Assembly: GCF_007990755.1 (NCBI RefSeq) | Contig: NZ_BJXA01000003.1 | Location: 124,001-188,000, forward strand | DNA from: Nocardia ninae NBRC 108245 | Lineage (GTDB): Bacteria > Actinomycetota > Actinomycetes > Mycobacteriales > Mycobacteriaceae | Length of the DNA: 64,000 nt | Direction: 5' to 3' | Shown: positions 1 through 64,000 of the stretch, piece by piece | Numbering within the stretch: the first letter of the stretch is position 1 | How the letters are laid out: the number at the start of each line of letters is the position of its first letter | Translations under genes and position numbers: made by a program | Notes under the pieces: generated by a model | Told to the model about the DNA's origin: nothing | What the model saw: only the letters and a program-made list of their open reading frames with translations | Databases searched by the model: none

Positions 1-63
1 TGCCGCTGTCCTGTGGCAAGTCGAGTCCGCGGCCGGACGCCTCTCCGCCCGGCCGCGCAAAAC

Positions 64-474
64 TCAGATGGCGGGCAGGCTGGCGTCGGGGAACGAGTGG
101 TGTTCGTGCGCCACAATCCACCGCTCGTTTTCCTTGCGCAGGCCGAGGGTGAGGCGGAGCCGTCGGCCCGGGTCTTTGGCGAAGTCCTCGGCCGTCCCGC
201 ACAGCAGCAGGGCATGGGCGAACGCGACGTCAGCGCCTGCTGTGACGTCTAGCGAGACGATCTCGAACGTCGCCCCCTGCGCCTGCCACTCGAAGAAACC
301 AGGCCAGGCCGCCTGGTACGCGTCGATGCCGCGCAGACCTTCGTCCGGCGGCGGCACATCGAACATGACGATGTCGGGGGCGTGATCGGCGAGAACGGCG
401 GCCAGGTCGCCCGCGTGCACGGCGGCAGCCCACCGCTCGATCAGAACCCGGATCGTCTTCTCGTCGTCCGACAT
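64..474 (-). CDS. SnoaL-like / nuclear transport factor 2 family protein
   Basis: A 136-residue single-domain protein of the NTF2/SnoaL fold (YybH-like group). It opens with the helix typical of the family (DEKTIRVLIERWAAAVHAGD), followed by a DIVMFDVPPP segment and alternating strands up to WIVAHEHHSFP. Such proteins form a cone-shaped pocket and act as isomerases, hydrolases or binding proteins; the substrate cannot be told here. The ATG is preceded by a weak AGGGACG ribosome-binding site. It stands alone on the minus strand, about 325 bases downstream of the permease gene that is read the same way. No signal peptide is seen, so it should be cytoplasmic. Confidence 0.75.
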   Translation of the reverse strand: MSDDEKTIRVLIERWAAAVHAGDLAAVLADHAPDIVMFDVPPPDEGLRGIDAYQAAWPGFFEWQAQGATFEIVSLDVTAGADVAFAHALLLCGTAEDFAKDPGRRLRLTLGLRKENERWIVAHEHHSFPDASLPAI

Positions 475-798
475 CGTTCATCGTCCCTTCATACGGCGCC
501 TCACCAGTACGTTCGGCATGCAGTGAGCCTGCCGGAAAAGACGCATGGGGCGCAATGGATTCCGTGTCTTATGTGAGATATCCCGACCTCTACAGGCCGG
601 TTTCCGCTGCTAGGGCCGGTGTCGAAGTCCCATCCGGGTGCCGAATCGCCGCCTAGACGCGTCATCGTCGCGACGGGGCGGATCCGACCGCCGACAATCT
701 GGACGCGGCGGTCTTCGAGGTGGCAGGCATGGTCGTGCTCGGCGCGATCATGTCGATGATCCAGCCCCGGACGCATCCGTCCGGACTACGACACCCGC
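475..798. other. Gene-free stretch, nothing recognised
   Basis: No convincing gene lies here. The short open frames are arginine- or histidine-rich and look like by-products of high GC. No clear promoter, repeat or terminator was seen. Confidence 0.5.
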
Positions 799-2199
799 CT
801 AGCGGACAGCCACCGGGGCGAGTGTCGAGCGTTTGCGCCCGTATCCGAGGTAAACCGCGACGCCGACCAGCACCCACACCGCGAACCGCACCCAGGTCAA
901 CCCGTCCAGCGTGGTCGCCAGCAACACGCACCCGACGAGCGCCAGCACCGGAACCACCGGCACGAACGGGGTGCGGAACGGCCGCTCCCGCTCGGGCTCT
1001 GCCTTCCGCAACACCAGCACCCCGATGCACACCACCGCGAACGCGGACAGCGCCCCGATGTTCACCAGCTCCACCACAATGTCGATGGGCAGCAGCCCGG
1101 CGATCGCCGCGCACACCGTGCCGAGCAGCAGCGTCAGCCGCACGGGCGTGGACCGCTTGCCGGTCTGCGCCAACCCGAAGGGCAGCAACCGATCTCGGCA
1201 CATCGCGAAACCCAGCCGCACCTGCGCGTACACGATCATCAGCAGACCCTTGGTCAACGCGATGATCGAGGCGATCACGATGACATTGCCGATCCAGCCG
1301 ATCTTCAACCCGTCGAACGCGGTAGCGATCGGCGCCCCGTTGTTCAGCGTCGCGAACGGCGCCATACCGGTGAGCACGGCGCTGACCAGGGCGTAGAGCA
1401 CGGTCGCGATGAGCACCGTGCCGATGATGGCGAACGGAATGTCTCGGCGCGGGTTGCGCGCCTCCTCCGCCGAGGCGGCGACGACATCGAAGCCGAGGAA
1501 AGCGAAGAACGCGATCGCCGCACCCCCGATGATGCCGCTGACGCCGAACGGCGCGAACGGCGTCCAGTTCTGCACGTCGATGTGCGGGGCGCCGACCGCG
1601 ACCACCAGCACCAGCACGCCGATCGTCACGCCGACCAGCACCTTGGTGATCCGCGCGGTCAGCGACACCTCGCCGACCAGCACCGCGACGATCGCCCCGA
1701 TGATGAGCATCGCGGGCAGGTTCACGATCCCGCCCTCGGTCGGCCCCGCCGCGATGGCCTTCGGAATGGTGATGCCGAACAACGAATCCAGCGCCGACAC
1801 CGTGGTCCCGGACCAGCCGATCGCCACCGCGGCCCCGGCGATCACGAACTCCAGCAACAGATTCCAGCCGACCAGGAACGCGGGCCCCTCACCGAGCGTG
1901 GCATAGGTGTAGGTGTAGGCACTGCCGGACACCGGCACCATCGCCGCCAGCTCGCTATAGCAGAGCGCGACCAGCACACACACGGTTCCGGCCAGCACGA
2001 ACGACAGCACGATCGACGGCCCGGCTTTTTCCGCGGCGGCCACACCGGTGATCACGAAGATGCCCGCGCCGACAATGGTGCCGACACCCATCGCCGTGAG
2101 GTCGATGCGGCCGAGCCTGCGCGCCAGCGTGGGCGCTCCATCGGACATCGCGGTGTCGGGCAAACGGCGGCGCGATCGCTGAGCGGCTGGGGTGGTCAT
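799..2199 (-). CDS. APC-family amino acid permease (cationic amino acid transporter type)
   Basis: A 466-residue membrane protein with about twelve hydrophobic segments. Near the N-terminus it has the APC signature GTIVGAGIFVITGVAA followed by AGPSIVLSFVLAG and YSELAAMVPVSGSAYTYTYA, a run typical of the YfnA/CAT group. It is expected to take up amino acids across the cytoplasmic membrane by proton or cation symport; arginine or lysine are typical for the group but the substrate is not proven. It ends in a short basic tail. It is not clearly in an operon: about 257 bases separate it from ssuD, which is read in the same direction. Confidence 0.85.
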   Translation of the reverse strand: MTTPAAQRSRRRLPDTAMSDGAPTLARRLGRIDLTAMGVGTIVGAGIFVITGVAAAEKAGPSIVLSFVLAGTVCVLVALCYSELAAMVPVSGSAYTYTYATLGEGPAFLVGWNLLLEFVIAGAAVAIGWSGTTVSALDSLFGITIPKAIAAGPTEGGIVNLPAMLIIGAIVAVLVGEVSLTARITKVLVGVTIGVLVLVVAVGAPHIDVQNWTPFAPFGVSGIIGGAAIAFFAFLGFDVVAASAEEARNPRRDIPFAIIGTVLIATVLYALVSAVLTGMAPFATLNNGAPIATAFDGLKIGWIGNVIVIASIIALTKGLLMIVYAQVRLGFAMCRDRLLPFGLAQTGKRSTPVRLTLLLGTVCAAIAGLLPIDIVVELVNIGALSAFAVVCIGVLVLRKAEPERERPFRTPFVPVVPVLALVGCVLLATTLDGLTWVRFAVWVLVGVAVYLGYGRKRSTLAPVAVR

Positions 2200-2418
2200 G
2201 ACTCCCTTACGAACTCGTCCAGAGGTCCCGCCTGAGCGCCGAACCGACAGACCATTCTCGTAGGAGTGCGTGCGCCGCCGTCAACTGGGGGTCTGCTACC
2301 TGCACAAACGCACCCTGACTGATTCCCCGCGCACCCAATCGCATGCGAAACCGGGTGCGTGGAAATCAGCGGCTGTGCGGCGTCAGGCGAGCGACTGGAT
2401 CGCCCGACTGACACCGCG

Positions 2419-2437
2419 CGCCCACGAAACGTGGGCG
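2419..2437 (-). terminator. Hairpin downstream of ssuD
   Basis: CGCCCACG-AAA-CGTGGGCG forms a perfect 8-bp stem about 20 bases past the ssuD stop. There is no T-run, so it is a weak candidate for the end of the ssu transcript. A direct repeat GGAAATCAGCGG flanks it (2361-2372 and 2438-2449). Confidence 0.35.
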
Positions 2438-2456
2438 GGAAATCAGCGGGGACGAG

Positions 2457-3602
2457 TCAGCTGCTGGATGACGCTGCGAAAGGCGTCGCTACCGGCGCGG
2501 CGGCCGGTCGATACGGGTGCGTCCACAACCCCTTGCGCTCGAGAATTGGCAGCACCCCTTCACCGAACCAGTACGCCTCCTCCAGATGCGGATACCCGGA
2601 CAGGATGAAGTGGCTGATCCCCAGCTTCGAGTACTCGACCAGCCGCTCGGCAACCTCGGCGTGCGAGCCGACCAGCGCCGTGCCCGCCCCACCACGCACC
2701 AGCCCGACACCGGCCCACAGGTTGGGTGCGATCTCCAGCCGATCGGTGGCACCCCCGTGCAACTCGGACATGCGCCGCTGCCCCTCCGACTCGCTGCGCG
2801 CCAGGCTCGCCTGCACCCGCTCGATATCGGCCGGATCGATGCCTTGCAGCAGCCGATCTGCCTCGGCCCACGCCTCTTCCGAGGTGTCGCGGCTGATCAC
2901 GTGGATGCGCAGACCGTAGTCGAGGATGCGCCCCTGATCGACGGCCAGGCGCCGGATCCACTCCAGCTTCCTGCTCACCGCGAGCAGCGGTTCACCCCAG
3001 GTGAGGTAGGTGTCGGCGTAGCGGGCCGCGACCGGACCGGCCGGCGCGGAGGAACCACCGAAGAAGACAGGCGGAATGGGATCGGGCCGGTTGCTCAGCA
3101 ACGCGTCGCGGACGTGAATGTGCTCGCCCTCGAAGGTGATCGGCTCGTGCGTGCGCCACAGCTCGCGCACCACGTGCAGAAACTCGCCGGTGCGGGTGTA
3201 GCGCTGTTCCTTGTCCAGGAAGTCGCCATAGGCCTGCTGCTCGTGCGACTCGCCGCCGGTCACTACGTTCAACAGCAGCCTGCCCTGCGAATGCCGCTGG
3301 AAGGTGCCCGCCATCTGCGCGGCCAGCGTCGGGCTGACCAGGCCGGGGCGCAGCGCGACCAGGAACTTCAGCGTCTCGGTGGTGTCCACCATCATCGCCG
3401 TGGTGAGCCAGGCGTCCTCGCACCAAGCGCCGGTCGGAGTGAGAACGGCCTCGAAGCCGTTGTCCTCGGCGGCGGCCCCGATCTGGTTCAGGTAGCGCAG
3501 CGTCGCGGGGCGGTCGCCGGACATGAAGGTGCCGTGCCCGCCGGCGACCAGGCCGCGCGAATCGCCGTAGGTGGGCAGGAACCAATGGAACGACAAAGTC
3601 AT
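2457..3602 (-). CDS. ssuD: FMNH2-dependent alkanesulfonate monooxygenase
   Basis: A 381-residue luciferase-like (LLM class) flavin-dependent monooxygenase. It matches the SsuD line: HWFLPTYGDSR at the start, TPTGAWCEDAW with the cysteine known from SsuD, then LLLNVVTGG and GFFLH/REL-type segments. SsuD uses reduced FMN and oxygen to cleave C1-C14 alkanesulfonates into sulfite and an aldehyde in the cytoplasm, feeding sulfur assimilation. It is the last gene of ssuC-B-A-D and starts 12 bases after the ssuA stop, with a strong TGAGGAG site. No flavin reductase (ssuE) lies in this window, so reduced flavin must come from elsewhere. The C-terminus is an alanine/serine-rich tail. Confidence 0.9.
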   Translation of the reverse strand: MTLSFHWFLPTYGDSRGLVAGGHGTFMSGDRPATLRYLNQIGAAAEDNGFEAVLTPTGAWCEDAWLTTAMMVDTTETLKFLVALRPGLVSPTLAAQMAGTFQRHSQGRLLLNVVTGGESHEQQAYGDFLDKEQRYTRTGEFLHVVRELWRTHEPITFEGEHIHVRDALLSNRPDPIPPVFFGGSSAPAGPVAARYADTYLTWGEPLLAVSRKLEWIRRLAVDQGRILDYGLRIHVISRDTSEEAWAEADRLLQGIDPADIERVQASLARSESEGQRRMSELHGGATDRLEIAPNLWAGVGLVRGGAGTALVGSHAEVAERLVEYSKLGISHFILSGYPHLEEAYWFGEGVLPILERKGLWTHPYRPAAAPVATPFAASSSS

Positions 3603-3614
3603 GGAGCCAACTCC

Positions 3615-4616
3615 TCAGGAAGCGGGGAACAGGTCGTTGAAGCGGGTGTCGGTGTAGTCGGCGATGTTCACCTTGCGCGGGATCAGCCCGGCGTCGGCGA
3701 ACGCGTCGGCCACGCCTTGCTCGGCGGCGATGGCGCCGGCGTCGAGCGGATGGTCTTGGTACGGGCCACGTTTCACGACAGTGAGCGCGACGTCGTAGGG
3801 CAGGCCGGTGAGTTCGGCGTAGGTCTTCGCCCACTGCTCGGGGTGCGTGTTGACCCAAGCGTGCGCCCGGGCGATGCGGGCGAGCAGGTCACGCAGCGCG
3901 GCGGCGGTCGCCTTGCTGCCCAGTGCTTTGTCACCGGCGATGTAGAAGGCGTCACCGGTCACATAACCGTTGCCGCTCACCAGTATTCGCGCGTTGGCCT
4001 GCTGCTCGGCCTGCGCGGTGTACGGATCCCAGATGGCCCACGCGTCCACCCGGCCGGTGGTCAGCGCGGCCAGTGCGTCCGGCGGCTGTAGGTATTGCGG
4101 CTCGATCTGGTCCCATTTGACGCCTGCCTTGCTCAGCACCGCGAGCAGGTGGGCATGCGCCGAGCTGCCCTTGGTGACGGCAATCTTCTTGCCGCGCAAT
4201 TCTTCCGGGCTGCGCAAGGGCGAATCCTTGGGCACCACGATGCCCTGACCGTCCTTGCCTGCCTGGTACGCGCTGACAATCTTGATCGCTGATTTGGCCG
4301 CTGCGGCGAAGATCGGCGGAGCGTTGCCGACGCCGCCGATATCGACCGCGCCGGAGTTGATCGCCTCCAGCATCGGCGGTCCTGCCTGGTACTGCGACCA
4401 GGTGATCTTGTAGGGCGTCTCCACCTCGCCTGCCGCAGTGAGCAGGGCTTGCAACCCGGTGCCCTTCTGATCGCCCGCGCGTACCGTCACCTGGGACAGG
4501 TCCACCGAACCGTCCGGGCGCACCGCCGCGTCGTCGGACTTGTCGGACCCGCAGGCCGTGCCGACCGTGACGACCAGTGCGAGAGTCGTTGCGAGCAGCA
4601 GCCTTCTGGCTTTCAT
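3615..4616 (-). CDS. ssuA: Aliphatic sulfonate-binding lipoprotein of ABC transporter
   Basis: A 333-residue solute-binding protein. The start is set at the ATG that overlaps the ssuB stop by four bases (ATGA). It gives a lipoprotein signal peptide MKARRLLLATTLALVVTVG with lipobox VGTAC; longer upstream frames are arginine-rich and implausible. After lipidation it should sit on the outer face of the membrane and deliver sulfonates to SsuC. NMT1/SsuA-type features include GDQKGTGLQALL, GAVDIGGVGNAPPIFAAAA and GSSAHAHLLAVL, which form the anion-binding cleft. It is third in the ssuC-B-A-D operon. Confidence 0.9.
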   Translation of the reverse strand: MKARRLLLATTLALVVTVGTACGSDKSDDAAVRPDGSVDLSQVTVRAGDQKGTGLQALLTAAGEVETPYKITWSQYQAGPPMLEAINSGAVDIGGVGNAPPIFAAAAKSAIKIVSAYQAGKDGQGIVVPKDSPLRSPEELRGKKIAVTKGSSAHAHLLAVLSKAGVKWDQIEPQYLQPPDALAALTTGRVDAWAIWDPYTAQAEQQANARILVSGNGYVTGDAFYIAGDKALGSKATAAALRDLLARIARAHAWVNTHPEQWAKTYAELTGLPYDVALTVVKRGPYQDHPLDAGAIAAEQGVADAFADAGLIPRKVNIADYTDTRFNDLFPAS

Positions 4617-5371
4617 TCGGTTCCTTCCGGTGCGACGCCGAGTTGGGCGAGCAGGGTTTCGCGCAGGGAGAGCAGGAGCGGATGATCGCTGCGGCGCGGA
4701 CGCGGCAGCTCGATGCGGGACTCGTGGGCGATGCGGCCGTCGCCGAGCACCAGCACCCGGTCGGCCAGGCGCAGCGCCTCGTCCACGTCGTGGGTGACCA
4801 GCAGGACCCCGGGACGGCGGCGCTGCCACAGGTCGATGACCAAGCGGTGAATGGTGATGCGGGTCAACGCGTCGAGGGCGCTGAAGGGTTCGTCGAGCAG
4901 CAGCAGATCCGGCTCCCGGACCAGGGCACGGGCCAGGCTGGCACGTTGCGCCTCACCGCCGGACAGCGTCAGCGGCCAGGCGTCAGCGCGCTCGGCCAGG
5001 CCGACCTCGGCCAGCGCGGCCCGGGCCGCAGACTTGGGGTCGTTGTGCCGCAAACCGAGAAATACGTTGGCCAGCACCCGTTTCCACGGCACCAGGCGTG
5101 GTTCCTGGAAGGCGACGGCAATGGTGCCGTGTGTGGTCAGCTCGCCCTGAACGCCTCGATCGAGACCAGCCAACGCACGCAGCAGCGTGGACTTTCCCGA
5201 GCCGCTGCGGCCGAGCAATGCGACGAATTCGCCTGGGGCGATGTCGAGATCGAGACCGTCGAGCACGCGGCGGCCGTCGAAATCGCGCACGAGCCCACGC
5301 ACCCGGGCCACCGGCGGATCCGACACCACCGGCTCGGCGGTGATCACTGCCCCAAGAACCCGCGTCGCCAT
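4613..5371 (-). CDS. ssuB: Sulfonate ABC transporter ATPase
   Basis: A 252-residue ABC ATPase with Walker A GRSGSGKST, Q-loop near VAFQEPRLVPWK, signature LSGGEAQR, Walker B LLLLDEPFSALD and the switch histidine in LVTHDVDEA. It powers sulfonate import with SsuC and SsuA. The ATG at 5371 was chosen because AGAGGAAGG lies 7-8 bases upstream. A GTG at 5347 would give a GTGA overlap with ssuC and is a fair alternative. As used here it overlaps the ssuC end by 28 bases and the ssuA start by four, so translation of the operon is coupled. Confidence 0.9.
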   Translation of the reverse strand: MATRVLGAVITAEPVVSDPPVARVRGLVRDFDGRRVLDGLDLDIAPGEFVALLGRSGSGKSTLLRALAGLDRGVQGELTTHGTIAVAFQEPRLVPWKRVLANVFLGLRHNDPKSAARAALAEVGLAERADAWPLTLSGGEAQRASLARALVREPDLLLLDEPFSALDALTRITIHRLVIDLWQRRRPGVLLVTHDVDEALRLADRVLVLGDGRIAHESRIELPRPRRSDHPLLLSLRETLLAQLGVAPEGTE

Positions 5372-6162
5372 GCCAGCGCCTTCCTCTCGATCAGTCGGAC
5401 GAACGCGTCGGTCAGCAGGCCGAGCACGCAGTACACCAACAGGCCGACGACGATGACGTCGGTGCGCAGGAATTCGCGGGCGTCATTGATCAGAAAACCA
5501 AGTCCCGCATCGGCATTGACCTGCTCGGCGACGATCAACGCCAGCCACGCGATGCCCAGCGACTGGCGCAATCCGACGAGGGTCTGCGGCAGTGCCCCCG
5601 GCAGCACGATGTGCCCGAGCAGCGCGAGTCGGCCGAGCTGCTGCACCTCGGCCAGCTCGGCCAGTTTGCCGTCCACGCCGCGGATGCCGGCGAAGGTGTT
5701 GAGGTACAACGGGATTGCCGCGCCGAACGCGACCAGCACCACCTTCGGCAGCTCACCGATGCCGAACCACAGGATCAGCAGCGGGATCAGCCCGTAGAAC
5801 GGCACCGTGCGCAGCATCTGCATCGGCGGATCGACCACGTACTCGCCGACCGTGCTCAAACCGGCCAGCACGGCCAGACCGATCCCCAGCACGGCTCCGA
5901 TCACGAATCCGGTCGCCGCGCGGCCGAGCGATACCGTGATCGCTTCCTGCAACGTGCCGTCCCGCAGCAGTTCCCAGGTGGTTTCCGCGATGGTGGCCGG
6001 CGAGGCGAGCAGTCGTTCCGGCAGCACGCCGGTGGCGCTGGCAACCTGCCATGCGACTACGAGAACCAACGGGCTGACGACCCGCAGCCACGTCTTGCGC
6101 GGCCGCCGTCGAGCCGCCGACCGAACCCGAATCGGTGTCGGCTCCAAGACAATTGATGACAC
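5344..6162 (-). CDS. ssuC: Sulfonate ABC transporter permease
   Basis: A 272-residue integral membrane permease of the BPD_transp_1 family with about six hydrophobic segments. The coupling loop (EAA motif) region is near LAELAEVQQLGRLALLGHI. It forms the transmembrane path for alkanesulfonates with SsuB. The GTG start is preceded by CCGAGGTGTCGC. It is the first gene of the leftward ssu operon, and the 239-base gap before the divergent EthA-like gene should hold both promoters. Confidence 0.9.
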   Translation of the reverse strand: MSSIVLEPTPIRVRSAARRRPRKTWLRVVSPLVLVVAWQVASATGVLPERLLASPATIAETTWELLRDGTLQEAITVSLGRAATGFVIGAVLGIGLAVLAGLSTVGEYVVDPPMQMLRTVPFYGLIPLLILWFGIGELPKVVLVAFGAAIPLYLNTFAGIRGVDGKLAELAEVQQLGRLALLGHIVLPGALPQTLVGLRQSLGIAWLALIVAEQVNADAGLGFLINDAREFLRTDVIVVGLLVYCVLGLLTDAFVRLIERKALAWRRGFLGQ

Positions 6163-6251
6163 GCGACACCTCGGGTAGGGGACGGGGACGCGGATCGCCG
6201 CTGAGCGCGCCGCAGTTATCCATGCTGTGCGCGCGGCGGGTCGGAGTCACC

Positions 6252-6265
6252 GGTTGAAACCAACC
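6252..6265 (-). other. Short hairpin in ssu leader
   Basis: GGTTG-AAAC-CAACC pairs as a 5-bp stem and could extend with a bulge. It lies in the presumed leader of ssuC. It did not fit a riboswitch family I know. Confidence 0.25.
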
Positions 6266-6316
6266 CGGTTTTAATTGGGCCGCCCTCGTCAGCGTGCTCC
6301 CAGCAACCGCTACTAG

Positions 6317-6342
6317 ACGTAACCTGAAATAACACGTAACCT
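6317..6342. promoter_or_regulatory. Direct repeat in ssu/EthA-like divergent promoter region
   Basis: ACGTAACCT occurs at 6317-6325 and again at 6334-6342, a 17-base period, between the divergent ssuC and monooxygenase genes. Such phased repeats often are activator sites. No regulator gene is adjacent, so the binding protein is unknown. Confidence 0.45.
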
Positions 6343-6401
6343 CGACAAGGAGCTCTCGGTCGAAGGTGATCGAGGCGTGACCAGACGAAACGAGATCCTC
6401 A

Positions 6402-7919
6402 ATGACGCGGCATGTCGACGTACTGATCATCGGCGCGGGCCTCTCCGGCATCGGGATGGCCTGCCACCTCACCCGTGAGCAGACCGGACGCAGCTACGCC
6501 ATCCTGGAGCGCCGCACCGCCATCGGCGGCACCTGGGACCTGTTCCGGTACCCGGGCATCCGGTCCGACTCGGACATGTTCACCTTCGGCTACGGCTTCC
6601 GCCCGTGGATCGGCACCAAGGTGCTCGCCGACGGGCCGCACATCCGCCAGTACGTCGAGGACACCGCCGTCGAATACGGCGTCAAGGAGCACATCCACTT
6701 CGGGCGCAAGGTAACCACCGCCCGCTGGTCCAGCGAGGCAGGCATCTGGACGGTCGAGGCGCTGAACGAGCAGACCGGCGACGTCGAGACCTTCACCAGC
6801 AACTTCCTGGTCGGTTGTACCGGCTACTACGACTACGACAACGGTTACCGCCCCGAATTCCCCGGCGAGGCGGACTTCGGCGGGCAGATCGTGCACCCGC
6901 AGCACTGGCCCGAGGACCTCGACTACCGCGGCAAGCGCGTCGTCGTCATCGGCAGCGGTGCCACCGCGATCACGCTCGTGCCCGCGATGAGCGGCGACGC
7001 GGAGCACGTCACCATGTTGCAGCGGTCGCCCACCTACATCACCGCGCTGCCCGCCGACGACCCCGTCGCCGTCGGCATGAAACTGGCCCGCGTGCCCGCC
7101 AAGATCGCCTACCGGGCCGGCCGGGCGCGCAATATCGCCTTGCAGCGCGCCAGTTTCCAGCTGTCTCGCACCAATCCCGCCGCGTCCCGCAGGCTGCTGC
7201 TCGCCGCGGTGCGTTTGCAGCTCGGTCCGAACATCGACATGCGGCACTTCACGCCGTCCTACAACCCGTGGGACCAGCGGCTGTGCGTCGTGCCCAGCGG
7301 TGACCTGTTCAAGGTGCTGCGCAGCGGTAAGGCGTCCATCGTCACCGACCGCATCGAGACCTTCACCGAGACCGGAATCCGGCTCGCCTCCGGTGAGGAA
7401 CTGCCCGCCGACATCGTGATCAGCGCGACCGGCCTGCGCGTGCAGATGCTCGGCGGCACCACCCTCGAGGTGGACGGCGAACCCGTGGTGACCCGCGACC
7501 GCGTCGTCTACAAGGGCGCGCTGCTCGACGGGGTGCCCAACGCACTCATGGTCCTCGGGTACACCAACGCGTCCTGGACGCTGAAGGCCGACCTCGCCGC
7601 CGAGTACTTCTGCCGGGTTCTCAACCACATGAAGGCGCACGGTTACACGCGGATGGTCGCGGTGGCCGAAGAAGGCGACCGCTCGCCCGACTCGGTCATG
7701 GGTGGCGCGCTGACCTCCGGCTACATCCAGCGCGGTGACGCGGTTATGCCGCGCCAGGGTGTCCGCGGTCCGTGGCAGGTCATCAACAACTACTTCCGCG
7801 ATCGCAAGATGCTCCGTAAGGGGCCGATCGAAGACGGTGTCCTCACCTTCGCCCGCGGCGCGAGCTCCGCTGGGGATGCGTCTGAGGGACGCCCGCTGGA
7901 AGCGACCCGCACCGCCTGA
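6402..7919 (+). CDS. EthA-like FAD/NADPH Baeyer-Villiger monooxygenase
   Basis: A 505-residue flavin monooxygenase. The FAD-binding GAGLSG is at residues 11-16, the Baeyer-Villiger fingerprint FGGQIVHPQHWP runs from about residue 159, and the NADPH-binding GSGATA starts at about 184. GGTWDLFRYPGIRSDSDM, YNPWDQRLC and YTNASWTLKADL are close to mycobacterial EthA, which oxidises ketones to esters and activates thioamide drugs such as ethionamide. No TetR (EthR-like) gene lies beside it, unlike M. tuberculosis. It is divergent from the sulfonate operon; no functional tie is evident beyond the shared promoter region. Confidence 0.85.
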   Translation: MTRHVDVLIIGAGLSGIGMACHLTREQTGRSYAILERRTAIGGTWDLFRYPGIRSDSDMFTFGYGFRPWIGTKVLADGPHIRQYVEDTAVEYGVKEHIHFGRKVTTARWSSEAGIWTVEALNEQTGDVETFTSNFLVGCTGYYDYDNGYRPEFPGEADFGGQIVHPQHWPEDLDYRGKRVVVIGSGATAITLVPAMSGDAEHVTMLQRSPTYITALPADDPVAVGMKLARVPAKIAYRAGRARNIALQRASFQLSRTNPAASRRLLLAAVRLQLGPNIDMRHFTPSYNPWDQRLCVVPSGDLFKVLRSGKASIVTDRIETFTETGIRLASGEELPADIVISATGLRVQMLGGTTLEVDGEPVVTRDRVVYKGALLDGVPNALMVLGYTNASWTLKADLAAEYFCRVLNHMKAHGYTRMVAVAEEGDRSPDSVMGGALTSGYIQRGDAVMPRQGVRGPWQVINNYFRDRKMLRKGPIEDGVLTFARGASSAGDASEGRPLEATRTA

Positions 7920-8123
7920 GCTTCGGTCGAGCTTCCGGCGATGCGGTAGCGGCCCACGCTGATCAACGGCGCTGGCGACCGGGGACCTCTCCGGTGTTCG
8001 GATGTCGTTGTGCGCGCGGCACAGTGGACCCAAGCCAGACTTCCGAGCGTTCGGTAAATATGTTCCAGCACTGAAGCGCCCAGACGTCCGATCATCAAGT
8101 GGCGGGTCGCCGAGGATAGCCAC

Positions 8124-8714
8124 ATGGATCAGGAAACATCGAGGCGCGGCGCCGACTTGCTGGCGGCTGATATCGAGGCGGCTCTGGGCTTCGAGGTGCA
8201 CATCGACGAAACGATCCCTGAGCACCTCCGTCGGCAACCTTCCCCACCGGGATGGTGGATCGAGTTGACCATTCCGGCTTTGAACGTCCTGGTCGGCTGT
8301 ACGCCGAGTGAGTCGACCCCCAGGGGTGTGGCGTGTGAACTCGCACAACGCATCCACGACGATGTCCTGACCCGCAGCGGAAAGATCTGGCCCGCCGACG
8401 GTGCGGGTGGCGACCAGCCGTTGCTCCCGACCTCGAGCGGGTGGCAGGGGCCGGGCGGCTCGGTGCCGTACGGGCAGGTCAAGGCGGCGAAGGAGCCCGA
8501 TCCGAGCCTCGACGGGGTGATTCGATGGTGGCTGCCGCACAGCTACGACGGTCTTATCGCCAGCCAGTCCGGTGACGACGTGTGGTTCTCGCGCTGGCAG
8601 TACGAGGGCGACGACCAACGGATCACGCCGGGGATGCCGGTGACGTGGCTTATCGGCGAAGGGCGGCACGGGAAGTACCGCAAGGCAAGCGAAGTCCGTC
8701 CGGCTCAGGAGTAA
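8124..8714 (+). CDS. Unknown protein with cold-shock-like C-terminal segment
   Basis: A 196-residue protein I cannot name. Residues 1-130 are mixed helix and strand without a recognised motif (PPGWWIELTIPALNVLVG). The last 65 residues follow the layout of a cold-shock/OB domain: GVIRWWLPHSYDGLI, DDVWFSRWQYEG, ITPGMPVTWLI, then GKYRKASEVRP. The RNP1 motif (KGFGFI) is replaced by SYDGLI, so nucleic-acid binding is uncertain. It appears monocistronic, flanked by about 200 bases upstream and 130 downstream. Confidence 0.6.
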   Translation: MDQETSRRGADLLAADIEAALGFEVHIDETIPEHLRRQPSPPGWWIELTIPALNVLVGCTPSESTPRGVACELAQRIHDDVLTRSGKIWPADGAGGDQPLLPTSSGWQGPGGSVPYGQVKAAKEPDPSLDGVIRWWLPHSYDGLIASQSGDDVWFSRWQYEGDDQRITPGMPVTWLIGEGRHGKYRKASEVRPAQE

Positions 8715-8844
8715 TCGTTAGGACCGGTCGCCGACGGACAGTTATCGCCGGCATCTCCAGCGTCGCAACTGGATTCGGTGATTCCGGAACGGGCCAGCGG
8801 GGCACGGTCGGACGTTGGCACACACTCGGACACGTCTCGCTCCG

Positions 8845-9660
8845 GTGCTGAAGACTGGGCGGGTGATAAATGTGCGGAGTGGAGGGACCGGGGACCTACC
8901 GTTGATCGTCGTGCATGGCGGCTCAGGCTCGTCACGGTTGTGCGCGGAGCTGCTGTCGGCGCTGCCGGGTCGGATTCGGTGGTGGGCGGTGGATTTGCCC
9001 GGCCATGGCGAATCATCGTGGACGCCGGGGAGATACGGCCTAGACATCGTCGGCGCGACTCTTGCGGAGTGGGCGGAGCGCGAGATCCCGACCCCGGCTT
9101 GGTGGTACGGGCATTCGTACGGCGGTCAAGCCGTACTCGCTGCGGCCGGTGCGGTGCCGCGGGTGTTCGCCGGACTCGTCCTTGGGGATACCCCGCTCAG
9201 TCCCGAGCGGATGTATCGGATCCTCGATCACAGCGTCGAGCGGCTGCGGCGATGGCGGGAATGGTGCGGCCGTCCGGAGGCGGAATTGGTGGAGTTGCTC
9301 GGCGGGGAAGCCTACGGCGACGGGACCTTCGCCGACGCGCTCGGCCGGGATCATCCCTATCTGCTCGGGATGGCGGCGTCGCTGCGGCGCCACGACCCGG
9401 AGTTCCTCGGCGCGCTCCTCGATGACCGCGAAACGGTCTACGAATGCTTGGTTCACGCGGAGAGCTGGCTCGCCGCCACGCCCGGACCTGCGTTGTTGCT
9501 GCGCGGTGATCCGGCGGTGATGGCCATGACTTCCGAGGAGGACAGCGCGCTCGTTCGATCGACGGGCGGAACCGTCCGTAGCCTCCCCGGCGTCGGTCAC
9601 GGCCTCCACCATTTCGCGCCAGCAGCTGTCGCCGAAGCTCTCGACGGGTTCATCGGCTGA
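8845..9660 (+). CDS. Alpha/beta hydrolase
   Basis: A 271-residue alpha/beta hydrolase. Oxyanion strand LIVVHGGSGSSR and DLPGHGES lie near the N-terminus, the nucleophile elbow is GHSYGG, an acid may be Asp in LLRGDPAV, and the catalytic histidine lies in GVGHGLHH. It should hydrolyse an ester or amide, or act in ring cleavage; the substrate is unknown. The GTG at 8845 is a tentative start because it includes the first strand (TGRVINVRSGG). A TTG at 8815 or GTG at 8863 are possible, and none has a good ribosome-binding site. The acyl-CoA carboxylase follows 92 bases later on the same strand. Confidence 0.75.
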   Translation: MLKTGRVINVRSGGTGDLPLIVVHGGSGSSRLCAELLSALPGRIRWWAVDLPGHGESSWTPGRYGLDIVGATLAEWAEREIPTPAWWYGHSYGGQAVLAAAGAVPRVFAGLVLGDTPLSPERMYRILDHSVERLRRWREWCGRPEAELVELLGGEAYGDGTFADALGRDHPYLLGMAASLRRHDPEFLGALLDDRETVYECLVHAESWLAATPGPALLLRGDPAVMAMTSEEDSALVRSTGGTVRSLPGVGHGLHHFAPAAVAEALDGFIG

Positions 9661-9752
9661 ATCGACAGGTGTTGCGCCCGGCGTGGCGCTGGGCGAATCA
9701 CCTCGGGTATGTCCCGGTCGGTGCTGGGGTGGGGTTGGGGGAGACTGTCGGG

Positions 9753-12700
9753 ATGCGCGTGGTGGTGGTTAATCGGGGGGAGGTGGCGGTTCGGGTTTTG
9801 CGGGCTGCTCGGGAGCGGGGGTATGCGACCGTGGCGGTGTGTACTGCTGAGGAGCGGGATGCGCTGCCTGTTCGGTTGGCGGATGAGGTGGTGCGGCTGC
9901 CGGGGGAGGGTGCTGGGGCGTACCTCGATGTGCAGGCTGTGGTGGCGGCGGCCCAGATGGGTGGGGTTGGGGCGTTGGTGCATCCGGGGTATGGGTTTCT
10001 GAGTGAGAGTGCGGAGTTGGCTGCTGCCTGTGCGGCGGTGGGGCTGGTTTTCGTGGGGCCGGGGGCGGAGGTGTTGCGGACGTTCGGGGACAAGGTTGCG
10101 GCGCGGGCGGCGGCGGAGCGGGCTGGTGTGCGGGTGTTGGCGGCGACCTCGGCGGGGGCGGGGGTGGCGGAGATCGCGGAGTTGTTGGTCGCGCATCCGG
10201 AAGGGGTGATGGTGAAGGCGGCTGCTGGGGGTGGTGGGCGTGGGATGCGGGTGGTGCGGGATTCGGGGGCGTTGGGGGAGGCGTATGAGCGGTGTCGGGC
10301 GGAGGCGTTGGCGGGGTTCGGGGACGACGCGGTATATGGGGAAGCGTTGGTGGCCGATGCGCGGCATATCGAGGTGCAGGTGGTGGCGGACGGGGTACGC
10401 GCGGTGGCGGTCGGGGATCGGGATTGCAGCGTGCAGCGGCGGCAGCAGAAGTTGATCGAGGTGGCGCCTGCGCCGAAACTTGCTGCGGCGCTGCGGGAAC
10501 GGCTGCACGGTGACGCGGTGCGGTTGGCCGAATCGGTGGGGTGTCGCGGGGTGATCACCGTCGAGTTCCTGGTGCGTGGGGCGGATGCGTGGTTCCTCGA
10601 GGTGAATCCGCGACTGCAAGTGGAGCACACGGTCACCGAGGAGGTGATGGGGGTGGATCTCGTGGCGCTGCAACTGGATCTGGCGCAGGGGTACAGTCTC
10701 GATGATCTCGCGGTGCCCGTTGGTGGTCCGCGTGGGTACGCCGTGCAGGCGCGGGTGAATGCCGAAATCGTCACTGCGGGTGGTGATGTGCTGCCGAGCA
10801 CGGGCACTGTGGCACAGTTCGCTGCGCCGACCGGGGTGGGTGTTCGGGTCGATACTGCCGCGTATGCGGGTATGCGGCAAGGGGCACAGTTCGATTCGTT
10901 GCTGGCGAAGGTGATCGCGCGTGGTCCGTCGTATTCCGCTGCGCTGCGCCGCTGTTCGGATGCGCTGGCCGAAACCGTGGTTGTCGGTGTCGATACGAAT
11001 GTGGCGCTGCTGCGAGCGGCGTTGGACGACCTCGCCCACGGAGTCACCGTATCGACAGCATGGTTCGAAGATAATCTGAACGAACTCTCCGCTCGGGCAA
11101 TCGGTTACACACCCGCGGTACATGTCGAAGCCGGCGTCGTTTCGGTCGTCCCGGACTCTGTCGTCCTGCAAGACGACGAACAGGCCTTGCGCTCACCGAT
11201 GGGCGGCACCGTGGTCAGCTTGGTCGAACCGGGCACCGTCGTCGCGGCGGGCGCCGAGGTCGTCGTGCTGGAAGCGATGAAGATGCAGCACGTGCTGCGC
11301 GCCGAACAACCGCTGCGCATCCGACGGCACATCGCCGAACCGGGTACGACCGTGGATCCCCATGCGCCCCTGCTGGTCTGGACCGAAGCCGACCACGACG
11401 GGTCTGTTGCCGACATCGCGGCGGTCGACCTCGACGCGATCCGCCCGGACCTGGCCGAGGTGCGCGACCGCCACCGCATCACCCGCGACGAGTCCCGCCC
11501 CGACGCGGTCGCCAAACGCCACCGGCTCGGCCGACGCACTGCCCGCGAGAACATCACCGACCTCGTCGACCAGGACAGCTTCGTCGAGTACGGCGCACTG
11601 GCGGTCGCCGCGCAACGCCTGCGCCGCAGCCCGGAAGATTTGATCGCAAATACCCCGGCCGACGGCCTCATCGGCGGCGTCGCGACCATCAACGCCGACC
11701 GGTTCGGCGCCGACCGCACCCGGGTGGTCGTCATGTCCTACGACTACACCGTGCTGGCGGGCACCCAGGGCATGCGCAACCACGCCAAGACCGACCGCAT
11801 GCTCGAACTGGCCCGCGCGCAACACCTTCCGGTGGTCTTCTGCACCGAGGGCGGTGGCGGCCGCCCCGGCGACACCGATTACGGCGGCATCTCGGGCCTC
11901 GACGTCACCACCTTCCGTGCGATGGGTGCCCTGTCCGGCCGAGTCCCGTTGCTGGGCATTGTGTCCGGCCGCTGCTTCGCGGGCAACGCCGCTCTGCTCG
12001 GCATGTGCGACGTGGTGATCGCCACCCCCGATGCGAACATCGGCATGGGCGGCCCGGCCATGATCGAAGGCGGCGGACTCGGCGTCTACGCGCCCGAGGA
12101 CATCGGCCCGATCGAGGTTCAGCGCCGCAACGGCGTCGTGCACATCGTCGCCGCCGACGAAGCCGAAGCTGTCCGCGTCGCCCAGCGATACTTGGCGTAC
12201 TTCCAAGGGCCGGTCGATGATTGGACCGCCCCGGACCCGCGCCTGTCCCGCCACGTGGTCCCCGAGAACCGATTACACGCCTTCGACATCCGGGCGGCCA
12301 TCGAAGCCATCGCCGACCTCGACTCCATCCTCGAGCTGCGCCGCGACTGGGCCGTCGGCATCGTCACCGCCCTGATCCGCGTCGAGGGTCGCCCCTACGG
12401 CGTGATCGCCAACAACTGCCATCACCTCGGCGGTGCCATCGACGCACCCGCCGCCGACAAACTCAGCAGCTTCCTGCGCCTGTGCGACGCCAACGACCTA
12501 CCGATCGTCTCCCTCTGCGACACACCGGGTTTCATGGTCGGCCCCGAAGCCGAAAAAGACGCCACCGTCACCAAATTCAGCCGCCTCTTCATCGACGCGG
12601 CGGCCTTGTCGGTCCCGTGGGGCACCGTCGTCCTGCGTAAGGGCTACGGCCTCGGCGCCCAAGCCATGGCCGCAGGCTCCTTCCGCGCACCCCACTTCGT

Positions 12701-12935
12701 CGTCGCTTGGCCCACCGGGGAAATCGGTGGCATGGGCCTGGAAGGCGCGGTCCGCCTCGGCTTCGCCAAAGAGCTCGCCGCCATCGAAGACCCGATCAAA
12801 CGCCAGGAAGCCTTCGACAACCTGGTCGGCCTCGCCTACGCCAGCGGCAAAGCCCTGACCGCCGCCACCGTCCTCGAACTGGACGACGTAATCGACCCAG
12901 CCGACACCCGCCGCTGGATCCGCACCCTGCACTAG
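9753..12935 (+). CDS. Single-chain long-chain acyl-CoA carboxylase (BC-BCCP-CT fusion)
   Basis: A 1060-residue biotin enzyme in one chain. The biotin carboxylase comes first (MRVVVVNRGEVAVRVLRAA, HPGYGFLSESAE, glycine-rich KAAAGGGGRGMR, EVNPRLQVEHTVTE). The biotinyl domain follows with EAMKM, whose lysine is at about residue 510. Two crotonase-like carboxyltransferase halves fill the rest (RRTARENI; GGGRPGDTDYGG; TPGFMVGPEAEKDATVTK). The order and length match single-chain acyl-CoA carboxylases such as M. avium LCC, which carboxylate acyl-CoAs for lipid synthesis. The ATG at 9753 follows GGGGGAG; the open frame extends 84 bases further. Codon use shifts sharply within the gene near 11.0 kb. 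Confidence 0.9.
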   Translation: MRVVVVNRGEVAVRVLRAARERGYATVAVCTAEERDALPVRLADEVVRLPGEGAGAYLDVQAVVAAAQMGGVGALVHPGYGFLSESAELAAACAAVGLVFVGPGAEVLRTFGDKVAARAAAERAGVRVLAATSAGAGVAEIAELLVAHPEGVMVKAAAGGGGRGMRVVRDSGALGEAYERCRAEALAGFGDDAVYGEALVADARHIEVQVVADGVRAVAVGDRDCSVQRRQQKLIEVAPAPKLAAALRERLHGDAVRLAESVGCRGVITVEFLVRGADAWFLEVNPRLQVEHTVTEEVMGVDLVALQLDLAQGYSLDDLAVPVGGPRGYAVQARVNAEIVTAGGDVLPSTGTVAQFAAPTGVGVRVDTAAYAGMRQGAQFDSLLAKVIARGPSYSAALRRCSDALAETVVVGVDTNVALLRAALDDLAHGVTVSTAWFEDNLNELSARAIGYTPAVHVEAGVVSVVPDSVVLQDDEQALRSPMGGTVVSLVEPGTVVAAGAEVVVLEAMKMQHVLRAEQPLRIRRHIAEPGTTVDPHAPLLVWTEADHDGSVADIAAVDLDAIRPDLAEVRDRHRITRDESRPDAVAKRHRLGRRTARENITDLVDQDSFVEYGALAVAAQRLRRSPEDLIANTPADGLIGGVATINADRFGADRTRVVVMSYDYTVLAGTQGMRNHAKTDRMLELARAQHLPVVFCTEGGGGRPGDTDYGGISGLDVTTFRAMGALSGRVPLLGIVSGRCFAGNAALLGMCDVVIATPDANIGMGGPAMIEGGGLGVYAPEDIGPIEVQRRNGVVHIVAADEAEAVRVAQRYLAYFQGPVDDWTAPDPRLSRHVVPENRLHAFDIRAAIEAIADLDSILELRRDWAVGIVTALIRVEGRPYGVIANNCHHLGGAIDAPAADKLSSFLRLCDANDLPIVSLCDTPGFMVGPEAEKDATVTKFSRLFIDAAALSVPWGTVVLRKGYGLGAQAMAAGSFRAPHFVVAWPTGEIGGMGLEGAVRLGFAKELAAIEDPIKRQEAFDNLVGLAYASGKALTAATVLELDDVIDPADTRRWIRTLH

Positions 12936-13125
12936 CCCACCCGCAACGAAGCCGCCACCCACTTTCCGCAGCGATCCCGGCAGCCTCCACCGATGCGGTG
13001 ACTTGACGTAGGCAGCCCCCTCTTGACGCATGCTGCGGCCTCCGTGAAGAAGATGCACCGTGCGTCAAGTCGGCGAGTGGGTTGGGTTCATGTCGGCGGG
13101 TGGCTTGGTCGATAGCCGCACTGGC

Positions 13126-13177
13126 TCTCGGGATCCGCGCCGCTTAGGAGGCCCGAGAGCGAGTGCGGATCCCGAGA
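13126..13177. terminator. Long inverted repeat between convergent genes
   Basis: TCTCGGGATCCGC at 13126-13138 is perfectly inverted at 13165-13177, with a 26-base loop that also contains CCCGAGAGC able to pair with the left arm. It lies between the convergent carboxylase and esterase genes and is best read as a two-way terminator. A second inverted repeat, CTTGACGCA/TGCGTCAAG (13022-13030, 13061-13069), is nearby. Confidence 0.5.
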
Positions 13178-13228
13178 AGTGGTGCGGCGGTGGGTTGTAG
13201 CCCGGGTGTAGGAGCCGGGAGTGGTGGG

Positions 13229-14395
13229 TTAGGTGAGGGCGGTTTCGAGGGCATCGACGAGGTTGCGGGCGCGTAGGTCGAGGGCACCTTCGACGATGTG
13301 GTTGGTGACGTAGGCGAAGGAGAGGGTGCGTTCGGGGTCGGCGTAGCCGAGGGATCCGCCGCGGCCGGGGTGGCCGAACGAATTCGGTCCGCCCAGGGTG
13401 AGATCGGCGATCGGGAGCATGAATCCGCTGGCGTAGCGGTCCGGCAGCATGATCACCCGATCGATGCCACGGGTCTGCTCGCGGATGGCGTCGTCGAGGG
13501 TGTCCGCGGTCAGCAGCCGGTGCCCGTCGACCTCGCCTACCAGCGCGGCGTACAGACGCGCCAGCCCGCGCGCGGTGCCGATGCCGTTGCTCGCGGGAAT
13601 CTCCGCGGCGTGCACGGCGGGGGAGTTGAAGTCGATGTCGGGCGGGTCGGTGATCTGAAAAGCCCGGTTCGCCAACGATTCCGGGTCGCGCATTGCCGCG
13701 ACCATCGGCCGGAACTGTTCCGGCACCAGCTCGTCGGGCAGTGCCGTCAGATCCGGTTTCGGCGCGAACACCAACCGGCTGACCCGATGTTGTTCGGCGG
13801 CAGGCAATCCGATGAAGAAATCGATATCGAAGGCTGCCGCGATGTCCTCGGCCAGGAACTGCCCGACGGTGCGCCCGGTAATGCGCCGGATCACCTCACC
13901 GACGAGCCATCCGTAGGTCCGGCCGTGGTACCCGTGGTCGGTGCCTGGCACCCAGTTCGGCGCTTGCGCGGCCAGCGCGTCCACCATCGGTGTCCACACC
14001 AGCGCGTCGGCGAGCGGCACCGACTTGTCGATCGCGGCGAGACCCGCCTGATGCGTCAGCAACCAGCGCACCGGAATCGCACCCTTGCCCGCCGCCGCGA
14101 ACTCCGGCCAGTACCGAGCCACCGGTGCGTCCAAGTCGAGCTGACCGCGCTGGACCAGCAGATGGGCTGCGGCCGCGACCACACCTTTGGTGGCCGAGTA
14201 GACCAGTTGCAGAGTGTCGCGCTCCCACAGTCGGCCGGTGTCAGGGTCGGCCAGCCCACCCCACAGATCGACCACCGGTTTTCCGTCCCGATACACGCAC
14301 ACGGCCGCCCCGACCTCGCCCTGATCAGCGAAGTTCGCCGCGAATGCGTCCCGAACCGCTGTGTATCCGGGAGCAACAGTTCCGTCGATGCGCAT
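13229..14395 (-). CDS. Beta-lactamase-fold serine hydrolase (EstB/LipD type)
   Basis: A 388-residue serine hydrolase of the class C beta-lactamase fold. The SxxK motif is SATKG, the tyrosine element is probably in DHGYHGRTYGW, and FGHPGRGGSLGYAD near the end fits the third box. Family members are esterases or peptidases rather than beta-lactamases. The start at MRIDGTVAPGY matches where relatives begin; the frame runs open to 14497. No signal peptide is seen. The TetR gene ends about 105 bases upstream in the same direction, so they may be co-transcribed. Confidence 0.8.
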   Translation of the reverse strand: MRIDGTVAPGYTAVRDAFAANFADQGEVGAAVCVYRDGKPVVDLWGGLADPDTGRLWERDTLQLVYSATKGVVAAAAHLLVQRGQLDLDAPVARYWPEFAAAGKGAIPVRWLLTHQAGLAAIDKSVPLADALVWTPMVDALAAQAPNWVPGTDHGYHGRTYGWLVGEVIRRITGRTVGQFLAEDIAAAFDIDFFIGLPAAEQHRVSRLVFAPKPDLTALPDELVPEQFRPMVAAMRDPESLANRAFQITDPPDIDFNSPAVHAAEIPASNGIGTARGLARLYAALVGEVDGHRLLTADTLDDAIREQTRGIDRVIMLPDRYASGFMLPIADLTLGGPNSFGHPGRGGSLGYADPERTLSFAYVTNHIVEGALDLRARNLVDALETALT

Positions 14396-14500
14396 GCAGC
14401 CCAGCATGTCACGGTGGCTGTGACGATAGATTTCAGTCGTCACCGGAACGTCCGCCGATATTGGTGTTCGTCCACGGCTGCAAAGGATGGTTGTCACCTA

Positions 14501-15091
14501 TTAAAGGTGGCAACTGTCACCGATGCGCAACGAGTCGAGCAGGCGTGCAGCGACTCCGGCATCCAATGGGGTGCGAGCCACCGTGAGCCGATACCACAGC
14601 ACGCCGTATATCTGGTCGACGAGTATTTCCAGGTCGGTGTCCGCGGTCAGCTCGCGTCGAGCGTGCGCTCGATCGAGGATGGCGCGCAGGATGGCGCGGC
14701 GGTCGCGAGCGAAATCGGCGAGCAGTTCTGTTGTCTCTGGGTCCGTTTGGGCTTCGGCGACCACGGCGCGCAACAGGGCGGCCGCCGCTGGAGTGGCCGC
14801 GTTGGTGAAGGTCGCGGTGATAAACCGGGCCAGATCTGCACGCAGGTTGCCTGTATCGGGGTCTGGTGCACTGCTGCGAGCCCACTCGGCCATGGCTTCC
14901 AGTAACACCGCACCTTTGGAGGGCCACCAGCGGTAGATCGTCTGCTTGCTGACACCGGCCGCCAACGCGATTTCCGCGGTGGTCACTGCGGTACCACTCG
15001 AGCGGGAGAGCAGGTCGACCGCCGCGTCGAGAATCGCCCGGCGGGCGGCGTCGTTGCGGCGGCGTCCGGTGTGCGGGCGCGGCAGTGTCAC
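14501..15091 (-). CDS. TetR/AcrR-family repressor
   Basis: A 196-residue TetR-type regulator. The helix-turn-helix is TTAEIALAAGVSKQTIYRWWPSK at about residues 42-64, and the rest is the all-helical ligand-binding domain. It is divergent from the deazaflavin-dependent nitroreductase-like gene with 85 bases between starts, so it most likely represses that gene and itself. The gap contains a repeated GGTACC(C/T)ATAA that could be its operator. Confidence 0.85.
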   Translation of the reverse strand: MTLPRPHTGRRRNDAARRAILDAAVDLLSRSSGTAVTTAEIALAAGVSKQTIYRWWPSKGAVLLEAMAEWARSSAPDPDTGNLRADLARFITATFTNAATPAAAALLRAVVAEAQTDPETTELLADFARDRRAILRAILDRAHARRELTADTDLEILVDQIYGVLWYRLTVARTPLDAGVAARLLDSLRIGDSCHL

Positions 15092-15107
15092 CGATGCAGC
15101 CTACCGC

Positions 15108-15136
15108 TTGACGGAACTGACGGTACCCATAAGAAT
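15108..15136 (+). promoter_or_regulatory. Candidate sigma-A promoter of nitroreductase-like gene
   Basis: TTGACG (15108-15113), a 17-base spacer and AAGAAT (15131-15136) resemble -35 and -10 elements. Transcription would start near 15143, about 34 bases before the ATG. Confidence 0.5.
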
Positions 15137-15160
15137 TGTCGAGACTGCTGGTACCTATAA
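15122..15160. promoter_or_regulatory. Candidate TetR operator, repeated GGTACC box
   Basis: GGTACCCATAA (15122-15132) and GGTACCTATAA (15150-15160) are direct repeats 28 bases apart. The first overlaps the promoter spacer and the second the early transcript, fitting repression by the divergent TetR protein. Confidence 0.45.
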
Positions 15161-15176
15161 AAGGCGGTCGCGATCC

Positions 15177-15581
15177 ATGGCTTCGACAAGTACCAAGCAG
15201 CGCCGGGTGACCTGGTATCACCGGCACATCGCTAATCCCCTGATGCGTCGCGTGGTGGGCCACCTGCCCGGTCAGGCGCTTCTGGAGACCACCGGTCGCC
15301 GCACCGGCTTAACGCGCCGCACCCCGGTCGGCGGTCGCTGCATTGGTGGTTCGTTCTGGATGGTCAGCGACCATGGCCTGGCCTCAGCCTTCGTCCGCAA
15401 TATCGAGGCGAATGCCCGTGTGCGCCTGCAGATCCGTTCATGCTGGTACGCGGGCACCGCACACCTGTTGCCCGACGACGACGCCGAGGCCCGCCTGCGC
15501 CGACTCCCGCGATTCAACAGCTGGAATGTCCGCATGCTCGGTACCGACCTACTCACCATCCGCGTCGATCTCGACGACTGA
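15177..15581 (+). CDS. Deazaflavin (F420)-dependent nitroreductase-like protein
   Basis: A 134-residue protein of the split beta-barrel DDN family (nitroreductase family deazaflavin-dependent oxidoreductase). The core is LLETTGRRTGLTRRTPVGGR, then GSFWMVSDHGLASAFVRNIEANARVRLQ, the usual F420-contacting block. Relatives use F420H2 to reduce quinones or nitro-compounds at the membrane. The ATG at 15177 lies 11 bases after AAGGCGG and matches homologous starts. It is probably repressed by the divergent TetR regulator. Confidence 0.85.
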   Translation: MASTSTKQRRVTWYHRHIANPLMRRVVGHLPGQALLETTGRRTGLTRRTPVGGRCIGGSFWMVSDHGLASAFVRNIEANARVRLQIRSCWYAGTAHLLPDDDAEARLRRLPRFNSWNVRMLGTDLLTIRVDLDD

Positions 15582-15641
15582 ACCTTGCTGGATGACGACA
15601 GGTTTGGCCCGCCGCAAATATCGACATTGCAGATCCGGTGA

Positions 15642-15675
15642 CAGATAGAACCTGCAGGTGGCAGATAAAACCTGC
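15642..15675. repeat. 14-bp direct repeat upstream of pentapeptide gene
   Basis: CAGATAGAACCTGC (15642-15655) and CAGATAAAACCTGC (15662-15675) repeat with a 20-base period, about 105 bases before the pentapeptide-repeat gene. The palindrome CCTGCAGG spans the junction. Possible operator; no regulator is adjacent. Confidence 0.4.
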
Positions 15676-15778
15676 CGTCACGGTGGCCGGTCGGCCGGCT
15701 CGGGCCGGGGCCGAACCTGTCGGTGCCGGACGGAATACTCGACCGTGGTCGCACCACCAACCGCACCGGAGGAACCGC

Positions 15779-16426
15779 ATGCCGCACAAGCTCGAAGACC
15801 TGCCCTACGCGCGCCATCTCGCGGTATGGCAGGGCGATCTCGAGCCGGAAGGGGACTACGACTGCGTGCATCTGGACGGCGGCGAGTTCGACGATGTCGA
15901 GGTGCAGAACGCCCGCTTCAGCGAGTCGGTCTTCACGTCGGTGGCGTTCACCCGGGGCAGCATGCGGCACACCAGGTTCGCGGACGTGTGGCTGCGCAAT
16001 GTGCGCTGGGTCGGCACCGAGCTCGCCGACACCGGTTGGCTGGACGGCGAAGTGCTCGCGGGCGCCATGTCCGGTGTGGATCTGGCGGGTTCGAGCCTGC
16101 GCCGAGTGCGTTTCGAGGGTTGCAAATTCGACTCGGTCAATTTCCGCACCGCGAAATTGCGCGATGTGTCGTTCGTCGAATGTGTCCTTCGGGACTGCGA
16201 TTTCGGTGACGCCGCGCTCACCAACGTCACCTTCTCCGGATCCACCCTGGAAAGCATTGTGATGAATCGAGTCAAGCTGACCAAGGTCGACCTGCGCGGC
16301 GCCCGCGCTCTCGACATCACCGACGGCCTGGACTCACTCCGCGGCGCAACCATCGACAACGGCCAATTGATGGAGCTGGCCCCAGCGTTCGCCCGCCACT
16401 TGGGGCTCCTGGTCCGGGACTCCTAG
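15779..16426 (+). CDS. Pentapeptide-repeat protein
   Basis: A 215-residue protein built from five-residue repeats with a central L or F (AxLxx/xxFxx), for example in GGEFDDVEVQNARFSESVF, FRTAKLRDVSFVECVLRD and NRVKLTKVDLRGARAL. These fold into a right-handed quadrilateral beta-helix. Some relatives mimic DNA and protect gyrase from quinolones, but most have no known role. The ATG follows GGAGGA at good spacing. It is convergent with the downstream TetR gene and appears monocistronic. Confidence 0.85.
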   Translation: MPHKLEDLPYARHLAVWQGDLEPEGDYDCVHLDGGEFDDVEVQNARFSESVFTSVAFTRGSMRHTRFADVWLRNVRWVGTELADTGWLDGEVLAGAMSGVDLAGSSLRRVRFEGCKFDSVNFRTAKLRDVSFVECVLRDCDFGDAALTNVTFSGSTLESIVMNRVKLTKVDLRGARALDITDGLDSLRGATIDNGQLMELAPAFARHLGLLVRDS

Positions 16427-16489
16427 GACGGTCCTGGCGAGCCGGGATGCCGCCCGACGGTCAGGCGGAACACGTTGTGCGAGTACGCC

Positions 16490-17257
16490 TTACGCGCCCG
16501 CCTCGGCACGGGCAACCGTCGCGGCCACACCGTCCAGCACCACCCCGAGCCCGAACTCGAAATCATCCTGACTCGGGTCCGGTGTCGACGGCGGCGGTGC
16601 CGATTCGAACAATCCGGAGCCGAAGAGCTCGGCCGCGTCCGGGAACCGCTCCGAATCGACCAGTCGCGCCATGTGTCGCCCATAGTTGCGGTTGACCTGC
16701 GTCTCATCGAGACCTGTTGTGCGCCTGCCTTGTTCGAGCTGCTGCGCCAGCAGATCGGCTTGCCGCACGTACCCGCTGACCACCATCACTACCCCGACCT
16801 TTGTTCCGGCGTCGAGCCCGGTGGGCCGCAACGCGCGTAAACCCGCGTCCATCCAGCCGATGGCGCCGGGCCCGCTCGGTGGCCCCGAGATCGGCAGCTG
16901 AGTGAGCCACGGTCGTCGCCGGTGCACCGACCACAGGGCAACCGCCCACTCATGCAGGGCGGGCCGCCAATCATCGTGCGGCGCAGGGAACTCCGGGGGA
17001 AAACCGTTTGCGGCGTCGGCCATCAGGACGAACAGCTCCTCCTTCGACCCGATATGCCGATAGAGCGACATCGGTGTGACCCCAAGCCTTTCGGCGATCT
17101 TCGGCAGCGTCGCACCCGACAACCCGTCCCGGTCCGCCAGTTCCACCGCGGTGCGCACGACCTGATCGACATCGAGTCCGGCCGGTCGCCCGAGTTTCGG
17201 CCCGGTGGGCAGCCGCCACAGGCGGACCAGCTCGTCCGGTGGGATGTCGTCGACCAT
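16490..17257 (-). CDS. TetR/AcrR-family repressor with C-terminal TetR_C-type domain
   Basis: A 255-residue regulator. Unusually for the family it has about 30 residues before the first helix. The helix-turn-helix is GATLPKIAERLGVTPMSLYRHIGSK, similar to tetracycline-repressor-like proteins. It faces the small membrane-protein gene with 90 bases between starts. That gap is strikingly AT-rich and contains the palindrome CTTATAGTATAAG, a strong operator candidate for this protein. Confidence 0.85.
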   Translation of the reverse strand: MVDDIPPDELVRLWRLPTGPKLGRPAGLDVDQVVRTAVELADRDGLSGATLPKIAERLGVTPMSLYRHIGSKEELFVLMADAANGFPPEFPAPHDDWRPALHEWAVALWSVHRRRPWLTQLPISGPPSGPGAIGWMDAGLRALRPTGLDAGTKVGVVMVVSGYVRQADLLAQQLEQGRRTTGLDETQVNRNYGRHMARLVDSERFPDAAELFGSGLFESAPPPSTPDPSQDDFEFGLGVVLDGVAATVARAEAGA

Positions 17258-17306
17258 GGTGCCTCCTCAGCGCTTGTGCCCGAACGGCGGGAACATTAGC
17301 ATGCGC

Positions 17307-17332
17307 CTTATAGTATAAGAGATATATTAATA
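17307..17332. promoter_or_regulatory. AT-rich operator/promoter region
   Basis: CTTATA-G-TATAAG (17307-17319) is a perfect inverted repeat, followed by the palindrome TATTAATA (17325-17332). It sits between the divergent TetR and membrane-protein genes in otherwise very GC-rich DNA and just before AGGAAGAGGG. Confidence 0.6.
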
Positions 17333-17347
17333 AAGGAAGAGGGCTCC

Positions 17348-17989
17348 ATGAACACCACCGTTATCCACCGAACCACCGGCACGGCGGGCCTGATCGCCAC
17401 ACTCCTGACGCTGGTCGAACTGCCACTCTATTTCGTCTACGGCGGCCCGCCACCGGACTGGAACATCTTCACCCGCAGCATGTTCGGCCTCATCGGCGGC
17501 GCGCTGCTCGTCGTGTTCATGGTCGGTCTCCCGCACCTGCTGAAGGCGCACGGCCCGGTCTACGCCTGGCTCGGCTCGCTGAGCGCGGTCGCCGGACTGA
17601 TGTGGCTCACGGTCACCTCGATCTCCACCTGCCTCGAGGTCGGCGCCGCCATCGCCGCACCCGACCCCATCGACCCCACCATCGCCGTCACCGGCACCTA
17701 CCTCCTCTACGGTTCGCTGTCGAAGCTGCTGATCGCCTTGTTCCTGATCGCCTTCGGTACTGCCATCGCAGGCACCGCTCTGCTCCCACGCTGGACGGTA
17801 TGGTCGGCCTTCGGTTTGGCCGCGACCCACCTCGCCTTCGTGCCCTCGATGTACTTCGGCAACAACCCCGCGGACTTCTACGCCGCCAACGGCTGGGGCA
17901 CCACGGCCACCACCGGCGGCCTGACCATCCTCTGGCTGCTAGCGGTGAGCGTCGCACTCCTGCGCGCCCCGGCCATCCGGACCACCTGA
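17348..17989 (+). CDS. Small integral membrane protein, likely TetR target
   Basis: A 213-residue protein with five to six hydrophobic segments (GLIATLLTLVELPLYFVYGG, SMFGLIGGALLVVFMVGL, LIALFLIAFGTAIAG, GLTILWLLAVSVALL). I do not recognise a transport signature. A strong AGGAAGAGGG site precedes the ATG. The gene is divergent from a TetR regulator, an arrangement common for drug or lipid stress exporters, but export is only a guess. Just past its stop lies the remnant of a MazG-like gene on the other strand. Confidence 0.7.
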   Translation: MNTTVIHRTTGTAGLIATLLTLVELPLYFVYGGPPPDWNIFTRSMFGLIGGALLVVFMVGLPHLLKAHGPVYAWLGSLSAVAGLMWLTVTSISTCLEVGAAIAAPDPIDPTIAVTGTYLLYGSLSKLLIALFLIAFGTAIAGTALLPRWTVWSAFGLAATHLAFVPSMYFGNNPADFYAANGWGTTATTGGLTILWLLAVSVALLRAPAIRTT

Positions 17990-17999
17990 ACGTCCACCG

Positions 18000-18139
18000 C
18001 TCGTTTCGAATCGACAGCGTCGCCTACGAAACCGAGCGAAGTCTTGCCGAGTCCAGGTCCGGCCTCGTTCGGCCAGGTTCAAGTCGTCGTAGAGGTCGTG
18101 CACTTCAACGGCGCGTGCTTGAAGATCATGGATGTCCAC
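18000..18139 (-). pseudogene. Remnant of MazG-like nucleotide pyrophosphohydrolase
   Basis: Reading from the ATG at 18139, 35 codons encode a typical MazG-like start (DIHDLQARAVEV, then ERGRTWTRQDF). The frame then breaks. In the next frame LGFVGDA continues the family sequence, where relatives read LGFVGDVGDLAKL. Similarity stops near 18000, close to the end of the membrane-protein gene. This fits a frameshift plus loss of the C-terminal three quarters, including the metal-binding helices. The family assignment rests on memory of the conserved N-terminus. Confidence 0.5.
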
Positions 18140-18503
18140 ATGTCAGGTCTACCGAGATCTCTTGTCCGACGGCGGAGGCGATGTCGGCACGCCCCGGTGG
18201 CCAGGCGCACGGCCAACCGAGACACGCAGCGGCACAACATATTACGTCAGCATGGGTTCGAGCTCATCGAACACGTGCGGAGGGCCATCAGGGAGTTGAT
18301 CGGCACCTACGGTCCGGCACCGTCCCGCTCATACCGCGACCCGCACAGCAGGCGAACGCACGGACCTGCCGCATTGAGCCCGGTCCTAATCGGCCATCGA
18401 CGGCTCACCGATGTAGCCATTGCCACAGCTTGACACCTAGGCCATCAAAGCTCGCCCCGCACCTCGATCAGTTTGTCGTTTTGCCCATCGGAGCGGCTCG
18501 GCA
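18140..18503. other. Gene-free stretch before AraC gene
   Basis: No convincing gene. An open frame of 129 codons on the plus strand (18044-18433) has arginine-rich, unlikely protein content. The promoter of the AraC-type gene should be here but no clear boxes were found. Confidence 0.45.
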
Positions 18504-19604
18504 TTGATAGATTTCGCCGAGTCGTCGGGGTATGGCGAATTCGATGAGGAATGCGAGTACATGTTCGACCGGGATTTTCGCCGCAGCACCGACGGTGTTC
18601 GGGTGCTGATCGGGCTCGCGGAGGAACGCGGAATGTCCGGTGCGGACTGTCTGTCCGGGGCGCGGCTGTCGCCTGCGGATACCGAGTGTACGGCGCAGCA
18701 GGAACTGCTCGCGGTGCGCACGCTGCTCGCCCGTTGCGGCGCCGAGCCGGGGCTGGGAGCCGAAGCCGGTGGGCGGGCCGATATTCCGTCGTACAGCCCG
18801 TGGGGCCTGGCGCTGCTCAGCAGCCGGACGTTGCGCGACGCGATCGACGTGGCGGCCCGCTACCTCGACCGGGCCTCGGTTTCCGGCAGGCTCACCGTCG
18901 AGGAAACGGCGGGCTCGCTCCGCCTGCGCTTCGATGATTCCGAAAGCACTCCGGATGTGCGTGCTTTCCTGGCCGAACGAATCCTGGCCGGTATCAAGAC
19001 AATCGGCAGCGCCGCGGGCCGCACCGAAATTGCGCCGACACGAGTCGAATTCCGGCATCGCGCGCCGACGGACAACAGTAGGTATCGCGAGATCTTCGCC
19101 GTGGCCCCTATTTTCGGCGCGGACACCAACGCGATGTCGTTCGACGGCCGCGCGCTCGACCAGGCCGTGCCGGCCACCGGCGAGCGGGCGCGCAACACCT
19201 GTGCGCAATTCTGCCGTGACCTGCTGGAGCGACATCACACCCGAACCGGAGTCGCGGGCACCGTGCGCGAGCTGCTGGTCCGCAACCCTGGCGATATTCC
19301 GGATCAGATCGCGGTCGCCAACGAATTGTTCATGAGCCCGCGCACCCTGTCGCGCCGGCTCAACGAGGAGCAGACCTCGTTCCGCGCATTGCTCGACGAG
19401 GTCCGGCAGTTGCTGTCGGAACAACTGCTCGGCCACACCGATCTGACCACCGAGCAGGTCGCCGCCCGCCTCGGCTATGCGGAAGCCGCGTCCTTCATCC
19501 GCGCGTTCCGGCGCTGGAAAGGGTGTCCGCCACAAGAGTTCCGGCTGCACGGCGGCCGGTCACCGGCACCGACGCGTGCGCCTGTCCCGGTCGGCGCCCG
19601 GTAG
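18504..19604 (+). CDS. AraC-family transcriptional regulator
   Basis: A 366-residue regulator of the OruR/VirS-like type. Residues about 30-220 form the arabinose-binding-like N-terminal domain, including SPWGLALLSSRTLRDAIDVAARYL. The C-terminal double helix-turn-helix carries NELFMSPRTLSRRLNEE and TEQVAARLGYAEAASFIRAFRRWKG. An alternative start is ATG at 18561. It is followed 116 bases later by a DHA2 efflux gene on the same strand, which may be its target. The effector is unknown. Confidence 0.85.
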   Translation: MIDFAESSGYGEFDEECEYMFDRDFRRSTDGVRVLIGLAEERGMSGADCLSGARLSPADTECTAQQELLAVRTLLARCGAEPGLGAEAGGRADIPSYSPWGLALLSSRTLRDAIDVAARYLDRASVSGRLTVEETAGSLRLRFDDSESTPDVRAFLAERILAGIKTIGSAAGRTEIAPTRVEFRHRAPTDNSRYREIFAVAPIFGADTNAMSFDGRALDQAVPATGERARNTCAQFCRDLLERHHTRTGVAGTVRELLVRNPGDIPDQIAVANELFMSPRTLSRRLNEEQTSFRALLDEVRQLLSEQLLGHTDLTTEQVAARLGYAEAASFIRAFRRWKGCPPQEFRLHGGRSPAPTRAPVPVGAR

Positions 19605-19720
19605 GCGAACTCCCGCCGAGCCTCCGTCCACAAGGTCCGCACAGAGTTCCAAGTGGAACAACTGAGCTCGCCCGGTGTGTTGGCCACGGCAGAAGCGCTG
19701 GATGCTGCAAGTATGCTGGC

Positions 19721-21139
19721 ATGTCGATCAGCGCTCCCGTTGCGCCGAGTGTCCCGAAGACGATCCGCCAGGCCACGGTATTGGCCGTCTGCTGCACCGC
19801 CGTCGTGATGGCGAATGTGGACACCACCGCGGTCAACGTCGCGCTACCCGCGATCGGTCGCGGGCTGGACGGTTCGGTGGCGGGTGCGCAGTGGGTGGTC
19901 GCCGCCTACACGTTGACCTTGGCGTGCCTGCTGACGCTGTCCGGCTCGCTCGCCGACCGGATCGGCCGACGGACCATCTTCCAAATCGGCCTCGCGATAT
20001 TCGCTATGAGTTCGCTGTTGTGTAGTCTCGCGCCCTCGATCGGCTGGCTCGTCGCCTTCCGGGTAATGCAGGCGGTCGGCGGGTCGATGCTGACTCCGGT
20101 AGCGATGGCGATCATTTCGGCCGTGTTCACCGAGCCGGGACAGCGGGTGCGGGCGATCGGGATCTGGAGCGGATCGATCGGGATCGGCATGGCGGCCGGC
20201 CCGGTCATCGGCGGCTTACTGGTCGAGACGATCGGCTGGGAAGCGGTGTTCTGGATCAACGTGCCGATCGCGGTGACGGCGCTGGCGCTCACCTTCCTGG
20301 TGGTCCCGCAGTCGAAGTCGGAGCGGCCGCGCGCGCTCGATCCGGTGGGGCAGCTGCTGGTGATAGGCGTGCTCGGGCTGCTGGTGTTCGCGATTATCGA
20401 AGGGCCACACCGGGGTTGGCTCGCGCCGGAGACGCTGGGCAGCTTCGCGGGCTCGGCGGTGTGCCTCGCCGCGCTGCTGCGGTACGCGCCGCGCCACCCG
20501 CACCCGCTGATCGATCTGCGGGTGTTCCGTTCGGTCCCGTTCACCGGCGCGTTCGTGATCGCGATCCTCGCGTTCGCCGCGATGGGTGGCTTCCTGTTCC
20601 TGAATACGTTCTACCTCCAGGAGATTCGGCACGACTCGCCCCTGATGGCCGGGCTGGCGCTGGTGCCGATGGCGGCCGCCATGTTCGTCTTCGGACCGAT
20701 GTCCGGCCGGATCGTGGCGAGCCGCGGCGCCCGCAGCGCGCTGAGCACGGGCGCGGTGGTGGCGACCGCCGCCGCGGCGGTGCTGACGCTGACCTTCGAC
20801 GGCAGCGCAAACCTGTTGCTGCTCATCGGTTACGCGATGTTCGGCGCGGGCATCGGCCTGATCTACACGCCCATCACGGCGACTGCCGTGGCAGGGCTGC
20901 CACCCGCACAGGCCGGCGTCGCGGCCAGCTTGGCGAGCACCTCCCGCCAGATCGGCCAGTCGCTCGGCGTCGCCGTCATCGGTTCGCTGATCGCCAGCCA
21001 TCCCGGGGCCCTGACCTCGGCCGCGGCCTTCCAGCCGCCCGCCCATCTCGGCTGGCTCACCATCACCGGTCTGTGCGCCGCCGCGCTGGTGGCCGCCCGA
21101 ATCAGTACCGCGCCCAAGGCGGTTCGCGCGCGCTTCTGA
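19721..21139 (+). CDS. MFS drug efflux transporter, DHA2 (EmrB/QacA) family
   Basis: A 472-residue transporter with about fourteen membrane segments. Family hallmarks are VDTTAVNVALPAIGR in helix 1, WVVAAYTLTLACLLTLSGSLADRIGRR spanning motif A, and GGSMLTPVAMAII before the motif C region GIGMAAGPVIGGLL. It should export hydrophobic drugs or metabolites using the proton gradient. The ATG at 19721 was chosen because the frame upstream encodes implausible sequence. It is preceded by an AraC regulator and followed about 100 bases later by the signalling operon, which has its own strong ribosome-binding site. Confidence 0.85.
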   Translation: MSISAPVAPSVPKTIRQATVLAVCCTAVVMANVDTTAVNVALPAIGRGLDGSVAGAQWVVAAYTLTLACLLTLSGSLADRIGRRTIFQIGLAIFAMSSLLCSLAPSIGWLVAFRVMQAVGGSMLTPVAMAIISAVFTEPGQRVRAIGIWSGSIGIGMAAGPVIGGLLVETIGWEAVFWINVPIAVTALALTFLVVPQSKSERPRALDPVGQLLVIGVLGLLVFAIIEGPHRGWLAPETLGSFAGSAVCLAALLRYAPRHPHPLIDLRVFRSVPFTGAFVIAILAFAAMGGFLFLNTFYLQEIRHDSPLMAGLALVPMAAAMFVFGPMSGRIVASRGARSALSTGAVVATAAAAVLTLTFDGSANLLLLIGYAMFGAGIGLIYTPITATAVAGLPPAQAGVAASLASTSRQIGQSLGVAVIGSLIASHPGALTSAAAFQPPAHLGWLTITGLCAAALVAARISTAPKAVRARF

Positions 21140-21242
21140 AACTCCGATTGTCCACTACCTGGGCAATCGGTCGGCACACCGAATCCTGCTCCCGTACTAT
21201 CGCGATCGGATACACCGGCCGGGGAGATGTAAGGAGGACGGT

Positions 21243-22493
21243 GTGGGACCTCGCATCCGCAACGGGACCCTGTGGTTGCGACGCTTCGCCGGAACGACGC
21301 CGGGGGTGGTCGCGGTTGTTGTCGTCGTTTCCGTCGTGCTGTGCCTGCTCGCCGGTTTCGCGTCCGCGAGCCAGCTGAGCGGTAAGAGCGAGCGCCGCGA
21401 CGTCGCGCTCGAACGCACCGAGCCGCTCGCGTTCGCCGCCCAGCGGCTGTACGTGGCGCTGTCGGCCGCCGACGCTTCGGCGGCCACCGCCTTTCTGGCC
21501 CCCGGCGTCGAGGGACCCGCGCTGCGCAAGCAGTATCAGCAGTCGCTCGCCGACGCCGCCGCCGCGCTGTCGGAGGCCACCGCGGGAGTTTCCGACGAGG
21601 AGACCAGGCAGATCGTGGCCCGCATCGCCGCCGACCTGCCCGCCTACACCGGCCTGGTCGAGACGGCGCGAGCGAACAACCGGCAAGGTTTTCCGGTGGG
21701 CTCGTCCTATCTGCGCGCGGCCTCGGAGGTGATGCAGAAGTCCCTGCTGCCCAACGCCGAACGGCTCACCGCCAGCCGGTTCGCCGCGGTGCACGAGGAT
21801 CAGAAGGCCATCGCCGCGCTGCCGGGGGTGAGCATCGTGCTGATCGCGCTGGTGCTGCTCACCTGCGTGGTGGGGTCGTGGATCCTGTTGCAGCGCACCA
21901 ACCGGATGGCCAACCTCGGCGTGCTGGCCGCGGCGGGTGCGGCGGCACTGGCGCTGCTGTGGGCGGTGGTGGCGACGAGCGTGGCGGCCGACGCCATGGA
22001 CACCGGCGCGCAGGACCGCTTCGAAACCCTGGCGAAGGCGCGCATCTCGGCCCAGCAGGCGCGCACCGAGGAAACGCTGCAACTGATCACCCGCGGCGAC
22101 ATCGCGGCGGGTGAAGAGAACTACAACAAATACGCCACCGAGCTGCGCGACCGGATCGGCGCCGTCGTCGGCCCGGAGTCCGTTGCCGCGCAAGAGCTCA
22201 CCAAGTGGACCGCCGGGCACCGCGCGCAGATCGCCGCGTACCAGGCGGCGAACTACCCGGCGGCGCTCGAGCAGGCGATCGGTACCGGCCCCGCTTCGTC
22301 GGCCACCCAATTCGCCGCGCTGGACCGTTCGCTCAACGACAACCTGACGCAGGCCCGCCGCGACCTGCGCGACGGGCTGCGGACCGCGGGCACCGCGCTG
22401 ATCCTCAGTCCGCTCGGCACACTCGCGTTGCTGGTGCTGGCCGCGGCCGCCGTGGTGGCCGGGGTGTGGCCGCGGTTGAAGGAGTTCCTGTGA
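21243..22493 (+). CDS. glnX: GlnX-like membrane sensor of the PknG pathway
   Basis: A 416-residue membrane protein with four hydrophobic segments (near residues 20-40, 195-215, 225-250 and 385-405) and two large outside loops of about 150 and 130 residues, both helical. In mycobacteria GlnX passes the signal from the amino-acid-binding lipoprotein GlnH to PknG. Assignment here rests on topology and on the order glnX-glnH-x-pknG. GTG start with AAGGAGG six bases upstream, the best site in the operon. Its stop overlaps the glnH GTG by four bases. It is the first gene of a seven-gene operon. Confidence 0.75.
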   Translation: MGPRIRNGTLWLRRFAGTTPGVVAVVVVVSVVLCLLAGFASASQLSGKSERRDVALERTEPLAFAAQRLYVALSAADASAATAFLAPGVEGPALRKQYQQSLADAAAALSEATAGVSDEETRQIVARIAADLPAYTGLVETARANNRQGFPVGSSYLRAASEVMQKSLLPNAERLTASRFAAVHEDQKAIAALPGVSIVLIALVLLTCVVGSWILLQRTNRMANLGVLAAAGAAALALLWAVVATSVAADAMDTGAQDRFETLAKARISAQQARTEETLQLITRGDIAAGEENYNKYATELRDRIGAVVGPESVAAQELTKWTAGHRAQIAAYQAANYPAALEQAIGTGPASSATQFAALDRSLNDNLTQARRDLRDGLRTAGTALILSPLGTLALLVLAAAAVVAGVWPRLKEFL

Positions 22494-23457
22494 GGACACG
22501 CTTGTTGCTCGCCGCGCTACTGGTCGGGGCGAGCGTGCTGATGACCGGCTGCGGATCGGGCGAGCTGCCCGCGCCGAGCACGCTCGACGCGGTGGATCCG
22601 CTACCCGCCGGCGCCGCGGAGATCACCGCCCCACCGCAGGCCGAGGGTGACGGCGGCTGCGACACGGAGGCGACCCTGCGGCCCGGCCCGCTGCCGAGAC
22701 CCGGTGCGATGCCCGCTGGTTCGGCGATGGCAGAGATCGTGGCGAACCAGCGGCTGCGGGTCGGCGTCGACCAGAACACTTACCTGTTCGGCTTCCGTAA
22801 TCCGGGTACCGGCGAACTCGAGGGCTTCGACATCGACATCGCGCGCGAGATCGCCCGCGCGCTGTTCGGCGACCCGACCAAGATCGAGCTGCGCTCGGTG
22901 ACGGCGGCCGAACGCATCCCCGCGCTGCGCGACAAGCAGGTCGACATGATCGTGCGTACCTTCTCGGCGACCTGCGAGCGCCGCAAGGAGGTCGACTTCT
23001 CGGCCGTCTATTACCGTGCGGCGCAACGCATCCTGGCGCCGCGGGACTCCGGCATCAAGTCCGGTGACGACCTCGGTGGCAAGCGCGTCTGCGTGGCCCG
23101 CGGCACCACCGCGCCCGCTCCGCTGTTCACGCTGGCGAAGCGGCCGACCGTCATCGGCGTGACGAACTGGACCGACTGCCTCGTCGCGCTGCAACAAGGC
23201 CAGGTGGACGCGATCAGCGGTGACGACCCGATCCTGTTCGGCCTGGTCGCCCAGGACCGTAACCTCGCGGTGGTCGGCACGCCGATCGGCAACGGCGCCT
23301 ACGCCGTCGGCGTGCCCAAGGGCAGCGACGAGCTGGTCCGCTTCGTCAACGGCGTGCTCGACCGGATGCGGACCGACGGCACGTGGCAGCGGATCTCCGC
23401 GGCGCGGCTGGGTTCCCTCGGCCAGGTCCAGGAGCCGCCCGAGCCACGGTATGTGGG

Positions 23458-23461
<4 letters not shown>
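22490..23461 (+). CDS. glnH: GlnH-like amino-acid-binding lipoprotein
   Basis: A 323-residue solute-binding protein (SBP_bac_3 family). The GTG at 22490 overlaps the upstream stop (GTGA) and gives a lipoprotein signal with lipobox LMTGC, cysteine at residue 21. The binding domain starts near RLRVGVDQNTYLFGFRN and has ELEGFDIDIAREIARALFG, VDFSAVYYRAAQRIL and GKRVCVARGTTA. Mycobacterial GlnH binds aspartate or glutamate and signals through GlnX to PknG; no ABC permease gene is present here, which supports a sensing rather than transport role. Confidence 0.85.
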
Positions 23462-28356
<4,895 letters not shown>

Positions 28357-28360
<4 letters not shown>

Positions 28361-29643
28361 GTTCCGTTGCAGGCAATGGCATTTCGGTAGCCGTCGATCA
28401 GAACGAGTACCTGGCCGACGGTGTCGGCACGGTCGACGCCGTGGTGACCGTGGAGACCGCGGCCGAGCTGGTGGTGGCCGCCGCGCCGCAGGAACGGCTG
28501 GAGGTTCTCATCCTCGACTGCTCCGGCTCGATGGCCACCGGCCGCAAATTCCCCGGTGCCCGCCAGGCCGCCCTCGCCGCGCTCGATGTGATGGCCGACG
28601 GCACCAGGTTCGCGATCGTCGAGGGCACCGCGATGGCGCGGCTGATCTACCCCACCGAAGTGCCGTCCATACCCGCGAATCGGGAGTCCAGGGCGGCGGC
28701 GCGGCGCGCGCTGGACAAGCTCGAGCCCGGCGGCGGCACCGCGATGGGCACCTGGCTCGGGCTGACCCGGCAGCTGGCCAAAAAGCATCCCGGGGCCATG
28801 GTGCACGCCATCCTGCTCACCGACGGCAAGAACGAGCACGAGGAACCGGCGGCGCTCGCCGCGGAGATCAAGCAGTCCGAAGGCGTGTTCACCTGCGACT
28901 GCCGCGGCGTCGGAACCGATTGGCGGGTAGACGAATTGCGCGCCATCGCCGCCGCGCTGCACGGCACCGTAGACATCGTCGCCGATCCGGCCAAGCTCGC
29001 CGAGGACTTCGCCGCGATGATGCAAGGCTCAATGGCAAAAGCGATTCCTGAACTGACACTGCGGATCTGGACCCCGGTCGGCGCGAAGGTGCGGTTCGTC
29101 AAGCAGGTCGCCCCGGCCATCCAGGACCTCACCGCGCGGCGGGTGGACACCGCGGCGCAGGTGGGGGAATACCCGCTCGGCGCGTGGGGCGCAGAAGATC
29201 GCGACTACCACGTGCAGGTCGAGGTGGCGCCCGCCGCGCCCGGCCGGGAAAAGCTCGCCGCACGGGTCAGCGTGGTCAACGGCGACGAGGTGCTCGGGCA
29301 GGGCCTGGTGAAGGCGGTGTGGACCACCGACACCGAGCTGTCGACCCGAATCAGCAGGCGGGTCGCGCATTACACCGGACAGGCCGAGTTGGCGCAGGTG
29401 GTGCAGGAGGGGTTGGCCGCGCGCAAGAGCGGCGACGCCGATACCGCCACGGCCAAACTGCGGCGCGCGGTCCAGCTCGCGGCGGAGTCGGGCAACGAGA
29501 GCACGGCGAAGCTGTTGCGCGGTGTGGTCGAGGTCGACGAGCGCAGCGGGACCGTACGATTGCGGGCCAGCGTCGAGGCCGCCGACGAGATGGCGCTGGA
29601 CGCGCGCTCGACGAAGACGGCCAGGGTACGGAAGGAGGGGTAG
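28357..29643 (+). CDS. von Willebrand factor A domain protein
   Basis: A 428-residue cytoplasmic VWA protein. A short beta-rich segment precedes the VWA domain, whose metal-adhesion site begins with Asp54-Cys-Ser56-Gly-Ser58; threonine and aspartate partners are likely GGGTAMGTW and LLTDGKN. Beyond about residue 240 lie a beta-sandwich-like region and a helical C-terminus (ARKSGDADTATAKLRRAVQLAAESG) reminiscent of TPR-like helices. In bacterial kinase clusters VWA proteins usually serve as protein-protein adaptors. GTG start overlaps the phosphatase stop; AGGAGA lies upstream. Confidence 0.85.
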
Positions 29644-30527
29644 TGATTGCCAGCTGTCCCGACGGCCACCAGTCGGTCGCGCCGGACTACTGCGACGTGT
29701 GTGGCGCGCCGATGGGAGCGGCCGCGCCGACTGCCGCAGTGGAGCCGATCGCGTTGTGCCCGTCATGCGGGGCGCCGAGCGCCGGGCGGTTCTGTGAAGT
29801 GTGCGGGCATGATTCGGCCCTGCCCGCTCCGGTAGTCCAGCCGGAGTCGGCGTTGCCGCGCGATCCAGAGTTCCGGCGTGAGTCGGCGGTTGGGCCGGAG
29901 TCGGTAGGTCGGCCAGAGGCGGCGCTCCAGCCGGCTTCGGCCGTCCAGCCTGAGCTGGCGGCCCAGCCCGAGTCGGCAGTTCGGCCCGATCCGATGTTCC
30001 GGCCGGAGTCGGGAGTGCAGCCGGAGTCGGCGGCCGCACAGGAGTCGGCGGCTCAGGCCGAATCGGTCGCGCCGGATACCGGGAGGGTTGTGCCGGAAGG
30101 TGCACCTGCCGGCTCGACCGTCACCTGGGTGGCGACCATTTCGGCGGACCGTGAGTTCTACGATCGGGTGATCGCGCGCAAGGGCCCGGATGCCGACCAG
30201 GTCGGTTTTCCGCCGTTCTATCCGGAACGCCGAATCATTCTGCGCGGCAATGACATCTCGGTCGGTAAGCGCAGCGTCTCGCAGGGGCTCACTCCCGATA
30301 TCGACCTCGGTATCGCACCCGCCGATGTGGGTGTCTCCCGGACGCACGCGGTCATCCACATCGACGGTGACGCGCTCACCGTCACCGATCTCGGTTCTAC
30401 CAACGGCACCAGCGTGAACGGCAGTGACGACCTCATTCCCGCGAAGGTGCCGGTGGCGTTGCGCAGTGGCGACCGTATTCATCTGGGCGGCTGGACCACC
30501 ATCGTGTTCACTCGTGAGCAGGTCTGA
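29643..30527 (+). CDS. FHA domain protein with N-terminal zinc ribbons
   Basis: A 294-residue protein. The N-terminus has two ribbon-like metal sites (Cys5/His9/Cys17/Cys20 and Cys39/42/51/54). A low-complexity linker of about 75 residues repeats PESA/PEA/PEL. The C-terminal FHA domain (about residues 195-290) has the phosphothreonine-binding elements ISVGKRS, GVSRTHAVI and DLGSTNGTSVNG. It should read PknG-phosphorylated threonines, by analogy with GarA, but the GarA ETTS phosphorylation motif is not seen. The GTG shares one base with the VWA stop codon. It ends the operon. Confidence 0.9.
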   Translation: MIASCPDGHQSVAPDYCDVCGAPMGAAAPTAAVEPIALCPSCGAPSAGRFCEVCGHDSALPAPVVQPESALPRDPEFRRESAVGPESVGRPEAALQPASAVQPELAAQPESAVRPDPMFRPESGVQPESAAAQESAAQAESVAPDTGRVVPEGAPAGSTVTWVATISADREFYDRVIARKGPDADQVGFPPFYPERRIILRGNDISVGKRSVSQGLTPDIDLGIAPADVGVSRTHAVIHIDGDALTVTDLGSTNGTSVNGSDDLIPAKVPVALRSGDRIHLGGWTTIVFTREQV

Positions 30528-30581
30528 ACCCCCTTGACCGGCAGCCTCTTTGCGTCTGGGACAGCATGGGCGGATTTGTAG

Positions 30582-30591
30582 ACAACGTTGT
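30582..30591. promoter_or_regulatory. Palindrome upstream of SDR-CocE unit
   Basis: ACAACGTTGT is a perfect 10-bp palindrome 25 bases before the dehydrogenase ATG, set in TTTGTAGACAACGTTGTTCA. Its place over the likely start region suggests a repressor site. Confidence 0.4.
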
Positions 30592-30616
30592 TCATTTGCG
30601 CCTATCGTCGTGAGTT

Positions 30617-31480
30617 ATGACGAAGTTCGGCGGCAAGAGCTGCCTGATCACCGGGGCGGCAAGCGGTCTGGGCCGCAGCACCGCCCTCGCCGTCGCGGCC
30701 AAGGGTGCCTCGCTGATCCTGACCGACATCGATGCCGAAGGACTGCAACAAACCGCGACGCTGGCGCGTGCGGAGGGTGCGACGGTGCACCTCGCGGCCA
30801 CCGCCGATGTCAGCGTGCACGACGAGGTAGTTGCCCTCGCGGCCAGGGTGCACGACGAGGTGGCCGACGTCGACATCGTCATGAACGTGGCGGGGATCGC
30901 GACCTGGGGGACCGTGGACCGGCTGACCCACACGCAGTGGCGACGGACCATCGATATCGATCTCATGGGCCCGATCCACATCATCGAGGAGTTCCTACCG
31001 CCGATGATCGCGGCGGGCCGCGGCGGCCACCTGGTGAACGTGTCCTCGGCCGCCGGCTTGTTCGGGCTGCCATGGCACGCGCCGTACAGTGCGGGCAAAT
31101 TCGGGTTGCGCGGCGTCTCGGAGGTGCTGCGGTTCGATCTGCGTCAGCACGGCATCGGGGTGAGCCTGGTTTGTCCCGGGGCGATGGCGACACCGATGGC
31201 CGACCGCGTGGATATCGCGGGCGTGGACCGGACCGGCGAGGCGGTGCAGCGGGCGATGGGCCTGTTCCTGCGGCACGCGGTGACGCCCGAGGCCGCGGCG
31301 CGCTCGATCGTGCGCGGGGTCGAGCGCAACACCTACCTGGTCTACACCTCGAACGACATTCGCCTCGGGCACTGGGCGCAGCGGTATTTCCCGCCCTCCT
31401 ACAACCTCGCGATGCGCGGGCTGAACTGGGCGATGGGTCGTTATATCGATCAACCGGCCACGAAGACCATCGTGCGCTGA
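30617..31480 (+). CDS. Short-chain dehydrogenase/reductase
   Basis: A 287-residue classical SDR. Cofactor loop GAASGLGR (TGxxxGxG type), NVAGIATWG and the catalytic YSAGK with the preceding serine in NVSSAAGLFG are present. The aspartate after strand 2 (LILTDIDAE) favours NAD(H). The C-terminal 50 residues are hydrophobic and aromatic (YFPPSYNLAMRGLNWAMGRYI), as in lipid-associated SDRs. It precedes the CocE-type hydrolase by 18 bases and is probably co-transcribed with it. The substrate is unknown. Confidence 0.85.
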   Translation: MTKFGGKSCLITGAASGLGRSTALAVAAKGASLILTDIDAEGLQQTATLARAEGATVHLAATADVSVHDEVVALAARVHDEVADVDIVMNVAGIATWGTVDRLTHTQWRRTIDIDLMGPIHIIEEFLPPMIAAGRGGHLVNVSSAAGLFGLPWHAPYSAGKFGLRGVSEVLRFDLRQHGIGVSLVCPGAMATPMADRVDIAGVDRTGEAVQRAMGLFLRHAVTPEAAARSIVRGVERNTYLVYTSNDIRLGHWAQRYFPPSYNLAMRGLNWAMGRYIDQPATKTIVR

Positions 31481-31498
31481 CGCCGAGAGGACCCCAGC

Positions 31499-33394
31499 AT
31501 GGCCGAGCCGTTGTCCACCACCGCGGCGTCGGTGCCGCCGAATCATCGATTCGATATCGGGCCCGTCCGGTATCCGAAGTTGTTCGGCGCCACCACCGTT
31601 CCCATTCCGATGTCGGACGGGGCCATCCTGACGGCCGATATCCTGCGTCCCGGCGACGGCGCCGGGCCCGCCAGAGGGCCGCTGCCCGCCATCATCAACT
31701 TCACCCCCTACAACAAGATGCTCAACCGGCACGGCATGCGCTGGAACGACACGTTGCGCGCTGTCGGCCGGCGGGTGGGTTCCTCGGATCGCCGGCGGTT
31801 CACTGCCCGCGACGTACTGCACACGCCCGCGGGCGGCATCCTGGAACCGTTCGTGATCAACCGAACGGCGGTCCGCCGCGGCTATGTCGGGCTGATGATC
31901 GATGTGCGTGGCACCGGCACCTCGACGGGAAGCTGGGATTTCTTCCAGCCGCGGGAACAGCAGGACTATCTGGAAGCGATCGCGTGGGTGCGCGAACAGC
32001 CCTGGTGCAACGGCGAATTCGCGGTGACCGGTATTTCGTATGGCGCCATCGCCGCATTGATCACCGCGGGTCTGCGACCGGAGGGCCTGCGCGCCGTGTT
32101 CGCCATCGAGGCGGGGGAGGATCCGATGCGCGAGCTCGGCCTGACCGGTGGCGTGCCGACGCCGGGGATGCTGCTGTGGATCCTCGCCGTCACCGGCTCG
32201 AAATGGCTACCGTCGGTGCCGGGTCTGCTGCGGGCCGGGATGACTGGTCAGGTTCTGCGTGACCGGATCGCCGACCCGGCCGGTTGGGTGCGGCACGCGA
32301 TCGAAATCGGGCTCACCGAGCGACATCCCGACAGCTTCCTCAATCCGATGTGGGCGGGCAAGCTGGCGCGCTTCGAGGACATCACGGCACCGACCTGGAT
32401 CCACGGCGGTTGGCACGACGTCTACAACCGCTCGAACTTTCGGATGTTCGATCGAATCCCGTTGTCCGGCGGGGCAAAACAGGTCGTGGTCGACGACTCC
32501 TACCATCTCACCGTCGGTTCGGGGCTGGGTGCGCCCGACAGTCCGCAGGCGATCGACGAGCTGCAATGCGCCTGGTTCGACCGGTGGGTCAAGGACATCG
32601 ACAACGGCATCGACCGCTACGGCCCGGTCACGGTGCGCAGGCAGGGCGACGGTCGTTGGTTGCGGCACCCGGTGTTCCCGGATCCCGCGGCCACGCGGCA
32701 ACGGCTCTATTTGAACGCCGAGATCACCGGTGCGGCAGCGCATGCCGGTACCGACGCGGGCCTGTCCTCGGCGCCCACCGAGCTCGGATCCCGACTACCG
32801 TTGCCCATCGGGCGAATTCGGATGGCGTCCAACAACACCGGTGTCATGAGCATGGGCGTGACACTGTTGTTCGGACGCAGGTTCGGCACCGACGACCGGC
32901 ACGCCGAGGCGGGCGCCGTCACGTTCACCAGTGCGCCGTTCACCGCGGACACCGTCTTGTCCGGCCCGATGAACCTGCATCTGAGCGTGGAAGCGGAAGG
33001 GGCGGACGCCTTTTGGTCGATAACCGTGTGCGACGTCGAGCCGGATGGCGCGTCGGTACCGCTGACCCGTGGCGCGTTGCTGTCCAGTCTGCGAGCGATC
33101 GATGCCGCAGGCAGTGAGTACGTCGACGGCGAGCTGTTGTTCCCGCTGCATACCCTCACCGCCGAGTCTGTGCTGCCGTTGACGCCCGGCGTGCCGTTCG
33201 TCGTCGATATCGAGATCAACCCGACCGAAGCGCTGGTGCGGGCGGGCCATCGACTACGGGTCGCGGTGAGCCGCAGCAGCTTTCTTCGGCACCTGATCCC
33301 GCCGTGGCTACGGCGCACGATCACCGGCCAAGCCATCGTGCTCGACCCCGAGCAGCCGAGCTACCTCATCTTCCGCGCGGCACCTGCCGACTGA
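31499..33394 (+). CDS. CocE/NonD-family serine hydrolase
   Basis: A 631-residue hydrolase of the X-Pro dipeptidyl-peptidase S15/cocaine esterase family. Strand PAIINFTPYNK comes first, then IDVRGTGTSTGSWD, the nucleophile elbow GISYGA, an inserted helical cap and a C-terminal jelly-roll (NLHLSVEAEGADAFWSITVCDVEPDG). It should hydrolyse esters or acyl-amino acids. No signal peptide is visible. A GAGAGGA site lies before the ATG, 18 bases after the SDR gene, so the two form an operon. Confidence 0.85.
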   Translation: MAEPLSTTAASVPPNHRFDIGPVRYPKLFGATTVPIPMSDGAILTADILRPGDGAGPARGPLPAIINFTPYNKMLNRHGMRWNDTLRAVGRRVGSSDRRRFTARDVLHTPAGGILEPFVINRTAVRRGYVGLMIDVRGTGTSTGSWDFFQPREQQDYLEAIAWVREQPWCNGEFAVTGISYGAIAALITAGLRPEGLRAVFAIEAGEDPMRELGLTGGVPTPGMLLWILAVTGSKWLPSVPGLLRAGMTGQVLRDRIADPAGWVRHAIEIGLTERHPDSFLNPMWAGKLARFEDITAPTWIHGGWHDVYNRSNFRMFDRIPLSGGAKQVVVDDSYHLTVGSGLGAPDSPQAIDELQCAWFDRWVKDIDNGIDRYGPVTVRRQGDGRWLRHPVFPDPAATRQRLYLNAEITGAAAHAGTDAGLSSAPTELGSRLPLPIGRIRMASNNTGVMSMGVTLLFGRRFGTDDRHAEAGAVTFTSAPFTADTVLSGPMNLHLSVEAEGADAFWSITVCDVEPDGASVPLTRGALLSSLRAIDAAGSEYVDGELLFPLHTLTAESVLPLTPGVPFVVDIEINPTEALVRAGHRLRVAVSRSSFLRHLIPPWLRRTITGQAIVLDPEQPSYLIFRAAPAD

Positions 33395-33477
33395 CACACA
33401 GACGATCGGTCTCCCCGCAACAACTTTCGCCTGTGGCATTCGGCACGGTTCGCCGGGATTGTCCCGTTGGCGTACTT

Positions 33478-33507
33478 CGCTACTATGTACTACAAACCGT
33501 AGTAGCG
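33478..33507. promoter_or_regulatory. Two nested inverted repeats upstream of SDR gene
   Basis: CGCTACTA (33478-33485) is inverted at 33500-33507, and inside it TACTAC (33488-33493) is inverted at 33499-33504. The element ends 11 bases before the ATG and covers the likely promoter, so it is a good repressor operator candidate. No regulator gene is adjacent. Confidence 0.55.
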
Positions 33508-33518
33508 GAGGGGAAGTC

Positions 33519-34283
33519 ATGGGCAAGTTGCAGGGCAAAGTGGCCCTGGTCACCGGTTCCAGCCGTGGTATCGGACGCGGCATCGCCTGCCGGCTCGCGC
33601 GGGACGGCGCGCTGGTCGCGGTGCACTACTCGACCAACGAGGGGGCGGGCAAGGAGACCGTCCGGCTGATCGAGGCGGCGGGCGGCCACGCTTTTCTGGT
33701 GCGCGCCGAACTCGGCGCGCCGGAGGCGATCTCGGAGTTGTTCGCGCAGCTGGAACCGGAACTGCTCACCCGGACCGGCACCGTGCGGCTGGACATCCTG
33801 GTGAACAACGCGGCGCACGCCGGCTTCACCGGCACGATGCCCGAGGACGTCACGCCGGAGATGTTCGATCGGCACATCGCGGTCAACACCAAGGCGCCGT
33901 TCTATCTCACCTTGCGCGCACTGAGCTCGATGACCTCCGGTGGCCGGATCATCAACATCTCCTCCGGTATGACCAGGACCTCGCTGCCGTCGCAGATCTG
34001 CTACGCGATGAGCAAAGGCGCCATGGAGCAGATCACCTTGCAACTGGCCCTGCACATCGCGCCCCGCGGCATCACCATCAACACGGTCGCCCCGGGCGTC
34101 ACCAACAATGGTGATCCGGTCTTCGACGACCCGGACACCGTCGCCGAAATGTCCGCCTGGTCGGCCTTCAACCGGGTCGGCGAGGTATCCGACATCGCCG
34201 ACGTGGTGGCCTTCGTCGCCTCCGAGGACGCCCGTTGGATCACCGGCTCCTACATCGACGCCTCCGGCGGCACCCTGCTCTGA
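33519..34283 (+). CDS. Short-chain dehydrogenase (FabG-like)
   Basis: A 254-residue SDR with TGSSRGIGRG, NNAAHAG, serine in NISSGMTRTS and catalytic YAMSKGA. VAVHYSTNE after strand 2 lacks an acidic residue at the usual NAD position, which suits NADPH. The C-terminus DARWITGSYIDASGG is typical of 3-oxoacyl reductase-like members. The ATG follows GGAGGGG, and nested inverted repeats lie directly upstream. It is convergent with the NUDIX gene, with five bases between them. Confidence 0.85.
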   Translation: MGKLQGKVALVTGSSRGIGRGIACRLARDGALVAVHYSTNEGAGKETVRLIEAAGGHAFLVRAELGAPEAISELFAQLEPELLTRTGTVRLDILVNNAAHAGFTGTMPEDVTPEMFDRHIAVNTKAPFYLTLRALSSMTSGGRIINISSGMTRTSLPSQICYAMSKGAMEQITLQLALHIAPRGITINTVAPGVTNNGDPVFDDPDTVAEMSAWSAFNRVGEVSDIADVVAFVASEDARWITGSYIDASGGTLL

Positions 34284-34288
34284 CCGCC

Positions 34289-34786
34289 CTACCGCAGAGT
34301 GGCGTGTTCGGGCCAGCCGTACAGGCCGAAGTGTTCGTTGTTGCGGAACATGTCCAGCCCGGCGCGGGTGCTGAGAATAGTGTCGTCCGGGATGTCGTCG
34401 ATGTCGAACCAGCGCAGCTCCGAACAGCGCTCGGGTTCGCGGTTCCAGGGTTCGCCGGACCAGGTATCGGCCTGAAAGATGAACACGATCAGGGCTTGAC
34501 CGGGCGGGGACTGGATGTGCATCGAGGCGACCATCCGGACGTGCTCGCGCTCCACCTGCACCCCGATCTCCTCCTCGGCCTCCCGAATGACCGCAGTGAG
34601 CACATCCTCCCCGGCATCCAGTCGCCCGCCGGGAGCGTTCCATTCCCCGTCGCCGAACTCGGTGTTCCGCCGCCGCGCGAGCAGCACCCGTTCACCCTTG
34701 GTCAGCAACAACTGCACTCCGATGACACTGCGGAAGATCGTCAACTGGCCTCCTGGTCGAGTTCGGGCAAGCGTACTATCCGCCAT
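34289..34786 (-). CDS. NUDIX hydrolase
   Basis: A 165-residue NUDIX protein. The NUDIX box GX5EX7REXXEEXG is complete in GRLDAGEDVLTAVIREAEEEIGV, with metal-binding glutamates. It should hydrolyse a nucleoside diphosphate linked to another group; MutT-like cleaning or NAD/ADP-ribose cleavage are possible. The start is divergent from the small kinase gene with only 33 bases between, so one or both transcripts may have a very short leader. Confidence 0.85.
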   Translation of the reverse strand: MADSTLARTRPGGQLTIFRSVIGVQLLLTKGERVLLARRRNTEFGDGEWNAPGGRLDAGEDVLTAVIREAEEEIGVQVEREHVRMVASMHIQSPPGQALIVFIFQADTWSGEPWNREPERCSELRWFDIDDIPDDTILSTRAGLDMFRNNEHFGLYGWPEHATLR

Positions 34787-34819
34787 CTCACCCGATACTC
34801 ACTTGCATCCAGTGCAATT

Positions 34820-35356
34820 ATGATCAGCATGACACCTTCGGTCTTCCTCATTACTGGCATTCAGGCGGCGGGGAAGTCGACTGTGGCGCAGGCGTTAGCC
34901 GAGCGACTGCCGCGGTCGGCGCATGTACGAGGTGACACTTTTCGAAGGTTCATCGTCGGCGGCCGGGACGAAATGAGCAGGGAGCCCTCGCAGGAGGCGC
35001 TGCGGCAGCTCTGTCTGCGGCATCGGCTCGCGGCGAATGCCGCCGACGCCTACGCGGAGGCCGGCTTCACCGCGGTGTTGCAGGACACCGTGCTCGGAGA
35101 GTTGTTGCAGTACACCATCGATCAGATCGAGACGCGTCCGTTGTATGTGGTGGTGCTCGCGCCGCGGCCGTATGCCGTCGCCGCCCGTGAAGCCGCGCGG
35201 GGCAAGCAAGCGTATGGCACGTTCAGCGTGGCCGACCTGGACGCGGCCTTGCGGCAGACCACCCCGCGCATCGGATTGTGGCTGGACACTTCCGATCTCA
35301 CCGTCGAGCAGACCGTCGACCAGATTTTGACCCGCGCGGAACCGCTGCCGCAGTAA
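34820..35356 (+). CDS. P-loop kinase, chloramphenicol phosphotransferase-like
   Basis: A 178-residue P-loop protein. Walker A is GIQAAGKST right after the first strand SVFLIT; an acidic residue in VRGDTFRRF follows strand 2; a basic lid lies near REAARGKQAYG; and LWLDTSDLTVEQT closes the fold. This layout fits small-molecule kinases of the CPT/zeta-like group. The substrate cannot be inferred. ATG at 34820 or 34829; neither has a good ribosome-binding site. It is divergent from a NUDIX gene. Confidence 0.75.
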   Translation: MISMTPSVFLITGIQAAGKSTVAQALAERLPRSAHVRGDTFRRFIVGGRDEMSREPSQEALRQLCLRHRLAANAADAYAEAGFTAVLQDTVLGELLQYTIDQIETRPLYVVVLAPRPYAVAAREAARGKQAYGTFSVADLDAALRQTTPRIGLWLDTSDLTVEQTVDQILTRAEPLPQ

Positions 35357-35552
35357 CCCGCGCGGGCCTCCCCGCCGTTCAGTGGTGCTGTGCCACTGGG
35401 CGATCGGTCAACGGGATTCAGCTGGTGGATCTGCCGCAGCGCCCTGAGCCGACCGTGTCAGCGTGACCACGTCTCCCACGCTAACCGTCGCAGGGCGGAT
35501 CGGGCCGCGTAGTGTGCCCGATAGGCAAGAATTTGCTATGTCCGGTCAGGTT

Positions 35553-37055
35553 TCACGATGGCCGTGGCGGGCTCAGCGGGGTGAGCGGCTTGGTGGCGGG
35601 TCCTTCCAGCAGGGTGCCGTCGGGGGCGAAGCGGGAACCGTGCAGCGGGCAGTCCCAGGAGCGCTCGGCGTCGTTCCAGCGGACGATCCCGTAGAGGTGC
35701 GGGCAGACGGCGGACAGCTCGGTGGTGGTGCCGTCGACCGTGCAGGTGGCGGTGGGGCGCAGGCCGTGTCGTTCGACGGTGCCGCAACCCTCCGCCGGAA
35801 CCTGATCGGACGAGTGGGTGGTCACGCGCAGCCAGCCGGTCGTGAGTTGTTGCGCGACAGCACCGTTCGCGAGGGCGGCGGACGGCAACGCCTTGAGTTC
35901 GTTCGGCCGCCAGCTGGCGAGCGCATCCGCCCAGTGCGTTGACTTGCCGGTGATCCGACCAGCCAGCGCCAAGGCGGCGGCGACGCCGTTGGTGAGGCCC
36001 CATTTCGCGTATCCGGTGCCCAGGAGGATGTTCTCCCGGCCCGGCAGCAGCGGTCCGACATAGGGCAGTTCGCCGACCGGCGAGTAATCCTGGGCCGACC
36101 ACTCCTGCATGGGTTGCGCGGTGGGGAACCAGGTCCGCGTCCAGCTGAGCAGATCGTCGACCTTCGCGCGCTCGGACTTCGTGCGTCCGACGGGATGACC
36201 GTTGCCGCCGACCAGCAGCACGTCCCCGTCCGGCGTCGGTGCGTACCGCATCGAGCGGGTGGGTTGCCCCGCGCTGATGTACATGTCGCGCGGGATCGGC
36301 TCGGTCAGCCGGAACGCGGCCAGGTAGGAACGCTGCGCGGTGAGCCTGGCGAAGAACCCGCCGCGATCGAGTATCGGTGTGCCCGTTGCCAAGACGACGG
36401 TGCGTGCGCCCAGGTCACCGTGTTCGGTCTCCACGGTGAGCTCGCCGTTGTCGCCACTGTGCACGCCGCGCACCGTGGTCGACTCGTAGATCGGCGCCGC
36501 ATGCGACTCGACCTGGGCCGCGAGCGCGGCGAGGACGGCCATGGGGTCGGCCTGGGCCTGGTCGGCCAGCCGCACCGCACCGTGGTTCGGGAAGGGGACG
36601 TCGAGCTCGTCGACGAGCTCGGTGGGTAAGCCCGCCGCCCGGGTCGCGTCGAATTCCGCACGCACCTTGCCGATTTCGTCTTCGGACTGCGCATAGGTGA
36701 GTGCCGCCTGATGTTGTACGGCGACGCCGTGCTCGGCACAGAACCGCAACAACCATTGCTGCCCTTCACGATTCGCCGTCACATAGTCACGCAGCGTGCT
36801 TGCGGAATGGCGCTTCCGGATCTGCTGTGCCCTGGTGCCCTGCAACAGGCTGATCTTGCCGGTGGTGGCGCCGGTGGTGCCCGCGCCGACCCGCTTGGCC
36901 TCGACGACCGCCACTTGGACACCACTCTCGGCGAGCAGCAGCGCGGTCACCAGTCCGGTGAGACCGCCGCCGATCACGACGGTGTCGAAGCGTGATCCCG
37001 GCGTCAATCGCAACCGCGCTGGTACTTCGGCGTCGTTCAACCATAGTGGCGTCAT
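35553..37055 (-). CDS. FAD-dependent oxidoreductase with C-terminal Rieske domain
   Basis: A 500-residue two-domain protein. Residues 20-390 are a DAO-type flavoprotein with GGGLTG in the dinucleotide fold and LLGTGYAKWGLTNG near the FAD end. The last 90 residues are a Rieske [2Fe-2S] domain with CPHLYG and CPLHGS supplying the two cysteines and two histidines. This domain order occurs in many actinobacteria and bacilli as glycine/D-amino acid oxidase-like proteins; the electron donor and substrate are not known. No signal peptide. It is divergent from the DmpA-type peptidase. Confidence 0.9.
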   Translation of the reverse strand: MTPLWLNDAEVPARLRLTPGSRFDTVVIGGGLTGLVTALLLAESGVQVAVVEAKRVGAGTTGATTGKISLLQGTRAQQIRKRHSASTLRDYVTANREGQQWLLRFCAEHGVAVQHQAALTYAQSEDEIGKVRAEFDATRAAGLPTELVDELDVPFPNHGAVRLADQAQADPMAVLAALAAQVESHAAPIYESTTVRGVHSGDNGELTVETEHGDLGARTVVLATGTPILDRGGFFARLTAQRSYLAAFRLTEPIPRDMYISAGQPTRSMRYAPTPDGDVLLVGGNGHPVGRTKSERAKVDDLLSWTRTWFPTAQPMQEWSAQDYSPVGELPYVGPLLPGRENILLGTGYAKWGLTNGVAAALALAGRITGKSTHWADALASWRPNELKALPSAALANGAVAQQLTTGWLRVTTHSSDQVPAEGCGTVERHGLRPTATCTVDGTTTELSAVCPHLYGIVRWNDAERSWDCPLHGSRFAPDGTLLEGPATKPLTPLSPPRPS

Positions 37056-37158
37056 AGTTCCGGCATAACCGGTCCGCGACCGGGCAAACCCGAGCTCGAT
37101 GTCTGAAAACTGGCTAGATAACCGCGCGGCGGTCGGTTTCTTTCTTTACGATCATCCC

Positions 37159-38235
37159 ATGAATGTGCGTGCGCGGGAGTTCGGGCTGCAATTCCCTGGA
37201 GCCACTGGGGAATTGAACGCTATCACCGACGTGCCCGGCGTCGAGGTCGGTTACAGCACCCTTATCCGCGGCGAGGACGTGCGCACCGGCGTCACGGCGA
37301 TCCTGCCGCGCGGCCGCGAGCGGGTATTCACGCCGTGCGCCGCGGGCTGGTATTCGCTCAACGGCAACGGCGAGATGACCGGCACCGTCTGGCTCACCGA
37401 GACGGGTTCGCTGGCGCTGCCCATTCTGATCACCAACACCCACGCTGTCGGCACCTGTCACCGGGGGATCATCGACTGGCTGGTCGAGGCGTTTCCGGAG
37501 CTACCCGACGACTGGTCGCTGCCGGTGGTCGCCGAAACCTGGGACGGCTACCTCAATGACATCAACGGCGCGCACGTCACGTCGGCCGACGCGATGGCGG
37601 CCATCGAGACCGCCTCGGGCGGGCCGATCGCCGAGGGCAGCGTCGGCGGCGGCACCGGCATGAACTGTTACGGCTTCAAGGGCGGCAGCGGCACCGCGTC
37701 GCGCCGCGTCGGGTACGGCAAGGACACCTACACCGTCGGCGCCTTCGTCCAAGCGAATTTCGGTGCCCGTAAGGAACTTACGATCCGCGGCGTGCCACTC
37801 GGGGAGGTGCTGGCCGAGGACGATCCGCTGGGGGAGTGGGCGGCCCCGGCGAGTTCCGGCTCCGTCATCGTCGTCGTCGCGACCGACGCGCCGCTGCTGC
37901 CGGGCCAGCTGACCGCGATGTCGCGCCGGGTGCCGCTCGGCCTCGCGCGCACCGGCACCACCGGCTCGCACTTCTCCGGCGACATCTTCCTGACCTTCTC
38001 CACCGCCAACGAGGGCGCGCTCACCAGCGTCTTCCCCAACGGCGAAAGCCCTTACGAACAGCTGACATTCATTCCGTGGGGTCAGCTCAACCCCTTCTAC
38101 GACGCGATCGTCCAGGTGGTCGAGGAGGCCGTGGTGAACGTGCTGTTCGCCGGCGAGACGATGGTCGGCCGGGACGGCCATCGTTCGCCGGCGCTGCCGG
38201 TGGACACGGTGCTGAAGTTGCTCACCACGACATAG
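37159..38235 (+). CDS. P1 family (DmpA-type) self-cleaving aminopeptidase
   Basis: A 358-residue Ntn-like hydrolase of peptidase family S58. Family blocks are AITDVPGVEVGYSTL, ITNTHAVGTCHRGI, GSVGGGTGMNCYGFKGG and GSVIVVVATDAPLLPGQ. By analogy with DmpA, self-cleavage before the serine of GSVIVV would make alpha and beta chains and expose the nucleophile. Relatives release N-terminal D- or L-alanine or beta-amino acids. The ATG at 37159 matches family starts. The end overlaps the convergent hemerythrin remnant by 14 bases. Confidence 0.9.
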   Translation: MNVRAREFGLQFPGATGELNAITDVPGVEVGYSTLIRGEDVRTGVTAILPRGRERVFTPCAAGWYSLNGNGEMTGTVWLTETGSLALPILITNTHAVGTCHRGIIDWLVEAFPELPDDWSLPVVAETWDGYLNDINGAHVTSADAMAAIETASGGPIAEGSVGGGTGMNCYGFKGGSGTASRRVGYGKDTYTVGAFVQANFGARKELTIRGVPLGEVLAEDDPLGEWAAPASSGSVIVVVATDAPLLPGQLTAMSRRVPLGLARTGTTGSHFSGDIFLTFSTANEGALTSVFPNGESPYEQLTFIPWGQLNPFYDAIVQVVEEAVVNVLFAGETMVGRDGHRSPALPVDTVLKLLTTT

Positions 38236-38416
38236 CGGTGTCCTGCATCAACTCGGCCTCGGTGGCCTCGTGCACCGCGAGCCAGCGGACGAACTCCTCG
38301 AAGGACTCCCTGCGCTCCGGGCCCGCCGTGGACTGCATCTCCTCTAGTAGCTCGCGCATCCGATTGTGTTGCAGAACAAGCAGTTCCACAACGTTTCTAT
38401 GATGACGCGATGTCAT
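38222..38416 (-). pseudogene. Truncated hemerythrin-domain protein
   Basis: A 64-codon frame whose first 55 residues match the start of actinobacterial hemerythrin-like proteins: DVV/VVELL, QHNRMRELLEEM and LAVHEATEAEL, including the first HxxxE metal ligands. Complete relatives have 150-200 residues and a four-helix bundle; here the protein ends after two helices, where it meets the convergent peptidase gene. It keeps a GAGG site before its ATG and follows the HdeA-like gene by 27 bases, so it is probably still transcribed, but it cannot form the diiron site alone. Confidence 0.6.
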
Positions 38417-38443
38417 GTCCTCGCCTCGTTCGTGCCTGCGGGC

Positions 38444-38767
38444 TTACTTCGGGACCAGAATGCCGGTCAGGTCGGCCTTCTTGATCGGGGTATCCGGATT
38501 CGCCTGAGCCGTGCACATCAACTTGATCGCCGCGATGGACGCGTCGACGGTCTGGTCCTGGGTGGACGGCGCCTCACCGCCGCGTTCCTGCTCGAGGAAC
38601 TTGGTGACGGTGATCCGCTGCTTGTCCGGATCCTGCGCGGTGAACTCGTTGCACGGCGTATCGCCGCCCTTGTTGACGAGTTTCTCCGGCTCGTCACCGC
38701 AGCCACCCACGAAGAAGGCCGTGGCCAGCGCGAACACGCAGAGCGAGGTGGTGGTTCTGCTCATCAT
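38444..38767 (-). CDS. Small lipoprotein, HdeA-like
   Basis: A 107-residue protein with signal peptide and lipobox FVGGC, so it is anchored outside the membrane. The mature part, with CNEFTAQDPDKQ, then a helix and LMCTAQANPDTPIKKADL, resembles the acid-stress chaperone HdeA: two cysteines and short helices. Function as an acid chaperone is inference. Its start shares a base with the stop of the upstream lipoprotein gene, so they form an operon, which also includes the hemerythrin remnant. Confidence 0.7.
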   Translation of the reverse strand: MMSRTTTSLCVFALATAFFVGGCGDEPEKLVNKGGDTPCNEFTAQDPDKQRITVTKFLEQERGGEAPSTQDQTVDASIAAIKLMCTAQANPDTPIKKADLTGILVPK

Positions 38768-39225
38768 CAGCCTCCGAATCCGGCGAGCGCGCCCGCGAGA
38801 TCAGACGTATCGAGTACCTCGAGCGCCTGCTGGCGCACGTCGGGGCAGTGCTGGGTGGTGATCTTGTCGATGACGCCACGGTCCTTGAGGACGGTGTCGT
38901 TGAGGCCGCCGTTGCGGGCCGCCCAGTTGTGCACGGTGCCGTTGAAGGCCACCCGGCCCAGCGCCGCGCCTTCGGTGCGCCACTTGTCGATATCGGGTCG
39001 CATCATGTCGCAGAGCTGTTTTGCCGCCGCGTCGGACACTTGATCGTCGGGATCGGGCACCTGCGCCGTCGTCGACGGCATGGTCAGCATGACCGTGTTG
39101 TCGGGGGTGGCGGGGGCCGCCGGATCCTTGTTGTCGTCCGAACATGCGGCAAGCAGTGGGGCCGCGGCGAGCGCACCGGAGAGCAGCAGTGCGCGCAGCA
39201 TCGGCCGGTGGCGATGTCGGGTCAT
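38767..39225 (-). CDS. Lipoprotein of unknown function
   Basis: A 152-residue protein with a basic signal peptide and lipobox LLAAC. The mature part starts with an acidic, proline-rich tether (DDNKDPAAPATPDN) and then has a helical domain with two cysteines (KQLCDMMRPDIDKW, TTQHCPDVRQQ) that may pair. I do not recognise the family beyond similarity to small actinobacterial lipoproteins. A strong TGAGGAG site precedes the ATG. It is first in a small operon, 50 bases downstream of a SigF-like promoter. Confidence 0.7.
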   Translation of the reverse strand: MTRHRHRPMLRALLLSGALAAAPLLAACSDDNKDPAAPATPDNTVMLTMPSTTAQVPDPDDQVSDAAAKQLCDMMRPDIDKWRTEGAALGRVAFNGTVHNWAARNGGLNDTVLKDRGVIDKITTQHCPDVRQQALEVLDTSDLAGALAGFGG

Positions 39226-39275
39226 GTTTTCTCCTCAGACGAAGGTCGCCGCGGTCGGCGGCGTCACGATGCGCA

Positions 39276-39300
39276 ATACCCGGGTGCGATATGACCAATC
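39276..39300 (-). promoter_or_regulatory. SigF-like promoter for lipoprotein operon
   Basis: On the minus strand GATT-N15-GGGTAT. The -10 matches the SigF consensus GGGTAT and the -35 matches GTTT at three of four bases. Start would be near 39269, 43 bases before the gene. Confidence 0.65.
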
Positions 39301-39640
39301 AATGGCCGGCCTGGTCGGTGAGGCCCATGCCCGCACGATTCTTGAGGCGGCGGTGCTCGAGCACGATGACGAGCACGCCGGCCACCATGCACGCCACGGT
39401 GGCGATGGCGCCGATGATGGCCCAGCCCTCGAAGCCGTAGCCCGCGGCGGTCAGCGTCAGCCCGAGGCCGACCAGCCCGATCGCCACCAGGATGATGCCC
39501 GGCCAATTGCGCGCGTCCTCGATGGATTCACCGACGTGGGCGCGCGAGGTACGGGTGTAATCCGGGAAATTGTCGTCGGGACGTCCGTGGTGCTCGGCAC
39601 CGCCGTGACCCGTGGTCGTTTCGTCCGGTCCGGGAAGCAT
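39299..39640 (-). CDS. UsfY-like membrane protein
   Basis: A 113-residue protein. A hydrophilic, histidine-rich N-terminus leads to TRTSRAHVGESIEDARNWPG, then two membrane helices (IILVAIGLVGLGLTLTAAGY and AIIGAIATVACMVAGVLVIV) and LEHRRLKNR. This matches UsfY of the mycobacterial usfY-usfX-sigF locus, whose role is not known. The ATG at 39640 follows AAAGGA at six bases. The frame is open to a TTG at 39661. A SigF-like promoter sits 49 bases upstream. Confidence 0.7.
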   Translation of the reverse strand: MLPGPDETTTGHGGAEHHGRPDDNFPDYTRTSRAHVGESIEDARNWPGIILVAIGLVGLGLTLTAAGYGFEGWAIIGAIATVACMVAGVLVIVLEHRRLKNRAGMGLTDQAGH

Positions 39641-39688
39641 AGGGGGTCCTTTCTGGTCCAACCACCGTCAGAGGGGGCATTCGAACGC

Positions 39689-39713
39689 ATACCCGGACGA
39701 GCGGGGCTCAATC
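39689..39713 (-). promoter_or_regulatory. SigF-like promoter for UsfY-like gene
   Basis: On the minus strand GATT-N15-GGGTAT, the same layout as at 39276-39300. Start near 39682. The -35 overlaps the end of the upstream glycosyltransferase gene. Confidence 0.65.
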
Positions 39714-40682
39714 GGCGGCGCGAAGCACCTGCTCGGTCGCGGAGACGATCGCGAAGTCCGGAATGGCGTCGAGGCCGTGCCTGCCGCACGGCGTGGACTG
39801 ATCGCCGAGCACCACGGTGGGCACGCCGTAGGGCGCCCAGCGCCGCGCCGGGACAACCGGCGCAAAAAGGGAAACGACCGGCGTGGCCACGGCTGCGGCC
39901 AGCGGGGCGGCGCCGGTGTTCGGGGCGACCACCGCGTCGGCATCGCGCAGCACGGCGGCCAGACCTGCCAGATCCGTGGCACCGCCGAGATCACGCGCAT
40001 GACCGTCGGCGACGGCATCGGTGAGCGCCCGCTCGGCCGCGCTGCCGGTCACCACCACGCGATGCCCCGCGTCGACCAGCGCCGCGGCCACCTGCCTGCT
40101 GCGCGTCGCCGACATCCGGCGGGAGGGTTCGGTGGCACCGGGATGTAGCACGACATAGCCTGGGCCACCGGTCAATTCGTCGACCTCGGGCAGATCGTCG
40201 CGGACCCGCAGCCGATGGCCGACGGGTGGATAGCCTGCGGCGACGGCCAGCGACAGGGCCCGAATCTGTTCCGGCATATCGTCTTTCACCCGATGCCGGA
40301 CGTCGAGCAGCGACCCGGCCTCGTCGGTGGTGATCGCGCTGATCCGCGGCACGCCCGCCATCCGCAGGATCAGGGCGAGCGGTAGCGGCGACTGATGCTG
40401 GGAGGTACTGATGATCGCTTCGTCCGGCGCGAGCATGCGCAGGCATTCGATCAGAGCGCGCACGGACGCGTGGGTCAGCGGCGGGGGATCGGCGTCGAGC
40501 CATGGTGCCTCGAACTGGAGGACCCGATCGATGCCGGGCAGCAGCGCCGCGGCCGAGCTGCCGCGCGGGCCCGCGAGAAAGGTCACGGTGTCGGCGACCC
40601 GGGCAACCGCGCGCACGGCGGGGCCGGCGAGCAGGACATCACCGGCGCTGTCCAGCCGCGCCACCAGGACGTGGCCGGTCAT
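39708..40682 (-). CDS. Glycosyltransferase family 9 protein
   Basis: A 324-residue GT-B glycosyltransferase of the ADP-heptose:LPS type (GT9). RLDSAGDVLLAGPAVRAVA at the N-terminus, VVLHPGATEPSRRMS and APNTGAAPLAAAVATPVVSLF match the family. Nocardia-type cells lack LPS, so it probably modifies another glycan or metabolite. The ATG at 40682 overlaps the upstream glycosyltransferase stop by four bases, so the two are coupled. Confidence 0.85.
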   Translation of the reverse strand: MTGHVLVARLDSAGDVLLAGPAVRAVARVADTVTFLAGPRGSSAAALLPGIDRVLQFEAPWLDADPPPLTHASVRALIECLRMLAPDEAIISTSQHQSPLPLALILRMAGVPRISAITTDEAGSLLDVRHRVKDDMPEQIRALSLAVAAGYPPVGHRLRVRDDLPEVDELTGGPGYVVLHPGATEPSRRMSATRSRQVAAALVDAGHRVVVTGSAAERALTDAVADGHARDLGGATDLAGLAAVLRDADAVVAPNTGAAPLAAAVATPVVSLFAPVVPARRWAPYGVPTVVLGDQSTPCGRHGLDAIPDFAIVSATEQVLRAAD

Positions 40683-41716
40683 CGCGTCCGCAACGTCGGG
40701 TGCGCGGCGGTGCGCTCGGCGAGCACCGCGTCCCAGCGGTCGAGGAACTGGTCGATACCGAAATTGGCCTGCGCCCAATGCCGTGCGGCCTTACCGGTCA
40801 GCTCGGCGAACACCGGCTCGTGCAGGAATTGCCTGATCGCCTCGGCCAGGATGTCCGGCTCGGTGGAGACAACGCCCGCGTCGGCGGGGATCGACGCGGA
40901 GGCCTCGGTCGTGCCGAGCGCGACGATCGGCATCCCGAGGTACATCGCCTCGATCACCGACAAGCCCAGCGAGGTCCAGCGCGGCGTATGCACGAACACC
41001 CGGCGGCGCGCCAGCTCGGAGTGTAACCGGTCCTGGGTGAAATCGCCTGCGCCGCACACTCGTTCGGCTGGTACCTGCAGTGCGTTGGGCAGGTCTTCGG
41101 TGCCGGTGCCGAACACGTCGATCGGCGCGGCCAGCGAGAGCGGGGCGAGCAGGTCGGTGCCGGTGATCCGCCAGCGCGAGATCGGGTCGTTAATAATCGT
41201 TGCGGCCCTGGGTAATTCACCTGTGTACAGCAGGCCGGGGTCGCGCACGCCGTGCGGGATGACGATGGTGGGACACCGGCCGTTGTCCCACATCAGCCGG
41301 TTGAAGGGGGTGACGTGGACCAGCGGTATATCGGTGCGGTCGGCCAGCGGATGCCGGGTGAGCGCCGCATGCTCGCGCGGAGTTTCGTGCTCGACGTAGA
41401 CCGCGGGCAGGTCGGCGCCGGGTGATCTGCCCAGCCATTCCGAGACCAGGTCGAGTTCCCTGGGGCGTTGCAGAACAACGACATCGATGTTCTCGCCGGC
41501 GAGATCGGCCGGTGCGATCTCGCGGGCGCTGGGCCAGGGGCGACCGCACAGCCCGCGCGCCCATTCGCTTCCCGGCGCGCCGTCGCGGCCGTCATACGGC
41601 ACCAGGTACCGATGCTTGCCCTGGACAAACGAGTTCAGCCAGGGGCCGTGCACATGCCAGACAAGAACGTTCAGCGGTTCGGCCGCCCCGTTCGTTTCAG
41701 TCGTCGGAGCTTCCAT
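40679..41716 (-). CDS. Glycosyltransferase (GT4-like)
   Basis: A 345-residue GT-B protein. The N-terminal half begins LNVLVWHVHGPW and ends near VTPFNRLMW; the C-terminal half has IVIPHGVRD, RRRVFVHTPRWTSLGLSVIEAMYLGMPIVALGTTEA, the usual donor-binding block. It resembles proteins that move UDP-sugars. Start at ATG 41716 is tentative; an upstream ATG at 41803 would add 29 residues. Forms an operon with the GT9 gene. Confidence 0.8.
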   Translation of the reverse strand: MEAPTTETNGAAEPLNVLVWHVHGPWLNSFVQGKHRYLVPYDGRDGAPGSEWARGLCGRPWPSAREIAPADLAGENIDVVVLQRPRELDLVSEWLGRSPGADLPAVYVEHETPREHAALTRHPLADRTDIPLVHVTPFNRLMWDNGRCPTIVIPHGVRDPGLLYTGELPRAATIINDPISRWRITGTDLLAPLSLAAPIDVFGTGTEDLPNALQVPAERVCGAGDFTQDRLHSELARRRVFVHTPRWTSLGLSVIEAMYLGMPIVALGTTEASASIPADAGVVSTEPDILAEAIRQFLHEPVFAELTGKAARHWAQANFGIDQFLDRWDAVLAERTAAHPTLRTR

Positions 41717-41858
41717 ATGGCTCGGGTGCCCGCGTCCGGGTTTCCGAAACGCACGCTCTCCATCGACTGCCGACGAAGTTGACGGCAGGATTGCGTTTTC
41801 CAAGAGCCCTGCGGCTTTCGCTCGGTCTGGCGTGTTGCGTGGTACCTGACGGCCGGCT

Positions 41859-41883
41859 GGTTAACCCTCGGCAGACCGGGTAC
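41859..41883 (+). promoter_or_regulatory. SigF-like promoter for DUF6328-type gene
   Basis: GGTT-N15-GGGTAC. The -35 matches GTTT in three positions. Start near 41890, about 53 bases before the GTG. Confidence 0.45.
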
Positions 41884-41942
41884 CCCCATACCTGCGGAAA
41901 CAGCCCGTGGACAACTGGGACGGGGTGAGTAGGAGATGACCG

Positions 41943-42491
41943 GTGATGGACGCTACCGGAGAGTCGAGTAAGCGCGGGCCGTCCGTGCCGAGCAGTGACT
42001 CCGACTGGAATCGCACCGTCCGTGGCGAGACCGAAATCGAACGACTGGACCGCAATTGGAGCAATCTGATCCAGGAACTGCGGGTGGTGCAAACCGGTGT
42101 CCAGTTCCTGATCTCGGCCCTGTTGATCGTGCCGTTCCAGCCCGCGTTCGCGACGTTGTCGCATGGACTTCGAGTGCTCTACCTGATGACCTTGCTTGCC
42201 GCGATCGGGGCGACGGTGTTCCTGGTCGCGCCGGTTTCCTGGCACCGAATCCTGTTCCGGCGCCACCGGCTCGGCAACGTGGTCGCCGCGGCGCATCGCT
42301 GCGCCATGGCAGGCGTCGGGCTGCTCGGCGTCGCGCTGATCGGGGCGACGGTGCTGGTGGTCACCATGGTCACCGGGACGGCCGACGGGGTGGTCGCGGG
42401 CGTGGTCGTCGCGGCGCTGTTCCTGGTGGCGTGGTTGATCGCGCCTTTGTGCTGGCGCAGGACCAGCAGGCCCGACGACGAAGCGGGCTGA
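41943..42491 (+). CDS. DUF6328-type membrane protein
   Basis: A 182-residue protein with four membrane helices. The N-terminal stretch ERLDRNWSNLIQELRVVQTGVQFLISALLIVPFQPAF is the signature of the family named DUF6328, found with stress genes in actinobacteria. No function is known. GTG at 41943 lies seven bases after AGGAG and is followed by ATG at 41946. It is convergent with the next glycosyltransferase gene. Confidence 0.75.
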   Translation: MMDATGESSKRGPSVPSSDSDWNRTVRGETEIERLDRNWSNLIQELRVVQTGVQFLISALLIVPFQPAFATLSHGLRVLYLMTLLAAIGATVFLVAPVSWHRILFRRHRLGNVVAAAHRCAMAGVGLLGVALIGATVLVVTMVTGTADGVVAGVVVAALFLVAWLIAPLCWRRTSRPDDEAG

Positions 42492-42497
42492 CGGCAT

Positions 42498-43709
42498 TCA
42501 GCGGGCCGAGACGACTTCTCCGGCGTGCGCGGGCGCTGCCCGGTGGTAGGCGGTCAGCGTTTCGAGGGCGACCTGATCCCAGGCATAGCGACTCGCGGCG
42601 CGCTGGTATCCGGCCGCACCCCAGGTGTCGCGCAGGGTCCTGTCTTCGAGCAGCTGGCGGACCGCCCTGGCCACGGTGAGCGGATCCGGCGGCGCGACGA
42701 GCCTGCCGGTCACCCCGTCCACGACGGTGTCGAGCTGACCGCCGACAGCGGTGGCCACCACCGGTTTCCGGCAGGCCATCGCCTCCAGCGCCACCATGCC
42801 GAACGGTTCGTACCACGGGGTGCTCAGCACCACATCGGCGGACCGATACCAGCGGGGCAGCTCGCTGCGGCGGAGCTGGCCGAGCATCCGAAGCCGGTCC
42901 TGCACACCGTATTCCATCGCCAGTCTGCGCAGTCGCCTGCCCTCGCTGTCGTCCTCGACGTCGTCACCGACCGGTCCGCCCGCGATCACCAGCTCGGTGT
43001 CCGGCAGCTCCTGGAGCGCCTTGATCGCGACGTCGAATCCCTTGCGCGGCACCAGCCGTCCGACCGACAGCACGCGGTGCATGCGGTGGCGTTGCCCGCG
43101 TTCGGCGACCGGGCCCTCCGGGGTGAAGGCGGACAGATCCACGCCGCTCGGCACGACCGAGATACGGAACCGCGGGATGCCCATCCTGGTCAGCTCCATC
43201 ACCTCGTCGGAGCAGGTCGCCACGATATGGGCTGCGCGCCCGGCGATCAGGCGCTCGAAGCGGATGCGCGAGCGCGGGCTGGTGTCGGCCAGACCCTGAT
43301 GGCGGCGCCGCACGGTACCGAGTGCGTGGAAGGTGACCACCACCGGAATCCCGTGCGCGCGTGCAGCCAATTCCGCGGCGAGGCCGGACATCCAGAAGTG
43401 GGCGTGCACGATGTCGGGGGTGTCCAGACCCCACTGCCGCTGGAGGAAAGTGCCGAAATCGCCGAGGTGCGGCAGACTTTGGTCTCTGGGCAGCGGTTCG
43501 GCCGGGCCGGCGTTCACGTATACGACGCGGTAACCTGCGTCGGTGACCAACTCCGGCAACAGATTCGGATCATCGCGGCGGGTATAGACGGTGACCTCGT
43601 GTCCGCGCCGCGCGTAGGCCGCCGCCAATTCCGCGACGTGAATATGCTGGCCGGTCACCGCGGTTGCGCTGAGTGGGCTGGCATTCTCGGAAACCATGGC
43701 AATTTTCAC
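42498..43709 (-). CDS. Glycosyltransferase family 4 protein
   Basis: A 403-residue GT-B enzyme. VSENASPLSATAVTGQHIHVAELAAAYARRGHEVTVYTRR begins the acceptor half. DIVHAHFWMSGLAAELAA, VVPSGVDLSAFTP, SVGRLVPRKGFDVAIKAL and the EX7E motif within YEPFGMVALEAMACRKPVVA are typical of GT4. The GTG at 43709 follows CGGAG at eight bases. The closest known role could be a glycosyl transfer like MshA, but the genomic setting, behind a SigF-like promoter, suggests a stress-induced glycan or glycolipid. Confidence 0.85.
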   Translation of the reverse strand: MKIAMVSENASPLSATAVTGQHIHVAELAAAYARRGHEVTVYTRRDDPNLLPELVTDAGYRVVYVNAGPAEPLPRDQSLPHLGDFGTFLQRQWGLDTPDIVHAHFWMSGLAAELAARAHGIPVVVTFHALGTVRRRHQGLADTSPRSRIRFERLIAGRAAHIVATCSDEVMELTRMGIPRFRISVVPSGVDLSAFTPEGPVAERGQRHRMHRVLSVGRLVPRKGFDVAIKALQELPDTELVIAGGPVGDDVEDDSEGRRLRRLAMEYGVQDRLRMLGQLRRSELPRWYRSADVVLSTPWYEPFGMVALEAMACRKPVVATAVGGQLDTVVDGVTGRLVAPPDPLTVARAVRQLLEDRTLRDTWGAAGYQRAASRYAWDQVALETLTAYHRAAPAHAGEVVSAR

Positions 43710-43809
43710 GATGTGCTCCGTTCTCACCACGACGGGCACAAGGCGGCGCTGCGCGGTGCCCGCGACCAGGCATCGCGTGACATGTGTGGAATTCGGCTAT
43801 GTCACAGAT

Positions 43810-43834
43810 ATGCCCGTCGGCGCGGGAACGAAAC
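43810..43834 (-). promoter_or_regulatory. SigF-like promoter for GT4 gene
   Basis: On the minus strand GTTT-N15-GGGCAT. Perfect -35, one mismatch in the -10. Start near 43803, giving a leader of about 94 bases. Confidence 0.5.
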
Positions 43835-43865
43835 CCCTGACCCCGCTGAGTGATACGCGACTGAG

Positions 43866-44099
43866 TCAGATCATCGACACGATGATGCCGAGTGCCGCCG
43901 CGGTGAACAGGACCACCAGCACGATCGTCACGATGATGGCGACGACGCCGGTGCCGGGGAAATGATGGCTGGTCGACGGCTCGGGCGCGGACAGGCCGGA
44001 GGTCTGCGCGGTCTCCGGCGGAGTGGAGCCCGGCGGTACGCCGCCGCCGCGCTCCAGATCGGGGGTGCTTGCCGGGTCGGGGTCCATAGCGGCCATCAC
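43866..44099 (-). CDS. DUF6480-type small membrane protein
   Basis: A 77-residue protein: DPDPASTPDLERGGGVPPGSTPPET, then a single C-terminal membrane helix (VVAIIVTIVLVVLFTAAALGIIV). The polar DPDP...GGGVPPGETPP pattern followed by one helix marks the family I know as DUF6480. No function is known. It starts four bases after the stop of a 38-codon frame and is probably co-transcribed with it. Confidence 0.7.
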   Translation of the reverse strand: MMAAMDPDPASTPDLERGGGVPPGSTPPETAQTSGLSAPEPSTSHHFPGTGVVAIIVTIVLVVLFTAAALGIIVSMI

Positions 44100-44103
44100 G
44101 CGC

Positions 44104-44220
44104 CTACTTCCCGTCGTTTCCCGGCGATTCCGGGGCGTTCGGTCGTCGGCCTTTCGATTTACGCGACAGGACTACGGCGCCGACGAGTACCGCGATTCCG
44201 ATGATCACCAGTATTTCCAT
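44104..44220 (-). CDS. 38-residue single-helix membrane protein
   Basis: A short frame missed by length cut-offs. It encodes MEILVIIGIAVLVGAVVLSR, then a lysine- and proline-rich tail, so one membrane helix with a cytoplasmic basic tail. A SigF-like promoter (GATT-N15-GGGTAG) ends ten bases before its ATG, so the transcript would start about three bases ahead of it and be almost leaderless; that would explain the lack of a ribosome-binding site. It lies four bases before the DUF6480-type gene. Confidence 0.55.
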   Translation of the reverse strand: MEILVIIGIAVLVGAVVLSRKSKGRRPNAPESPGNDGK

Positions 44221-44571
44221 ATGCAGGGCCTACCCGCTCGCCACACCGTCAATCCGGGTAGTTTGCCCGTACGAATTACGGGCAGACGATCACCGAGAGA
44301 TCCGCTGCGGGCCATCGCGCCGGTGCCCCGTGGACCTGCGGTGGTGTCTGAATTTGTGACATCGGCAACGGACCGTGCGACACTAGAGGAAGGTTGAGAC
44401 TACAGCCGACCCCGGTTCGACGCCTGGCGCACCACACCCGCCGAAATCCGGTCGATGGGATCGTCGCGACGACCTTTCGCAAAGTTGCGACAGTTGTTCG
44501 CCCCTATCGCTTTCCTCGACCGGACGTGTTGCGTGGAACTGGAATTCCCCCCTTATACGGGAGGTTCAGTT
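44221..44571. other. Intergenic region between stress genes
   Basis: Holds the leftward SigF-like promoter (44230-44254) and an inverted repeat TGCCCGTA/TACGGGCA (44264-44271, 44277-44284). The rest, up to the STAS gene, shows no gene. No clear promoter for STAS was found. Confidence 0.5.
44230..44254 (-). promoter_or_regulatory. SigF-like promoter for small membrane-protein genes
   Basis: On the minus strand GATT-N15-GGGTAG. Start near 44223, about three bases before the 38-codon frame. Confidence 0.55.
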
Positions 44572-44982
44572 ATGTCCGTTAGTTCCGCTCTGCATGCGCA
44601 CGCAGAGGGCGTGCACCGGAATGGTTCAGGGCCGAGCCACGACAATCACACCTGGGCACAGCGCGTTGACCGCCGCCATGAATGCGTGGTGGTCCGCGCC
44701 GAAGGCGAATTGGACGCGGCGGCCTGCCCCCAGTTCTTCGCCACGGTCGAACAGGCCGTTCGTTCGAACTGCCACGTCGTGGTGATCGATCTACGCGCAG
44801 CCAGGTTCCTCAGTCTCCGGGCCGCGAGCACCCTCGGCTCGGTCCGGCAGCGGGCCGCGTGCGAAGGCACCGATGTCCGCATCGTCGCCGGTCGGCATGC
44901 GATCGAGCGGTCGCTCGAGGTCTCCGGCGTCCGGCCGCTGTTCAATCATTATTCGTCGATGCGCGCCGCACTGGACGCGTGA
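44572..44982 (+). CDS. STAS-domain protein, degenerate anti-anti-sigma factor
   Basis: A 136-residue protein with a STAS domain from about residue 35 (CVVVRAEGELDAAACPQFFATVEQAV; CHVVVIDLRAARFLSLRAASTL). STAS antagonists bind anti-sigma factors such as RsbW and release SigF. In active ones the loop reads DSSG with a phosphorylated serine; here it reads SLRA, so control by phosphorylation is unlikely. ATG at 44572 follows GGGAGG. Its stop overlaps the next gene's GTG by four bases. Confidence 0.8.
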   Translation: MSVSSALHAHAEGVHRNGSGPSHDNHTWAQRVDRRHECVVVRAEGELDAAACPQFFATVEQAVRSNCHVVVIDLRAARFLSLRAASTLGSVRQRAACEGTDVRIVAGRHAIERSLEVSGVRPLFNHYSSMRAALDA

Positions 44983-45755
44983 GGAACGACCGACGCAGGA
45001 GCAGCACCGATTCCGGCGTGGCGACGCCGGATCTGTTCGCGTGGCGTACGCCGACGACGGATACTTGCGCTGTGACTGAAATGGGGCCGGTCCAGCCCGA
45101 GGATTCGCTCGCGCTGGACCGGGTGATCGGGTTGGGGACACCGCAGAGTGTCGGCAGTTTTCGCTTTTGGTTCGCCGATCAGCGGTGGGAATGGTCGGAC
45201 GAGGTGGCCGCGATGCACGGCTATTCTCCGGGGACCGTGGTACCGACCACCGATTTGCTGCTGACCCATAAACACCCCGACGATCGCGCCCAGGTCGCCA
45301 ACGCGCTGGCCAAATCCATCGAGCACGGCGAACCGTTCTCCAGCAGGCACCGGATCATCGACACCGCGGGCGGCGTCCACCACATCATCGTCGTCGCCGA
45401 CCATCTCTTCGACGACGACGGCCAGGTTGCGGGCACCGCCGGTTACTACATCGACGTGACCGACACCCTCGAGCACCATCGGCAAGAAGCTCTCGACGAC
45501 GCGCTGCCCGAACTGTGGGCCTCCCGTGCGGTGATCGAACAGGCCAAGGGCGCGGTGATGCTGGTCTACGGCGTCAGCTCCGAGCAGGCGTTCCGGGTGC
45601 TCAGCTGGCGCTCGCAGGAGACCAACATCAAGCTGCGCACCCTGGCTTCGCGCTTGGTCGCCGACCTCACCACGCTGACCGCCGCGACCGCGGGCCTGCG
45701 CACCCGATTCGACCATCTCCTGTTGACCGCACACGAGCGCATCGACGCCGACTGA
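44979..45755 (+). CDS. PAS-ANTAR RNA-binding regulator
   Basis: A 258-residue protein. A PAS_3-type domain (FRFWFADQRWEWSDEVAAMHGYSPG ... VHHIIVVADHLFDDDGQVAGTAGYYIDVTD) is followed by an ANTAR domain (SRAVIEQAKGAVMLVYGVSSEQAFRVLSWRSQETN). ANTAR proteins bind paired RNA hexaloops and stop transcription termination. The GTG at 44979 forms a GTGA overlap with STAS; GTG 45072 is an alternative that matches the usual start just before the PAS domain. Located directly before rsbW-sigF, it probably senses a stress input. Confidence 0.8.
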   Translation: MRNDRRRSSTDSGVATPDLFAWRTPTTDTCAVTEMGPVQPEDSLALDRVIGLGTPQSVGSFRFWFADQRWEWSDEVAAMHGYSPGTVVPTTDLLLTHKHPDDRAQVANALAKSIEHGEPFSSRHRIIDTAGGVHHIIVVADHLFDDDGQVAGTAGYYIDVTDTLEHHRQEALDDALPELWASRAVIEQAKGAVMLVYGVSSEQAFRVLSWRSQETNIKLRTLASRLVADLTTLTAATAGLRTRFDHLLLTAHERIDAD

Positions 45756-45767
45756 GCCTGCGCGCAC

Positions 45768-45792
45768 GTTTCGGGTGCGCCGCGGCGGGTAC
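45768..45792 (+). promoter_or_regulatory. SigF autoregulatory promoter
   Basis: GTTT-N15-GGGTAC in the gap before rsbW. Both boxes are near-perfect. Start near 45799, leader about 118 bases. It places rsbW-sigF under its own sigma factor, as in the mycobacterial usfX-sigF operon. Confidence 0.75.
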
Positions 45793-45916
45793 GACCGAAG
45801 CGATGAGGAGCGCTGCGGCCTCGAACTTGATGCCTGTCGCGGCGCTGGGTGCGGGCGGCCCGGAATAACTCGGATGGACGGTCACCGACGGCACCGGGTT
45901 CGGCGGCGAGAGCAAG

Positions 45917-46360
45917 GTGGTGATGGGCATGGGGGAATCGACTTCCCGATCCTCAACGGAAACAACAACGGTCGGCGTTCGAATCCCCGCGCAGCTGGAA
46001 CAGTTGACGATGTTGCGCGCGCTCGCCGAGACCGTCGCCCTCATCGCCGACTTCGCCCTCGACGAGGTCACCGACATCCGCCTCGCGCTCGACGAGGTCG
46101 CCACCTCGCTGATCCTGGACGCGGTCCCCGGATCCACCTTGGACTGCGACTTCACCTATGACAGCAGGCAAATGTTCGTCCACGTCGCCTCGGTGGCCAC
46201 CTCGGAGTCGGTGGTGGGGCAGGCAGGGTTCGGCTGGCACATCGTGCGCACGCTGACCCACTCGATCGCCGCCGCGCAAGCGCCGTTCGACGGCGTCCTA
46301 TCCGGGTATCCCACTGTGGTCGACTTCAGTTGGATACGAGGGGCATCGGATGGCGGGTGA
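45917..46360 (+). CDS. Anti-sigma-F factor, RsbW/UsfX type
   Basis: A 147-residue GHKL-type ATPase fold. LPAQ/IPAQLEQLTMLRALAETVAL, DIRLALDEVATSLILDAVPGSTLDCDF and GQAGFGWHIVRTLTHS parallel M. tuberculosis UsfX. As in UsfX, the N-box asparagine is replaced and the D-x-G-x-G box is weak. It holds SigF inactive until an antagonist binds. GTG 45917 is used; ATG 45929 is also possible. Its end overlaps sigF by 11 bases. Confidence 0.85.
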   Translation: MVMGMGESTSRSSTETTTVGVRIPAQLEQLTMLRALAETVALIADFALDEVTDIRLALDEVATSLILDAVPGSTLDCDFTYDSRQMFVHVASVATSESVVGQAGFGWHIVRTLTHSIAAAQAPFDGVLSGYPTVVDFSWIRGASDGG

Positions 46361-47135
46361 ATCGAGATCACGCGGTGACAGCTACGACAACATCGAGCCG
46401 CTGTTCGAGAAGATCGCCGCACTGGACCAAGGGGACCCGCGTCGAGAGACGATGCGCGAAGAACTGATCGGCCGCTGCCTGCCGCTCGCCGAGCACATCG
46501 CGCGTAAATTCGCCGGGCGCGGAGAGAATTTCGATGATCTGCTGCAAGTCGCCCGGCTCGGCTTGGTGCAGGCGACGGACCGGTTCGATGTCACCCGCGG
46601 CTCGTCGTTTCTGGCCTTCGCGGTGCCCACCATCATGGGCGAGGTGCGCAGGCATTTCCGGGACAACACCTGGGCGGTGCGCGTACCGCGGCGCACCAAG
46701 GAGATTCAGCTCAGCATCGGTGCCACCGTGGAGGCGCTGTCGCAGCGGCTCGGCCGGATACCGCGCGCCCGCGAGATCGCCGACGAGCTGGACGTCGACA
46801 TCGTCGAGGTCACCCAGGCGCTGATCGCCGGCAACGCGTATCAGTCCTCGTCCATCGACGCGGTGGCCGGCGACGATATCGAGAACGCGCCGTTGCCGCT
46901 GCTGGAAAGCCTTGGCGCGGAAGAGCCCTCCTACCATTTGGTGGAGGACTACCTCGCCGTCCGGCCACTGATCGAGGAGCTGCCCGAGCGGGAACGTCAG
47001 GTGCTGATCATGCGGTTCTTCGAGTCCAAGACGCAGTCGCAGATCGCGGACGTGCTCGGGGTTTCCCAGATGCACGTCTCGCGGATTCTGTCGAAAACAC
47101 TGAATCAGTTGCGCGATCAGGCATTACGCGACTGA
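46350..47135 (+). CDS. sigF: RNA polymerase sigma factor SigF
   Basis: A 261-residue group 3 sigma factor of the B/F/G family. Region 2 has LPLAEHIARKFAGRGENFDDLLQVARLGLVQATDRFD and FLAFAVPTIMGEVRRHFRD; region 3 has LSQRLGRIPRAREIADEL; region 4 has ELPERERQVLIMRFFESKTQSQIADVLGVSQMHVSRIL. It directs RNA polymerase to GTTT-N15/16-GGGTAT promoters in stress and stationary phase. The ATG follows GAGGGG and overlaps rsbW by 11 bases, coupling the two. Several matching promoters lie around it. Confidence 0.9.
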   Translation: MAGESRSRGDSYDNIEPLFEKIAALDQGDPRRETMREELIGRCLPLAEHIARKFAGRGENFDDLLQVARLGLVQATDRFDVTRGSSFLAFAVPTIMGEVRRHFRDNTWAVRVPRRTKEIQLSIGATVEALSQRLGRIPRAREIADELDVDIVEVTQALIAGNAYQSSSIDAVAGDDIENAPLPLLESLGAEEPSYHLVEDYLAVRPLIEELPERERQVLIMRFFESKTQSQIADVLGVSQMHVSRILSKTLNQLRDQALRD

Positions 47136-47153
47136 TCGTCGAATTACCCCCGC

Positions 47154-47474
47154 TCAGAGGGGATTCGGCGGGACCGGGTCGGTCGGCGGCGGCACCGGGT
47201 CGGTGGGCGGGAACGGCGAACCGGGGTCCGGGACCGGTGGGAGTGGATCGGGGCGACCGGGGTCCGGCGGGGACGGTGCCGGGTCGGGGCCGGGCACCGG
47301 CGGGACCGGGTCCGGCGGCGCGGGGGCCGGATCGGGGCCGGGAACCGGCGGGACCGGGTCGGGGTTCGGGTTCGGGCTGGGCGGCACCGGATCGGGATTC
47401 GGCGTCGGCGGGACGGGATCTGGGTTGGGGGTCGGGGGTACCGGACTGGGTTCGGGAGATACGGGACTGGTCAT
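47154..47474 (-). CDS. Proline-rich repeat protein
   Basis: A 106-residue protein made almost only of proline, aspartate, asparagine, serine and glycine, built from repeats of P-x-P-D-P-V-P-P type. There is no signal peptide, cysteine or aromatic residue, so it is probably extended and disordered. A strong AAGGAGG site lies seven bases before the ATG, and a GATT-N15-GGGTAA SigF-like promoter is 24-48 bases upstream, which together support real expression. It is convergent with sigF. No family or function is recognised. Confidence 0.65.
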   Translation of the reverse strand: MTSPVSPEPSPVPPTPNPDPVPPTPNPDPVPPSPNPNPDPVPPVPGPDPAPAPPDPVPPVPGPDPAPSPPDPGRPDPLPPVPDPGSPFPPTDPVPPPTDPVPPNPL

Positions 47475-47497
47475 CTGTAGGCCTCCTTCGTTCGGCG

Positions 47498-47522
47498 TTA
47501 CCCAGCCGCACCCGGCTGAATC
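47498..47522 (-). promoter_or_regulatory. SigF-like promoter for proline-rich gene
   Basis: On the minus strand GATT-N15-GGGTAA. Start near 47491, 17 bases before the ATG. Confidence 0.55.
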
Positions 47523-47630
47523 AGCCGCGATCGCCACCTCGTTGCGGGTGACTCGGCTCACAGACGCGCTGTCGGTCAGTGCTTTTCGGGCCGAATGTGC
47601 CCGGTTCGACAGTGGAGTGCGCTACAGCCG

Positions 47631-47656
47631 GTTTGCCCGAAGCGGAGGTCGGGTAC
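47631..47656 (+). promoter_or_regulatory. SigF-like promoter for 135-residue protein
   Basis: GTTT-N16-GGGTAC. Start near 47663, 42 bases before the ATG. Faces the promoter of the proline-rich gene. Confidence 0.65.
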
Positions 47657-47704
47657 CTGAAAGGGAGCCGGACATACGATGCCGATGGCTCAGGGAGCTC
47701 GTTT

Positions 47705-48112
47705 ATGAACGAACACCGACTAGGCACCCGGATTCCGTACGCCGGATCGGGGAGCTCGAGGTCGCCGAAATACTCGCAGGAAATCCAGTCGCCCGAGCGG
47801 ATGGATCGCATGCGCTTCGGAAATGTGGAGCGCACGCGCGTCACCAGAAATCACGACATCATCCGGCAGTGGGCCGAGCGGCGCGGTGCGCGCCCGGCCA
47901 CCATGCCGGGTAGTGAGGACAACGGTCAGCTCAGGGTGCTGCGCTTCGATTTCCCCGGGTACGGCGGAGCGGTGCTGCGGCCGGTGAATTGGGACGAATG
48001 GTTCGCCACCTTCGATGAGCGACACCTACATTTTCGCTATCAGGATCGGCGCGCGGACGGGTCACCGAGCAATTTCAACCGCCTGGAACGCCCGACTCGC
48101 GAGGATCGCTGA
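47705..48112 (+). CDS. Small conserved protein of unknown function
   Basis: A 135-residue protein. The second half, TRNHDIIRQWAERRGARPATMPGSE, then LRVLRFDFPGYGG, WDEWFATFDERHLHFRYQ and GSPSNFNRLERP, matches a widespread small family seen in cyanobacteria and other bacteria (often mislabelled as a branching enzyme). No role is known. The start at 47705 follows AGGGAG at seven bases. A SigF-like promoter lies 49 bases upstream, so it probably belongs to the stress regulon. Confidence 0.7.
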   Translation: MNEHRLGTRIPYAGSGSSRSPKYSQEIQSPERMDRMRFGNVERTRVTRNHDIIRQWAERRGARPATMPGSEDNGQLRVLRFDFPGYGGAVLRPVNWDEWFATFDERHLHFRYQDRRADGSPSNFNRLERPTREDR

Positions 48113-48555
48113 GTTCGGGCCGACAAGCAGATATCGCCCCTGATACACCCTTGCGGTGATACGGGTGAATAGCTGGTAGCGGGAATGTGTCGGGAGTCAC
48201 GTAACGGTTGCGTAACGGCGCGATTCCGACCATGGTGGATAACTAGTCAGACGCTGATCAACGGGCCCGAAGGGGTCACGGCAGCGTGAGTCGCACCGTC
48301 CCCGGTGGGGCTCGATGGCTACTGATCGAGCGTCCAGTCGACGTTTACCGAACGGTCGGTTCGGGTACTCGGAAGGTCGGCAAGGTGGCTCGAACAGCGG
48401 AATGTCGCGTTGGTCTGGGGATGCGAATTTCCGCACCAGCCGACGCGTGTCCGCGTGTCTGCAAAGGATAGGTATTTGAGCGAGCGTAGCGAGCGAACAA
48501 CGGGCGCAGCCGCTTTCGCGGTCACGGCGGAGCCGAGCGTCAGCGAGGCGCAGTC
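48113..48555. other. Upstream region of two-component system
   Basis: Holds a CGTAA direct repeat (48200-48218) and, at 48476-48555, a GAGCGAGCGTAGCGAGCG element of the kind that recurs next to genes in Nocardia and Rhodococcus. No gene was recognised. Confidence 0.5.
48200..48218 (+). promoter_or_regulatory. 11-bp-period direct repeat, likely response-regulator site
   Basis: CGTAACGGTTGCGTAACGG repeats CGTAACGG with an 11-base period, the spacing typical of OmpR/PhoB-type dimers bound head to tail. A matching CGTAA pair lies before ectA. Confidence 0.5.
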
Positions 48556-49266
48556 GTGAGCGCGAACCTAATGATCGTTGAGGATGACGACCGGGTCCGT
48601 GGGGCGCTTCGGCTCGCCATGGAGGACGAAGGCTACGACGTCGAAGAGGCCGAAGAGGCCGAGGACGCGCTCACTCATCTGCGCAGCAACGGTGTGCCCG
48701 ATGTCATGATCGTCGACCTGATGCTCGGCGGCATGGACGGTTTCGACTGCATCCGCGAGATCAGACGCGAGCACGACGTGCCGATCATCGTGGTCAGCGC
48801 CCGCGACGATACCCACGATGTGGTGGCCGCGCTGGAGGCAGGCGCCGACGACTTCGTCACGAAACCCTTTGAGATCAAAGAGATCACCGCGCGCATGCGC
48901 GCGGTCCGTCGCCGGGCCCGGCCTACCGTCGAGCGCGAAGCGCCACAGGAGATGGTGCTCGACGCCGACCCCGACGCCCCGCTGGTGCTCGCGCAGGACG
49001 GCGGCGTGGTCCGCCGCGGCGACGAGGAGATCCGGTTGACGCTCACCGAGTTCCGGCTGCTGTGTGAGCTGGCCGAGGCGCCGGGCCGGGTGCTGAGCCG
49101 CACCGTGTTGCTCGAACGAGTCTGGGACCAAGGATTTTTCGGCGACGAGCGGATCGTCGACGTGCACATGCGCAGGCTGCGCACCAAGATCGAACGGGAC
49201 CCGTCCGATCCGCGCATCGTGGTAACCGTGCGCGGGCTCGGCTACCGCCTCGATGTCCAGCGCTGA
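48556..49266 (+). CDS. OmpR-family response regulator
   Basis: A 236-residue regulator. The receiver domain has the acidic pair in IVEDDDR, phospho-acceptor Asp54 in MIVDLML, a threonine/serine position in VVSARDD and lysine in TKPFE. The winged helix follows from about residue 140 (LTLTEFRLLCELAEAPGRVLSRTVLLERVW, HMRRLRTKIERDP, VRGLGYRLD). The end overlaps the kinase gene by 14 bases. Position before ectABCD suggests it controls osmolyte synthesis. Confidence 0.9.
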   Translation: MSANLMIVEDDDRVRGALRLAMEDEGYDVEEAEEAEDALTHLRSNGVPDVMIVDLMLGGMDGFDCIREIRREHDVPIIVVSARDDTHDVVAALEAGADDFVTKPFEIKEITARMRAVRRRARPTVEREAPQEMVLDADPDAPLVLAQDGGVVRRGDEEIRLTLTEFRLLCELAEAPGRVLSRTVLLERVWDQGFFGDERIVDVHMRRLRTKIERDPSDPRIVVTVRGLGYRLDVQR

Positions 49267-50332
49267 GCGCTGGTTCGATCCGAAACGCTGGAGTCTGCGC
49301 GGCCGGGTGACGGCCATGTTCGCGGCGATCACCGCGCTCATGTCGCTGGTGCTGGTCGTGTCGGTGTTCACCATCAGCCGCAGCTATCTGCAGCACGCGC
49401 AGGCCGGCGTCACCGATCTGGAGTCGAATCTGGATCTGCTGCGCAATGTGCTGATCGGTTGTGCCGTGGTGGTGACGCTGATCGGCGCGGCCGTCGGCTG
49501 GTGGGCGAGCAGGCGAGTGCTGACACCGCTGCACGAGCTGGCCGGCACGGCGGCCAGGATCGCCTCCGGTGACCTGGATCTGCGCCTGTCCACCACCCGC
49601 GACCAGGATCTGGCCATCACGGTGGAGTCGTTCAACAGCATGGTCGACTCGCTGCAGCGGCGGATCGAGCGCGAGCATCGGCTGTTCGGCGATGTCAGCC
49701 ACGAACTGCGCACGCCGCTGACCACGCTGACAGCCAGTGTCGACGTGCTCAACCGGCATCGCGCGGATCTGCCGGAACGGTCGCAACGCGCGCTGGGTCT
49801 GGTGAGCGACGAGGTCGATCATCTGCGGCGGCTGCTGGACGATCTGCTGGCCTTGGCGCGGGTCGAGGCGGGTATGCACCGCGGCGATATGGAGCCGCTG
49901 TCGGTGCGCGATCTGCTGACGCACACGCTGGCCGAGCGGCGGTATTCGCCGGACCTGCTGACGATCGACGAGGACGTCGTGGTGCGCGGCCGCAAGCTCG
50001 AACTGGAGCGGGCGGTCGGCAATCTCCTGCGCAATGCCGATCTGCACGGCGGTGGCGTCGTCGCGGTCCGCGCCGATCGCACGGGCCGGGACGCGGTGAT
50101 CGTGGTGGACGACGCGGGTCCCGGCGTGCCGCCGCCGGACCGGGTGCGCATCTTCGAACGTTTCGCGACCGCGCGCAGCGGACGCCGCTCGGCGACCGGC
50201 ACCGGCATCGGGCTCGCGCTGGTGGCCGAGACCGTCACCAAGCACGGTGGCCAGGTCGAATGCACCGATCGGCCGGGCGGCGGCGCCCGGTTCGTCGTCA
50301 CCGTGCCGGGGATCGACGCAATCGAGTCGTAA
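49253..50332 (+). CDS. Sensor histidine kinase
   Basis: A 359-residue kinase. Two membrane helices (about residues 20-45 and 62-85) enclose only a short outside loop, then HAMP (RRVLTPLHELAGTAARIASGD), the H-box FGDVSHELRTPLTTL with His150, N-box NLLRNADLH, and G-boxes VDDAGPGVPP and GTGIGLALV. The short loop argues against direct ligand binding outside and for sensing within the membrane, as in osmotic or envelope stress. Its stop codon overlaps the CGTAA repeat before ectA. Confidence 0.9.
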   Translation: MSSAERWFDPKRWSLRGRVTAMFAAITALMSLVLVVSVFTISRSYLQHAQAGVTDLESNLDLLRNVLIGCAVVVTLIGAAVGWWASRRVLTPLHELAGTAARIASGDLDLRLSTTRDQDLAITVESFNSMVDSLQRRIEREHRLFGDVSHELRTPLTTLTASVDVLNRHRADLPERSQRALGLVSDEVDHLRRLLDDLLALARVEAGMHRGDMEPLSVRDLLTHTLAERRYSPDLLTIDEDVVVRGRKLELERAVGNLLRNADLHGGGVVAVRADRTGRDAVIVVDDAGPGVPPPDRVRIFERFATARSGRRSATGTGIGLALVAETVTKHGGQVECTDRPGGGARFVVTVPGIDAIES

Positions 50333-50343
50333 CACAACCGTAA
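50328..50343 (+). promoter_or_regulatory. CGTAA direct repeat upstream of ectA
   Basis: CGTAACACAACCGTAA has CGTAA at 50328 and 50339, an 11-base period, as at 48200-48218. A further CGTAA lies at 50375. It is 74-89 bases before ectA and could bind the response regulator encoded just upstream. Confidence 0.5.
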
Positions 50344-50416
50344 TGAAGTCGACCAGGCCACCTCAAAGTTGGTTCGTAAGCCTGGATAAGTACTGCGGAC
50401 CCGACCAGGGAGTTGT

Positions 50417-51019
50417 ATGACACTGCCAACGTTGAACACCGCGGAGCTCGAACGCATCCGTGTCGAACAGGCTGCGGCCGCGCTCGGCTCCGTACCGGCG
50501 CGCAAGCAGACCGGGCCCGCCGTGGTGCTGCGCGCGCCGCGCGTGGCCGACGGCGCCCAGCTGTGGCGGATCGCGAAGGATTCGGAAGTGCTCGACACCA
50601 ATTCGAGCTACGCCTACGTGCTGTGGTGTCGCGACTTCGCGACCACCTCGGTGGTCGCCGAGGTGAACGGCCGCGTCGTCGGTTTCGTGATCGGCTACCT
50701 GCGGCCACAGGCGCCGGACACGGTGTTCGTCTGGCAGGTGGCCGTCGACCGCGCCCAGCAGGGCAAGGGGACCGGCGCGCAACTCCTGCACGCCTTGCTC
50801 AACAATGTTGCCGCCCAGGGAGTTTCGAAGCTGGAAACCACCATCTCACCGGACAACGCCGCATCGATCGCCCTGTTCACCTCGGTGGCACGGCGTCGCG
50901 ACGCCCGAATCACCAAGCGCCCCTTGTTCGACGCGGGTGTCTTCCCGGACAGCCACGCGCCCGAGGATCTCTATCTCATCGCACCGACCGCTCGCACAAC
51001 GCAGGAGGACCACCGATGA
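50417..51019 (+). CDS. ectA: L-2,4-diaminobutyrate acetyltransferase
   Basis: A 200-residue GNAT enzyme. LRAPRVADGAQLWRIAKDSEVLDTNSSYAYVLWCRDF is the EctA signature; the acetyl-CoA loop is VAVDRAQQGKGTGAQLL, and TTISPDNAASIALF follows. It makes N-gamma-acetyl-diaminobutyrate, the second step of ectoine synthesis. About 30 residues extend before the conserved domain. First of ectABCD; AGGGAG lies before the ATG and its stop overlaps ectB by four bases (ATGA). Confidence 0.95.
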   Translation: MTLPTLNTAELERIRVEQAAAALGSVPARKQTGPAVVLRAPRVADGAQLWRIAKDSEVLDTNSSYAYVLWCRDFATTSVVAEVNGRVVGFVIGYLRPQAPDTVFVWQVAVDRAQQGKGTGAQLLHALLNNVAAQGVSKLETTISPDNAASIALFTSVARRRDARITKRPLFDAGVFPDSHAPEDLYLIAPTARTTQEDHR

Positions 51020-52293
51020 TCAACGCTGACACGAGCATTTTCGAAAGTCTGGAATCCAATGTCCGCGGCTACTGCCGCAACTGGCCGACCGTGTTCACCA
51101 AGGCCAAGGGCAGCTGGTTACGCGACGAAGACGGCAACGACTATCTCGACTTCTTCGCAGGCGCGGGCGCGCTGAACTACGGCCACAACAACGACGTGCT
51201 CAAGCAGCCGCTACTGGACTACATCGCGGGCGACGGCATCACGCACGGCCTCGACATGTCCACCTCGGCCAAGCGGGACCTGCTGGTCACCCTGCGCGAC
51301 ACCGTCTTCGCGCCCCGTGGCCTGGACTACAAGGTGCAGTTCCCCGGGCCGACGGGCGCCAACGCCGTCGAGGCCGCGCTCAAGCTCGCGCGCAAGATCA
51401 CCGGTCGCGAGACGATCGTCAGCTTCACCAACGCCTTCCACGGCATGACCTTGGGCGCGCTGTCGGTCACCGGCAACGCCGCCAAGCGCGCGGGTGCCGG
51501 TGTGCCGCTGGTGCACGCGGCGCACATGCCCTACGACGGCTACTTCGACGGCACCACCGCCGACTTCCAGTGGATGGAAAAGGTTTTGGACGACACCTCG
51601 TCCGGCTTCGACCGTCCCGCCGCGGTGATCGTGGAGACCGTGCAGGGTGAGGGTGGCGTCAATGTCGCACGCGCCGAATGGCTTCGGCACCTGGCCGGGC
51701 TGTGCGCGGCCCGCGAGATCCTGCTGATCGTCGACGACGTGCAGATGGGCTGCGGCCGCACCGGCCCGTTCTTCTCCTTCGAGCTGGCCGGGATCACCCC
51801 GGACATCGTCACGCTGTCCAAGTCGATCGGTGGCTACGGCCTGCCGATGGCGCTGGTGCTGTTCAAGTCCGAGCTCGACCAGTGGTCGCCGGGCGAGCAC
51901 AACGGCACCTTCCGCGGCAACAACCCGGCGTTCGTCACGGCGGGAGTCGCGTTGCGGCACTACTGGTCCGACGGCACGCTGCAAGCCTCGACGCTGGCGA
52001 AGGGCGAGCGGGTCGCCCGGACGCTGACCGAGCTGGCCGACAATGTGCCCGGCCTGTCGACGCGCGGTCGCGGCCTGGTGCACGGCGTGGTGTTCGACGA
52101 CGCCTCGCAGGCGAGCAAGGTCTGCCAGGTCGCCTTCGAGCGCGGCCTGCTGGTGGAGACCTCCGGCTCCACCGACGAGGTGGTGAAGTTGTTGCCGCCG
52201 TTGACGATTACCGACCAGGAGCTCGACCACGGCCTGGGCATCCTGACCGGCGCCGTCGACACCGTCTGCAGTGGCATGGGGGCGATCGCATGA
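51016..52293 (+). CDS. ectB: Diaminobutyrate-2-oxoglutarate aminotransferase
   Basis: A 425-residue class III PLP transaminase. SNVRGYCRNWPTVFTKAKGSWLRDEDG is typical of EctB; GPTGANAVEAALKLAR binds the phosphate, and the PLP lysine is Lys269 in LSKSIGG. It converts aspartate semialdehyde and glutamate to diaminobutyrate, the first step of ectoine synthesis. ATG overlaps the ectA stop with GGAGGA upstream. Overlaps ectC by four bases. No dedicated aspartokinase (ask_ect) is present in this cluster. Confidence 0.95.
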   Translation: MINADTSIFESLESNVRGYCRNWPTVFTKAKGSWLRDEDGNDYLDFFAGAGALNYGHNNDVLKQPLLDYIAGDGITHGLDMSTSAKRDLLVTLRDTVFAPRGLDYKVQFPGPTGANAVEAALKLARKITGRETIVSFTNAFHGMTLGALSVTGNAAKRAGAGVPLVHAAHMPYDGYFDGTTADFQWMEKVLDDTSSGFDRPAAVIVETVQGEGGVNVARAEWLRHLAGLCAAREILLIVDDVQMGCGRTGPFFSFELAGITPDIVTLSKSIGGYGLPMALVLFKSELDQWSPGEHNGTFRGNNPAFVTAGVALRHYWSDGTLQASTLAKGERVARTLTELADNVPGLSTRGRGLVHGVVFDDASQASKVCQVAFERGLLVETSGSTDEVVKLLPPLTITDQELDHGLGILTGAVDTVCSGMGAIA

Positions 52294-52688
52294 TCGTGCG
52301 CAGCACTGCGGAGATCACCGGTACCGATCGCGATGTGGCCGGGGAGGGCTGGCGCAGCAAGCGCATCATCCTCGGCGGCGACGGCGTCGGGTTCTCCTTC
52401 CACGAGACCACCATCGATGCGGGTACCACGCACGAGTTCCACTACCGCTACCACGTGGAAGCGGTGTGGCTGATCGAGGGCACCGGCACGCTCACCGACC
52501 TCGACAACAACGTCACCTACGTGCTCGAGCCCGGCTCGATGTATTTGCTCGACGAGCACGAACGGCACCGGCTCGAGGCGACGACGAAGATGCGCATGAT
52601 GTGCGTGTTCAATCCTCCGGTCACCGGGCAGGAGGTCCACGACAGTACCGGCGCTTACCCGCTGGTGGCCGCGACGATCGGGGGATAG
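52290..52688 (+). CDS. ectC: Ectoine synthase
   Basis: A 132-residue cupin that cyclises N-acetyl-diaminobutyrate to ectoine. MIVRSTAEITGTDRDV and WRSKRIILGGDGVGFSFHETTI are near invariant in EctC; metal ligands are expected among the glutamate in HYRYHVEAVW and the tyrosine/histidine in MYLLDEHERH. Overlaps ectB by four bases and is six bases from ectD. Confidence 0.95.
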   Translation: MIVRSTAEITGTDRDVAGEGWRSKRIILGGDGVGFSFHETTIDAGTTHEFHYRYHVEAVWLIEGTGTLTDLDNNVTYVLEPGSMYLLDEHERHRLEATTKMRMMCVFNPPVTGQEVHDSTGAYPLVAATIGG

Positions 52689-52694
52689 GCAGTA

Positions 52695-53600
52695 ATGGTA
52701 TTGCAGCACACTGAAACTCGGCCCGTGATCGACCGAGTCGATCGGTACCCGACTCGGCTGAGCACGCCCGCGACCCATCTGGATCGTAAGGATCCGACGG
52801 TGTGGGGCCGGGTCGAGAGCCCGGAGCTGGCGAACTTCGACGCCGACGGTTTCGCCAGCATCGACGAACTGCTCACGCCCACCGAGGTGGCCGACTTCAG
52901 CGCCGAGATCGGCCGTCTCGCAGGCGATCCGGCGTTGCGCGGCGACGAGCGGGTGATCGTGGAGAAGTCGTCGAACCGGGTTCGATCGGTCTTCGAGGTG
53001 CACCGCCTCAGTGCGGCGATCGCCGACCTGGCACGTGAGTCGCGGGTCGCCGGATTGGCCAGGCAGATCCTCGGTTCCGAGGTCTACATCCATCAGAGCC
53101 GGGTCAACTACATGCCCGGTTTCCGTGGTGCGGGTTTCTACTGGCACTCGGACTTCGAGACCTGGCATGCGGAAGACGGCATGCCCGTGCCGCGGGCGGT
53201 GAGCCTGTCCATCGCGCTGACCGACAACTATCCGATCAACGGCAGCCTGATGGTGATGCCCGGTTCGCACCGGACATTCGTGCCTTGTCTGGGCAGCACG
53301 CCCGCCGAGCACTATCGGGAGTCGTTGCAGGAGCAGGAGATCGGGGTGCCCGCCCAGTCCGACATCACCACGCTGGCGAACACCTACGGCATCAGTCAGT
53401 TCACCGGCCGGGCCGGATCCGCGCTGTTGTTCGACTCGAACCTGATGCACGGCTCGTCGAACAACATCACGCCGTTCCCGCGGTCGAACATCTTCCTGGT
53501 GTTCAACAGCGTTGAGAACACGCTGGTGGAGCCGTTCGCGGCACCGGCGCCCCGACCGGGCTACATCGGCAGTCGCGACTTCACGCCGCTGCCTGCCTGA
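52695..53600 (+). CDS. ectD: Ectoine hydroxylase
   Basis: A 301-residue iron(II)/2-oxoglutarate dioxygenase that makes 5-hydroxyectoine. HSDFETWHAEDGMP provides the first His and Asp of the iron site, and HGSSNN the second His; VNYMPGFRGAGFYW and MVMPGSH are EctD marks. It ends the operon. A strong hairpin follows the stop by 10 bases. The presence of ectD means the organism can make the hydroxy form used against heat and drying. Confidence 0.95.
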   Translation: MVLQHTETRPVIDRVDRYPTRLSTPATHLDRKDPTVWGRVESPELANFDADGFASIDELLTPTEVADFSAEIGRLAGDPALRGDERVIVEKSSNRVRSVFEVHRLSAAIADLARESRVAGLARQILGSEVYIHQSRVNYMPGFRGAGFYWHSDFETWHAEDGMPVPRAVSLSIALTDNYPINGSLMVMPGSHRTFVPCLGSTPAEHYRESLQEQEIGVPAQSDITTLANTYGISQFTGRAGSALLFDSNLMHGSSNNITPFPRSNIFLVFNSVENTLVEPFAAPAPRPGYIGSRDFTPLPA

Positions 53601-53610
53601 TTCATCGCTC

Positions 53611-53654
53611 GAAGGCGCCCTTCGGTCCTCCTTGCCGGACCGAAGGGCGCCTTC
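53611..53654 (+). terminator. Strong hairpin terminator after ectD
   Basis: An 18-bp perfect stem (53611-53628 with 53637-53654), arm GAAGGCGCCCTTCGGTCC, and an 8-base loop. There is no T-run, as usual in actinobacteria. Ends the ectABCD transcript. Confidence 0.85.
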
Positions 53655-54084
53655 GCGTCGGTGGTGGGCTTCGCCGAAGTGCACCTTCGGCCGGGGCCAG
53701 CACTCGCCGCGCGCCCCGCACCTATCGGCGGTACGATCCTGTCGGCCATCCGCTGCTGCCGTCTGCGCAGCCGGATTCGGAACCCCTATCCCCGGCGAGC
53801 CCGCCAATTGTTCTTCTGGCGTGTGCAAAGTCCTGGACAACACGACCGCGTTGGCGTTCGCCACAAGATCACTCAGTGCCCCGAAGTCGCCTGAGCGGTG
53901 CAGCGGTTCGCCCATATCGCCGTGCGCCTTTGCGCGCGTGGCCTTCTCGGTTCGACGCCCGATCGTGGCTGGTCCGGAAGCATTTTCACGCTCTTTGTGC
54001 AGAGTGCAGTCGCCTGTTGGCATCTCGCACAAATATGGGCACTCGACCAGGTTCGTGGCAAATTGGGGGCAACCGGCGAAGCAC
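53655..54084. other. Gene-free stretch after ectD
   Basis: Open frames here are low-quality (serine/arginine- or proline-rich) and no gene was recognised. The acyl-CoA synthetase promoter lies at the right end. Confidence 0.5.
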
Positions 54085-54113
54085 TTGACCTAATTGTTAC
54101 CGCTGGGTACAAC
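54085..54113 (+). promoter_or_regulatory. Sigma-A-type promoter of acyl-CoA synthetase gene
   Basis: TTGACC (54085-54090), a 17-base spacer and TACAAC (54108-54113). Start near 54120, leader about 50 bases. Confidence 0.6.
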
Positions 54114-54169
54114 TACGTGACCATGCCGACGCATACCGCTCGGTCGGCCCATGAAGAAATGCAACGCAG

Positions 54170-56221
54170 TTGGTAACGGACGTCATCACTATCGATGCGG
54201 AGTTCTCGGCCGCACGCAAAGCCATGTGGGACTTTTTCATGGACCCGCAGACCTACCCCCGGATGTTCCTGGGAATCGGAGATTGTGATCGCGCGGAAAC
54301 CTCGGACTCGCACCCCGTTCTGCTGATCCGGGCCTGGCACGACGGCACCGAACTCGGCGTGCCCGCCTTACGGCTGGTGATCGGCAAAGAGCTGGAAACC
54401 TTCGAGCTACAGTGCCCCGGCCTGGGCAGTTTCGCCGCGATCCGACTACGCGGCGAGCAGGAACAGACCAGGGTCACCATCACCTACTTCGGTGCGGGCC
54501 GGATCCATCCGTGGATCGCCGCGCAGGACAACGCCGACGTGATCGCCTGGACCATGGCCGGCCTCGACCGGATCACCGACGCCATCGTCGGCACGCCGAC
54601 CTCGGTGCTGGTCAACGGTGAGGAGTCGGCGGCGAAACAGCAGGTCGGCACGCTGAAGCAGATGGTGTCGACCGGCGTCGTGCGCACCTATCGGCCCGAT
54701 CGCGCGCTCAAGCAGGTGGGCGGGCTGGCCAAATGGGGATTCACCCTGGCGGGCGGTTACGCGGCCGCCGCCGGGCACTCGCCGCATCGCCTCGCCGTCG
54801 TGGACGAGGTGTCCGCTTACACGTTCGGTCAAATGCACGCGCGCACGCACAAACTCGCCTCGGCGCTGTCCATGCTCGGCATCGGCGCGCGCGACAAAGT
54901 GGGGCTACTCTCTCGCAATCGCGTGGCAATGGTCGAGTGCATGGTCGCCACCGGCAAATTGGGCGTGGACACGGTGCTGCTGAACACCGGACTGTCGGCC
55001 AGGCAGATCGAGGACGTCGCCGACCGGCACGGGCTGTCCGCGATCTTCCTCGACGACGAGTACGACGCGCTGACCAGGTATGTGGCGGCCGGCGTGCCGC
55101 GGTTCGCCACCGGTCAGCGCAGCGCGTTCGAGCGCTACACGGTAGACGATCTGATCGCCCTCGACGCGCCGACCTTCGCGCGACCGCCGCATCCGGGCCG
55201 ACTGATCGTGCTCACCTCCGGCACCAGCGGCACACCCAAGAGCGCACAACGCCCGCAGCCCAAGGGTTTCGGCACCGTCGCGGCGCTGCTGTCGCGGATT
55301 CCGATGCGGATGGACGAGACCATGCTCATCCCCGCGCCGCTGTTCCACACCTGGGGGTTGGCGGCCTTGCAGATCAGCACCCCGATCCGCGCGACCGTGG
55401 TGCTGCCGGAGCGGTTCGACGCCGAGGACTGCCTGCGGTTGATCCAGGAGCACCGCGTCACCGCGCTCATCGTCGTGCCGGTGATGGTGAACCGAATCCT
55501 GGACCTGCCCACGCACATTCGGGATCGGTACGACACGTCGAGCCTGCGGGTCGTCGCGAGTTGTGGTGCGCCCCTTGCCGGTCCGACCGTGCTGAAGTTC
55601 ATGGACACCTTCGGCGACGTGCTCTACAACGTCTACGGCTCGACCGAGGTGTCCTGGGCGACCATCGCCGATCCGGCGGATCTGCGCGCGGCGCCGACCA
55701 CTGCGGGCCGCCCGCCGCTCGGCACGAAACTCGCTGTGCTGGACAAGGATCTGCGTCCGGTGCCGCGCGGCGTGACCGGCCGCATCTTCGTGCTCAACCA
55801 CATGCTGTTCGACGGCTACACCGATGCCACACCGCCCACCGAGTGGGGCGGCCTGCTCGACACCGGCGACCTGGGTTACCTCGACGCCGACGGGCTGCTG
55901 TTCGTGGCGGGCCGGGACGACGAGATGATCATCTCCGGTGGTGAGAACGTCTTTCCGCGACCGGTCGAGGAGGCGCTGTCGCATCTGCCGCAGGTGAGCG
56001 AGGTGGCGGTGGTCGGCGTGCCGGACAAGGAGTACGGTCAGCGGCTCGCCGCGTTCGTGGTGACGCGGGAGGGCTTCGGGCTGGACCGGGACATGGTCCG
56101 CAACTACATACGTCATCGGCTCAGCCGGTTCTCCGTGCCGCGCGACGTGACCTTCTTGGAGGCACTGCCACGCAACGCGACCGGAAAGATCCTGAAGCGC
56201 ACGCTGATTCAGCCGAGCTGA
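54170..56221 (+). CDS. Acyl-CoA synthetase with N-terminal START-like domain
   Basis: A 683-residue fusion. Residues 1-140 look like an SRPBCC/START-type lipid-binding fold (FSAARKAMWDFFMDPQTYPRMFLG; ITYFGAGRIHPWI). From about 185 an AMP-forming synthetase follows, with VLTSGTSGTPKSAQR (AMP-binding), YGSTEVSW, LLDTGDLGYLD, GRDDEMIISGGENV and the C-terminal lysine in PRNATGKILKR. It should activate a fatty or other carboxylic acid as CoA ester. TTG at 54170 is the only start available after an in-frame stop 18 bases upstream. Confidence 0.85.
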   Translation: MVTDVITIDAEFSAARKAMWDFFMDPQTYPRMFLGIGDCDRAETSDSHPVLLIRAWHDGTELGVPALRLVIGKELETFELQCPGLGSFAAIRLRGEQEQTRVTITYFGAGRIHPWIAAQDNADVIAWTMAGLDRITDAIVGTPTSVLVNGEESAAKQQVGTLKQMVSTGVVRTYRPDRALKQVGGLAKWGFTLAGGYAAAAGHSPHRLAVVDEVSAYTFGQMHARTHKLASALSMLGIGARDKVGLLSRNRVAMVECMVATGKLGVDTVLLNTGLSARQIEDVADRHGLSAIFLDDEYDALTRYVAAGVPRFATGQRSAFERYTVDDLIALDAPTFARPPHPGRLIVLTSGTSGTPKSAQRPQPKGFGTVAALLSRIPMRMDETMLIPAPLFHTWGLAALQISTPIRATVVLPERFDAEDCLRLIQEHRVTALIVVPVMVNRILDLPTHIRDRYDTSSLRVVASCGAPLAGPTVLKFMDTFGDVLYNVYGSTEVSWATIADPADLRAAPTTAGRPPLGTKLAVLDKDLRPVPRGVTGRIFVLNHMLFDGYTDATPPTEWGGLLDTGDLGYLDADGLLFVAGRDDEMIISGGENVFPRPVEEALSHLPQVSEVAVVGVPDKEYGQRLAAFVVTREGFGLDRDMVRNYIRHRLSRFSVPRDVTFLEALPRNATGKILKRTLIQPS

Positions 56222-56241
56222 GCATGCGCCCAGCTCGGCTG
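56210..56241. terminator. Bidirectional terminator hairpin
   Basis: CAGCCGAGCTG (56210-56220) pairs with CAGCTCGGCTG (56231-56241) across a 10-base loop, between the convergent synthetase and hydroxy-acid oxidase genes. The synthetase stop lies in the left arm. Confidence 0.75.
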
Positions 56242-56247
56242 ACGTCG

Positions 56248-57414
56248 TCAGTTCAACCGGCGAATCGCGTTGGGGGTGAGCTCGGCGATCGCCGGATACC
56301 CGTCGACCGCCATCAGCAGGTCCGCCTCGGCGAGCATGGCGCGCAGCACGTGCACGATGCCCTGGACGCCACCCAGTGCCAGCCCGTAGCAGTACGGGCG
56401 GCCGATGCCGACCGCGGTCGCGCCGAGGGCCAGCGCCTTGACAATGTCGGCGCCGGAACGGATTCCGGAGTCGAACAACACCGGCAGGCCGTCGGCGGCG
56501 GCCACCACCTCGGGCAGATGCTCGATCGCCGGGATGCCGCCGTTGGCCTGCCTGCCACCGTGATTGGAACAGTAGAGGCCGTCCACGCCCGCGTCCTTGG
56601 CGCGGCGGGCATCGTCGGGGTGGCAGATTCCCTTGAGTACCAAGGGAAGATCGGTCAGCGAACGAAGCCAGGCCAGGTCGTCCCAGGTGATCGGGTTGCC
56701 GAACTGCGAAACCCAGGTCAGCGTCGCGGTTTTCGGGTCCTCCTCCGGAGTTTTCGCGAGCATGCCGCGAAACACCGGATCGCTGAAGTAGTTCGCCAGG
56801 CAGTGACTGCGCAGCTGGGGGAAGTTCGAGGTGCTGAGGTCGCGTGGGCGCCAGCCGGGCACCCACGTATCCAGGGTCACCACAATGGCTTTGAAGCCTG
56901 CGGCTTCGGCGCGGCGCACCAAACTCTGCGCCAGGTCGCGGTCGTTGGGGGTGTAGAGCTGGAACATGCCGGGGGTGTCGCCGAATTCGGCGGCCACGTC
57001 TTCGAGCGGATCGACCGTCAGGGTGGAGGCCATCATCGGGACGCCGGTGCGGGCGGCAGCCCTGGCGGTCGCCAGGTCGCCGTGGCCGTCCTGCGCGCAG
57101 AGGCCGATCACGCCGACCGGTGCCATGAAGATCGGGGACGGCAGCTTCATCCCGAACAGGTCCACCGAGAGGTCGCGGTCCCTCGTCGCGCGGAGCATGC
57201 GGGGGATCAGGCCCAGTTTCTCGAACGCCGTCGCGTTGATGCGCTGGGTGAGCTCGTCGCCCGCACCGCCGGCCACGTAGGACCAGATTCCCGGCGGCAG
57301 CGCGGCCTGTGCCCGCGCTTCGAGGTCCGCGTAGGTCATCGGCAGGTCGGGCAGGACACCGCCGAGGCCCTGGAAGTAGATCTCGTATTGGTAGTCACCG
57401 AAGTTGCCGGTCAC
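56248..57414 (-). CDS. FMN-dependent alpha-hydroxy-acid oxidase (lactate 2-monooxygenase-like)
   Basis: A 388-residue TIM-barrel flavoprotein. Y-x-G-GAGDELT, [22 protein letters not shown] and the catalytic block [11 protein letters not shown], followed by [26 protein letters not shown], define the LldD/LMO family. The extended N-terminus ([20 protein letters not shown]) is typical of lactate 2-monooxygenase-like members, which oxidise lactate or similar hydroxy acids. Tandem GATACA palindromes lie 20 bases upstream of the ATG and probably bind a repressor. Confidence 0.85.
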
Positions 57415-57433
57415 GGCACTCCCTTCCTCGTTT

Positions 57434-57466
57434 GATACACGAATGTATCCGATACATTTGTGTAGC
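57434..57466. promoter_or_regulatory. Tandem GATACA/TGTATC palindromes
   Basis: GATACA-CGAA-TGTATC (57434-57449) is a perfect palindrome, followed by GATACA-TTTG-TGTAGC (57451-57466), 17 bases on. The junction TGTATC-C-GATACA is also symmetrical. It precedes the hydroxy-acid oxidase gene. Confidence 0.6.
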
Positions 57467-57473
57467 GGAGCGC

Positions 57474-58277
57474 TTACCCGGTCAATGTCCGGAAGAGAAT
57501 CAGCCAGCGGTCGGGGTCGACCAGCCCGACCGGTGTGTTCTCCGGGATGTCAGCGGCGGTGCAGGCCGCCCGGACCGCTCGCGCCGGGAACTGCCTGCGC
57601 AGCGACGTCGCCAGCGAGCCGCCCACGCCCGAGAAACCGAGTTCCACCGTCCGCCGGTACTCGGCGCGCGCCGAGCTCGGCAGGAGTGGGCGAGGTCTGC
57701 GGCGCAGGTACAGGACCGCGGTATCGACGCTCGGTACCGGGTGGAAGCTGTGCCGTCCGATGCGTGCGCCCAATTCCATTGCGACGGTGGGCCAATGGGT
57801 GACGGTGAGCTTGGTCCACCTGCCGTAGTCGCCGGAATGCTTACGGGCGAACTCGCTTTGGGTGAGCAAGGTGGCCGAGGTGAGCCGCCGGGCCGCCAGG
57901 CACCAGCGCACCACGTCGGTGGTGACCGCGAAGGGCACATTGGCGACCACCGCGAACGGCTCGTCCGGTGCGTGCACCGCACGGAAATCGGTGTGGAACA
58001 GCCTTATTCGATCGTCGTCGGCGTAGCGCCTGCGCAGCCGCTCGGCGTAGTAGGCATCCTTCTCATAGGCGCGAATCCGGCCTGCCGCGTTGAGCAGCTG
58101 CCTGGTCAGCATGCCGTCGCCGGGGCCGATCTCGAGTACGAGATCGGTGTCGGTGACGCCGGACGAGCGCACGATCAACCGGGCGGCCCCGGCGTCGACG
58201 AGGAAGTTCTGGGACAGACGTTTACGGGTGCCGACCCGGGTATCGCGGGCGCGCGGCAGCGAACGATGACGGGACAT
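57474..58277 (-). CDS. erm: Erm-type 23S rRNA adenine N-6 methyltransferase
   Basis: A 267-residue methyltransferase. SQNFLVD at the start, SAM motif [14 protein letters not shown], and catalytic loop NVPFAVTT are the marks of the Erm/KsgA family; the length, basic N-terminus and [20 protein letters not shown] favour Erm, which methylates A2058 and blocks macrolides, lincosamides and streptogramin B. KsgA is less likely since the protein is shorter and preceded by a resistance-type leader. The ATG has GGAGG ten bases upstream, inside a hairpin. Subclass not assigned. Confidence 0.85.
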
Positions 58278-58284
58278 GGGTATC

Positions 58285-58296
58285 CTCCGAACGGAG
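58285..58296 (-). promoter_or_regulatory. Hairpin masking the erm ribosome-binding site
   Basis: On the minus strand CTCCG-TT-CGGAG folds so that most of the GGAGG site is paired. Opening it would be needed for translation of erm. Confidence 0.55.
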
Positions 58297-58300
58297 TGGT

Positions 58301-58321
58301 CGAATCAGAAAAAGTGATTCG
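58301..58321 (-). promoter_or_regulatory. Second hairpin in erm leader
   Basis: CGAATCA and TGATTCG form a 7-bp stem with a 7-base loop, between the attenuator and the masked ribosome-binding site. Confidence 0.5.
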
Positions 58322-58343
58322 CCCGGACCCATGCCAGGGCACA

Positions 58344-58370
58344 GAAAATCCGGCGGTCATCGACCGCCGG
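58344..58370 (-). terminator. Attenuator hairpin in erm leader
   Basis: On the minus strand CCGGCGGTC-GAT-GACCGCCGG, a 9-bp GC-rich stem, followed by ATTTTCT. It lies 13 bases after the leader stop and before erm, so it could end transcription unless the leader ribosome changes the fold. Confidence 0.55.
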
Positions 58371-58382
58371 CGCGCATCCCGA

Positions 58383-58499
58383 TCAGAACAGTCGGGACAA
58401 CGGAGCGCCACGGTGCACTGGCAGAGCCCAGGCCTCCGTGCGCAGCCGGATGTAGTACGCGCTGATCGCGTACCCGCCGTTCATCGCCGAACCGTTCAT
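58383..58499 (-). CDS. 38-residue erm leader peptide with RLR stalling motif
   Basis: A 38-codon frame starting at 58499 (second ATG at codon 6) and ending 105 bases before erm. Residues 15-20 are YYIRLR. RLR is the known macrolide-dependent stalling motif (+x+) of leaders such as ErmDL, in which a drug-bound ribosome halts on it. The frame stops with TGA. A GATATC at 58508-58513 could be the -10, making the transcript almost leaderless, and an AAAAA tract 30 bases further upstream recalls WhiB7-type promoters. Macrolide induction of erm is the likely outcome. Confidence 0.7.
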   Translation of the reverse strand: MNGSAMNGGYAISAYYIRLRTEAWALPVHRGAPLSRLF

Positions 58500-58553
58500 G
58501 CCCGGAAGATATCGCACCCCTGCGCCGACCCGCGACCGGTTTTTCGCCGCGGA

Positions 58554-59285
58554 TTACGCCGTTTCGAGCAGGCTGCGCCGCAAGGCGTCGACCACATCGT
58601 CGTCGATGCCGAGCTGCTCCGCCGTATACCCGCGCACCGAACCGTATTGGGCGGCCAATGCGGCCAGGAACAATCGCATCACCTCGGCGGGCGCCCGCCC
58701 GTATCCCGGCCAGGTGAGCTCCTTGTCGGGATAGGCCGCCCGCCAGTCGGCGATGAGACGGTCGGTAGCCAGCTCGGTCCGGGCGAAGTCCTCGATGATC
58801 TGCTCATCGGACACGCTGAGCAGATTCAGGACAAGAGCCGCGAGCAACCCGGTGCGGTCCTTGCCGGACGCGCAGTGGAAGACCGCCGGGCCGTCTGCCT
58901 TCGCAAGCACCTCGATGGCGCGGCGCAGTTCCTCGACACCGTCCGCGGCGACCTCCAGGAACCGCTCGGCGAGGTACGGTCCGACCTCGATGTCCGGCCC
59001 GAGCGCCGCCTGATCGTACGGGCGATGCTCGATGCTGAGATTGTGGTAGACGAGCGACTCGTGCTGCGGGACTCGGCCTCTCGCGTCGATCTCCCAGGGG
59101 TAGCGCAGGTCGATGACGGTCGTGATGCCCAGCTCGAGGAAGCGATCCCAGTCCTGGTCGCGCAGCTTGCTCAGCGAGTCGGCGCGAAATAGCCGTCCCC
59201 AGCGCACGATCTGCCCGTCCGCGGTCGGGTAGCCGCCCAGATCGCGGAAGTTGTGTAGTCGTTCGAAGGCGATGTGTCTGTTCAC
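58554..59285 (-). CDS. Tyrosine phosphatase, PtpB-like
   Basis: A 243-residue phosphatase of the Y_phosphatase3 family. LHNFRDLGGY opens it, VIDLRYPWEID is the conserved early block, and the P-loop HCASGKDRTG has the catalytic cysteine and arginine with the GKD signature of PtpB, seen in enzymes that also act on phosphoinositides. GTG at 59285 is used because relatives begin close to FERLHNFRD; the frame is open to 59312. No signal peptide. The erm leader begins 55 bases past its stop. Confidence 0.85.
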   Translation of the reverse strand: MNRHIAFERLHNFRDLGGYPTADGQIVRWGRLFRADSLSKLRDQDWDRFLELGITTVIDLRYPWEIDARGRVPQHESLVYHNLSIEHRPYDQAALGPDIEVGPYLAERFLEVAADGVEELRRAIEVLAKADGPAVFHCASGKDRTGLLAALVLNLLSVSDEQIIEDFARTELATDRLIADWRAAYPDKELTWPGYGRAPAEVMRLFLAALAAQYGSVRGYTAEQLGIDDDVVDALRRSLLETA

Positions 59286-59365
59286 CACAGGAACTCTATG
59301 TTCGCCGCCCACAACGACCTTCGCGGATATTCGGCAGGCAGGAAGGGCGGACCATAGGGCACACT

Positions 59366-59938
59366 ATGATCATGCACCTGCGTTCGGTGGGCGACCTGGT
59401 CGAGGCGACAGCTGCGGGCGAGAAGGTGGACTATCTGATGTTCTGGGGGCATCAGCCGGAGCACAGGGGCCGGATCGGGCCCAGCTGTTTGAGTCAGTGG
59501 TGGCCTGCGTCTTTCGTGCTGGACGGTGCGGAGTTCCCGTCGGCCGAGCACTACATGATGTGGGGAAAGGCGCGACTATTCGGCGACGTGGACAACGCCG
59601 AACAGGTGTTGGCGGCGCCGACGCCGAAAGCGGCGAAAGCGCTCGGGCGCGAGGTCCGCGGCTTCGACAGCCGCGTGTGGAGCGCGCGCCGGTACGAGAT
59701 CGTGGTGCGCGGGAACGTGGCGAAGTTCGGGCAGCACCCGGAATTGGCGGAGTACCTGCTCGGGACGGGGGACCGGGTGCTGGTGGAAGCCAGTCCGGTG
59801 GACCGGATCTGGGGGATCGGGCTGGCCGCCGACGATCCCCGCGCCGAGGATCCCGCGCAGTGGCCAGGGTTGAACCTGCTCGGCTTCGCGCTGATGGACG
59901 CGCGCGCGGCACTGCGGGGCGGTCAGCCGACCGACTGA
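59366..59938 (+). CDS. NADAR family protein (YbiA-like)
   Basis: A 190-residue NADAR protein. SCLSQWWPASFVLDG, FPSAEHYMMWGKARLFGD, GFDSRVWSARRYEIVVRGNVAKF and LVEASPVDRIWGIGL are the family blocks. Members cleave N-glycosidic bonds of riboflavin intermediates or ADP-ribose adducts, so this may remove damaged or toxic nucleotides. Starts at 59366 or two codons later. It is divergent from the phosphatase gene, and its end overlaps the next gene by 16 bases. Confidence 0.85.
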   Translation: MIMHLRSVGDLVEATAAGEKVDYLMFWGHQPEHRGRIGPSCLSQWWPASFVLDGAEFPSAEHYMMWGKARLFGDVDNAEQVLAAPTPKAAKALGREVRGFDSRVWSARRYEIVVRGNVAKFGQHPELAEYLLGTGDRVLVEASPVDRIWGIGLAADDPRAEDPAQWPGLNLLGFALMDARAALRGGQPTD

Positions 59939-61743
59939 TCGGCGTTGGCGACGCGCTCCTCGTCCGCGCGGGCCCGCCAGACGCGGGCCTCGGCGTAGTC
60001 GCCCTGCCGGTCCAGGAGTTCGGCGAGGCCGGCCATGGCGCGCGGCTCACGGCCTTCTGCGGCAGCGTGCCACCAGCGTTGCGCGTCGTCCAGGTCGCCG
60101 CGCCGGAAATGGACCACGCCGAGGTCGTAGGCGGCGCCCGCGTGCCCGGCGTCGGCGGCCTGCTCCCAAAGCCCGCAGGCTTGGTCTTCCTCGCCGCGGC
60201 TGTACATGGCGACGCCGAGGTCGTAGAGGGCGGTCCGGTAGCTCGCGCCTGTGTCCGGTGCTGGGGAGTCGTCGGCCGGTGGTTTGGACCGCATGGGGCG
60301 GGTGGGGGCCGATTGGACGCCGGGGCCGTACTGGGCGTCCGAGCCGAGAGGCGGAGTCGGAGTGGGCTGAGTATCGGCGTGTGGGTTCGGCGGCGGCTGT
60401 GCGACACCGGAATACGCGGGACTCGGCGCTGAGGGGTTCGCCGCGAATCCGCCACCTCGGTTGTGGGTCGCCGGGTGCGTGGTCGGCGGGTGGTTGTTGG
60501 CTGGGAATCCGCCGCTCGGGTTGTGCGTGGCCGACGGGTGGGCGTTGCCTGCGAATCCGCCGCCTGGGTTGGGCGTGCCTGGTTGGCTGGTCGGCGGGTG
60601 GTTGTTCGTTGCGAAATCACCGCCGGGGTTGTGCTGCGCCGCGGGCATGGTCGGCGGATGCGCCGTCGCTGGCTGCGTGGCCGCCGGCGCTGTGGTCGCA
60701 GGGGGCGTGGCCGCAGGCTGGATGGTCACTGGGTCCGCGTCCGCGGCGGCGAAGCTGCTGCCCGGGTTGTGTTGGGCCGATTGTGTGGCTGGTGGCTGGG
60801 TGTTGGCGGCGAAGCTGCTGCCCGGGTTGTGTTGGGCCGGCTGCGTGGCCGCCGGGTGGGTGTTCGCGGTGAAGCTGCTGCCCGGGTTGTGTGGGCCCGG
60901 TTGTGTGGTCGGTGGGTTGCTGTTTGCCGCGAAGCCGCTGTCGGGGTTGTCTGGGGCCGATTGTGTGGCTGGCAGGTGGGTGTTCGCGGCGAAGTCGCTG
61001 CTCGGGTTGTGCTTGGCAGGCGGGTGGGTGTTCGCGGCGAAGTCGCTGCTCGGGTTGTGTTGGGCCGGTTGTGTGGCTGGCGGGTGGGTGTTCGCTGCGA
61101 GATCGTCACCGGAATCGTGCTGCGTCGGTGGCATGTTCGGCTGTGCAGCTGAGGGGTGTGCGCCGATCGGATTCGGCGGTAGGTGCGGGGAGCGCATCGG
61201 ATGGGTGGGTTGGGCGTCCACCGCGGGTTCCGCGACCATCGGGGCGGTCTGCACCTCGACGACGAGGTTGGCGAAGTTGGCGGGTCCCTCGCCGATGCTG
61301 CACCACAGCACGACGCGGCCGTCCGGGGTGTTCTCCACGACGATGCCGTAATTGCCGACCCAGGACTTCTGCTCGCCGAATCCGTCCACCCAGACGGGTG
61401 TCAGCGTCACCAGGGTGCCGGGGGCGGTGCCGATGATGTCGAAGCTGATGCCGCCGACCAGGGCATCGGACCAGACATCGACCCCGTTGAGGCGGCGGCC
61501 GTTCAGGCCGACGTAGCCGTCGACGACCGACAGTCCCATGCCGAGGCCACGCAGCCCGGCCGGGGGCGCGGCGGACAGCAGCGTCACGGTGACCGCCGTC
61601 GGGTCCGGCCCGACCTGCTCGGTGTACATCGGATAGACCTTGCTGCCACGCAACACGATCGGTTCCGCGCTCTGGTATCGGGCGGCGAGCGGCCGATCAT
61701 CGGGCGAATTCCGAGCGGCCCATGACGAATACGGCTCGTTCAC
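59923..61743 (-). CDS. Large repeat protein with N-terminal beta domain and Sel1/TPR C-terminus
   Basis: A 606-residue protein. Residues 1-165 form a beta-rich domain I cannot place (LLSAAPPAGLRGLGMGLSVVDGY; GGISFDIIGTAPGTLVTLTPVWVDGF). Residues about 200-440 are roughly ten to eleven low-complexity repeats rich in P, Q, H, N and containing N-P-x-x-x-F-A-x-N. The C-terminus (from about 500) has three Sel1/TPR repeats such as ALYDLGVAMYSRGEEDQACGLWEQAADAGHAGA. GTG at 61743 follows AAGGCGG. It is downstream of the membrane kinase, 127 bases away, and could be its partner. Function unknown. Confidence 0.7.
   Translation of the reverse strand: MNEPYSSWAARNSPDDRPLAARYQSAEPIVLRGSKVYPMYTEQVGPDPTAVTVTLLSAAPPAGLRGLGMGLSVVDGYVGLNGRRLNGVDVWSDALVGGISFDIIGTAPGTLVTLTPVWVDGFGEQKSWVGNYGIVVENTPDGRVVLWCSIGEGPANFANLVVEVQTAPMVAEPAVDAQPTHPMRSPHLPPNPIGAHPSAAQPNMPPTQHDSGDDLAANTHPPATQPAQHNPSSDFAANTHPPAKHNPSSDFAANTHLPATQSAPDNPDSGFAANSNPPTTQPGPHNPGSSFTANTHPAATQPAQHNPGSSFAANTQPPATQSAQHNPGSSFAAADADPVTIQPAATPPATTAPAATQPATAHPPTMPAAQHNPGGDFATNNHPPTSQPGTPNPGGGFAGNAHPSATHNPSGGFPANNHPPTTHPATHNRGGGFAANPSAPSPAYSGVAQPPPNPHADTQPTPTPPLGSDAQYGPGVQSAPTRPMRSKPPADDSPAPDTGASYRTALYDLGVAMYSRGEEDQACGLWEQAADAGHAGAAYDLGVVHFRRGDLDDAQRWWHAAAEGREPRAMAGLAELLDRQGDYAEARVWRARADEERVANADQSVG
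60426..61130 (-). repeat. Tandem coding repeats of the large repeat protein
   Basis: About eleven imperfect units of 40-66 bases, each ending near a TTC-GC-GGC/GCC-AAC codon run, encode the P/Q/H/N-rich linker. Copies vary in length, which points to repeated slippage or recombination. Confidence 0.65.
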
Positions 61744-61870
61744 GTGATGCCCGCCTTTCCGCCGAATGCGTCGTGCCGTCCCTGCGCTGTGCGGCGGGAT
61801 ATACCGTACTCGCCGAAGCCGGGAATGGCGCAGCAATCATGCGGCCCCTTGACGCGACAGCGGGCGGTGC

Positions 61871-64000
61871 TCAGGCGGAGCGGGCGACGATGCGTTCGAG
61901 CGCGGCGAGGTCCTGCTCCAGCATGCGGAACAGCCAGTACACGCCGATGAAGGCGAGGGCGCTGCCCACGCACAGCACCCGCAGCGCCACGATGACCGCC
62001 GGGATGTCCTCGGCCGGAATGAATGTCGCGCCCGCGACGCCGAGCAGCGGAACGGCGGCGGCGATGGCGAGGAAGTAGGTGCTGCGGCGGTCGAGTCGGC
62101 GTAGCGCGCGTGCGTCCTGCGCACCGAGTCCGCCGTGACGCAGGAACATCGGGTACAGCGAGCGCACCGCGTAGAAGTTCACCATGAAGTACGGATACGC
62201 CATGGCGATGGCACCGCACACGATCTGCGTGATGAAGAAGTGCAGGTACGACTCGGGCGTGATGTGGTTGCCGGAGACCTGTACGGACACCGGCACCGCG
62301 ACGCCCGCGATGACCCAAAGCGCGAAGCAGGTCAGCACATTACGTTTGCCCAGTTGCAGGGTGTCGCCGCGTGCGCGGGCGAGGGTCTGCGCGTCGTAGG
62401 ACTTGCCCTTGCGCAGTCCGCGCGAAATCGACCACAGGTTCGCGAGCAGCACGTTGGTGACCACGAAGCCGATCAGGAAGCACAGGCCGTAGGTGGTCAC
62501 CGCGATCTGATCGAAGCGATGCTGGGCCTGCTCGTCCAGCTTGCTGATGATGAGCGTCCGGTTGTGGTTGTAGCTGTACCAGATCGCGAGCGCGTTCGGC
62601 ACCGCGATGGCGAGCGCCATGATCGGATGCATCAGCTTGCGCGCCCGCAATCGCCAACTGGCGGGCGGCGGGTCGACGAGATCGCGGGCTCGGGCGTCGA
62701 GGCAGACCTCCAGCTGCTGGGCCATGTCCGCCCCGCACGGCCACCGATTGTCCGGCTCCGGATCGAGCGCGCGTACCAACGCGCGCTCCAGCGCTGCCGG
62801 GCAGTCCGGCGGAAGGTCCTGATAGGGCAGTGCTTTCGGACTGCCGGAGCGACGCTCCAGCATGCCGTCCAGTGCCGTGCGGTCGCCGCCGGTCACCGAG
62901 TCGTCGTCGAAAGGCTTACGGCCGGTGAGTAATTCCCACAGCACCACGGCGAGCGCGTACAGATCGCTTCGAGTGTCGAGATCCTCGGCTGTGCCGGGGT
63001 GGTCCGGGTGTACAGCTGCGAGTTGTTCGGGCGACATATAGGCGAGCGAGCCACCGAAATAGGCGACCGGGCTGTCGCCCGAAACATTGCCGCTGAAGCT
63101 GATATTGAAGTCGGCGAGCTTGGGAATGCCGTCCGCGGTGAGCAGTACGTTCGCCGGCTTGATATCGCGGTGCAGCACGCCGGCATTGCCCGCGTAATCG
63201 AGCGCTTCGGCCAGCCGCCGCCCAAGCCAGGCGATGGTTTCCGGCCAGGACAGCTGGGCGAGCCGTGCCCGCAGCGGCGATTCGCTCGGCCTGATCTCGC
63301 CCTTGCCCGCCAGCACCGAGTCGATGACGTCGAGCAGCAGCCGCCCGTCCCGCTGTTCCGGCGGCGTCGCCCGAACCCGCTCCAGTACGGTGAACAGGGT
63401 CCCGCCCGGCACGTACTGCATGTACAGCAGCCGCAGCTTGCGGTGCTCCAGCACGCGCTGATCGAAGACTCGGACGATGTAGTCGTGATCCAGTTGCGCC
63501 AGCGTCTGCGGCTCGGTGCCCTTGTCGCGGGAGATCTTCACGGCGACCAGCCGCTGCATCGACCGCTGGCGCGCCAGGAACACTCGCGCGAAGGCACCGC
63601 GGCCGAGTCCGGTCATCAGGTCGAAGTCGTCGATCTGCTGACCGGCGTCGATGTCGTCGAGGTTCACCGGCTCGGCGGCCGACATCATCGTGCTGTGGTA
63701 GTCGTCGGTCGCCAGCATTTCCGAAAGTTGTTCGGCCTGTGCGGGATACGCTGCGGTGTACTCCGCGACCTGCACCGCGGTGCCTGCCCGCCGCCGGACG
63801 TGGAACTCCTCGTAGATGAGATCCGGCGGCAGCGGCCAGGTCCGCAGTTCCGGTAGATCCTCGACATAGTCGGCCAGGCGTTTCGGCGCCGTGCCGCGTC
63901 CCCACCGATGGGCCAGATCGACCTTGATCAACTCGATCAACGACACCCGCCGGATGCCGGGGGAGTCGGGGAGGTAGGCCCGCAGGTCCGGTGGCTCGTC
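61871..64000 (-). CDS. Membrane serine/threonine protein kinase (start outside window)
   Basis: The frame runs open to the window edge, so the N-terminus is missing; 709 residues are visible. About 120 residues before the kinase domain contain the helical LIELIKVDLAHRWGRG motif common before PKN-type kinases. The kinase has GLGRGAFARVFLA, lysine in VAVKIS, HRDIKPAN and ADFNIS, where DFG is replaced by DFN. The last 260 residues carry six membrane helices (such as IMALAIAVPNALAIW and YPYFMVNFYAV), an unusual C-terminal topology. It should phosphorylate partner proteins, possibly the downstream repeat protein. Confidence 0.85.
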   Translation of the reverse strand, partial: DEPPDLRAYLPDSPGIRRVSLIELIKVDLAHRWGRGTAPKRLADYVEDLPELRTWPLPPDLIYEEFHVRRRAGTAVQVAEYTAAYPAQAEQLSEMLATDDYHSTMMSAAEPVNLDDIDAGQQIDDFDLMTGLGRGAFARVFLARQRSMQRLVAVKISRDKGTEPQTLAQLDHDYIVRVFDQRVLEHRKLRLLYMQYVPGGTLFTVLERVRATPPEQRDGRLLLDVIDSVLAGKGEIRPSESPLRARLAQLSWPETIAWLGRRLAEALDYAGNAGVLHRDIKPANVLLTADGIPKLADFNISFSGNVSGDSPVAYFGGSLAYMSPEQLAAVHPDHPGTAEDLDTRSDLYALAVVLWELLTGRKPFDDDSVTGGDRTALDGMLERRSGSPKALPYQDLPPDCPAALERALVRALDPEPDNRWPCGADMAQQLEVCLDARARDLVDPPPASWRLRARKLMHPIMALAIAVPNALAIWYSYNHNRTLIISKLDEQAQHRFDQIAVTTYGLCFLIGFVVTNVLLANLWSISRGLRKGKSYDAQTLARARGDTLQLGKRNVLTCFALWVIAGVAVPVSVQVSGNHITPESYLHFFITQIVCGAIAMAYPYFMVNFYAVRSLYPMFLRHGGLGAQDARALRRLDRRSTYFLAIAAAVPLLGVAGATFIPAEDIPAVIVALRVLCVGSALAFIGVYWLFRMLEQDLAALERIVARSA

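Follow-up and report, generated by a model that had tools for sequence, protein, structure and literature searches.

Does Nocardia ninae turn on its erm gene in response to macrolides, and if so, by what means? In strain NBRC 108245, which has a genome of 9.7 Mb, this gene lies on contig NZ_BJXA01000003.1, within the 64-kb stretch that we analyzed and call the window. A sequence-only reading had proposed that erm is preceded by an attenuator with an RLR leader peptide. Comparison with other genomes strongly supports this proposal, as a leader peptide with Arg-X-Arg and an RNA with three paired elements (which we call P2, P3, and the SD hairpin) form a block before the erm genes of Nocardia. 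It also brings out features that the first reading had not described: a WhiB7-type promoter, a probably leaderless start, and the long stem of P2. We think that the block is a macrolide-responsive attenuator that uses P2 as a switch, and that would control mainly translation, in addition to the control that WhiB7 would exert on transcription. We would put the probability of this reading at about 70%. That macrolides induce erm in N. ninae is our prediction from the sequences.

The leader and its promoter

The gene downstream of the leader (positions 57474-58277 of the window, minus strand, with its ATG at 58277-58275) encodes a 23S rRNA adenine methyltransferase, which is the kind of gene that erm leader-peptide attenuators precede: the protein scores 241.7 bits against NCBIfam NF000499, for which the cut-off is 212. 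Its best solved relative is 6nvm (E = 1.4e-61), and the closest Erm in the genus, from N. suismassiliense (L002), is 95% identical. The 38-codon frame with YYIRLR that was first noticed upstream of erm is present (58383-58499, minus strand, with its ATG at 58499 and its stop codon at 58385-58383) and would encode MNGSAMNGGYAISAYYIRLRTEAWALPVHRGAPLSRLF. Its Arg-Leu-Arg codons (58440-58448, minus strand) are codons 18-20 of 38.

To see how widely the motif is conserved, we relied on a search of 150 Nocardia genomes, which gave 111 rows of Erm-like matches with E < 1e-35. We analyzed 104 of these loci and left out a row at a contig edge (G106), two pieces from G092, and second copies in G030, G031, G032, and G143. 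One of the 104 (L048) could not be tested for a leader, as there are just 70 bases upstream of the match. In all of the remaining 103 loci there is a leader with Arg-X-Arg: 77 of these leaders are like that of N. ninae, 2 are of the same type with a shifted motif (L074 and L076), and 24 are of a second type. In the 77 aligned loci, both arginines of the motif are invariant, while their codons are not (CGG 52, CGC 15, CGT 6, CGA 3, and AGG 1 for the first; CGC 61 and CGT 16 for the second). The residue between them is usually Leu (63 loci) and otherwise Pro (9), Gln (4), or Arg (1). Because the arginines are fixed while synonymous codons vary, there appears to be selection on the leader peptide. 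The comparison indicates that this is an erm leader with a known macrolide-stalling motif that is kept by selection.

The second type of leader (for example MSCCMFIRLRHARALAR) lies before all 24 of the divergent or paralogous Nocardia erm copies that we analyzed (L081-L104). These leaders also have TANNNT just 5' of their start, and their tail, RALAR, resembles the RALPAHR of the N. ninae type. Among the loci of the N. ninae type, two (L032 and L033) have a stop at codon 26, which is far earlier than in N. ninae and lies inside the 5' strand of P2. Both retain RLR, and the fold of L032 still shows P2.

Is RLR a motif at which macrolides stall ribosomes? For the ErmDL leader peptide, the accessible text of PMC8298421 reports that ribosomes stall at Arg6-Leu7-Arg8 with telithromycin as well as erythromycin, Leu being in the P site, and it also describes Arg-Leu-Arg as largely dispensable for stalling with erythromycin. 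For ErmDL, then, stalling at Arg-X-Arg is established, in line with the sequence-only reading. Like ErmDL, the N. ninae leader is a short peptide with Arg-Leu-Arg before an erm gene, and by analogy (from the same text) we predict that RLR is its macrolide stall site, with Leu in the P site and Arg in the A site. As far as we can see, the likeness is in the motif alone, which is at codons 6-8 in ErmDL and lies deeper in the N. ninae leader. Also unlike ErmDL, the Nocardia leader probably has a leaderless start and a WhiB7-like promoter.

The case for a leaderless start rests on the -10 box. In N. ninae this box (TATCTT, 58506-58511, minus strand) ends 6 nt before the ATG of the leader, which probably places the first base of the transcript at the A of this ATG or right beside it. 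TANNNT is conserved at this distance: it lies 6-8 nt before the leader start in all 77 loci (7 nt in 56, 6 nt in 12, and 8 nt in 9), as compared to just 13 of 1374 other upstream ATG or GTG codons in the same loci. We did choose the leader start by its -10 box, from a mean of 2.1 in-frame ATG or GTG codons per locus, and in each of the 77 loci exactly one in-frame start (68 ATG and 9 GTG) had such a box. Given the difference from the control codons, the leader is probably translated from a leaderless message. This spacing is similar to that at WblC promoters of Streptomyces coelicolor, where most transcripts are reported to begin 7-8 bp past the -10 box (PMC7157823). An upstream GTG, which would give a leader of 44 amino acids, is a less likely start: it is the ATG that the -10 box fits, and an in-frame stop codon lies at most 10 codons before the start in 5 of the 77 relatives.

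The rest of the promoter resembles those bound by WhiB7 or WblC. The published WblC consensus is GAAAWY, 3 bp, TKGMNN, 16-19 bp, and TANNNT (PMC7157823). N. ninae has the AT-rich box AAAAAC (58539-58544, minus strand) in place of GAAAWY, and 3 nt later a -35 element, TCGCGG (58530-58535, minus strand), which departs from TKGMNN at its second base and is 18 nt before the -10 box. This fits a relaxed form of the consensus and not the strict one. Across the 77 loci, 23 fit the strict form and 68 the relaxed form, versus 0 of 1376 control codons; for the second type of leader, the relaxed form fits 24 of 24 and the strict form 12 of 24. The N. ninae genome encodes a WhiB7 with the EPW motif, the WhiB turn, and the RGRP hook (features as given in the available text of PMC10727445). 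The leader mRNA is probably both leaderless and driven by WhiB7.

RNA structure between the leader and erm

The RNA from the leader to erm folds more stably than expected in N. ninae (z = -3.13; 1 of 200 shuffled sequences folds at least as well). For comparison across species, we used an alignment (A1) of 48 of the 77 loci, which were chosen mostly for their similar length; the other 29 were left out. The longest element is P2. Its 5' strand (58413-58433, minus strand) lies within the leader codons past RLR, and its 3' strand (58321-58342, minus strand; GTGCCCTGGCATGGGTCCGGGC) lies in the spacer. P2 begins 6 nt past the last Arg codon; if a ribosome stalls at RLR with the middle residue in the P site, this is +12 counted from the P-site base. 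In 73 of the 77 loci, P2 begins at a GCC or GCT codon. Ribosomes unwind RNA up to a helicase boundary near +11.

Directly 3' of P2 is P3 (GAATCA-N7-TGATTC, 58302-58320, minus strand), which is the second hairpin of the sequence-only reading and is conserved. Past P3 is the hairpin that had been said to pair with the ribosome-binding site of erm, and this too is borne out: the SD hairpin, CTCC-GTTC-GGAG (58285-58296, minus strand), would sequester the Shine-Dalgarno sequence (58288-58284), and it is paired in 48 of 48 sequences. As its four pairs do not vary at all, the SD hairpin offers no evidence from covariation. In the same alignment, 96.8% of the cells (a base pair in one sequence) are paired for P2 and 98.3% for P3.

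P2, P3, and the SD hairpin together have 97.6% of their cells paired, as compared to 96.6% if the columns are shuffled and 22.0-50.5% if slid. Most of the changes in P2 are one-sided and involve G-U pairs, so the covariation is modest. Two-sided changes occur at two pairs, including the closing pair of P3 (A-U in 33 sequences, G-C in 9, G-U in 1, and unpaired in 5). They amount to 10 cells, versus 3.9 in shuffled alignments, and 19 of 500 shuffles reach 10.

Part of P2, which we call segment 3 (CATGGGT, 58327-58333, minus strand), is complementary to the start of erm (ACCCATG, 58281-58275). We propose that this pairing would be the OFF state. It is paired in 96.0% of the cells; in the 48-sequence alignment it shows no covariation, as 500 of 500 shuffles do equally well.

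Codon usage in the leader is skewed at some sites. Among the 58 relatives with Gly at codon -7, 44 use GGA, which has a usage of 8% (N. ninae has GGC), and at Thr codon +10, ACT is used in 24 of 32, versus a usage of 4%. Judging from these relatives, codon choice shows a constraint on the leader at the level of nucleotides.

How a stalled ribosome could control erm

We propose that the attenuator works as follows. The WhiB7-activated promoter would start the transcript at, or close to, the leader's own ATG. With a macrolide bound, a ribosome would stall over Arg-X-Arg, its P site holding X as in ErmDL. The stalled ribosome would be positioned just before P2, which begins at +12 in the sequence, so that P2 stays formed and keeps segment 3 away from the start of erm. 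In the absence of drug, ribosomes would enter P2 and open it; segment 3 could then mask ACCCATG, with the local hairpin over the Shine-Dalgarno sequence, and expression of erm would be low. A switch of this kind would control mainly translation, on top of the control of transcription by WhiB7.

We modeled this switch by masking the bases under a ribosome and folding the rest. With a footprint of -15 to +17 around the P site (30 of the 77 loci), there was no switch: opening the Shine-Dalgarno sequence and AUG cost 9.66 kcal/mol when RLR was occupied, more than in ribosome-free RNA (8.14) or with the ribosome at the end of the leader (8.25). After seeing this result, we adopted a second footprint of -14 to +11, for 30 loci and then for all 77. 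Because the footprint was changed in this way, we view the modeling as support and not as proof.

With the second footprint and all 77 loci, P2 has a mean score of 0.70 with the ribosome at RLR versus 0.09 three codons on. Segment 3 forms 1.31 pairs with the erm start at RLR versus 4.18 at three codons on, and this number is lower at RLR in 74 of the 77 loci. The Shine-Dalgarno sequence and AUG are harder to open with the ribosome three codons on than with it at RLR in 59 of 77 loci, by a mean of 0.67 kcal/mol; relative to later positions generally, the mean gain is 0.67-0.85 kcal/mol, and 18-19 of the 77 loci do not follow. The effect is larger in N. ninae itself, with P2 at 0.94 versus 0.01 and an opening cost of 5.88 versus 9.05 kcal/mol (about 3.2 apart). 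RLR was no better than ribosome-free RNA (8.59 vs. 8.40 for the 77 loci), nor than positions 2-6 codons earlier (8.36 vs. 8.02-8.43 for 30 loci). In the model, then, RLR stands out only in that no position past it leaves P2 intact. Overall, the modeling weakly suggests that the pairings are mutually exclusive according to the ribosome's position: this appears with the +11 footprint and not with +17, and the mean effect is small.

How else might this region work? The sequence-only reading had noted a GC-rich hairpin followed by ATTTT, with the implication of a transcription terminator, and in ermK of Bacillus, transcription attenuation has been reported in the accessible literature. By this account, transcription would end at the hairpin unless a stalled ribosome prevented it. 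The hairpin does exist in N. ninae (58370-58350, with ATTTT at 58349-58345, minus strand), where it looks like a terminator, and a perfect GC-rich hairpin of at least 6 bp lies in the spacer of 61 of the 77 loci. But a T-rich tail after it (TTTT, or at least 5 T in 8) is found in just 7 of the 77, so we reject a conserved intrinsic terminator of the ermK type, and the implied terminator finds no support in conservation. Also, the hairpin is nested in the loop of P2, so the formation of P2 does not exclude it. We consider transcription attenuation to be quite unlikely. It seems more improbable still that WhiB7 alone controls erm and that the leader and the hairpins are remnants or stabilize the message. 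The promoter does have a WhiB7-type box, and the mycobacterial genes erm37 and erm41 are intrinsic erm genes that are likewise in the WhiB7 regulon (PMC4974804, PMC10727445, and PMC4128351, as far as their accessible text goes). For erm(37) of Mycobacterium tuberculosis, this is described as an exception to control by uORFs (PMC4128351, accessible text), so WhiB7 alone could suffice. Yet Arg-X-Arg is present in 103 of 103 loci and the RNA pairing is kept despite changes in sequence, which argues for selection on both the leader and the fold. The accessible text of these papers describes no stalling leader for erm37 and erm41, whereas the Nocardia erm appears to combine both layers.

A less remote alternative, which we still consider doubtful, is that induction works through another helix. 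Bases AACGG of the leader (58477-58481, minus strand) can pair with CCGTT (58294-58290), beside the Shine-Dalgarno sequence, and this helix A could be an anti-anti-SD helix: the 5' part of the leader, left free by a stalled ribosome, would pair with the strand opposite the Shine-Dalgarno sequence. It is paired in 82.8% of the cells of the 48-sequence alignment, the preference for GGA at the Gly codon fits with it, and in 30 loci it has a mean of 5.15 pairs with the ribosome at RLR versus 1.78 six codons on. But it has just 5 bp in N. ninae, and pair 29:297 is unformed in 37 of the 48 sequences. It also forms equally well in ribosome-free RNA (5.39 pairs), and with the ribosome 8 codons past RLR it is back at 4.44. 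Helix A and the P2 switch could also act together.

Leaders in other actinobacteria

The P2-P3 RNA seems to be a specialty of Nocardia. Among 84,980 species, the exact pattern GGTCCRGGCGAATC-N6..14-GATTCG matches 70 stretches, 54 of them in Nocardia and 16 elsewhere. The pattern is strict, as it fits 73 of the 77 aligned Nocardia loci. Of the 54 in Nocardia, 53 have erm directly downstream, and the last (L199) is cut by a contig end past the erm start. None of the 16 scattered matches elsewhere has erm, and we take them to be chance. The pattern was also found in 0 of 66 erm loci from other genera of the class (erm was above the family cut-off in 70 of 394 genomes, and we examined the 66 outside Nocardia).

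The leader itself is more widespread. A leaderless, short Arg-X-Arg frame precedes erm in 45 of these 66 loci (or 46 with a slightly different search range), versus 1 of 66 for the reverse strand and 0 of 60 for stretches far upstream, and it is absent from 20-21 of the 66. Of the 46 leaders, 14 fit the strict WblC consensus and 21 the relaxed one, as compared to 3 and 7 of 1005 control codons, which suggests that WhiB7 control is less widespread than the leader. Several of the frames among these loci (L213-L242 and L270-L305) end directly past the motif, for example with RIRRS, RDRRA, or RMRRF.

We also looked at eight named records from a collection of plasmids, hand-picked as one per Erm type among the matches listed (46 matched records). 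Seven have a leaderless Arg-X-Arg frame: Nonomuraea, Erm(55) of Mycobacteroides chelonae, Erm(36), Erm(X), Erm(50), Erm(51), and a Nocardioides erm. In Erm(46) of Rhodococcus (L307), no such frame was found. For erm(55) on pMchErm55 (L308), no clear WhiB7 box is visible by eye upstream, and the leaderless-looking frame, MGITSVAVIRIRRF, lies about 156 bases upstream and is missing from the record's feature table.

Given these surveys, we see about an even chance that actinobacteria commonly sense macrolides at erm by a leaderless Arg-X-Arg uORF, often behind a WhiB7/WblC-type promoter. Expression of erm would then need both a translation-stress signal and a drug-stalled ribosome, and Nocardia would have the long version, with P2 starting exactly where the stalled ribosome ends.

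Each part of the proposed system is of a known kind. A leader peptide before Erm(X) of corynebacteria has been described, and attenuation suggested, in the available text of PMC3350403; its record (L310) has MLISGTAFLRLRSNR, with TANNNT just before the ATG as in Nocardia. The Erm(X) leader differs in having 15 residues, with RLR near its end, and the P2-P3 pattern turned up with erm in Nocardia alone. The leader peptide of ilvBNC in Corynebacterium glutamicum is likewise without a ribosome-binding site (a reference in the accessible part of PMC4046766), but it serves amino-acid attenuation and not the sensing of antibiotics. A survey of 35 known erm genes and their homologues finds uORFs for many of them, with no pattern common to all (PMC11264731, main text). 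The open-licence literature, apart from supplements (including the uORF table on actinomycete erm in PMC11264731) and older subscription work such as that on ermSF/tlrA and ermE, describes neither an erm leader in Nocardia nor a leaderless erm leader in the text available. As far as our searches of that literature show, the combination of parts and the Nocardia RNA are new.

If our reading is right, then the intrinsic macrolide resistance of many Nocardia species would be inducible via a defined peptide motif, with consequences for the interpretation of susceptibility tests. Our reading would also join the WhiB7 response to erm attenuation, which are usually treated apart, and it would offer a clean system for asking how leaderless initiation and drug-bound ribosomes cooperate, a question that the class-wide survey makes testable across many species. 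Should the wider view of actinobacteria hold as well, erm genes that are thought to be controlled by WhiB7 only could have a second, drug-specific layer, for which ribosomes would load with no Shine-Dalgarno sequence.

The surroundings of erm gave us no reason to think that it came from a plasmid: the region has no near DNA match in the plasmid collection, and the matches to plasmid proteins (5 records) are all below 60% identity. Searches of the 64-kb window found no Rfam matches at the gathering score and no tRNAs. Upstream of erm, the gene at 58554-59312 matches a tyrosine phosphatase family. A NADAR-domain protein (59366-59938, plus strand) matches a family of N-glycosidases that act on riboflavin intermediates. 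An open reading frame at 59923-61836 (minus strand) has long, low-complexity repeats that are rich in Asn, Pro, and Thr, with units that by eye are like HNPGSSFAANTHPPATQ, and it adjoins a protein-kinase-like frame at 61871-63946.
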